From: Bacteroidota bacterium
Lineage (GTDB): Bacteria > Bacteroidota > Bacteroidia > Chitinophagales > Chitinophagaceae
Assembly: GCA_013287475.1 (NCBI GenBank)
Contig: JABDDT010000031.1
Span: 1 to 35,031, forward strand
Direction of reading: 5' to 3'
Length of the DNA: 35,031 nucleotides
Part shown: positions 1 to 35,031 of the stretch, one piece after another
How the letters are laid out: each line of letters begins with the position of its first letter
How positions within the stretch are numbered: the first letter of the stretch is position 1
The notes under the pieces: model-generated
The model's database searches: none
The model's input: the letters and a program-made list of their open reading frames with translations, nothing else
Told to the model about the DNA's origin: nothing
Translations under genes and position numbers: made by a program

Positions 1-306
1 TCGGAACTGACACAGGATGAAGCTTTCTGGGCGGGTTGCAAAAGTTGTGTGAATTATGAAATTCTGATGAGCAAAGAAAGAAAAAACTGTATGTGTACGG
101 CTATGTTGTATGATCCCAAAGATCAAAAACCAAAAGAAACAGCTCAGGATTTTGTAAAACACAGCAAACTCTATGAGCGCTTCATGAAAATTAAACAGTG
201 GGGCTTGCTGAAAAATATCCTTCGCAAGGAAAAAGTAGATATGATACTCGCAGATCTTGGCCTAATCCGGATGAGTAAATTCAAAAAAGAAAAGCTGGCT
301 AAATAA
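1..306 (+). CDS. GNAT-family N-acyltransferase of the arginine operon, 3' end only
   Basis: The window opens inside this gene: frame 1 is open from the first base and stops at 304-306, giving about 101 C-terminal residues. The stretch LTQDEAFWAGCKSC followed by NCMCTAMLYDP matches my memory of the C-terminus of the GNAT acetyltransferase that sits directly upstream of argG in many Bacteroidota. It is the candidate for the first step of arginine synthesis, N-acylation of glutamate. The acetyl-CoA-binding core lies outside the window, so the catalytic assignment rests on the tail and the context. The tail has a CxxC (residues 13-16) and a CxC about 18 residues later, possibly a metal site. argG starts 16 bases downstream on the same strand, consistent with one operon. 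A GTG at 49 could be mistaken for a start but is internal. Confidence 0.75.
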   Translation, partial: SELTQDEAFWAGCKSCVNYEILMSKERKNCMCTAMLYDPKDQKPKETAQDFVKHSKLYERFMKIKQWGLLKNILRKEKVDMILADLGLIRMSKFKKEKLAK

Positions 307-321
307 ATATTGGGACGATAG

Positions 322-1536
322 ATGAATAAGGAAAATAAAAAGGTTGTACTGGCATATAGTGGCGGACTCGACACCACTTATTGCGCTATTTATCTTAAAA
401 AGATTAAAGGACTGGAGGTTCATGCCCTTACAGTAAATACAGGTGGATTTACTGGGGAAGAATTAAATGATATTGAAAAAAGAGCAAAGAACCTCGGGGT
501 AGCTTCTTTTAGATCAGTTGACGTTACGGAGGATTATTACCAGTCATGCATCCGTTTCCTGATATTTGGAAATGTGCTCAAAAATGCGACATACCCCCTA
601 AGCGTCAGTGCCGAAAGAATGGTTCAGGCCATAGCTGTTGCGAGATATGTGGAAGAAACAGGCGCTTCATATGTGGCCCATGGAAGTACAGGCGCAGGAA
701 ATGACCAGGTTCGCTTCGATATGGTATTTACAGGCATGGTACCTGATACAACAATTCTTACACCAATCCGCGATTTAAAACTCAGTCGCGAACAGGAAAT
801 TCAGTTTCTGAAAGAGAATGGCGTGGAGATGAATTTTGAAAAAGCAAAATACAGTATAAATAAAGGGCTCTGGGGAACTTCTGTCGGAGGCAGGGAAACC
901 CTGAATTCAAAAGATTATTTACCTGAAAACGCCTGGCCAACACCCTTATCTGAACACGAAATAAAAAAAATCAGTCTTCAGTTTGAAAAAGGAGAATTGA
1001 AAGGAGTCAATGATAAAAAATTTGATCATCCGGTGCGGGCCATCCAATTTCTGCAATCTGTTGCCCAGCCATACGCGATCGGCAGGGACATCCATGTGGG
1101 TGATACTATTATCGGAATCAAGGGCCGGGTTGGTTTTGAGGCTGCTGCTCCGCTTATCATCATTAAAGCACACCACCTGCTCGAAAAACATACATTAACA
1201 AAATGGCAGTTATACTGGAAGGATCAGTTAAGCAGCTGGTATGGAAACTGGTTACACGAAGGACAAATGCTGGATCCCACCATGCGGAACATTGAAAAAT
1301 TCCTGGAAGATTCTCAGTCAACTGTTTCAGGAAAAGTATTTGTAACACTTGAACCGTATCGATTTACTGTTACAGGTATTGAGAGTGAACATGATCTGAT
1401 GAGCAACCAGTTCGGATCTTATGGAGAAATGAACAGTGGATGGACAGGTGATGATGTAAAGGGCTTCGCAAAAATATTTGGGAATCAGACTGCCATATTC
1501 CATAAAATCAACGAAGCAGGGAATAACACCAAATGA
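322..1536 (+). CDS. argG: Argininosuccinate synthase
   Basis: Joins citrulline and aspartate with ATP to make argininosuccinate, the penultimate step of arginine synthesis; cytosolic. The 404-residue product opens with the N-type ATP pyrophosphatase loop SGGLDT at residues 13-18, followed by the family's nucleotide-binding region. It also has AHGSTGAGNDQVRF near residue 120, a clear ArgG signature. The length is normal. The ATG at 322 lies 16 bases after the preceding acyltransferase. The stop overlaps the start of argC in an ATGA, so the two are translationally coupled. Nothing is missing or unusual. Confidence 0.97.
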   Translation: MNKENKKVVLAYSGGLDTTYCAIYLKKIKGLEVHALTVNTGGFTGEELNDIEKRAKNLGVASFRSVDVTEDYYQSCIRFLIFGNVLKNATYPLSVSAERMVQAIAVARYVEETGASYVAHGSTGAGNDQVRFDMVFTGMVPDTTILTPIRDLKLSREQEIQFLKENGVEMNFEKAKYSINKGLWGTSVGGRETLNSKDYLPENAWPTPLSEHEIKKISLQFEKGELKGVNDKKFDHPVRAIQFLQSVAQPYAIGRDIHVGDTIIGIKGRVGFEAAAPLIIIKAHHLLEKHTLTKWQLYWKDQLSSWYGNWLHEGQMLDPTMRNIEKFLEDSQSTVSGKVFVTLEPYRFTVTGIESEHDLMSNQFGSYGEMNSGWTGDDVKGFAKIFGNQTAIFHKINEAGNNTK

Positions 1537-2522
1537 AAAAAATCAGGATTGGCATAACAGGGGGCGCAGGTTATACGGGTGGAGAGTTAATCCGCATCCT
1601 GTTACATCATCCTTTTGCCGAACTCATATTTGTGCAGAGTAAGAGTCATACCGGACAATTCCTGTCAGATGTTCATCACGACCTGGCCGGTGAAACGGAT
1701 TTTGAATTTTCGGAATCCATTTCCCCTGATATTGACATATTGTTTCTTTGCGTCGGTCACGGGGAAGCAAAGAAATATCTGATGGAAAATCAGGTGAATC
1801 AGGATATCAGAATCATTGATTTATCTCAGGATTTCAGGCTTCTGTCAAACAATCGACTCACCCCCGCCGGAAAGCCCTTTGTTTATGGCTTGCCTGAATT
1901 AAACAGGGATGAAATAAAATCTGCGCATAATATTGCCAATCCGGGATGCTTTGCCACCGCCATTGAATTGGGGCTTCTTCCTCTTGCGCAACAGGGATGG
2001 TTAACCGAAGTATATTGCACAGGCATTACGGGATCCACTGGTGCGGGCCAGGGTTTAAATGCGACCTCTCATTTTTCCTGGAGGGCAAATAATATTCAGG
2101 CATACAAAACGCTAACCCACCAGCACCTGGCGGAAGTAAATCAGACTCTGAATCAGATTCAGAAAGGATTTGAAAACAACCTTCTTCATTTCGTGCCGTG
2201 GAGAGGTGATTTTACCCGCGGTATTTTCGTCAGTTCACAACTGAAAATAAAAAAGGATCTCATAGAATTAACCAATTTATACAAAAATTATTATAAGGAT
2301 CATCCATTTACCGTGCTGAGTGAAAACCCTATTTTCTTAAAGCAGGTTGTCAATACTAATAAGTGTATCATTCAACTCGAAAAACAAGGTGATCTATTAG
2401 TGGTTCATTCGGCAATCGATAATCTGCTGAAAGGCGCCAGCGGACAGGCAGTTCAAAATATGAATCTGATGTTTGGACTGGATGAAGCAGCAGGACTGAA
2501 ATTTAAAGCAAATTATTTTTAA
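1533..2522 (+). CDS. argC: N-acetyl (or N-succinyl)-gamma-glutamyl-phosphate reductase
   Basis: Reduces N-acyl-glutamyl-phosphate to the semialdehyde with NADPH, the third step of arginine synthesis. The 329-residue protein begins with the Rossmann loop GITGGAGYTGGE (residues 7-18) and carries the catalytic cysteine C139 in NPGCFAT. These are the two diagnostic ArgC motifs. It overlaps argG by four bases (ATGA). The stop codon TAA at 2520-2522 runs straight into a repeat array that separates argC from argD. Given the predicted substrate class of the carbamoyltransferase downstream, the acyl group may be succinyl rather than acetyl; this gene alone does not tell. Confidence 0.96.
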   Translation: MKKIRIGITGGAGYTGGELIRILLHHPFAELIFVQSKSHTGQFLSDVHHDLAGETDFEFSESISPDIDILFLCVGHGEAKKYLMENQVNQDIRIIDLSQDFRLLSNNRLTPAGKPFVYGLPELNRDEIKSAHNIANPGCFATAIELGLLPLAQQGWLTEVYCTGITGSTGAGQGLNATSHFSWRANNIQAYKTLTHQHLAEVNQTLNQIQKGFENNLLHFVPWRGDFTRGIFVSSQLKIKKDLIELTNLYKNYYKDHPFTVLSENPIFLKQVVNTNKCIIQLEKQGDLLVVHSAIDNLLKGASGQAVQNMNLMFGLDEAAGLKFKANYF

Positions 2523-2638
2523 GCTTAAGGCTTAAAGCAAGACTTAAAATTTTAAAATTGAACAATAAATTAATTGGGGAAATAAGTATTAACCATCAAC
2601 AAAAGCCCTGAGCCTTATGCCTTGCGCTTTAAGCCTAA
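2521..2638 (+). repeat. Heptad-word inverted repeat between argC and argD
   Basis: The left arm (2521-2548) begins on the last bases of the argC stop codon and is built of degenerate 7-bp words around AGGCTTA/AAGCAAG. The right arm (2604-2638) carries the reverse complement: 2626-2636 is an exact inverted copy (11 bp) of 2528-2538. The roughly 55-base spacer is AT-rich and includes one ACCATCA word, which is the unit of the array at 22135. The element interrupts an otherwise tightly packed operon. No T-run follows the hairpin, so a classical terminator is not evident. Confidence 0.7.
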
Positions 2639-2647
2639 AAAAAATTT

Positions 2648-3811
2648 ATGAAACTCTTCGACGTATATCCAATAAATGATATCACAGTTACTCGTGCAAA
2701 AGGTTCTTACTTATGGGATGATGCAGGGCAACAATACCTCGATATGTATGGCGGCCATGCCGTGATCTCTATCGGTCATACACATCCGCATTTCGTATCC
2801 AGAATTACACAACAGCTGAACCAGGTGGCTTTTTATTCCAATTCTATAAGAATTCCTTTGCAGCAGGAACTGGCAGATAAACTTGGAAAAATTTCAGGGA
2901 AAGACGATTTCCAGCTTTTTCTTTGCAATTCAGGAGCAGAAGCAAATTAAAATGCAATGAAGCTTGCATCATTTTATAACGGGAGAAAAAAAATAATTGC
3001 TTTTAGTAAATCCTTTCATGGAAGAACATCTCTGGCAGTAGCTGTTACAGACAATCCGGCAATCGTAGCTCCTGTTAACCAAACAGAAAATGCAGTCTTT
3101 CTGCCGTTTAATGATGAAACCGCGCTGGAAAATTATTTTAATGCACATGGAGATGAGGTTGCCGCAGTAATCATTGAAGGGATTCAGGGTGTTGGAGGAA
3201 TCAATATTGCCAGCGATTATTTCCTTAAAAAAATAAGGTCTCTTTGTACGGCACATAATTCAATTTTCATTGCCGACAGTGTGCAGTGCGGATATGGAAG
3301 AACAGGTTCTTTTTTTTCCCATGATCACTCAGGCGTAAAGGCGGATATTTATAGTATGGCCAAAGGTATGGGGAACGGATTCCCTGTCGCAGGCATACTG
3401 ATAGCTCCGTTTTTAAAACCAAAACACGGTATGCTGGGAACAACATTTGGTGGAAATCACCTGGCCTGTGCTGCTGCACTTGCAGTTATAGAAGTGATCG
3501 AAGAAGAAAAGCTGATGGAAAATGCAAAATCAACCGGAGAATTTCTGATAAGCAGGTTAAAGAAAATAGATGGACTTAAAAATGTACGTGGTAAAGGATT
3601 AATGATAGGATTTGACCTGGATACGAATCTAAAGGATCTGCGAAAAAACCTATTAAAAAATCAACAGGTATTTACCGGTGAATCAAAACCCGATACCATA
3701 CGCCTGCTTCCTTCTCTGGCATTGAGAAAAAAAGAAGCGGAGGAATTCCTGGAATCACTTGAAGAAGAAATACTAAATATGGTTTCATCAAATCTGGTTA
3801 ATCAGGCATGA
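2648..3811 (+). pseudogene. argD: Acetylornithine/succinylornithine aminotransferase interrupted by one in-frame stop
   Basis: Class III PLP aminotransferase that converts N-acyl-glutamate semialdehyde to N-acyl-ornithine. The reading frame is continuous over 388 codons including the stop (normal ArgD length), except for TAA at 2948-2950, codon 101. It falls right after NSGAEAN, where the family has Glu (pattern GAEANE), so a single G-to-T change of GAA explains it; there is no frameshift. Downstream, the PLP-binding lysine sits in SMAKGMGNGFP (K239 of the full frame), with GYGRTG and TTFGGNHLAC intact. An ATG at 2957 could restart translation, but that product would lack the GAEAN phosphate-binding loop. 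The end overlaps argF' by four bases (ATGA). It may be a true recent pseudogene, a sequencing error, or a gene needing readthrough. Confidence 0.9.
2948..2950 (+). other. In-frame TAA replacing a conserved Glu codon in argD
   Basis: The codons read AAT-TAA-AAT-GCA-ATG, while the homologous protein pattern is N-E-N/A-A-M/L. Frame and homology continue unchanged on both sides. Confidence 0.95.
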
Positions 3812-4767
3812 AAAATTTTATTTCCATTGCGGATGTTACAAACCTGGATCACCTGATTCAGCAGGCACTCCGGTATAAAAAAAATCCTTTTGAGGACAAA
3901 TTACTCGGTCAGGGTAAAAAAATAGGCCTCCTGTTTCTAAATCCAAGCCTTCGCACACGATTTAGTACTCAGGTAGCTGCATTGAACCTGGGTCTGGAGC
4001 CGCTGGTATTCAATGTGGATAAAGAAGGATGGGCATTGGAATTTGAAGAAGATGCCATTATGAGTGGTAACTCAGTGGAGCACATTAAGGATGCTGCTCC
4101 GGTACTTGGAAAATATTTTGATATCCTTTGCATCCGTACATTCCCATCTTTAAAAAACAGGGAAGATGACTATAGCGAATTATATATTTCGCAATTCGTG
4201 AAATATGCCGGCATTCCAGTCGTAAGCCTTGAAAGTGCAACGCTTCATCCCCTTCAAAGCCTAACGGATATTCTGACTATTACCGAATGTTTACATTCTA
4301 CACCGGAAATTAAGAAACCAAAAATTGTTCTCACTTGGGCACCGCACGTCAAACCTCTCCCCCAATGTGTTGCCAATAGTTTTGCTCAATGGATTAATGC
4401 CTGGGGCAAAGCGGAATTTGTAATAACCCACCCGGAAGACTATGATCTGGATCAACGATTTACAAAAGGAGCACACATATTACATAATCAGGATGCTGCG
4501 CTGAAAAATGCTGATTTTGTTTATGTTAAAAACTGGAGTACTTACCAGGATTACGGAAAAATGTACACAAATGATCCGGAATGGATGCTTAGCAATGAAC
4601 AATTGAAGCTTACAAATAACGCGAAAGTAATGCATTGCCTCCCCGTAAGGCGCAATGTGGAATTGAGTGATGAAGTTTTGGATGGTCCGCAAAGCATAGT
4701 AACCACACAGGCCGGAAACCGGGTCTGGGCTGCACAATCCGTTCTCAGTGAAATTCTTAAATCCTGA
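3808..4767 (+). CDS. argF': N-acyl-ornithine carbamoyltransferase (predicted N-succinylornithine type)
   Basis: Transfers the carbamoyl group from carbamoyl phosphate to an N-acylated ornithine, the Bacteroidota/Xanthomonas variant of the ArgF step. The 319-residue protein has the carbamoyl-phosphate loop as SLRTR (residues 47-51), HPLQSLTDI in the second half of the first domain, and HCLPVRRN near residue 280. HPLQS and HCLPVRRN are typical of the N-acyl-ornithine branch rather than classical OTCase. The residue before the conserved EH (positions 91-92) is V90. At the equivalent position, known N-acetylornithine enzymes have Glu and the Bacteroides fragilis N-succinylornithine enzyme has Pro90, and Val has been reported to give the succinyl activity. 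So I predict succinylornithine. It overlaps argD by 4 bases and is followed 2 bases later by argB. Confidence 0.93.
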   Translation: MKNFISIADVTNLDHLIQQALRYKKNPFEDKLLGQGKKIGLLFLNPSLRTRFSTQVAALNLGLEPLVFNVDKEGWALEFEEDAIMSGNSVEHIKDAAPVLGKYFDILCIRTFPSLKNREDDYSELYISQFVKYAGIPVVSLESATLHPLQSLTDILTITECLHSTPEIKKPKIVLTWAPHVKPLPQCVANSFAQWINAWGKAEFVITHPEDYDLDQRFTKGAHILHNQDAALKNADFVYVKNWSTYQDYGKMYTNDPEWMLSNEQLKLTNNAKVMHCLPVRRNVELSDEVLDGPQSIVTTQAGNRVWAAQSVLSEILKS

Positions 4768-4769
4768 TT

Positions 4770-5555
4770 ATGGAAAGTCTCTATGTGATAAAGATCGGAG
4801 GAAATATTATTGATGATGATGCATTGTTGTCGGTGTTTTTAAAAAAATTCGTCGCCATAAAATCAAAAAAAATTTTGATCCATGGCGGCGGTAAACTGGC
4901 AACAAGGATGGCTGAAAAACTGGGTATTCCCCAACAATTGATAGATGGCCGAAGAATAACAGACGTGGAGACATTGAAAATTGTCACTATGGTTTACGCC
5001 GGTTATATTAACAAACATATCGTTGCCGAATTACAGTCACTGAAATGTAATTCAATTGGCATTTCGGGGCCTGATGGGAATAGTATACTGGCTCATAAAA
5101 GAGAAAATGCACCTATCGATTATGGATTTGCAGGTGACATAGACCGGGTGAATGCGGATTGGTTCAGGCAACTGCTGGATAGCGGCATATGTATTGTTGT
5201 TTCGTCTATCACGCATGACGGCAATAATCAGTTGCTGAATACAAATGCAGATACGATCGCTCAGGAAATTGCGAAAGCTATGAGTACGTTTTTCGAAGTA
5301 AGCCTGGTTTACAGTTTTGAAAAACCGGGTGTGATGCAGGATGTTGGAAATGAGAATTCGGTGATAAACAAATTGCATCCTGATTATTATAAAAAGCTTA
5401 AAGAAACTAAGAAAATATTTTCCGGAATGATTCCCAAACTGGACAATGCTTTTAAAGCTATTGATTCGGGCGTGAATAAAGTTATTATAGGGAAGGGAGA
5501 AGAATTGGATTTGCTCATCTCCGGAAAAGCCGGAACAACGATCAGTCATGAATAA
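4770..5555 (+). CDS. argB: N-acetyl(succinyl)glutamate kinase
   Basis: Phosphorylates the gamma-carboxylate of N-acyl-glutamate; amino-acid-kinase family, normally the arginine-sensitive step in linear pathways. The 261-residue protein has the N-terminal KIGGN (8-12) and the glycine loop HGGGK (38-42), with GRRITD after it and NTNADTIAQEIA for the nucleotide and acyl-glutamate site. It is short for the family and has no N-terminal extension helix of the kind found in arginine-inhibited hexamers. Feedback inhibition by arginine is therefore not predicted from sequence. It starts two bases after argF' and overlaps argE by eight bases. Confidence 0.95.
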   Translation: MESLYVIKIGGNIIDDDALLSVFLKKFVAIKSKKILIHGGGKLATRMAEKLGIPQQLIDGRRITDVETLKIVTMVYAGYINKHIVAELQSLKCNSIGISGPDGNSILAHKRENAPIDYGFAGDIDRVNADWFRQLLDSGICIVVSSITHDGNNQLLNTNADTIAQEIAKAMSTFFEVSLVYSFEKPGVMQDVGNENSVINKLHPDYYKKLKETKKIFSGMIPKLDNAFKAIDSGVNKVIIGKGEELDLLISGKAGTTISHE

Positions 5556-6621
5556 AGTTCCTATGGAGACCTTGCAGTCTGAAGCTATTGATTTATTAAA
5601 GGAACTCATAGCAACTCCCTCCTTTTCCAAGGAAGAAAACGATACAGCAGACCTGATCTGTGCATTTTTTGCCCGTCATGAAATACCTTTTTCCCGCGTA
5701 GGAAATAATATTTATGCGCGTAACAAGAACTACCACAGTTCACGCAAGAGTATATTACTCAACTCACATCATGATACAGTTCGTCCCAATAAGCATTATA
5801 GCCTGGATCCATTTACCCCGGTCGAAAAAGACGGAAAATTATTCGGGCTGGGAAGTAACGATGCAGGTGGATGCCTGGTAAGTCTCGCAGCAGTATTTCT
5901 TCATTATTACAATCACCCTGATCCAAAACATAACATTGTATTTGCTGCCAGCGCCGAAGAAGAAATAAGCGGGGTTAATGGCATTGAATTGGTGCTTCCA
6001 TATCTAGGCCAGATTGATTTTGGAATTGTGGGCGAACCCACCAAACTGGAAATGGCAGTTGCCGAAAGAGGGCTTATGGTGATAGATTGCACAGCTTCGG
6101 GGCGTCCGGGTCATGCTGCAAGGAATGAAGGAGAAAATGCTCTATATAAAGCCATAGAAGACATTGAATGGATTCGCAATTACCGTTTCGGGAAAAAAAG
6201 TGACCTGCTTGGCGAAACGCGCATGAGTGTAACCGTTATAGAAACCGAAAACAAACAACATAATGTGGTACCGGCCCAGTGCAAGTATGTGATAGATGTG
6301 CGTGTGAATGAACTTTATAGTTTTGATGAAATCCTTGAGGGCTTAAAAGAAAACCTTAAGAGTAGCTTTAAACCGCGAACAACCCGCATGAAATCAACTT
6401 CGATCCCACTGGACCATCCACTGGTGAAATCAGGTATAAGAATGGGAAAAAGCTATTATGGTTCGCCTACCACTTCCGATAAAGCCCTTATGCCTTTTCC
6501 CGCCTTAAAAATGGGACCAGGTGATTCGGCCAGAAGTCATACAGCAGATGAGTATATTTATATTGATGAAATTAAAGAAGGGATTTCTACTTATATCCAT
6601 CTGCTGGACGAGTTTATTTAA
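5548..6621 (+). CDS. argE: N-acyl-ornithine/N-acyl-citrulline deacylase, M20 family
   Basis: Zinc-dependent M20 amidohydrolase. In this pathway it removes the N-acyl group after carbamoylation, giving citrulline for ArgG. The 357-residue protein has the metal ligands H74-x-D76 in NSHHDTVRP, the bridging D105 in GSNDAGG, the catalytic/ligand glutamates in AEEE (136-139), and a C-terminal His in SHTADEY. The middle third is the usual dimerisation domain (GRPGHAARNEG). The start at 5548 overlaps argB by 8 bases; an in-frame ATG at 5563 is an alternative. A deacylase together with a dedicated acyltransferase at the operon head means a linear rather than an ArgJ-recycling pathway. Confidence 0.9.
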   Translation: MNKVPMETLQSEAIDLLKELIATPSFSKEENDTADLICAFFARHEIPFSRVGNNIYARNKNYHSSRKSILLNSHHDTVRPNKHYSLDPFTPVEKDGKLFGLGSNDAGGCLVSLAAVFLHYYNHPDPKHNIVFAASAEEEISGVNGIELVLPYLGQIDFGIVGEPTKLEMAVAERGLMVIDCTASGRPGHAARNEGENALYKAIEDIEWIRNYRFGKKSDLLGETRMSVTVIETENKQHNVVPAQCKYVIDVRVNELYSFDEILEGLKENLKSSFKPRTTRMKSTSIPLDHPLVKSGIRMGKSYYGSPTTSDKALMPFPALKMGPGDSARSHTADEYIYIDEIKEGISTYIHLLDEFI

Positions 6622-6758
6622 AGCCAAAAGCTTAAAGCCTAAAGCTTAAAGCTTTTTGTTCAAAGGAAAAGGTTCTATTTAAATGCAAATGTGATTTAGA
6701 TTTAATTAACAAAATATCAAATTAGCCTTTAGCTTTAAGCTTTGGGCCTTAAGCTTAG
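6620..6758 (+). repeat. Heptad-word inverted repeat between argE and argH
   Basis: The left arm 6620-6652 starts on the argE stop codon and reads as 7-bp words AAAGCCA, AAAGCTT, AAAGCCT, AAAGCTT and again AAAGCTT. The right arm 6724-6758 contains GCTTTAAGCTTT (6732-6743), an exact 12-bp inverted copy of 6627-6638 and of 6641-6652. The spacer is about 70 bases and AT-rich. The right arm ends 3 bases before the argH ATG, so it forms the immediate leader of argH. It is the same element class as the one between argC and argD. Confidence 0.75.
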
Positions 6759-6761
6759 AAA

Positions 6762-8063
6762 ATGAAACTCTGGGAAAAAAAGGGGTCTGATATAAATACT
6801 CAGATTGAAAAATTCACGGTAGGTCGCGATCCTGAATTTGATATGATACTGGCCAAATACGATGTTCAGGGTTCGATGGCACATGCAAAAATGCTGGAAT
6901 CGGTAAATATGTTAAGTACCGATGAAGCCCGATCTATTCAGAAAGAACTTGAAAATATTGAATCGGATATAAAAAATGGATTGTTCCGCATTGAAACCGG
7001 TGTTGAAGATATTCATTCCCAAATTGAATTGAATCTTACAAGGAAAATTGGAGAAGCAGGGAAAAAAATTCACAGTGGCAGGAGCCGCAATGACCAGATT
7101 GCAGTTGACATTAAATTATTTCTTCGAGCAGAAATACTTAAAATTAACGCTGAAGTAAAAGAGCTATTTGATCTGCTGATTTCACTCAGTCATCAATACC
7201 GGAATGATTTGCTCCCGGGTTATACGCATTTGCAAATTGCGATGCCTTCTTCGTTTGGTCTTTGGTTTGGCGCTTATGCAGAGAGTTTAATTGACGATTT
7301 GGAAATATTGGCAGCAGCATACCAGGTTGTAAATAAAAATCCGCTTGGAAGCGGCGCCGGTTATGGTTCTTCCTTTCCATTGAACAGGAAAATGACTACT
7401 GAATTGCTTGGTTTTAACAGCCTGCATTACAATGTAGTTTATGCGCAAATGAGCCGGGGAAAAACAGAAAAACTGGTTTCCTATGGTTTGGCTTCCATTG
7501 CCGCAACTCTTTCCCGGCTTGCCATGGATTGCTGTTTATACATGAACCAGAATTTTGGTTTTATTTCATTCCCTGACGAACTTACAACCGGCAGCAGCAT
7601 CATGCCGCATAAAAAAAACCCGGACGTATTTGAACTGATCAGAGCAAAGAGCAATCGAATACAATCTATTCCCAACGAACTCAGCCTTCTGATGAATAAT
7701 CTGCCTTCGGGTTATCACCGTGATATGCAACTCACAAAGGAAATTTTATTCCCCTCCATCGAAGATTTGAAATCCTGCATTGAAATGACCGTACTAATGC
7801 TATCTCATATCCGGATAAAAAAAGATATTTTACTGGACGATAAATATAAATATCTGTTTAGTGTGGAAGCTGTAAATGAACTGGTAAATAAGGGCATTCC
7901 CTTTAGAGAAGCTTATAAAACAATTGGCAACCAGATCCAGTCCGGTAATTTTTCATACGACCAGTCAAAACCACTGAAACACAGCCACGAAGGTAGCCTG
8001 GGTAATTTAAACCTTTCTGAAATCGGGTCTGAAATGGAAAAGGTCTTATCCAAATTCCTATAA
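6762..8063 (+). CDS. argH: Argininosuccinate lyase
   Basis: Cleaves argininosuccinate to arginine and fumarate, the last step of the pathway. The 433-residue protein belongs to the fumarase/aspartase superfamily. It carries the signature GSSIMPHKKNP at residues 277-287 with the mobile catalytic serine loop, and HSGRSRNDQ near residue 105. The length is a little short compared with the usual 450-460 residues, as is common for the Bacteroidota form. It is the last gene of the arg operon, separated from argE by a 140-base gap that is mostly an inverted repeat. Its expression could therefore be uncoupled from the upstream genes. No clear hairpin terminator follows it before 8170. Confidence 0.96.
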   Translation: MKLWEKKGSDINTQIEKFTVGRDPEFDMILAKYDVQGSMAHAKMLESVNMLSTDEARSIQKELENIESDIKNGLFRIETGVEDIHSQIELNLTRKIGEAGKKIHSGRSRNDQIAVDIKLFLRAEILKINAEVKELFDLLISLSHQYRNDLLPGYTHLQIAMPSSFGLWFGAYAESLIDDLEILAAAYQVVNKNPLGSGAGYGSSFPLNRKMTTELLGFNSLHYNVVYAQMSRGKTEKLVSYGLASIAATLSRLAMDCCLYMNQNFGFISFPDELTTGSSIMPHKKNPDVFELIRAKSNRIQSIPNELSLLMNNLPSGYHRDMQLTKEILFPSIEDLKSCIEMTVLMLSHIRIKKDILLDDKYKYLFSVEAVNELVNKGIPFREAYKTIGNQIQSGNFSYDQSKPLKHSHEGSLGNLNLSEIGSEMEKVLSKFL

Positions 8064-8170
8064 AAAAACGGGGCTTCTAATACAAGGGCTTTAATCTGGA
8101 TAATTTAATTTTAATAAAAAGCTTTTAAGTTAGCATTTACGGATATATTAAAGAATATGATGCCCGCTTC

Positions 8171-9445
8171 TTATTCTATGATTACACGCTGTGGTGTATC
8201 CTGCCCATTAATGATTGAACCGGCACTCAGGCCTATCGCACGAATTATTTCTGTCATGTTTTTCAGATCAAGTGTTCCAACCTCATCACCCTGCTTGTGA
8301 TAATATTTTTCGGAATCCATTTTAGATGTGGAAATGGTATGTGCCGGAACTCCTTTTTTAGCCAGAGTTGCATTATCGGATCTTAAGAATAATCCCTGTT
8401 CGGGATAAGGATCCGGATAAAATTTAAATTGGCTGCCGGATAGATTTTTTTGAATTATAGTACCCATATCAGATTTGTCAAATCCTGTTATATAGGCAGA
8501 ATTTTTGCCCCATTTACTTTCCGTTCCTATCATTTCGATATTGAACATTGCTATCACTTTATCAGGGTCAATAATTTTTGAAAAATAAGCAGAGCCAAAT
8601 TCTCCAATCTCTTCAGCTGTAAATGCCACAAAAATAATTGAGCGCTCGTTGTTGTGAACATTGCTGAAATATTTTGCAAGCGTTATTACAGCCGTGGTTC
8701 CGGATGCATCGTCATTAGCTCCATTATAAATTGAATCTCCTTTTGCATCCGGATACCCAATACCCAGGTGATCGTAATGAGCAGAAAAAATAACATACTC
8801 TTCAGGTTTGGATTTACCTTGAATAATTCCTGCGATGTTAGTCAGGCTTTGCTTTTTTGTTTTCTGATTAACCTGAATACTAAATTGAAGAGGATCAGAA
8901 TCAGTTAATATCAGTATGCGGTTCCCGTTACCTTCAAACTGGTGCATGTGAAATCTCACAAGTCTTCTGAAGTTCTTCGTAAAAGAAGTATCCACGAGTA
9001 TAAGAACGTTCTGATCTGCGTCCAGGTATTTATAAACCACCGAACGGAAATCAGATCCCTTCTTTACATATACTTTCTGGTAATGATCAGCCTGAGTAAC
9101 ATTCAGTGAAGAATTACTTGAAAATACCAGAATGTTTTTACTATCAATAGAAGTTCCATCGATGATTGCAGAAATTTCCGTGACCTCAGGATTTAACATT
9201 GTGAAGGATTGTTCAAAACCCTCTTTTAATCCGGGTAGTGGTGTTAAACCTGCATCTTTAAATTCTTTTTTGATGAAGTCAGCTGCTTTATCAATTCCCG
9301 GGGTAAAAACCTGTCGTCCCTGCATATCGTCTGCAGCCAGCATGTTTTCAATTCGGCTAACTTCCTTTTCGCTTATTGAAGGAAGATTTTGGGAATATAT
9401 ACTTAGTGAAATTCCAAGTAGACAGGGAAGAAAAATTAAACGCAT
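8171..9445 (-). CDS. Secreted or periplasmic M28-family zinc aminopeptidase
   Basis: 424 residues with an N-terminal signal peptide (MRLIFLPCLLGISLSIYSQN, likely cleaved near residue 19). The C-terminal half is an M28 di-zinc peptidase domain. The metal ligands are visible in order: His in SAHYDHLG, the bridging Asp in GANDDASGT, the catalytic Glu pair in TAEEIG, an acidic ligand in FNIEMIG, and a late His in HTISTSKMD or YYHKQGDE. The N-terminal 200 residues are the usual poorly conserved PA-like/insert region. It probably trims peptides in the periplasm or outside the cell; the substrate is unknown. It starts 15 bases after the response regulator stop, so it may be co-transcribed with the two-component pair. 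Confidence 0.88.
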   Translation of the reverse strand: MRLIFLPCLLGISLSIYSQNLPSISEKEVSRIENMLAADDMQGRQVFTPGIDKAADFIKKEFKDAGLTPLPGLKEGFEQSFTMLNPEVTEISAIIDGTSIDSKNILVFSSNSSLNVTQADHYQKVYVKKGSDFRSVVYKYLDADQNVLILVDTSFTKNFRRLVRFHMHQFEGNGNRILILTDSDPLQFSIQVNQKTKKQSLTNIAGIIQGKSKPEEYVIFSAHYDHLGIGYPDAKGDSIYNGANDDASGTTAVITLAKYFSNVHNNERSIIFVAFTAEEIGEFGSAYFSKIIDPDKVIAMFNIEMIGTESKWGKNSAYITGFDKSDMGTIIQKNLSGSQFKFYPDPYPEQGLFLRSDNATLAKKGVPAHTISTSKMDSEKYYHKQGDEVGTLDLKNMTEIIRAIGLSAGSIINGQDTPQRVIIE

Positions 9446-9460
9446 ATCAGATTTTAGGAG

Positions 9461-10207
9461 TTATAAACTCATCATTTCCTTAAATTTCACTGTTTGTCTC
9501 CGGCTTACTTCAATTTTTTCTCCACCCTTCAGTTCAAGAAGAAGTCCCCCGTTAAAATATGGTTCAATTTTTTCTATTAGTCGCAGGTTTACAATATGCT
9601 TTCTGTTCGCTCTGAAAAAAACTTTTTCATCCAGTCTTTCTTCCAATGCATTTAATGATTTTAATATGAGTGGTTTGTTGGATCCAAAATAAATCTTGGC
9701 ATAGTTCCCCACACTTTCAAAAAGCCGGATATCTGCGAGTTTCACAAACCAGCATCTTTCACCGTCTTTTACGAAGACCTGATCGTTTTCATGCAGCATG
9801 CTTCTGTTTACGGCTATTTCATCATCCGGAGCAGATTCCCTGTCCCGGCTTTCTTCCAGATGGAGTTTATGCAATGCATCAGCAAGTCTGCGTGGCTCAA
9901 CTGGTTTCAGCAGATAATCAAGTGCATTCACTTCGAATGCTTTCAGTGCATAATCGTCATACGCCGTAGTGAAAATTACATCAGGAGCTTTATCCAATTC
10001 TGCCAGCATGTCAAAACCCGTTTTTCCAGGCATCTGAATATCAAGGAATATCAAATCGGGATTGAGACTGTCTATTTTCTCAATGCCTTCATTGGCATTG
10101 GCTGCTTCAGCGATGATTTCAATTTCAGGAAATTCCTGGAGCAACTTCTTTAATTCGTTGCGGGCCAGTCTTTCATCGTCAATAATTACTGCTCGTATCA
10201 TATGCAT
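9461..10207 (-). CDS. LytTR-family response regulator
   Basis: 248 residues. An N-terminal receiver domain has the acidic pocket D10, D11, the phospho-acceptor D56 in FLDIQMPG, T80/T81 and K101 in LLKPVEP. A C-terminal LytTR DNA-binding domain runs from about residue 145 to the end (VKDGERCWFVKLADI, FFRANRKHIVNL, VSRRQTVKFKEMM). It is a transcription factor controlled by the histidine kinase directly upstream; three bases separate the two genes. A second ATG two codons downstream (10201) is an equally good start. The target genes cannot be read from the sequence; the co-directional M28 peptidase downstream is one possibility. Confidence 0.95.
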   Translation of the reverse strand: MHMIRAVIIDDERLARNELKKLLQEFPEIEIIAEAANANEGIEKIDSLNPDLIFLDIQMPGKTGFDMLAELDKAPDVIFTTAYDDYALKAFEVNALDYLLKPVEPRRLADALHKLHLEESRDRESAPDDEIAVNRSMLHENDQVFVKDGERCWFVKLADIRLFESVGNYAKIYFGSNKPLILKSLNALEERLDEKVFFRANRKHIVNLRLIEKIEPYFNGGLLLELKGGEKIEVSRRQTVKFKEMMSL

Positions 10208-10210
10208 GAT

Positions 10211-11296
10211 TTATGTCAAAGGAATGTGTAATTCTGCTTCCACCATGTTGCCTTTTATCTCCCGAATATAAAAATTCGCCTGTTCACCAAATAAAAGCTG
10301 CAACCGATTTCTCGTACTTACAAGGCCAAAACCATCTTCATTACCAGATTTGCTTAACTGACCTGTATTGCGTATCACCAGTTGATGATAGCGTTCCTTC
10401 ATTTTGGATATTATGGTTACCGTACCACCGCTTACCTGTTTACTTATGCCGTGTTTAATGGCATTCTCAACAAGGGTCTGCAGCATCATGGGTGGAATAG
10501 GTTGAGTCAAAGTATTTTCTGCAATTTCATACTGAACATTTAAACGGTCTTCAAAACGTATATGTTCCAGTGCCAGATAATCTTTCACAATATTGAGTTC
10601 TTTTTCAAAAAAAACCGTTTCCTGTTTTTCAGTCTGCATACTGCTTCTTAGAATATTGCTTAGTTCGGTAATCGCTGTTCTCGCTCTCAGTGGATTTTCG
10701 TCTATCAGCGCCCTGATACTGTTAAGCGCATTAAAAATAAAATGGGGATTAATATGACTCTTGATGGTTTTAAGTTCCAGTTCCTTTACAAGTGCCTCGA
10801 GTTTCAACGTATCCAATTCCTGGTTCCGTGTTTTCTGAATATAGTGAAAGAAATAATAAATCAGGGTCCAGGGAATGATATATAATCCGTTTTCTACGGT
10901 TACCAGAAGAAAACGCGTGGAGAATTCCAGCTTTTTGTTACTTCCTGAAGGATCAATCCAGCTGATAACAGATATCCTTATAATCGTATCCAGCAGACAA
11001 ACTATTAAAATACCTATGGCGAGTCTGGGAAGGGCTTTTTCAACTGGTAAAAACAGCCAGCCGGCCCGATGAATGTAAAGTCTGAATAAATGTGTCGTAA
11101 GAATTCCCACCAGCATTTTTATAGCAAGGCCGATAAGAAAATGTTCATCAACCCGCTGGCCGAAAAGCAGATTTATTAAAATCAGGATCAGGGCAAGGAT
11201 TCCCCAACCGCCGATTTGAAGCCACCAATAATATTTGCTCGTCTTTTGCATTCGATCAATAGTGACAAAACTAGCCGATAAATCATCCTTTTTCAT
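10211..11296 (-). CDS. LytS/YehU-type sensor histidine kinase
   Basis: 361 residues. Four hydrophobic segments lie in the first 150 residues (about 25-45, 55-75, 92-112 and 130-152), with no large periplasmic sensor loop. A short linker leads to the His_kinase domain with the phospho-acceptor in NPHFIFNALNSIR (H185). A HATPase domain follows, with VENAIKHG (N box) and a glycine-rich GFGLVSTRNRL. It is a membrane sensor that phosphorylates the LytTR regulator encoded next to it. The signal is unknown. It is transcribed divergently from dxs, with 123 bases between them. Confidence 0.93.
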   Translation of the reverse strand: MKKDDLSASFVTIDRMQKTSKYYWWLQIGGWGILALILILINLLFGQRVDEHFLIGLAIKMLVGILTTHLFRLYIHRAGWLFLPVEKALPRLAIGILIVCLLDTIIRISVISWIDPSGSNKKLEFSTRFLLVTVENGLYIIPWTLIYYFFHYIQKTRNQELDTLKLEALVKELELKTIKSHINPHFIFNALNSIRALIDENPLRARTAITELSNILRSSMQTEKQETVFFEKELNIVKDYLALEHIRFEDRLNVQYEIAENTLTQPIPPMMLQTLVENAIKHGISKQVSGGTVTIISKMKERYHQLVIRNTGQLSKSGNEDGFGLVSTRNRLQLLFGEQANFYIREIKGNMVEAELHIPLT

Positions 11297-11317
11297 ATTT
11301 TAAGTATTAATGGATGA

Positions 11318-11373
11318 TTCCGGCCTTTTGGCGGTCACCCGCCTCCGGGAAGGGAGCCCTGTCAGTACAGGCT
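11318..11373. other. GC-rich island with two predicted hairpins between the kinase gene and dxs
   Basis: In an otherwise AT-rich gap, GGCGG (11330-11334) and CCGCC (11339-11343) pair around a 4-base loop. TTCCGG (from 11318) and CCGGGAA (11345-11351) flank that stem and can extend it. A second hairpin pairs CTGT/ACAG and AGC/GCT between about 11355 and 11373. I recognise no riboswitch class, and no T-run follows. It may be a structured dxs leader, or a degenerate intergenic repeat. Confidence 0.4.
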
Positions 11374-11419
11374 GGTATATCGGTAGAAAATCTTATTTTT
11401 ACCTGTTTAAATCAACCAG

Positions 11420-13354
11420 ATGGACCTACTGCCGGGACCCCTTTTACAAACCGTTGAATCCCCCGAAGATCTAAAAAAACTAAACAGGGATCAGCTGCAG
11501 CAGTTAACTGATGAATTGCGCCAGTATATTATTGACGTAGTAAGCATGCACGGGGGTCATTTTGCTGCCAGTCTGGGAGTAGCAGAACTCACGGTAGCGC
11601 TTCACCATACTTTCAATACTCCCTATGATCAGCTGGTCTGGGATGTTGGCCATCAGGCATATGGACATAAAATTCTGACTGGTCGCCGGGATAACTTTTC
11701 TTCCAATAGAAAATATAAAGGGTTAAGCGGTTTCCCAAACCGTAATGAAAGTATTTACGATACATTCGGAGTAGGTCATTCTTCAACCTCTATCAGTGCT
11801 GCGCTGGGTATGTCCATGGCTGCAAAATATAAGGGTGAAAATGATCGAAAAGTAGTTGCGATAATCGGGGATGGTGCATTGACCGCAGGACTTGCATTTG
11901 AAGGTATGAATCATGCGGGTGTTGCCGATTCCGATCTGCTGTTAATCCTGAATGATAATTGCATGAGCATTGACCCCAATGTGGGTGCTTTGAAGGAATA
12001 TCTGACGGATATTACGACATCACAAACCTATAATAAATTCAAAGATGATATCTGGAAGGCGCTTGGAAAACTGCCGGTAGGTGGTCATTTCAGCCGGGAG
12101 ATTGCAAGTAAAATTGAACATAGCATCAAGAGCTTTGTAAATAAAAGCAGCAATCTTTTTGAAGCATTAAAATTGCGTTATTTCGGTCCTATTGACGGAC
12201 ATAATCTTAATAAGCTCATCGATACACTTCAGGATTTAAAGAATATTCCGGGTCCTAAACTTCTGCATATTATAACAGTAAAAGGGAAGGGTTATTCGCT
12301 GGCCGAACATGACCAAACTAAATGGCATGCACCAGGTTTATTTGATAAGATTACGGGAGAAATTTATAAAAAGAAATTCGATACAATCCAGCCACCCAAA
12401 TATCAGGATGTTTTCGGTCATTCAATTATAGAACTTGCGGAAAAGAATCCTACTATTTTTGCTGTCACCCCTGCAATGCCGAGTGGCAGTTCGCTAAAAT
12501 TCATGATGGAAAAAATGCCCGACCGTGCATTCGATGTGGGCATTTGTGAACAGCATGCGGTTACATTAAGTGCAGGCATGGCTACACAGGGCCTGCGCGT
12601 ATTCTGTAATATCTATTCCACTTTCATGCAAAGAGCCTATGATCAGGTGATACATGATGTGGCCATACAGGATCTGCCAGTCGTATTTTGTCTTGACCGC
12701 GCGGGACTGGTAGGAGAAGACGGCCCAACTCACCATGGGGCTTATGATATTGCATATATGCGTTGCATTCCGAATATGATAGTGACTGCACCCATGAATG
12801 AGTCAGAATTACGAAACCTGATGTATACGGCGCAACTGGAAAAAAATCAACATCCGTTTGTAATTCGTTATCCACGTGGAGAAGGTGTGATGCCGGAATG
12901 GAAAACACCTTTCAGGGAAATTGAAATAGGCAAGGGAAGAAAATTAAAAGATGGGAAGGATCTGGCCATCCTGACTTTTGGTCATCCCGGAAACTTTGCT
13001 GCTACTGCAATCAGACAATTACGTACTGAAGACCTGGACCCCGCTCACTATGATCTGCGATTTGTAAAACCACTGGATGAAGAATTATTGCATGAAGTAT
13101 TTTCTAAATACAATAAGATTATAACTGTGGAAGATGGAACTGTTGTTGGAGGGTTCGGATCAGCTATTCTTGAATTCATGGCCGCCCATAATTATAAAGC
13201 CCAGGTCATTATACTTGGTATACCCGACAAAATCATAGAACACGGTACACCTAAACAACTTCAGCAGGAAGCTGAATTTGACACAGAATCTATCGCAAAC
13301 TCCGCCAGGAGAATGCTTAAAGAAAGTTTTGAAAGCAATTTGTTATCCCAATAA
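11420..13354 (+). CDS. dxs: 1-deoxy-D-xylulose-5-phosphate synthase
   Basis: Condenses pyruvate and glyceraldehyde-3-phosphate with thiamine diphosphate, the first step of the MEP isoprenoid pathway. The 644-residue protein is full length. It has the Dxs histidine region MHGGHFAASLG near residue 43, the loop GVGHSSTSISAALG near residue 116, and the thiamine-diphosphate motif GDGALTAG...NDN at about 150-180. The pyrimidine-domain patch CEQHAVT lies near residue 380, and the C-terminal transketolase-fold domain includes EDGTVVGGFG. It stands alone on the + strand between a kinase gene (divergent) and scpA (convergent). Confidence 0.96.
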   Translation: MDLLPGPLLQTVESPEDLKKLNRDQLQQLTDELRQYIIDVVSMHGGHFAASLGVAELTVALHHTFNTPYDQLVWDVGHQAYGHKILTGRRDNFSSNRKYKGLSGFPNRNESIYDTFGVGHSSTSISAALGMSMAAKYKGENDRKVVAIIGDGALTAGLAFEGMNHAGVADSDLLLILNDNCMSIDPNVGALKEYLTDITTSQTYNKFKDDIWKALGKLPVGGHFSREIASKIEHSIKSFVNKSSNLFEALKLRYFGPIDGHNLNKLIDTLQDLKNIPGPKLLHIITVKGKGYSLAEHDQTKWHAPGLFDKITGEIYKKKFDTIQPPKYQDVFGHSIIELAEKNPTIFAVTPAMPSGSSLKFMMEKMPDRAFDVGICEQHAVTLSAGMATQGLRVFCNIYSTFMQRAYDQVIHDVAIQDLPVVFCLDRAGLVGEDGPTHHGAYDIAYMRCIPNMIVTAPMNESELRNLMYTAQLEKNQHPFVIRYPRGEGVMPEWKTPFREIEIGKGRKLKDGKDLAILTFGHPGNFAATAIRQLRTEDLDPAHYDLRFVKPLDEELLHEVFSKYNKIITVEDGTVVGGFGSAILEFMAAHNYKAQVIILGIPDKIIEHGTPKQLQQEAEFDTESIANSARRMLKESFESNLLSQ

Positions 13355-13363
13355 CTGTGTTTC

Positions 13364-13401
13364 GCGTTTAGCGTTAAGCGTTAAGCGTTTGGCGCTAAGG
13401 C
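13364..13401. repeat. Heptad-word array at the dxs/scpA convergent gap, invading the scpA 3' end
   Basis: The array is a run of 7-bp words GCGTTTA, GCGTTAA, GCGTTAA, GCGTTTG, GCGCTAA. It begins 9 bases after the dxs stop and continues through the scpA stop codon (13381-13383 on the - strand). It therefore encodes roughly the last six residues of ScpA (ALAPNA) and its stop. There is a single arm here, with no inverted partner. Confidence 0.65.
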
Positions 13402-14148
13402 TTCTTCATTATGTTCCAGTATGAAATTGTTTCTGCCTTCCCCGATCAGGATATTCATATAACCCAGTTGAACGAGTTCCAGTATGGAAAGGAACAGGAA
13501 TATAGCGTGTATCCTGTTTTCGCAGACTTCAATGATATTCTCAAATGGAACCGTTTTATCACGACTGACTATGTCAATCAAATACTGCCTGCTTTCTTCT
13601 ATGGTATAGGTGTATTGAACAACGGTATGTCTTGGCTGGTTGTTGCGCTCCTGCAAGCGCATTAAAACTTTTTCAAAGGTCTTCATCAGTTTAAATAAAC
13701 TGATGGATTGAATTTCTGTTCCTTCTCCTGATTCTTCACCTATCTGTAATAATTCTCTGTGCAGGTTTCCTCGCCTGATTAATTTCATCCGCATTTCTTC
13801 CATTTCCGCTAAACGGCCAGCGGCTTCTTTGAATCTTTTATATTCCAGTACTTTATTTACCAGTTCCTGCCGGGGATCAATTTCATTACCCTGTTCATCC
13901 AGTTCTTTTCTGGGAAGTAACATTTTTGCTTTGATGCGCATCAGCGTGGAAACGAATAGTATGAATTCACTCGACAATTCAATATTCAGTGTTTCTTCCT
14001 TATGAATAAAATCCAGGAAATCCTTAATCAGTTTATGGATCGGAATATTATAAATATCGAGTTCATCTCTTTCAATAAAAAAAAGGAGCAGGTCGAAGGG
14101 TCCTTCAAACTGAGATAATCTGATTTGATAAGATGCTGAATTTAGCAT
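13381..14148 (-). CDS. scpA: Segregation and condensation protein A (kleisin)
   Basis: Kleisin subunit of the Smc-ScpA-ScpB chromosome-condensation complex. The 255-residue protein has the N-terminal ScpA signature FEGPFDLLLFFIERDELDIYN at residues 14-34 and acidic/hydrophobic helices. Its C-terminal winged-helix segment includes AIFLFLSILELVQLG, the Smc-head-binding part. The final residues ALAPNA and the stop codon fall inside a tandem repeat array, so the tail beyond HNEEA looks recently acquired. It is the last gene of a - strand run, with dxs convergent. Confidence 0.93.
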   Translation of the reverse strand: MLNSASYQIRLSQFEGPFDLLLFFIERDELDIYNIPIHKLIKDFLDFIHKEETLNIELSSEFILFVSTLMRIKAKMLLPRKELDEQGNEIDPRQELVNKVLEYKRFKEAAGRLAEMEEMRMKLIRRGNLHRELLQIGEESGEGTEIQSISLFKLMKTFEKVLMRLQERNNQPRHTVVQYTYTIEESRQYLIDIVSRDKTVPFENIIEVCENRIHAIFLFLSILELVQLGYMNILIGEGRNNFILEHNEEALAPNA

Positions 14149-14177
14149 TTTGCAACTTTAAATACAAGAATAGGGAA

Positions 14178-14266
14178 AAGCCTAAAGCCTAAAGCTTAAA
14201 GCTTAAAACATTTATTGACAATTACATCACAAATAACATAAACTGGTTCCAGGCTTTAGGCTTATC
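14178..14266. repeat. Heptad-word inverted repeat between the DUF3078 gene and scpA
   Basis: The left arm 14178-14208 reads as AAAGCCT, AAAGCCT, AAAGCTT, AAAGCTT. The right arm (about 14250-14266) has GCTTTAGGCTTA at 14253-14264, the reverse complement of AAGCCTAAAGC in the left arm. The right arm runs into the stop codon of the DUF3078 gene (14265-14267, - strand). The spacer is about 42 bases. In the direction of transcription it lies between the two - strand genes. Confidence 0.72.
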
Positions 14267-15206
14267 ACAACTTAAGCATCACACCAATTCCCAGAAGTTC
14301 CTGCAACTGGGCCGCCGGCCCTCCAGGGGTTCCGTCTGCTTTTACTGTCTTAACGTCGTTATCATAAATCAGGTTAAATGCAACAGTCATTGTAATAACT
14401 CCTGTAACTTTTACCGCTAGTAAATTGGTCCAGTTTACATCCACATTCTGGGGATTATGCTGATAATTTGAAAACAGATCCAGCCGACCGGTATATATAA
14501 CATTCTCATTGATCTTATGAGTATAAGAAATTGTTGAATAAGCCCCGAATTCAAGTTTCACCGTTTTCCCGCTATCCACACCGAACGCACCCTTTGAGGA
14601 AAGAGAATCATTTTCTACAAAAATCCAGCGTAAAGTGGCGGGTGATATAAAGAAGGAGAATTGATCGTTTGGTTTATAATTCAGTCCGGGAGAAAGAATC
14701 AAATAAGCCGGCGCCAAAAAATCTGAAGTCAGTACAGGCGGTCCTCCATCTGATGGATACGCATATCCAGGAGCAAACTGTGAACGGAAATTTACAAGTC
14801 CGCTTATGTACCAGTTTTTCCCGATATCATAACCGTATTTTGAAAGAATATCAATTTTATCATCTGATTTACGCGAACCCAGACTCGTTGTCTTTAAAAA
14901 CCCATAGGCAAGATCAATTGTATTATCCCAGGCGTTTTTTCCCTTTTTATAAAAAGCATACCCACTAAAAAAACTACTCAGCCCAAGAGAGTTTTTATCA
15001 CCGCCCGCCGCCCAGTTATCCTGGGCACCCTGGGTTAAAGTAAAACGCAAAGCCCCTCCTAATTTCCAAATTTTTGGAATCGTATCATTTGGGTCTTTTT
15101 TGATATTTCTACTGGCCTCATCGCGCATTTCCTGAACTGTCTTATCCTGCGCAGTGCTCACAAAAATGCTTAGTAAGGACAATATGATTAACGAAATCTT
15201 TTTCAT
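14265..15206 (-). CDS. DUF3078 domain-containing outer-membrane-type protein
   Basis: 313 residues with a signal peptide (hydrophobic core at 4-18, likely cleavage after STAQ near residue 20). The mature part begins with GGALRFTLTQGAQDNWAAGG and continues with amphipathic segments rich in aromatic and Gly/Asn residues (YGFLKTTSLGSRKSDDKID, FSFFISPATLRWIF), ending in an aliphatic MLKL. This matches DUF3078, a Bacteroidota-specific family thought to form a small outer-membrane beta-barrel. Function is unknown. The stop codon abuts a repeat array, and mscL lies 78 bases upstream on the same strand. Confidence 0.85.
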   Translation of the reverse strand: MKKISLIILSLLSIFVSTAQDKTVQEMRDEASRNIKKDPNDTIPKIWKLGGALRFTLTQGAQDNWAAGGDKNSLGLSSFFSGYAFYKKGKNAWDNTIDLAYGFLKTTSLGSRKSDDKIDILSKYGYDIGKNWYISGLVNFRSQFAPGYAYPSDGGPPVLTSDFLAPAYLILSPGLNYKPNDQFSFFISPATLRWIFVENDSLSSKGAFGVDSGKTVKLEFGAYSTISYTHKINENVIYTGRLDLFSNYQHNPQNVDVNWTNLLAVKVTGVITMTVAFNLIYDNDVKTVKADGTPGGPAAQLQELLGIGVMLKL

Positions 15207-15284
15207 ATAAATGTTATTCCTGAATTTAAAAATGCAGTTTATTTTATATGTCAGAACTGTAAATAAAATTAAGCCAGGCTACGA

Positions 15285-15656
15285 TTAGGGTTTTTTCAAT
15301 TCGTCCCTGATTTCCATCAGGAGCTTATCGGTGCTCGATGCTTCCTGTGCCGGTGGAACCTTTTTCTTTTCTAAACTCTTCATTCCTTTAACGATAAGGA
15401 ATAGTATGAACGCTATAATAACAAATTTTATAACTGCCGCTATAAACAAACCATACTTAACCGCACCGTATTGAAGTTTATCCAAATCCTGCGCGTTAGC
15501 AGCTTTTAATGCAGGCGTTAATAAAAGAGGTGTGATAACATTATCTACAAGCGATGAAACAATTGCACCAAAAGCAGCACCAATAATAACCGCAACTGCA
15601 AGATCAACAACATTACCCCGTAATGCAAAATCCCTGAATTCTTTTAAGATTCCCAT
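15285..15656 (-). CDS. mscL: Large-conductance mechanosensitive channel
   Basis: Homopentameric inner-membrane channel that opens on membrane tension and releases solutes during hypo-osmotic shock. The 123-residue protein has the N-terminal amphipathic helix MGILKEFRDFALRGNVVDLA and the pore-lining TM1 (AVAVIIGAAFGAIVSSLV) with its glycine/alanine spacing. A periplasmic loop, TM2 (GLFIAAVIKFVIIAFILFLIV) and a charged cytoplasmic C-terminal helix follow. The length is slightly below the 136 residues of the E. coli protein and typical otherwise. It lies 50 bases downstream of frr. Confidence 0.95.
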   Translation of the reverse strand: MGILKEFRDFALRGNVVDLAVAVIIGAAFGAIVSSLVDNVITPLLLTPALKAANAQDLDKLQYGAVKYGLFIAAVIKFVIIAFILFLIVKGMKSLEKKKVPPAQEASSTDKLLMEIRDELKKP

Positions 15657-15706
15657 ACGTTCGATTTTAATGTTTAAGAATTAAATGATCCGGTTAAAAT
15701 ATCCGG

Positions 15707-16270
15707 TTAAACGGACATGATTTCTTTTTCTTTGGAAGAAAGGTGTTTTTCTACCAGAGAAATATGCAGGTCCGTGATATCCTGGATTTGTTTTTCTGCA
15801 TCTTTTGTGATGTCTTCACTCATTCCGTCCTTTTGTAACTTCTTAATTTGCTCAATCGCTTCCCTTCGGATGTTTCGTATAGAGACCCGGGTTAGCTCAC
15901 CTTCAGCATATGCACGTTTTACAAATTCCTTTCTTCTCTCCTCCGTTAATGGCGGCATGAAAAGACGAATGATATTTCCGTCATTTTGAGGTGTAACACC
16001 GAGGTTGGCATTGATAATAGCCCGTTCTATAGGCTGAAGCATATTCTTTTCCCAGGGTTGAATGGTCAGTGTTCTTGCATCCATGGCGGAAACATTTGCC
16101 ATCTGGTTGATTACAGTAGGTACGCCATAATAATCCACATTCACTCCTTCAAGCATTTGTGGATTCGCTTTCCCTGCACGGATTCTGGTCAGTTCATTTT
16201 CAAGGTGATTGATTGCTTTGATCATGGAATCTTTCGTTACTTCCACGATGAAGTCTAATTCATCAGACAT
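15707..16270 (-). CDS. frr: Ribosome recycling factor
   Basis: Splits post-termination ribosomes together with EF-G. I start it at the ATG at 16270 (MSDELDFIVE), giving 187 residues, the usual family length. An in-frame TTG two codons upstream (16276) is possible but unnecessary. Diagnostic stretches are RAGKANPQMLEGVNVDYYGV, LTIQPWEKNM, GNIIRLFMPPLTEERRKE, and RRDA-like RNIRREAIEQIKKLQK. The two-domain L-shaped fold, a three-helix bundle plus a beta domain, fits throughout. It lies between a WecA-like gene and mscL on the same strand. Confidence 0.95.
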   Translation of the reverse strand: MSDELDFIVEVTKDSMIKAINHLENELTRIRAGKANPQMLEGVNVDYYGVPTVINQMANVSAMDARTLTIQPWEKNMLQPIERAIINANLGVTPQNDGNIIRLFMPPLTEERRKEFVKRAYAEGELTRVSIRNIRREAIEQIKKLQKDGMSEDITKDAEKQIQDITDLHISLVEKHLSSKEKEIMSV

Positions 16271-16308
16271 AGACAATTATTCGTATTATTTTTTGGATTA
16301 ATGCCTGG

Positions 16309-17442
16309 TTAGTTTTTTTGCTCAAGCATGCTTTCGCGGATAAAGGTAACCAATTTTGATTCCTTTATCTTTTCGTTTTTATCATTCCCATCGGTTGCCC
16401 AAGAAATGGAATGACGTGGCCTGGAATAATACGCAATTGCAATGAAGGTGAAGAAAAGTGCAATAACAGATAAAATTAAAATGGTGCAACCCAGCGATCT
16501 CGCCAAATAAACAAATACAACCATACTGGCATTCACAGCCACCAATAAAAGAGTGATCGTTCGGTGCGACATACCGCGATCCAATAACAGATGGTGAATA
16601 TGATTTCTATCCGGACTAAATGGCGACCGTCGTTTAAAAATGCGGATTGCAAATACGCGGAGCGTATCCAGTAATGGGATCATAAGAATGGTAAATCCAA
16701 TGGCAGGAGATGAAATAATCGGATTCACTGATTCCGGACCAGTTCCGGGATCGATGAATTTCAATACTAAAATCGCATTCACCACACCAATGAGCAGTGA
16801 TCCCGTATCGCCCATGAATATTTTTGCAGGTTGAAAATTAAAAATCAAAAATGCCAGCAGGGTGCCACAAAGAGAAAATGCAAGCACATAGTAAGGTTCC
16901 ATACCCGCAGTCATAAAGTAAATTCCGAAAAGTGCCGCGGACATCAATCCCAGCGTACCCGCCAATCCGTCAACTCCATCAATCAGATTAAATGAATTAA
17001 TGATAACGATAACTGAAAAATAGGAAATCAACAGACTGAACATCTCAGGCAGTTCGTGAATCCCAAAAAAACCATGCATGCTCCGAATCTGTATCCTGCC
17101 ATAATATATAATAAGGAAGGCTGCTAATACCTGGCCTATGAATTTTTTTATCGGAGATAAAACAAGGATGTCATCTTTCAATCCTAAAAAGAAAATGACC
17201 AGACTCGCCGCTATAAAATATTGGAATTCGGAAGCGTCCTTAAAATTAATGGTAAGTAAACAGCCAAAAATAAAACCGGCAAAAATACCAATTCCACCTA
17301 AAGGAGTGATGGCCACCTGATGAATTTTGCGGGCATCCGGCATATCAAATAGCTTTTTCATCTCGGCTACATTAATAATTACGGGAATTGCAAGAAAAGT
17401 AATGGTAAAAGAAATAGAGATGCAAAGTAATACGTCAAACAT
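16309..17442 (-). CDS. Undecaprenyl-phosphate N-acetylhexosamine-1-phosphate transferase (WecA/TagO/MraY superfamily)
   Basis: 377-residue polytopic membrane protein with about 10-11 hydrophobic segments. It should attach a sugar-1-phosphate to the undecaprenyl-phosphate carrier on the cytoplasmic face, the first step in O-antigen or other surface polysaccharide synthesis. Visible motifs in order: KIHQVAITPLGGIGI, the catalytic DD in GLKDDILVL, NLIDGVDGLAGTLG, FMGDTGSLLIG, and the cytoplasmic RNHIHHLLLDRGMSH. The HIHH loop and lack of MraY-type motifs point to WecA/TagO rather than MraY. No other polysaccharide gene is adjacent, so the end product is open. It is divergent from the transketolase gene. 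Confidence 0.9.
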   Translation of the reverse strand: MFDVLLCISISFTITFLAIPVIINVAEMKKLFDMPDARKIHQVAITPLGGIGIFAGFIFGCLLTINFKDASEFQYFIAASLVIFFLGLKDDILVLSPIKKFIGQVLAAFLIIYYGRIQIRSMHGFFGIHELPEMFSLLISYFSVIVIINSFNLIDGVDGLAGTLGLMSAALFGIYFMTAGMEPYYVLAFSLCGTLLAFLIFNFQPAKIFMGDTGSLLIGVVNAILVLKFIDPGTGPESVNPIISSPAIGFTILMIPLLDTLRVFAIRIFKRRSPFSPDRNHIHHLLLDRGMSHRTITLLLVAVNASMVVFVYLARSLGCTILILSVIALFFTFIAIAYYSRPRHSISWATDGNDKNEKIKESKLVTFIRESMLEQKN

Positions 17443-17633
17443 GTACCTCGGTTTACATTAATTAATTTCAGTCATTGCCAAAATCGAGCCTTAACTCTTA
17501 TGCGTACGTTCAGGTTAGAGTATTGAGATTCAAGATCTTCGGACCAGCAATGTTATAATGTCACTGAGCGCATGAACAAGCAAGTTAGAACAAAAGTTTA
17601 ATATGTTCCCGGGCACAGGTAAATAAATTCCTT

Positions 17634-17641
17634 TAGATTTG
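17634..17641 (+). promoter_or_regulatory. Possible -7 box (TAGATTTG) for the transketolase half-gene
   Basis: Matches the Bacteroidota TAnnTTTG consensus and lies 25 bases upstream of the ATG at 17667. No clear TTG -33 box is seen at the expected distance, so this is tentative. Confidence 0.35.
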
Positions 17642-17666
17642 CGCACTTCAAAATATATCATATTAT

Positions 17667-18500
17667 ATGGCTGATTTAAAGGCTATTGCTTCACAAATCC
17701 GGCGCGATATTCTCAGAATGGTTCATGGTGCATCTAGTGGACATCCCGGAGGATCTCTTGGTTGCACGGAATTTTTTACTGCTCTTTATTTTGAGACCAT
17801 GAATCATAACCCTAAATTTTCGATGGATGGCAAAAATGAAGACATTTTCTTCCTAAGCAATGGCCATATATCACCTGTTTTTTATTCAACCCTTGCCAGG
17901 TCAGGCTATTTTGATGTTAAAGAACTTGCTACTTTCAGAAAACTGAATTCACGCTTACAGGGACATCCTACCACTCATGAGCACCTCCCTGGTGTTCGAA
18001 TAGCGAGTGGCTCTCTCGGCCAGGGTATGAGTGCAGCCATTGGTGCTGCCCTAAGCAAAAAACTCAATAAAGATTCAAATATTGTATTTTCTCTGCATGG
18101 AGACGGTGAACTGGACGAAGGCCAGATCTGGGAGGCCCTTTTGTTTGCTGCTCATCACAAGGTGGATAACCTGATTTCCACCGTTGACTGGAACCATCAG
18201 CAGATTGACGGTACTACGGATAAAGTAATGAGTCTTGGGAACATAAGACAGAAATTTGACGCTTTTGGCTGGAAAACGCTGGAAACCAATGGAAATAATA
18301 TAGATGAAATCGTTTCTACCCTAAAAGAAGCCAAATCCCTTACCGGTAAAGGCCAGCCTGTAGCCATTCTTATGCATACTGTAATGGGCAAAGGAGTTGA
18401 TTTTATGGAGAATGACCATGGGTGGCATGGAAGTGCTCCCAACGACGAACAACTAGCAAAAGCCCTGGTGCAATTGCCCGAGACTTTGGGAGATTATTGA
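17667..18500 (+). CDS. Transketolase, N-terminal (thiamine-diphosphate-binding) subunit
   Basis: Carries the PP domain of a split transketolase, which moves two-carbon units between sugar phosphates in the pentose phosphate pathway. The 277-residue protein has GASSGHPGGSLGCTEFF at about 24-40, HEHLPGVRIASGSLGQGMS near 110, and the thiamine-diphosphate motif GDGELDEGQ...DWNHQQIDG at about 144-177. It stops where the pyrimidine/C-terminal domains would begin in a full-length enzyme. Normally the C-terminal half-gene follows at once. Here a perfect inverted repeat and then a convergent permease gene follow, so the partner must be elsewhere. The start fits the family and a short leader. Confidence 0.93.
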   Translation: MADLKAIASQIRRDILRMVHGASSGHPGGSLGCTEFFTALYFETMNHNPKFSMDGKNEDIFFLSNGHISPVFYSTLARSGYFDVKELATFRKLNSRLQGHPTTHEHLPGVRIASGSLGQGMSAAIGAALSKKLNKDSNIVFSLHGDGELDEGQIWEALLFAAHHKVDNLISTVDWNHQQIDGTTDKVMSLGNIRQKFDAFGWKTLETNGNNIDEIVSTLKEAKSLTGKGQPVAILMHTVMGKGVDFMENDHGWHGSAPNDEQLAKALVQLPETLGDY

Positions 18501-18587
18501 AGTATAAGAGTATAGGAGTATAAGAGTATAGGAGTGTGGCATTCGAATCCACTCATATACTCTTATACTCCTATACTCTTATACTTT
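18501..18587. repeat. Perfect 29-bp inverted repeat of 8-bp words between transketolase and permease genes
   Basis: 18501-18529 and 18557-18585 are exact reverse complements, separated by 27 bases. Each arm is two copies of a 16-bp unit made of the words AGTATAAG and AGTATAGG. The left arm begins at the base after the transketolase stop codon (TGA 18498-18500); the right arm ends 7 bases before the convergent permease stop. RNA from either strand would form a long hairpin, so it may act as a bidirectional transcription stop or 3' stabiliser. Confidence 0.85.
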
Positions 18588-18592
18588 CCTAC

Positions 18593-19807
18593 CTAGGTTT
18601 TTAGCTCAAACGGCTGCAACGCCGCCTTCCTGGCAGGAAGCCAGGAGGCTATAAGAACCACAATCAGGATGGTTCCTCCGACAAGTAAAAAATCTCCCGG
18701 TATCAATTTTACTGGATAATAATCTATAAGAAAATTACCCTGCAGGGGTACAATTTTTAAATTTACCTGCATCCAGCATAGTAGAATGGCAAGCAGGAAA
18801 CCAAATCCTCCACCCAGAACACCCAGCAGAATTCCCTCATTTAAAAAAATCTTCTGTATAAAAAGGTTATCTGCTCCCATGGCTTTTAAAACCTGGATAT
18901 CTTTCTTTTTTTCAAGTACGAGCATGGTTAATGCACCTACTATATTAAAAGCAGCGACTATCAGGATAAGCGTCAGGATAATATAAATCACCCATTTTTC
19001 CATTTTCATGGTACTGAATAATGTTTGATTTTGTTCATCCAGAGTCTGTACTACGAATCCGGCTCCAAATAGTGTCTGAAGTTTTGATCTTAATTCCCTG
19101 GTAACTATCCGGTTCCTTGTAGCAATTTCAATCGCACCGTATTGGTTCGAATCCAGACCCAGCATTCGTTGCATAAATCCAAGATTGGTAATTACGTAAT
19201 GGTTATCAAAGTCCTCCTGGATTCTGAACGTGCCGGACGAGACGATAGCTTCAGATCGCACTGATGATTCGGGGTCTGATTCATTAATACTCCCGTTGCG
19301 AAATAAATAAACTGTCATAGGCGTAATCGCACGGTCCGATTCAATATCTAAAGCATATTCGATCCCTGATCCCAGAATGGCTTGCGGATGATCTTCTGTA
19401 CCCAGCTGATAATCTCCTTTAAAAATATTTTTAGACAGGCCGTTTATATTTTTATAATTTTCATCAACCCCTTTTAACATCACAGGTTGCATACTATTAT
19501 ATCTCAACAAGGCCTGATCTTCTATCGTTAATGAGTAACCGATAACACCATCAATCTTTTTCAATTTGAGGAGATTGGTGTACGGAACGTGGAAAAATTT
19601 TCCCGTAGCCGGTGAAATTTTTATATCCGTGTAGAAAGAGGAATATAGCGACCTGACCAATTGCTCCAAGCCATTGAATACACTGAGCACTACGATCAGA
19701 GAAGCAGTTCCCAGAATAATCGCACTTACACTAACCCATGAAATGATGTTAATGGCATTCGTTGATTTTTTCGCTTTAAAATAACGCCAGGCAAAAAGGA
19801 ACTTCAA
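18593..19807 (-). CDS. LolC/LolE-like ABC transporter permease (FtsX domain)
   Basis: 404-residue inner-membrane permease. It has one N-terminal TM (about 20-45, IISWVSVSAIILGTASLIVV), a periplasmic MacB/LolC-like domain of about 220 residues, then three TMs of the FtsX domain (about 270-300, 320-345, 370-395). The cytoplasmic loop is ALTMLVLEKKKDIQVLKAMGA, the typical coupling site for the ATPase. By family it would extract lipoproteins toward the outer membrane; the ATP-binding partner (LolD) is not adjacent. It follows rbfA on the same strand at 15 bases, a pairing I believe is common in Bacteroidota. Confidence 0.88.
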   Translation of the reverse strand: MKFLFAWRYFKAKKSTNAINIISWVSVSAIILGTASLIVVLSVFNGLEQLVRSLYSSFYTDIKISPATGKFFHVPYTNLLKLKKIDGVIGYSLTIEDQALLRYNSMQPVMLKGVDENYKNINGLSKNIFKGDYQLGTEDHPQAILGSGIEYALDIESDRAITPMTVYLFRNGSINESDPESSVRSEAIVSSGTFRIQEDFDNHYVITNLGFMQRMLGLDSNQYGAIEIATRNRIVTRELRSKLQTLFGAGFVVQTLDEQNQTLFSTMKMEKWVIYIILTLILIVAAFNIVGALTMLVLEKKKDIQVLKAMGADNLFIQKIFLNEGILLGVLGGGFGFLLAILLCWMQVNLKIVPLQGNFLIDYYPVKLIPGDFLLVGGTILIVVLIASWLPARKAALQPFELKT

Positions 19808-19822
19808 TGCAGTTGAATTAAT

Positions 19823-20200
19823 TCAGGACTCGTTTCCGGTATTGGGTTTACTTTCATGTATCTCGCGAAAAAGATTTTCCATTTTATCCACATAATCCAA
19901 TGAATCGTCAATATAAAAGGAAAGCTGGGGCATACTCCTTAATTGATTCCGAATAGAACTGACCAGGTCCCGTTTTATTTCCCATGCTCTGTCCTCAATC
20001 AGCTTCAAAGCATCTTTTGGATTTGCCACCTGGTAAAAACTCAGATAAATACGTGCTTCGTAAAGATCGGGTGTAATTTTAACTGATGAAATGGAAACCA
20101 TCCCGCCATGGATCATGTTCAGTCCCAGTTTCTGGAATATTTTGTTAAGCTCTTCCAATAGCAAAGCACTAACCTGTTTTTGCCTTTTACCTTCTTTCAT
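19823..20200 (-). CDS. rbfA: 30S ribosome-binding factor A
   Basis: Small KH-fold protein that binds the 30S subunit during late 16S rRNA maturation and cold adaptation. The 125-residue protein begins MKEGKRQKQVSALLLEELNKI, the usual helix, then VSISSVKITPDLYEARIYLSF and LRSMPQLSFYIDDSLDY, where L-x-FxxDDSLxY is the family hallmark. Length is normal. It is upstream of and probably co-transcribed with the LolC/E-like permease, and divergent from the ABC exporter gene with 52 bases between. Confidence 0.94.
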   Translation of the reverse strand: MKEGKRQKQVSALLLEELNKIFQKLGLNMIHGGMVSISSVKITPDLYEARIYLSFYQVANPKDALKLIEDRAWEIKRDLVSSIRNQLRSMPQLSFYIDDSLDYVDKMENLFREIHESKPNTGNES

Positions 20201-20252
20201 ATCATTACAGATTTCAATGTAAATTTACGGGTTTACGCCCCATCCAGAAATA

Positions 20253-22073
20253 ATGAAAAGATTTGCAACGGTTCTAAGATATCTGAAAGATCAAAAAAGA
20301 TATGTATTCCTCTATTTCCTGGTTAATCTGTTATCTGTATTATTCTCCCTTGTTTCCCTCACCATGCTGGTGCCATTTCTTCAGCTCCTGTTTGGCAAGG
20401 AGAAGATGGTGGAGCAAATGCCGCATATCACATTCTCGGCATCGAGTGTGCTCGAATATATAAAGTACGTTCTCGGAATCTTAATTCGTGAACACGGACC
20501 AGTTTATGCTTTAGGAGCCATCTGTATAATTATAATCGTATCCATTTTTTTAAAGAATTTTTTTCTCTATCTCTCCTATAGAATTATGGGTCCTATGCGT
20601 AATCGCGTGCTGACACGTTTACGGGCGGACCTATACGCGAAAATTCTGGACCTGCCTCTCGGATTTTTTACCGAACAGCGTAAAGGAGATCTGATCAGTC
20701 GTATGAGCAATGATATCAACGACATCGAATGGAGCGTTATCAGTACACTTGAAGGGATATTCAGAGAACCTCTTACGATTCTTGTTATACTGGCAACTCT
20801 CGTTTTTCTTAGTCCGCCCCTTTCTATTTTCTTATTTGTTCTGCTGCCATTAACCGGTTTCATTATCGGACGTGTAAGCCGTTCACTGAGAAAACAATCC
20901 AGTATTGCCCAGGAACAACTGGGTACGCTGATGTCTATCCTTGACGAAACACTGGGCGGACTTCGTGTAATCAAGGCGTTCAACGCAGAAAAACTGCTGA
21001 AATCTAAATTCTTTAAAACCAATAATTACCTGAATCATGTAAGGAATAAAATTATTTTCCGAAGAGATATGGCATCGCCCATGTCAGAATTGCTGGGAGT
21101 GATTGTACTATGCTGTATACTTTTTTTCGGGGGACAGATGATTCTCAGTCATAAGTTCGCACTGCAGGCTGAAGGATTTATAGCATATATCGCCATCTTT
21201 ACCCAGATTATCAATCCTGCCAAGTCTTTGTCCACTGCATTTTACAATGCTCAAAGAGGAACAGCGGCTATCAGGCGAATTGAAGAAATTTTACATGCGG
21301 ATATTGTCATCAGAGAACCTGAAAATCCACTTCCCATCAATTCCTTCAATAGTTCGATTGAATACAGGAATGTAGGATTTGCCTACGAAGGAGTAAACGT
21401 TCTGCACAATATTGATCTGAAAATAAATAAAGGAAAAACAATCGCGCTGGTTGGTTCATCCGGCGCTGGTAAATCGACCCTTGCCGATCTTATACCTCGT
21501 TTTCATGATGTACCCAGCGGTGAATTAATGGTCGATGGCATCAACATTAAAAACTATTCCCTGCATGCTCTGCGTAGTCTGATGAGTATTGTAACACAGG
21601 AACCTGTTTTATTCAATGATACCATTGCTGCCAATATCGCACTCGGAACCCCGGATGCCTCAGTGAACGAAATTGAACAGGCTGCCCGAGTAGCCAATGC
21701 ACATCAGTTTATAAGTCAAAAGGAAAACGGATATCAAACCAATATCGGTGACCGGGGATCTAAACTCAGCGGCGGTGAAAGACAAAGGATTACCATCGCA
21801 CGAGCCGTATTGAAAAACCCACCCATTCTTATTTTGGATGAAGCTACTTCATCCCTGGATACTGAAAGTGAACGTCTGGTTCAGGACGCCATCAATAATA
21901 TGATGCAAAACAGAACCTGTGTGGTAATTGCCCACCGACTCAGCACCATCAGGCATGCAGATGAAATTATCGTTCTACAAAAGGGAGCCATCGTAGAAAG
22001 AGGTACCCACGAAGAACTGGTTTCACAGAATGGTTTCTATAAGAAGTTGGTCGATATGCAGGAAATCAAATAA
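20253..22073 (+). CDS. MsbA-like ABC exporter (fused permease and ATPase)
   Basis: 606-residue half-transporter that works as a homodimer. The N-terminal part has six hydrophobic segments (residues about 15-330), with the coupling helices around RKGDLISRMSNDINDIEW. The ATPase domain has Walker A GSSGAGKST near residue 400, the signature LSGGERQR near 505, Walker B ILILDEATSSLD near 525, and the switch His in AHRLST. This is the lipid/lipid A exporter (MsbA-like) group, but multidrug exporters look the same, so the substrate is a guess. It is a single-gene transcription unit between rbfA (divergent) and a DMT gene (convergent). Confidence 0.88.
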   Translation: MKRFATVLRYLKDQKRYVFLYFLVNLLSVLFSLVSLTMLVPFLQLLFGKEKMVEQMPHITFSASSVLEYIKYVLGILIREHGPVYALGAICIIIIVSIFLKNFFLYLSYRIMGPMRNRVLTRLRADLYAKILDLPLGFFTEQRKGDLISRMSNDINDIEWSVISTLEGIFREPLTILVILATLVFLSPPLSIFLFVLLPLTGFIIGRVSRSLRKQSSIAQEQLGTLMSILDETLGGLRVIKAFNAEKLLKSKFFKTNNYLNHVRNKIIFRRDMASPMSELLGVIVLCCILFFGGQMILSHKFALQAEGFIAYIAIFTQIINPAKSLSTAFYNAQRGTAAIRRIEEILHADIVIREPENPLPINSFNSSIEYRNVGFAYEGVNVLHNIDLKINKGKTIALVGSSGAGKSTLADLIPRFHDVPSGELMVDGINIKNYSLHALRSLMSIVTQEPVLFNDTIAANIALGTPDASVNEIEQAARVANAHQFISQKENGYQTNIGDRGSKLSGGERQRITIARAVLKNPPILILDEATSSLDTESERLVQDAINNMMQNRTCVVIAHRLSTIRHADEIIVLQKGAIVERGTHEELVSQNGFYKKLVDMQEIK

Positions 22074-22108
22074 CGCTTAAAGCTTAACGCCTAAAGCTCA
22101 ACGCTTTT
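22074..22108. repeat. Heptad-word array directly after the ABC exporter stop codon
   Basis: The words CGCTTAA, AGCTTAA, CGCCTAA, AGCTCAA, CGCTTTT follow each other in a strict 7-bp register, beginning at the base after the TAA (22071-22073). This is the GCYTAAA family seen in the arg operon gaps. Confidence 0.7.
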
Positions 22109-22134
22109 CTTAATTTGCATTCTTCGAATTAAAT

Positions 22135-22197
22135 ACCATCAACCATCAACCATCAACCATCATCGGTCATCGGTCATCGGTCATCGGTCAACCATCA
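22135..22197. repeat. Nine perfect 7-bp tandem units in two blocks (ACCATCA and TCGGTCA)
   Basis: Four copies of ACCATCA, four copies of TCGGTCA, then one more ACCATCA, all in the same 7-bp register with no interruption. The array ends about two bases before the stop codon of the convergent DMT gene (22199). The two words differ at four positions but switch cleanly, as expected from block duplication by slippage. Confidence 0.9.
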
Positions 22198-22198
22198 T

Positions 22199-22645
22199 CT
22201 AATACTTCCTGATAAGTATTACTCCAACAATAAGTAAAGCGGATCCAATGATTTTACCTGGAGAAATTTCCCTGACGGCAACACCCAGCCAGCCAAACTG
22301 ATCAAATAGAATTGCTGCAAACATTTGACCGGCCAGTACAAGGCTAAAAGATAAAACTACTCCAAGCCTTGGGAGCAGTATCACGATGCCAGCAACAAAA
22401 AATGTTCCGAGTAAACCACCTGTCCAAATCCACCAGGGAGATTGAGAAGAAACGAAACGGAATTGAAACTGTCCTGCGATTATTAAATAAATCATCAAGG
22501 CAATCGTGCCAACTGCAAAAGAAACGAAAGCAGCCATCACCGGGTTTCCTGCTGTTTTAGCCAGTCTGGAATTAATTGCCGCCTGCATTGGAAGTACTGC
22601 ACCTAATGCCAGCGCCATCACAATAAATAATAAGCGGGATTGCAT
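22199..22645 (-). CDS. DMT-superfamily transporter, YdcZ (DUF606) family
   Basis: 148-residue integral membrane protein with five hydrophobic segments (about 4-24, 33-57, 70-90, 96-112, 125-145). The stretches LGAVLPMQAAINSRLAK, NPVMAAFVSFAVGTIAL, and PWWIWTGGLLGTFFV then GQMFAAILFDQFGW are typical of the YdcZ family, half-size relatives of the EamA drug/metabolite transporters that act as dimers. The substrate is unknown. Its stop lies at the edge of a tandem heptamer array; the DksA-like gene is 133 bases upstream on the same strand. Confidence 0.85.
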   Translation of the reverse strand: MQSRLLFIVMALALGAVLPMQAAINSRLAKTAGNPVMAAFVSFAVGTIALMIYLIIAGQFQFRFVSSQSPWWIWTGGLLGTFFVAGIVILLPRLGVVLSFSLVLAGQMFAAILFDQFGWLGVAVREISPGKIIGSALLIVGVILIRKY

Positions 22646-22724
22646 CCTAAGATTTATTGAATATAGAATACCTGTGAATCAATAATCGTATGAACGATTA
22701 CAGATTACACATTCAATGAAAAGT

Positions 22725-22777
22725 TTTAGGCTTTCGGCTTTGAGCTTTAGGCCCGCCTGCCGACAGGCAGGCTTTAA
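22725..22777. repeat. Heptad-word array plus GC-rich hairpin downstream of the DksA-like gene
   Basis: Four 7-bp words in register (TTTAGGC, TTTCGGC, TTTGAGC, TTTAGGC; 22725-22752) are followed by GCCTGCC (22755-22761), a GACA loop and GGCAGGC (22766-22772), a 7-bp perfect stem. On the - strand the hairpin comes within 10 bases of the DksA-like stop codon. It may act as that gene's 3' structure, although no T-run follows. Confidence 0.65.
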
Positions 22778-22778
22778 A

Positions 22779-23738
22779 CTATTTATTCATTGTTTGTTTA
22801 GCTTCGATACTTAGTGTAGCATGTGGAACTGCTTTCAGCCTTGCTTTGTCAATAAGCTTTCCTGTAACCCGGCAGATTCCATAAGTTTTGTTTTCAATCC
22901 GCATCATAGCTTTTTCGAGATGATCGATAAATGTAATCTGGCGGCTCGCCATTTGGCTGAGCTGCTCACGCTCCATACTCATGCTTCCGTCTTCCATTGT
23001 CATATAACGGTTATCTGTTTCATCTCCACCCATTTCATCTCGTCTTGTAATCAGGCCCTGGAGGTAAGCCAGTTCTTTCTTGGCAGAATCCAATTTTTTG
23101 GTAATCAGATCCCTGAATTCTAATAACTCTGCATCACTATATCTCATGGTGGGTCCGGTTTGATCCTGATGATGTATATCTAATACTGATTTCGTAAACT
23201 CGGGTTCGTATTTGCGAACCGTTTTCGTTTTAATTTCGGGAATAACTACTTTAACGGCTTTCATAGGTGGAGCAACCGGTTTCTTAACCTCAGGTTTCAC
23301 TGTAACAGGGCTGGTGTTTTTCACTTGCTGTTTAAAAACCGGTTTTTTATCTTCAGCTTTATTTACGGGTTTAATATTTACCTGTGGAACTGGTTTGACG
23401 GCAACTGGCGGATGAGCAACCGGTGCCGGGTGAGCTGGTTTTACAGGGTGTGAGGTTGAAGCGGACTTTTTAGTCACGGAAATGGTGGAAGCTGGTTTTT
23501 TGGCAACTGAAATAGGGTTGGCCGTTTTTTTTGCCTGTACTGCTGATTTTGAATGAGATGCTTTGCTTACTGACGCTGCGGGTTTCTTTACCACTGGAGT
23601 ATTTTTTTTTGGATTGTCCCTTTTATGAGGTTTTTCCGGCGCATGCTTTTTAGTAACAACATTTTTAGCCGCTGGTTTGGCGGTCTTTTTTTGTTGTACT
23701 TTTTTAGCGATTTTAACCGGTTTTTTCTTGGTTGCCAT
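22779..23738 (-). CDS. DksA/TraR-like protein with a long histone-H1-like Lys/Pro/Ala tail
   Basis: I start it at the ATG at 23738 (MATKKKPVKIAKK), 4 bases after the ileS stop; an upstream TTG (23762) would overlap ileS. Of 319 residues, roughly the first 195 are low complexity, rich in Lys, Pro, Ala, Val and Thr (for example AKKPASTISVTKKSAST), like eukaryotic H1 or bacterial Hc1-type DNA-binding tails. The last 120 residues form a DksA/TraR domain: a coiled-coil hairpin (LLEFRDLITKKLDSAKKELAYLQ) and a finger region with YGICRVTGKLI and AVPHATLSIEAK. The protein has one Cys in total, so the C4 zinc finger is lost. It probably binds RNA polymerase or DNA; no function is proven. It is cotranscribed with ileS. 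Confidence 0.85.
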   Translation of the reverse strand: MATKKKPVKIAKKVQQKKTAKPAAKNVVTKKHAPEKPHKRDNPKKNTPVVKKPAASVSKASHSKSAVQAKKTANPISVAKKPASTISVTKKSASTSHPVKPAHPAPVAHPPVAVKPVPQVNIKPVNKAEDKKPVFKQQVKNTSPVTVKPEVKKPVAPPMKAVKVVIPEIKTKTVRKYEPEFTKSVLDIHHQDQTGPTMRYSDAELLEFRDLITKKLDSAKKELAYLQGLITRRDEMGGDETDNRYMTMEDGSMSMEREQLSQMASRQITFIDHLEKAMMRIENKTYGICRVTGKLIDKARLKAVPHATLSIEAKQTMNK

Positions 23739-23742
23739 ATGG

Positions 23743-26700
23743 TTAGGCTTTTTTTGTGACAAACACTTTTAAAGGGACGTCATTAACTTCAATTAAGGTG
23801 CCATGAGTTAATTCGGCAACCAAATCAAGTTTGTCTGCCAAAATTTCCGCGCAAATATAGTAATTAAATTCTCTTATTGTCTCCTCTAATGTTTTAGCAC
23901 CGCCAATTTGTACGTTAATACGGTCTGTTAGCTCAAATTCCTGGTCTTTTCTGATTTTTTGGATGCGGTTTACAAGTTCCCTGGCGTTTCCCTCTCTTTC
24001 CAGCTCAGGCGTAATAGTTACATCCAGGGCTACGGTAAGGGGACCTTTTGTGGCAACTATCCATCCAGGAACGTCTTCACTATTGATTTCCACTTCTTCC
24101 AGGGCAATTTCAATGGGTTCGCCATCAATAATAATCCGGGTATTGCCATCCCTTTCCAGTTTTGCAATCTCCTGCTGGGAGAATTTAGCTAATGCCCCTG
24201 TCACAGCTTTCATTTTTGCTCCCAGCTTTTTACCCAGCAAAACGAAATTCGGTTTAATCCTTTTGTGGATGAACTCATTGTCGGCTCCAAGATATTCGAT
24301 TTCCTTAATATTTACCTCAGAACAAATCAGATCCTCTACTTTTTCCAACTGCATTTTCATGCCGGTATTCATCACAGGGATGAGGGCTTTTTTAAGAGGT
24401 TGTCTTACTTTAATATTGATTTTCTTACGAATTGATAGAATCAGAGAAGAGGCATCCTGAGCCAATTTCATTCTTTCTTCCAAATCACTGTTAATGGCTT
24501 CGTTATTTACCTGAGGAAACCTGGTAAAATGGACCGATTTAAATTCAGATCTTCCGGTAGCATCGTTTAGATTTTGAAATAACCAGTCTGCAAAAAATGG
24601 TGAAACAGGAGCAATAAGTTTACTCAGTGTTTCCAGGCATTCATATAAAGTTTGGTAAGCGCTCAGTTTGTCATGCTCGTATTCACCCTTCCAGAATCGG
24701 CGACGACTAAGACGGACATACCAGTTACTTAATTCTTCGTCAACGAAATCTTCGATCAGTCTCCCCGCGACTGTCGGCTCGTAATCATCCAAACTTAAAA
24801 TCACTTTTTTTACCAGGCTATTCAGGGCAGAAGAAATCCACTTATCAATTTCCGGTCTTTCTGCCAGTGGTATATAAATTTCTTTAAAAGCAAACCCGTC
24901 AACGTTCGCATAAAGTGCAAAAAACTGGTAAGTATTATATAATGTCCCGAAGAATTTTCGCTGTACTTCTCTTATCCCTTCAGGGTCAAATTTCATACTA
25001 TCCCAGGGAGAAGCATTGGTAATCAGGTACCAGCGTGTGGCATCGGCTCCATACTGATCTATAGTTTGAAACGGATCCACAACATTTCCTACACGTTTAC
25101 TCATTTTATTGCCGTTTTTATCCAAAACGAGTCCGTTGGATATAACAGTTTTATAAGCTATGCTATCGAATAGCATAACAGCAATAGCGTGTAGTGTATA
25201 AAACCAGCCGCGGGTCTGATCTACTCCTTCTGCAATAAAATCCGCAGGAAAGTTTTTATTGAACTGATCTTTGTTCTCAAATGGAAAGTGCCATTGTGCG
25301 TATGGCATCGCTCCTGAATCAAACCAAACATCAACCAGATCAGGAATACGATTCATTTTCCTTTCCTTACTACTTGCCAGGATGATTTTATCCACTTGTG
25401 GTTTGTGCAGGTCTAAATCTCCCGCACTGATCCCGGAATTGATTTTCTCTCCGAATATTTTATTTGCTTTTTCAATTTCTTCCAGCAATTCCTGGATGGA
25501 ACCAATACATTTTTCTTCTTCTCCGTCTTCCGTTCTCCAGATTGGCAACGGAGTTCCCCAAAAACGGCTTCGGCTCAGGTTCCAGTCCACCATATTCTCC
25601 AGCCAGTTTCCGAATCTTCCTTCACCCGTTGAAGATGGTTTCCATTGAATCATTTTATTGAGTTCAACCATCCGGTCTTTAACAGCCGTCGTTTTGATAA
25701 ACCAGGCATCCAGGGGATAATATAATATAGGTTTATCTGTTCTCCAGCAATGGGGGTAGGTATGCTCGTACTTTTCAATTTTGAACGCTCGATTTTCTTT
25801 CTTTAGTTTAACGCAGATGTCAACATTAACATCCACCCACGTCGGATCATCCTTATAATTTTTTACATATCTGCCACTGAATTCATCCACACCTTCTATA
25901 AATTTCCCCTGCTTGTCTACAAGTATGAGAATCCCGAGTTTATTTGTCTTTCCAACCTTGAAGTCGTCTGCCCCAAAAGCCGGAGCAGTATGAACGATCC
26001 CTGTTCCATCTTCTGTAGTGACAAAATCCCCAATAACGATGCGGAACGGATCTGCATCAGGCGTAATACTTTGTATTTTTTCCAGACTTCCCGCCTCACT
26101 GGGGATCAATTGTTCGTACCTGCAATTCTTAATCTTTGCTCCGGGAAATGAAGACAATATTCTCCATGGAAGAATCCTCGACGAAGGCTGGTAGGAACTA
26201 AAATCCACATTTTCATCTTCAGGTTTGAAATATTTACCTAATAAGGCTTTTGCCAGAATTACATTAACTGGTAAATGTGTATATGGATTGAACGTTTGAA
26301 CCAAAACGTATTCGATGTCTGCTCCTACAGTTAGTCCAAGGTTGGATGGCAGGGTCCAGGGTGTTGTCGTCCAAGCCAGGAAAAAAATCTCATCATTATT
26401 TCCGGCTTTCAGTTTTTCAAAAAGAAATGCAGATTCTTTATTCTTTCCTGCCTTAAACATCGCAACACAGCTCGTATCCTTCACTTCTTTGTAGGTTCCT
26501 GGCTGATTGAGTTCATGGGAGCTCAAACCTGTTCCGGCAGCAGGAGAATAGGGCTGGATACTGATACTTTCAAATAATAAATCCTTCTTATAAAACTCTT
26601 TAAGAATCCACCAAAGTGTTTCAATATATTGATTCTCAAAGGTTATATATGGATGCTTCAAATCAACCCAATAACCTATACGTTCTGTAAGATCATCCCA

Positions 26701-27096
26701 TTTATCCTTATACCTCAGAACTGCTTCCCTGCACTTCTTATTATATTCCTCGACTGAAATCTTTCTTCCAATATCTTCTTTTGTTATGCCAAGTTCTTTT
26801 TCTACACCCAGTTCAACTGGCAGTCCGTGGGTATCCCAACCGCCTTTTCTTTCCACCTGAAATCCCTGCATGGTCTTATAGCGGCAGACCAGATCCTTGA
26901 GTGTGCGGCTTATTACATGGTGAATACCAGGCAGGCCATTGGCACTGGGAGGACCTTCGTAAAAAACGAAAGGTTTATTTCCTTCACGTAATTCCACACT
27001 TTTCCGGAACGCGTGGGTATTCTTCCATTGGTCCAGGATGATCCGGCCGATTTCCGGCAGATTCAGTTTCTCATATTCTTTGTAATGGCCGGCCAT
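23743..27096 (-). CDS. ileS: Isoleucyl-tRNA synthetase, type 2, with altered HIGH motif
   Basis: Charges tRNA-Ile with isoleucine. At 1117 residues it is longer than E. coli-type IleRS (about 940) and matches the eukaryote-like type 2 group. The class I signature near the N-terminus reads GIHH (57-60, within NGLPGIHHVISRTLKD) rather than HIGH. The KMSKR loop is intact at about 664-668 (NGNKMSKRVGN). The editing domain with TTPWTLPSN lies near residue 250, and a long C-terminal domain extends from about 700. There is no C-terminal zinc-finger cysteine cluster of the type 1 kind. A DksA-like gene follows after 4 bases. The gene-free 605 bases upstream contain its leader. Confidence 0.96.
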   Translation of the reverse strand: MAGHYKEYEKLNLPEIGRIILDQWKNTHAFRKSVELREGNKPFVFYEGPPSANGLPGIHHVISRTLKDLVCRYKTMQGFQVERKGGWDTHGLPVELGVEKELGITKEDIGRKISVEEYNKKCREAVLRYKDKWDDLTERIGYWVDLKHPYITFENQYIETLWWILKEFYKKDLLFESISIQPYSPAAGTGLSSHELNQPGTYKEVKDTSCVAMFKAGKNKESAFLFEKLKAGNNDEIFFLAWTTTPWTLPSNLGLTVGADIEYVLVQTFNPYTHLPVNVILAKALLGKYFKPEDENVDFSSYQPSSRILPWRILSSFPGAKIKNCRYEQLIPSEAGSLEKIQSITPDADPFRIVIGDFVTTEDGTGIVHTAPAFGADDFKVGKTNKLGILILVDKQGKFIEGVDEFSGRYVKNYKDDPTWVDVNVDICVKLKKENRAFKIEKYEHTYPHCWRTDKPILYYPLDAWFIKTTAVKDRMVELNKMIQWKPSSTGEGRFGNWLENMVDWNLSRSRFWGTPLPIWRTEDGEEEKCIGSIQELLEEIEKANKIFGEKINSGISAGDLDLHKPQVDKIILASSKERKMNRIPDLVDVWFDSGAMPYAQWHFPFENKDQFNKNFPADFIAEGVDQTRGWFYTLHAIAVMLFDSIAYKTVISNGLVLDKNGNKMSKRVGNVVDPFQTIDQYGADATRWYLITNASPWDSMKFDPEGIREVQRKFFGTLYNTYQFFALYANVDGFAFKEIYIPLAERPEIDKWISSALNSLVKKVILSLDDYEPTVAGRLIEDFVDEELSNWYVRLSRRRFWKGEYEHDKLSAYQTLYECLETLSKLIAPVSPFFADWLFQNLNDATGRSEFKSVHFTRFPQVNNEAINSDLEERMKLAQDASSLILSIRKKINIKVRQPLKKALIPVMNTGMKMQLEKVEDLICSEVNIKEIEYLGADNEFIHKRIKPNFVLLGKKLGAKMKAVTGALAKFSQQEIAKLERDGNTRIIIDGEPIEIALEEVEINSEDVPGWIVATKGPLTVALDVTITPELEREGNARELVNRIQKIRKDQEFELTDRINVQIGGAKTLEETIREFNYYICAEILADKLDLVAELTHGTLIEVNDVPLKVFVTKKA

Positions 27097-27169
27097 GTGG
27101 ATCCCTTAATAATGAATGGGTTAGAAAATAATTTAAAAAAATAAAAAATTTAACAATTCAAAATGGCTG

Positions 27170-27177
27170 CAAAGCTA
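27170..27177 (-). promoter_or_regulatory. Possible -7 box (TAGCTTTG) for ileS
   Basis: Fits TAnnTTTG on the - strand, giving a leader of about 65-70 bases before the ileS ATG. No convincing -33 TTG is present, so this is weak. Confidence 0.3.
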
Positions 27178-27436
27178 ATGAATTTAGAGGTTTTTCTACC
27201 CGTATAAAACCCCGATTACAAATCGTTTGTGTACGATAGCTTAAAGTATTGTTACGCAGAAGTTGAGCAGAATCAAGCATTTAAGTACAATCAATTATCC
27301 ACAAAGAAATCCTTTGGCATAATTTATGTTTGAAAAAAGGGGTCTGATCCTATATAAAATCATTGAGACTGTATCAATAAAAAGACATTCTCGGGGTTCT
27401 GAAAAATTTTTTTCTACGGTTTAGGGTTTAGGGGTT

Positions 27437-27470
27437 AAAAAGGGGGGTATTCCTACTCCCCTTCCTTTTT
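27437..27470. terminator. Imperfect terminator-like hairpin
   Basis: AAAAAGG plus GGGG on the left can pair with CCCC and CCTTTTT on the right, with a two-base bulge and a short loop; the run ends in T5. It could end transcription on either strand. On the - strand it would come after hemJ and the stronger palindrome. Confidence 0.4.
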
Positions 27471-27626
27471 ACGCTAGGCGTTTTTTTTGTATTAATCCGC
27501 ACCTTCCCGTTTTTAATTCCTTTTATCGCCTTTGCAAAAACCAATGCTAGTATTGAATTTTTTGCCAATTCCTGAATCACCATTCAAAGCCAGTTTCTGA
27601 AAGACCACCTTTTTGCCCCTTTTTAT

Positions 27627-27655
27627 AAAAAACCTCCCAATTGGGAGGTTTTTTT
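27627..27655 (-). terminator. Palindromic Rho-independent terminator downstream of hemH-hemJ
   Basis: A perfect 14-bp palindrome (arm AAAAAACCTCCCAA), with the AATT centre as loop, is flanked by A-runs and T-runs so it works in both directions. It lies 47 bases past the hemJ stop, the natural end of the hemH-hemJ transcript. A small 8-bp hairpin (GAATGTGG...CCACATTC, 27675-27695) sits between it and the stop codon. Confidence 0.85.
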
Positions 27656-27701
27656 AAATGTATAATAATGAGGTGAATGTGGAATCGCCACATTCGCTAC
27701 A

Positions 27702-28232
27702 TTACTTCGGCTTGTTCCGCATCTTCTTATAAATACGAATTGCCATCATCAGTACTACAGCCAGTGAAAGAATTCCTGCGAGGCCAAAAACCCAACTCAT
27801 GGCCTGCTTTACACTGGCAAGGAAAACTATAACAAATAAGAGAAGGGTAGCTAATTCATTCCAGATACGCAGTTTTTGAGAACTGAAACGGTAAATGCCT
27901 TTTTGCTGTTCTCTATATATGATATGTAATGAGAAATGATATAAATAGAGTATTAAAACAAATACAAGTTTCACAACGAGCCAGTGCGGTGTGCTACCCA
28001 TTAAAATCCAAATCCAGGGTCCTAATATCAGAGTAAGTATCGCAGAAGGCCAGGTGATACCCAGCCATAAACGCCTGGACATGATGCGGAACTGATCTAC
28101 CAGAATCTGACGCTCAGGTCCTGTTTTTTCAGCTGCTTCAGTACTATAAATAAAGAGTCTGACAATATAAAACATTCCGCTAAACCAGGTGACGATAAAT
28201 ATTATATGAAGCGCCTTAATATATAAGTACAT
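27702..28232 (-). CDS. hemJ: Protoporphyrinogen IX oxidase, HemJ type
   Basis: Oxidises protoporphyrinogen IX to protoporphyrin IX, the penultimate step of heme synthesis, in the membrane. The 176-residue protein has four to five hydrophobic segments. It starts MYLYIKALHIIFIVTWFSGMFYIVRLFIY, the HemJ (UPF0093) N-terminus with a conserved His (H9) and WF-G. It also has RRLWLGITWPSA, and LRIWNELATLLLF in the second half. It lies 8 bases after hemH in the same direction, and ferrochelatase uses its product directly. No HemG or HemY is in the cluster, so this is the cluster's oxidase. Confidence 0.93.
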   Translation of the reverse strand: MYLYIKALHIIFIVTWFSGMFYIVRLFIYSTEAAEKTGPERQILVDQFRIMSRRLWLGITWPSAILTLILGPWIWILMGSTPHWLVVKLVFVLILYLYHFSLHIIYREQQKGIYRFSSQKLRIWNELATLLLFVIVFLASVKQAMSWVFGLAGILSLAVVLMMAIRIYKKMRNKPK

Positions 28233-28240
28233 GCGAAGTT

Positions 28241-29257
28241 TTATCCTTTAACAAGATTAACCAGTGTCTTTACCCAAAGCTGGTGAATATTTAAACAGGG
28301 AATCATCTCGTATTCACTACCGCCGGATGCCAGGAAACTTTCCTTCCCCCGAATCTCAATTTCTTCCAGTGTCTCCAGGCAATCGCTCACAAAAGCAGGA
28401 CAAACAACCAGCAGTTTCTTAATTCCTTCGCCGGGCATTTCCTGTAACCTGTAATCTGTATAGGGTTTTAGCCAGGGATCTTTAAGGAGGCGTGACTGAA
28501 AGGAGAAACTGAATTTTTTTTTCTCCAACCCAAGTTCGTCTGCAACCAGCTTCATCGTTTGAAAACATTGATGTCGATAACAGGTTGCATGAGCCACAGT
28601 TGCTACTGAACAACAATCCGCAGTTTGAAGACAATGACTATGGGTCGGGTCTGATATTATCAAATGTCTTTCAGGAATGCCATGAAAACTAAAAAGCAGA
28701 TGATCGTAATCCTTTTGAATATACGGCCTCATGTTTTCTGCCATGGCATGTATGTAACCGGGATTCTGATAGAATGGAGGGATGAATTCAAGTTTGAATT
28801 TATATTTTTTTTTCCTGTGAATTTCTTTTGCATGTTCAACAGCCGTTTCGTAAGAGGACATCGCATAATGAGGATATAGAGGAACAGCAATGACTTCCTG
28901 TATTTCCGGAACTTTCTTTAATAAAGCCTCAAAAGCCGATTCCAAATCGGGATTACCATATCTCATGGCAACACTGACAGGATCAGGTAAATGCTCCTGC
29001 AATTTTTGTGCAAGCTCCATGGTCGTGTGAACAAGCGGTGATCCGTTTTTTGACCAGATAGTATGATAAGCTTTGGCAGATTCAGGAGCTCTTTTCGGAA
29101 CTATTACTGTTCGCACTAATAAATTACGCACCAGCCAGGAATCGATAACTCTTCTGTCAGTAAGAAACTCATTCAGGTATTTCCTCACATCCGGTACTTC
29201 TGTTGAATCCGGTGAACCCAGATTCATCAAAATAACTCCCCTTTTCAAATTGGTCAT
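28241..29257 (-). CDS. hemH: Ferrochelatase
   Basis: Inserts ferrous iron into protoporphyrin IX, giving protoheme. I start it at the ATG at 29257 (MTNLKRGVILMNLGSPDS), 338 residues; the TTG two codons upstream is a weaker alternative. Key parts: GVILMNLGSP at the N-terminus, YAMSSYETA, the catalytic His in SFHGIPERH (H192), and the acidic patch DCLETLEEIE near 290-300 with its glutamates. Cysteines in the CLQTADCC and HATCYRHQC patches are typical of this clade, as I recall it. It is transcribed divergently from hemA with about 160 bases between them, and followed by hemJ after 8 bases. Confidence 0.95.
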   Translation of the reverse strand: MTNLKRGVILMNLGSPDSTEVPDVRKYLNEFLTDRRVIDSWLVRNLLVRTVIVPKRAPESAKAYHTIWSKNGSPLVHTTMELAQKLQEHLPDPVSVAMRYGNPDLESAFEALLKKVPEIQEVIAVPLYPHYAMSSYETAVEHAKEIHRKKKYKFKLEFIPPFYQNPGYIHAMAENMRPYIQKDYDHLLFSFHGIPERHLIISDPTHSHCLQTADCCSVATVAHATCYRHQCFQTMKLVADELGLEKKKFSFSFQSRLLKDPWLKPYTDYRLQEMPGEGIKKLLVVCPAFVSDCLETLEEIEIRGKESFLASGGSEYEMIPCLNIHQLWVKTLVNLVKG

Positions 29258-29260
29258 TTG

Positions 29261-29268
29261 CAAATGTA
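29261..29268 (-). promoter_or_regulatory. Possible -7 box (TACATTTG) for hemH
   Basis: A TAnnTTTG match on the - strand, just 3 bases before the hemH ATG. If real, the transcript would start at or a few bases around the start codon (leaderless). No -33 box was recognised. Confidence 0.25.
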
Positions 29269-29392
29269 ATTAAGAAACTTTCTATGGACACGGATGCTGA
29301 AATGATTTGGATGATAATATTTTATGACCAAAATCATAATCATAAATGACAATATCATGACACTAATATGAGGCAATAGTAGTCGCAGGAAC

Positions 29393-29400
29393 TAATTTTG
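29393..29400 (+). promoter_or_regulatory. Possible -7 box (TAATTTTG) for the hemACDEF operon
   Basis: A TAnnTTTG match 15 bases before the preferred hemA ATG at 29416. If real, the mRNA would start around 29405-29408, downstream of the TTG at 29398, which supports the ATG as start. No clear -33 TTG is seen. Confidence 0.35.
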
Positions 29401-29415
29401 GCGTACTATTTTAAA

Positions 29416-30645
29416 ATGAGTAGAAACGCAAACGCTGAATTATCGAATTTCTTCGTCGCCGGCATTAATTACAAAAAGACCGATACTGAAATCAGGGGAT
29501 CTTTCGCCGTTGGACCGGAACAATATGATAAAATACTGAAGCAGGCAGCTAAGTTTGATGTCCGCGATCTTTTCGTTTTATCAACCTGCAACCGTTCAGA
29601 AATTTATGGTATCGCTGATAATCCTGACCAGCTTGTAAATCTTCTTTGTACACAAACCCAGGGAACAGCAGAAATTTTTAATCAATTAGCTTACCGTAAA
29701 CACGGACTAAAAGCTTTGCATCATCTTTTTGATGTGGGTGCCGGTCTTGATTCGCAGATATTGGGCGACTATGAAATAATTGGTCAGCTCCGTCAGGCAA
29801 TGAAATTTGCCAAAGAAAGAGGTTTCATTCATACTCTACTGGAAAGGACACTTAACCAGGTATTACAATCTTCCAAAGAAATTAAAAATAATACCAAATT
29901 AAGTGATGGAACGGTTTCTGTGGCATTCGCTGCTGTGCAGTACATCCGTGAAAAGACGGATTCATTGCACAATAAACAGATCTTATTGTTAGGTACCGGG
30001 AAAATCGGGACAATCACTTGTAAAAATCTTGTTGATTATCTCGGAACCAGTCATATCACCCTGATGAATCGTACACCAGAAAAAGCAGAAACCCTCGCTT
30101 CTGCTTTTGATTTAAGAACTGCATCAATTGAAACCCTTCCGGAAGAAATCAATAAAGCTGATATCATACTTGTTGCAACCAATTCTTCAGAACCGGTCGT
30201 TCATTTTTCGGACCTGGAAAATATTACCGGGAAAAAACTGATTATTGATCTTTCCATTCCATGCAATGTTGAAAAAAGCGTAGCTCTTGTACGTAATGTC
30301 ACACTTATAGATGTAGACGGACTTTCAAAACTTAAAGATGAGACCCTGCTTCGTCGTGCTGCAGAAGTTCCTAAAGCCCGTATGATAATACAAAATCACC
30401 TGAAGGAATTAATGGAATGGCATGAAATGCGAAAACATGTTCCGGTTCTTAAGCTCGTAAAAATAAAACTCCAGGAAATACACGGTACTCCATTATTCGA
30501 TCAACCACTTTCTTTGGAGTCATCTTTCATAAACAGAGACCAGAAAATCCAGCGGGTACTAAATGGGATGGCTTCCAAAATGCGTCGCGAAAATCAGCGC
30601 GGGTGCTATTATATCGAGGCGATCAACGAGTTTATCGCGGGTTGA
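29416..30645 (+). CDS. hemA: Glutamyl-tRNA reductase
   Basis: Reduces glutamyl-tRNA to glutamate-1-semialdehyde with NADPH, the first committed step of C5 heme synthesis. From the ATG at 29416 it has 409 residues; a TTG at 29398 extends the frame by six residues but overlaps the likely promoter. The catalytic C58 is in LSTCNRSEIYG. It is followed by GLDSQILGDYEIIGQLRQA, then a Rossmann domain with LLGTGKIGTITCKNL and MNRTPEKAETLA, and a C-terminal dimerisation helix. It heads hemA-hemC-hemD-hemE-hemF. hemL, needed next, is not in the window. Confidence 0.96.
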   Translation: MSRNANAELSNFFVAGINYKKTDTEIRGSFAVGPEQYDKILKQAAKFDVRDLFVLSTCNRSEIYGIADNPDQLVNLLCTQTQGTAEIFNQLAYRKHGLKALHHLFDVGAGLDSQILGDYEIIGQLRQAMKFAKERGFIHTLLERTLNQVLQSSKEIKNNTKLSDGTVSVAFAAVQYIREKTDSLHNKQILLLGTGKIGTITCKNLVDYLGTSHITLMNRTPEKAETLASAFDLRTASIETLPEEINKADIILVATNSSEPVVHFSDLENITGKKLIIDLSIPCNVEKSVALVRNVTLIDVDGLSKLKDETLLRRAAEVPKARMIIQNHLKELMEWHEMRKHVPVLKLVKIKLQEIHGTPLFDQPLSLESSFINRDQKIQRVLNGMASKMRRENQRGCYYIEAINEFIAG

Positions 30646-30659
30646 TAAACGAGTTCAAC

Positions 30660-31580
30660 ATGTCTAAAAAATTAAGGATCGGCACACGCGAAAGCCAGCT
30701 TGCTCTTTGGCAGGCTAACCATGTAAAGTTATTGCTTAAAAAACATGGTGTTGAAGCTGAATTAGTCCTTATAAAAAGTGAAGGCGATCTGGATCTGACT
30801 ACACCGCTGTATGCCATGGGTGTACAGGGAATTTTTACGCGAAGCCTGGATCTGGCTTTATTAAATAATCAAATTGATCTGGCAGTTCATTCGATGAAGG
30901 ACGTTCCGGTTGATCTTCCGGCAGGTATCGCAGAAGCTGCTGTTTTGGAAAGAGACAGCCCTTACGATTTACTCGTTCCGAATCCATCCATCGAAAATAT
31001 TCATCTTAAAAATCATGAGCCTGTTATCATAGCATCAAGCAGTTTAAGAAGAAGAGCCCAGTGGCTTCATCGTTTTCCAGCGGATCAAATCGAACCTATC
31101 CGTGGTAATTTGAACACCCGGCTAAAAAAACTGGAAGACAGCAATTGGTGGGGAGCCATATTTGCTGCAGCGGGACTTCAGCGTCTGGGACTTCGCCAGG
31201 CAAATTTCATTGAACTTGACTGGATGATTCCTGCACCGGCTCAAGGTGCCATACTGGTTGTTTGCAGGGAAAAAGAAAAAGAAATCATCGAAATAAGTCA
31301 TAAAATACATCATGAATCAACTGCTTTTTGCGTAAAAATTGAACGTGATTTTTTAGCTGCTTTGCTTGGCGGTTGCTCTACCCCGATAGGTGCTTTGGCA
31401 GAAACAGAAGGAGAAGAAGTTTTTTTCCGGGGTAATCTCCTCGATCCCTCTGGAGATAAAATGGTTTCCATAGAAAAAAGAATTTCCATAGAACTGGCTG
31501 CCAGTCTCGGAACAGCTGCTGCACATGAATTGCTCAGTACAGGCGGACAGGAAATACTTGAAATGAAACAACATGTCTGA
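30660..31580 (+). CDS. hemC: Hydroxymethylbilane synthase (porphobilinogen deaminase)
   Basis: Polymerises four porphobilinogens to hydroxymethylbilane. The ATG at 30660 (MSKKLRIGTRESQLALWQAN) gives 306 residues, the normal size; an upstream in-frame start would overlap hemA and add an unconserved leader. The protein has LDLAVHSMKDVP, IASSSLRRRAQ, IRGNLNTRLKKL, and the dipyrromethane-cofactor cysteine C239 in LGGCSTPIGA. It begins 14 bases after hemA and overlaps hemD by 8 bases. Confidence 0.96.
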   Translation: MSKKLRIGTRESQLALWQANHVKLLLKKHGVEAELVLIKSEGDLDLTTPLYAMGVQGIFTRSLDLALLNNQIDLAVHSMKDVPVDLPAGIAEAAVLERDSPYDLLVPNPSIENIHLKNHEPVIIASSSLRRRAQWLHRFPADQIEPIRGNLNTRLKKLEDSNWWGAIFAAAGLQRLGLRQANFIELDWMIPAPAQGAILVVCREKEKEIIEISHKIHHESTAFCVKIERDFLAALLGGCSTPIGALAETEGEEVFFRGNLLDPSGDKMVSIEKRISIELAASLGTAAAHELLSTGGQEILEMKQHV

Positions 31581-32280
31581 CCGTCGTTATCATATATTAT
31601 CAACGGCAGCGCTTCCTTTCGATCGGATCCAACATATACCGGAAACGATTGAAGTCAGTGTTGTTCCATTCATAAAAATAATTCCCTGTATCGGTGTAGA
31701 ATTAAAACCACTGATTCATGAATTCGCATCAGAGAAAAAAGTAGTCGTTTTTACCAGTGCGCATGCCGCAAAGTATGTTGGTGAATCTCTGAAAATTAAA
31801 CCCAATTGGGAAATCTTTTGTATCCGTAATGAAACGCGTATTGCAGTTGAAAATTTTTTTGGGAGTGAATCCATTGTCGCATATGCAGAGAATGCTTTTT
31901 CATTATCCCGGATGATGATTACGAACAAAGTAAAAGAAGCTGTATTTTTTTGTGGAGACCAGCGAATGGATATACTTCCTGATAATTTAAGAAAAAATAA
32001 TATCGGTCTGACAGAATTAATTGTATACGAAACAAAGCTTACACCTGTGCGATTGAAGGATACGCCGGATGCAATTTTATTTTTCAGTCCGAAAGCCGCT
32101 GAAAGTTTTTTTTCCCTAAACCATCTCGAGGCGGAAACACACGTATTTGCCATGGGTAAAACGACCGCAGCTGCACTGAACAACCTGACAACCAATAAAA
32201 TTATTATTTCGCCCGAAGCAGATAAAGCCTATGTTTTTAACATGGCTGTTGAATATGCTACATCTCATCCTATAACATAA
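31573..32280 (+). CDS. hemD: Uroporphyrinogen-III synthase
   Basis: Cyclises hydroxymethylbilane with inversion of ring D. HemD sequences diverge strongly, so the call rests on length (235 residues), position between hemC and hemE, and family features. These are [15 protein letters not shown] near residue 60, [17 protein letters not shown] near residue 120, the domain-linking [11 protein letters not shown] near 150, and [11 protein letters not shown] near 175. It overlaps hemC by 8 bases and is followed 2 bases later by hemE. Translation coupling is likely. Confidence 0.88.
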
Positions 32281-32282
32281 GT

Positions 32283-33341
32283 ATGATAAAAAATGATTTA
32301 ATAATAAAAGCACTTCGGGGAGAATCTACTGAGAGAACTCCTGTCTGGATGATGCGACAGGCAGGGCGATACCTGCCAGATTATCGCAAGCTGCGGGATA
32401 AATATGATTTTTTTACCCGGGTACAAACACCTGAACTGGCAACAGAAATTACACTGCAGCCCGTTAATCAGATTGGTGTTGATGCTGCCATACTTTTTTC
32501 TGATATACTGGTAGTGCTTCAGGCCATGGGACTTGAAGTACAACTTATAGAAAACAAAGGACCGGTTTTACCGGAACCTATAAGATCAAAAGATGATCTT
32601 ACCCGTGTTTCTGTTCCGGATATTGAGGAAATGCTTGGTTATGTATTTGATGCGATCAGATTAACGAAAATGGAATTAAATAACCGGGTGCCACTTATTG
32701 GATTCGCCGGAGCACCGTGGACACTTCTGTGTTATATGGTAGAAGGAAAAGGATCGAAAACATTCGATTTGGTAAAAACATTCTGCTATACCCAACCTGA
32801 ACTCGCACATCGTTTATTGCAAATGCTGACCGACACAACCATAGCTTACCTGAAACAACAGGTGAAGGCGGGTGCAGATGTTATCCAGCTCTTCGATTCC
32901 TGGGGAGGTTTACTAAGTCCGGATGATTTCGAAATCTTTTCTTTGAGATACATGCGGCAGATTATCCAGGCTTTAAGAAATGATGTCCCAAGCATTTTAT
33001 TTGCAAAAGGAGCATGGGGCTCGATACCTGAAATGGTTAGTACCGGTGCGGCCTGCATCGGATTGGACTGGTGCATTCGTCCCGAAATAGCCAGGAAGTT
33101 GGCAGGGACGGGCATTACCCTGCAGGGAAACCTGGATCCTGCCAGACTGCTAAGTCCTATTCCTGAATTAAAAAAGGAAGTGACGAAGATGTTAAACAGC
33201 TTCGGGCCCGGCAGTTATATCGCTAACCTGGGTCATGGAATACTACCGCATGTTCCGGTTGATCATGCGAAAGCCTTCATCGATACAGTTAAAAATCATG
33301 TTTATCTAAAGCAGGAAAAACAAGTTCTGTCATCTCTTTAA
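32283..33341 (+). CDS. hemE: Uroporphyrinogen decarboxylase
   Basis: Decarboxylates the four acetate side chains of uroporphyrinogen III to give coproporphyrinogen III. The 352-residue protein has the signature [16 protein letters not shown] near residues 20-35, with the catalytic arginines. It also has [12 protein letters not shown] with the substrate-binding Asp near 75, [16 protein letters not shown] near 140, and [14 protein letters not shown] near the end with a conserved His. Length is normal. It sits tightly between hemD (2 bases) and hemF (2 bases). Confidence 0.96.
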
Positions 33342-33343
33342 TA

Positions 33344-34135
33344 ATGAATGATATCAGTACATATAAAACAAATGCTGCCGCTTTACGTGAAAACTGGATC
33401 CAGTTTATTCATTCATTACAAAATACCATTTGCAAAAGTTTGGAAGAAGCCGACGGCAAGTCACGATTCATAGAAGACTGCTGGGAAAGAACAGAAAAAG
33501 GAGGCGGCGGAAAATCAAGGATAATTGAAAACGGAAATGTGTTTGAAAAAGGCGGTGTGAACAGTTCAGTAGTATTCGGAAATGTTACGGATGCCATGAA
33601 AGCACAATTGAAAATTGAGGGTTCCAAATGGTTTGCCTGTGGTTTATCACTGGTAATTCATCCTGTGAATCCATTTGTACCAACGGTGCATGCCAACTGG
33701 CGCTATTTTGAATTGTATAATGAATCAGATGAAATAATCGACAGCTGGTTTGGAGGTGGAACGGATCTCACACCCTATTATCTCTTTAAAGAAGACGCTG
33801 TTTATTTTCACAACACAATAAAACAAACCCTGGATCCATTTGGCGAAAAATTATATCCACTTTATAAAAAAGAATGTGATCATTATTTCAGCAATCACCA
33901 CCGGGGTGAAGAATTGCGTGGTATCGGCGGGATATTTTATGACTACCTGCGTCCGGTGGATGCAGAAGATGCAGAAAGATTATTTGCGTTCCAGAAAGCG
34001 AATGGGATGGCTTTTTTAAAAACCTATCTTCCAATAGTAGAGAAACGCAGAAACCTTCCGTTTGGTGAAAATGAAATCAAATGGCAGGAAATCCGTCGCG
34101 GTCGTTATGTAGAGTTCAACCTGATACATGATCGC
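33344..34135 (+). pseudogene. hemF: Coproporphyrinogen III oxidase (aerobic), truncated at the 3' end
   Basis: Oxygen-dependent decarboxylase making protoporphyrinogen IX. Recognisable HemF covers 264 codons: GGGKSRIIENGNVFEKGGVN near residue 50, HPVNPFVPTVHANWRYFE near 105, WFGGGTDLTPYYL near 135, EELRGIGGIFYDYL near 190, and GRYVEFNLIHDR at the end. After that Arg the family continues with a glycine-led segment of roughly 40-50 residues (the GTxFGL...SILMSxPP part). Here the frame instead runs on for about 150 codons (to 34591) through sequence that is the reverse strand of hemB. The gene has therefore lost its conserved C-terminus. It starts 2 bases after hemE. Confidence 0.9.
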
Positions 34136-34969
34136 GTATTCTCCGCTGATATTATATGCACTAACTGGTACGCGTACTGCATTTTTTACTTCACGGATGA
34201 TATCCAAATATGCGAGAGCGGGTTTTACCATCACAATATCTGCCCCCTCTTCCACATCCTGGAGTGCTTCTTTAATAGCTTCAGTGCGGTTGGCATAGTC
34301 CATCTGGTAGGTTTTTTTATCACCAAAACCTGGTGCAGAATCCAGGGCATCGCGGAACGGGCCATAAAAACAGGAAGCATATTTTGCACTGTAAGCCATG
34401 ATACCTGTTTTGCTGAATCCGTTTTTTTCAAATGCATTCCTGATGGCACCTATGCGGCCATCCATCATGTCACTGGGTGCTACGAAATCTGCACCCGCTT
34501 CCGCATGACTAAGACTCATATTTACCAGGGCCTCTACTGTTTCATCATTTACGATTTCACCTTCTTTTACGATGCCATCATGTCCGTATGATGAATAGGG
34601 ATCAAGTGCCACGTCGGTCATTAAAATTATTTCGGGTACTGCTTCTTTAATTGCACGAATGCTTCGTTGCATCAGACCATCGTGATTCCAGGCTTCTTTC
34701 CCCGTATTATCCTTCATTTCATCTTTACATTTAATAAAGAGCAATACCGATTTCAATCCCTGCGCATGCAGTTCCTTTACTTCTTTTACAGTAATATCCA
34801 GGCTGTTCCTGAAATATCCTGGCATGGAAGCAATTTCCTGTCGCACCTGTTTTCCTTCATCTATAAAAAGTGGAGCAATGAAATCTGCCACACTGAGGTG
34901 CGTTTCCGCTACCATGCTTCTGATGGAAGGATTTGTTCGTAATATTCTGGACCGGTTTTTTAAAATCAT
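34133..34969 (-). pseudogene. hemB: Delta-aminolevulinic acid dehydratase (porphobilinogen synthase), truncated at the 3' end
   Basis: Condenses two aminolevulinates to porphobilinogen. Recognisable HemB covers 279 codons: LRTNPSIRSMV near residue 10, TDVALDPYSSYGHDG at about 118-132 (the Asp-type metal site, not the Cys zinc type), both Schiff-base lysines K196 (AYSAKYASCFYGPF) and K249 (IVMVKPALAYLD), and VSAYNISGEYA. Family members then continue with about 45-50 residues, including the second substrate-binding Ser/Tyr region (SIKRAGADLI, YFA). Here the frame continues instead as the antisense of hemF until a stop at 34016. The coding start at 34969 is normal. It faces hemF tail to tail with no intergenic space. 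Confidence 0.9.
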
Positions 34970-35031
34970 AACAGGAATAATATTTATATATTATCATTAA
35001 TAATTCAATTTTCACTTTTCACATTTTTCAT
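34970..35031. other. AT-rich region upstream of hemB at the window edge
   Basis: 62 bases, strongly AT-rich, probably the hemB leader/promoter on the - strand. It ends in CAT, which could be the start of a further - strand gene, but nothing can be shown from three bases. Confidence 0.3.

Follow-up and report, generated by a model that had tools for sequence, protein, structure and literature searches.

The DNA analysed here (the window, 35,031 bp) is the whole of contig C31 from the draft genome G000. Toward its end, hemF (coproporphyrinogen III oxidase) occupies 33344..34135 on the plus strand and hemB (delta-aminolevulinic acid dehydratase) occupies 34133..34969 on the minus strand. Each gene lacks the part encoding its C-terminus, with hemF represented by codons 1–264 and hemB by codons 1–279. 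Upstream of hemF, as in relatives, is a full open frame (32283..33341, plus strand) which, from its homology to the family, we take to be hemE-like. When compared with Chitinophagaceae bacterium UBA5175 (L034), the nearest named relative among the best 80 loci of one of our lists, the hemE-like gene is 87% identical over its length, HemF 74% and HemB 91%. Beyond the hemB start, an AT-rich stretch (34970..35031, minus strand) leads to the end of the contig; a search of 61 sources (60 stretches plus the window) matched these last 62 bp to nothing else.

The join between hemF and hemB

By comparison with relatives and by Pfam, HemF homology on the plus strand ends at Arg264 (34133–34135). HemB homology on the minus strand runs from its start at 34969 to Ala279, whose codon is formed by the identical three bases on the opposite strand. 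The contig passes through hemF, enters the interior of hemB and comes back on the opposite strand past the hemB start, stopping 62 bp before that start and 896 bp past the join. Both frames remain open across the join, with stops at 34589 (plus) and 34016 (minus), and the coding model places a switch from plus-strand to minus-strand coding at 34112/34113, without a non-coding gap. The read-through parts (34136–34588, plus; 34019–34132, minus) match no Pfam family at E 0.001. An earlier note on this DNA had described a sharp join with two cut frames, each reading into the antisense of the other; Pfam, the coding model and the residues that come next in relatives all bear this out. Its count of 3–4 shared bases proved too low as an upper limit: a run of up to six (ATCGCG, 34131..34136) is compatible with both sides and assignable to either, although this is a reading from the window and the relatives' next residues, and the true run may be shorter, as the native bases beyond the breaks are absent from the assembly.

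We looked for local features at the join and the contig end. Folded as single-stranded DNA, the region 34080–34190 is no more stable than its shuffles (z 0.50), giving no indication of a hairpin. No 16-mer of 34136–35031 recurs in the window in either orientation, as a foldback copy would require, and a 25-base pattern near the contig end is present only once in the window.

The HemF frame matches PF01218 at positions 4–245 of 295, the match ending at residue 264 (330 bits; cut-off 31.8), and the HemB frame matches PF00490 at positions 2–277 of 317 (410 bits; cut-off 24.6). Each is a clear but cut member of its family, falling short of the full-length match; the intact homologues at L034 span 4–295 of 295 and 2–316 of 317, respectively. 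Among 109 relative loci, the match reaches Arg264 in 107, and in every one of these the next residues are GTLF, GTIF or GTVF. Relatives' HemF proteins extend 50–70 amino acids beyond this position (median 51; 106 loci whose stretch includes the stop). The residue after Ala279 is Met in 91 of the 96 loci whose match extends that far and Leu in the other 5, with HemB extending a further 44–48 amino acids (median 46; 94 loci). Could HemF and HemB naturally end at the join residues in this lineage? We found no point in support of this idea, and we give it practically no credence, given that relatives' proteins continue by the lengths above and that the frames in the window run through each other's antisense without a stop at the join.

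As a separate observation on the relatives, the hemF matches at L030 and L033 (draft genomes G001 and G031) contain an internal stop; in G001 the match moreover falls into two rows that overlap.

Gene order in relatives and the missing sequence

The relative loci examined comprised the best 29 of one list and the best 80 of another. Both hemF and hemB are present in 100 of these 109 loci, on one strand in every case (100/100) and never on opposite strands (0/100); hemB lies downstream of hemF in 95 and upstream in 5, and the other 9 loci lack hemB in the stretch covered. Some genomes were drawn twice; counted per distinct hemF end (n = 104), the figures become 90 downstream, 5 upstream and 9 without hemB. 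Since relatives carry the two genes on one strand, hemB in the window is inverted. This comparison of gene order, recommended in the earlier note, lends no support to one of the explanations offered there, namely a deletion between convergent genes. At L034, hemB starts 22 bases past the hemF stop and is followed by a presumed hemL-like gene, so what follows the join in the window is simply the adjacent gene in reverse orientation. The window resembles this Chitinophagaceae arrangement (hemE-hemF-hemB-hemL) in gene order and strand from hemA to hemF, but differs in that hemB is inverted and cut, the end of hemF is missing and hemL is not found in the assembly. Going by the relatives' gene order, contig C31, if extended, would meet the missing hemF tail from behind.

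A search for the 3' ends or second copies of hemF and hemB elsewhere in the genome had also been recommended. The G000 assembly contains 137 contigs (3,163,783 bases), with completeness 74.17 and contamination given as 0. Queries were taken from L034 (the last 54 residues of HemB, the last 62 of HemF, including 11 before the break, and HemL) and run against G000 and ten relatives. As a positive control, all three matched in 10/10 relatives, although G016 does not count as independent, since its identity to the queries is 100%. Against G000, no match to the HemB tail appeared at E 10, while HemL brought up distant aminotransferases alone (best 9.3e-36, 34% identity). The HemF tail matched the window's own 11 residues and a site on contig C10 (E 0.255), and nothing else. 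The C10 match was considered as a displaced end and taken as chance. Apart from it, neither family nor tail searches of G000 revealed a second copy or a displaced end of either gene, and the missing segments did not turn up in another frame nearby.

The window does contain full-length frames that are presumably hemA-, hemC-, hemD- and hemE-like. The absence of hemL beside these frames looks like an assembly gap, not pathway decay. The earlier note had suggested that, if the join is real, two heme-synthesis enzymes are broken; this is probably wrong for the organism, which probably has intact hemF and hemB.

These results bear on whether the organism, or the one cell or strain sequenced, underwent a real inversion that lost sequence, cut hemF and hemB and turned most of hemB round. 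The sequence is consistent with such an event, and the tails do not occur elsewhere in the assembly. However, there is no sign of a second endpoint for the inversion, and the contig stops 62 bp before the hemB start. Moreover, the absent genes include hemL, which stands undamaged alongside in relatives; this suggests a gap in an assembly that is 74% complete. The other heme-synthesis frames show no sign of decay, and one more join of this sort is present near the end of another contig (see below). We consider a real inversion very unlikely, and there is similarly only a slight chance that a true recent inversion destroyed hemF and hemB and left a heme auxotroph taking heme or precursors from its neighbours. 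Draft genomes may mix strains, and the assembler could have picked, over the native order, a structural variant carried by a minority of such a mixture. This seems more improbable still, with contamination given as 0 and no native-order copy found beside the join.

Two further observations concern other parts of the window. An in-frame stop (2948–2950) splits a presumably argD-like aminotransferase gene of an arginine cluster into two frames (2648–2950 and 2957–3811) in the same reading frame; this is either a pseudogene or a sequencing error. At 17667–18500 is the N-terminal half of a transketolase (PF00456) without an adjoining C-terminal half, the best Transketolase_C match elsewhere in G000 being a 328-residue frame on contig C18.

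A second join and a scan of contig ends

We applied the coding-frame model to 60 stretches from 40 G000 contigs plus the window; 39 further contig ends were segmented and inspected visually, and six tight convergent pairs among these were checked for stops. Among the 119 of 274 contig ends sampled in this way, there is one clear further join of the window's kind, at C58:488/489 (L160). It lies 488 bp from the contig end, in a gene unrelated to hemF or hemB. Here, within positions 1–2919, a gene for an FG-GAP/ASPIC protein is folded back on itself: 810 codons of the protein lie on the minus strand, and the plus strand, from the first bases of the contig to the join, carries a C-terminal piece, interrupted by a run of ten Ns. 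In 5 of the 6 relative loci compared (L182–L186), both pieces match one strand, one after the other; at L182, for example, residues 435–810 match at 4–1131 and the other piece at 1252–1767. The sixth locus, L181, matches the C-terminal piece alone. Open frames in the relatives are 1115–1123 residues long in four of L182–L186 and 983 in L186. By reading, seven bases at the C58 join (CAGTGAT, from 478) could come from either side. In ordinary tight convergent pairs the stops fall at the boundary, whereas the joins on C31 and C58 have none there. The same contig also carries a paralogue of the folded gene (C58:11386–11649, 42%), which makes this second case a little less clean.

Several other rows of the scan were set aside. 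Four were divergent (L130, L133 twice, L166), where overlap is natural for open frames lying upstream of start codons; two convergent 41-bp overlaps in L168 have frames that end near the boundary. To gauge recovery, 60 artificial joins were drawn, of which 4 were skipped (short stretches) and 14 set aside (one side non-coding). The scan recovered 4/8 joins of the window type (plus then minus), 10/18 of the mirror type and 0/16 of the one-strand type, the last, with both sides read on the same strand, being outside what the scan looks for. An earlier control, with mixed orientations and a crude match test, had recovered 2/30. Two joins in 119 of 274 ends indicate that the assembly is not full of such joins, subject to a recovery of 4/8 for this type. 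Two cases, one of which is the reason the window was chosen, are too few to count as a statistical excess at contig ends.

Probable origin of the join

The relatives' gene order, the inverted hemB, the absence of both tails and of hemL, and the second join on C58 together make us highly confident that the join is no biological feature but an artificial inverted chimera lying where an assembly contig ends. Among the explanations put forward in the earlier note, the evidence most favours chimeric assembly. The final 896 bases of contig C31 were most likely joined on in the wrong orientation. Judged from relatives, the native order would be hemE, hemF, hemB and hemL on one strand. During amplification, library making or assembly, a strand ending in hemF may have switched, by way of a few matching bases, to the opposite strand inside hemB, about 1 kb downstream. 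Reading would then have run back towards hemF, with the contig stopping short of the hemF tail. While the inverted join near the contig end is established, we infer that it arose in vitro.

Comparable joins are known from multiple displacement amplification (MDA). In the study by Lasken and Stockwell (2007; PMC1855051), 406 of 475 MDA chimeras were inverted, 337 of these joined segments <10 kb apart, and >70% of chimera junctions were primed at 2–21 complementary bases. The C31 join is like those inverted chimeras (PMC1855051): nearby segments are joined in inverted orientation, the sequence between them is lost and a few bases at the join are compatible. The second segment is inverted relative to the native order, as judged from the 100/100 relative loci with both genes on one strand. 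The segments are natively close (mostly <10 kb in MDA), and the sequence between them is not kept in order, the HemF tail not being found in G000. By L034 the two breaks would be ~1 kb apart (178 + 837 bases), a figure that is the relatives' spacing. Beside the 2–21 bases of the MDA chimeras, the joins would allow at most six shared bases in the window and at most seven on C58. Unlike the published chimeras (PMC1855051), the C31 join is known from an assembled contig and not from reads, its shared bases are inferred and the sample is not known to have been amplified. At the level of abstracts, the literature yielded nothing specific on inverted chimeras at contig ends. Template switching as in MDA would be our first choice for an in vitro origin, and a reasonably likely one by analogy; a different template switch or an error in assembly would look no different.

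Read literally, the contig would imply that two heme enzymes have been lost, which serves as a warning for draft genomes. The signs of an inverted join close to a contig end are the gene order in relatives together with two open frames that cross without stops, and any such join ought to be checked before a draft genome is used to claim gene loss. The inversion, if true, would remove two steps of heme synthesis at once.
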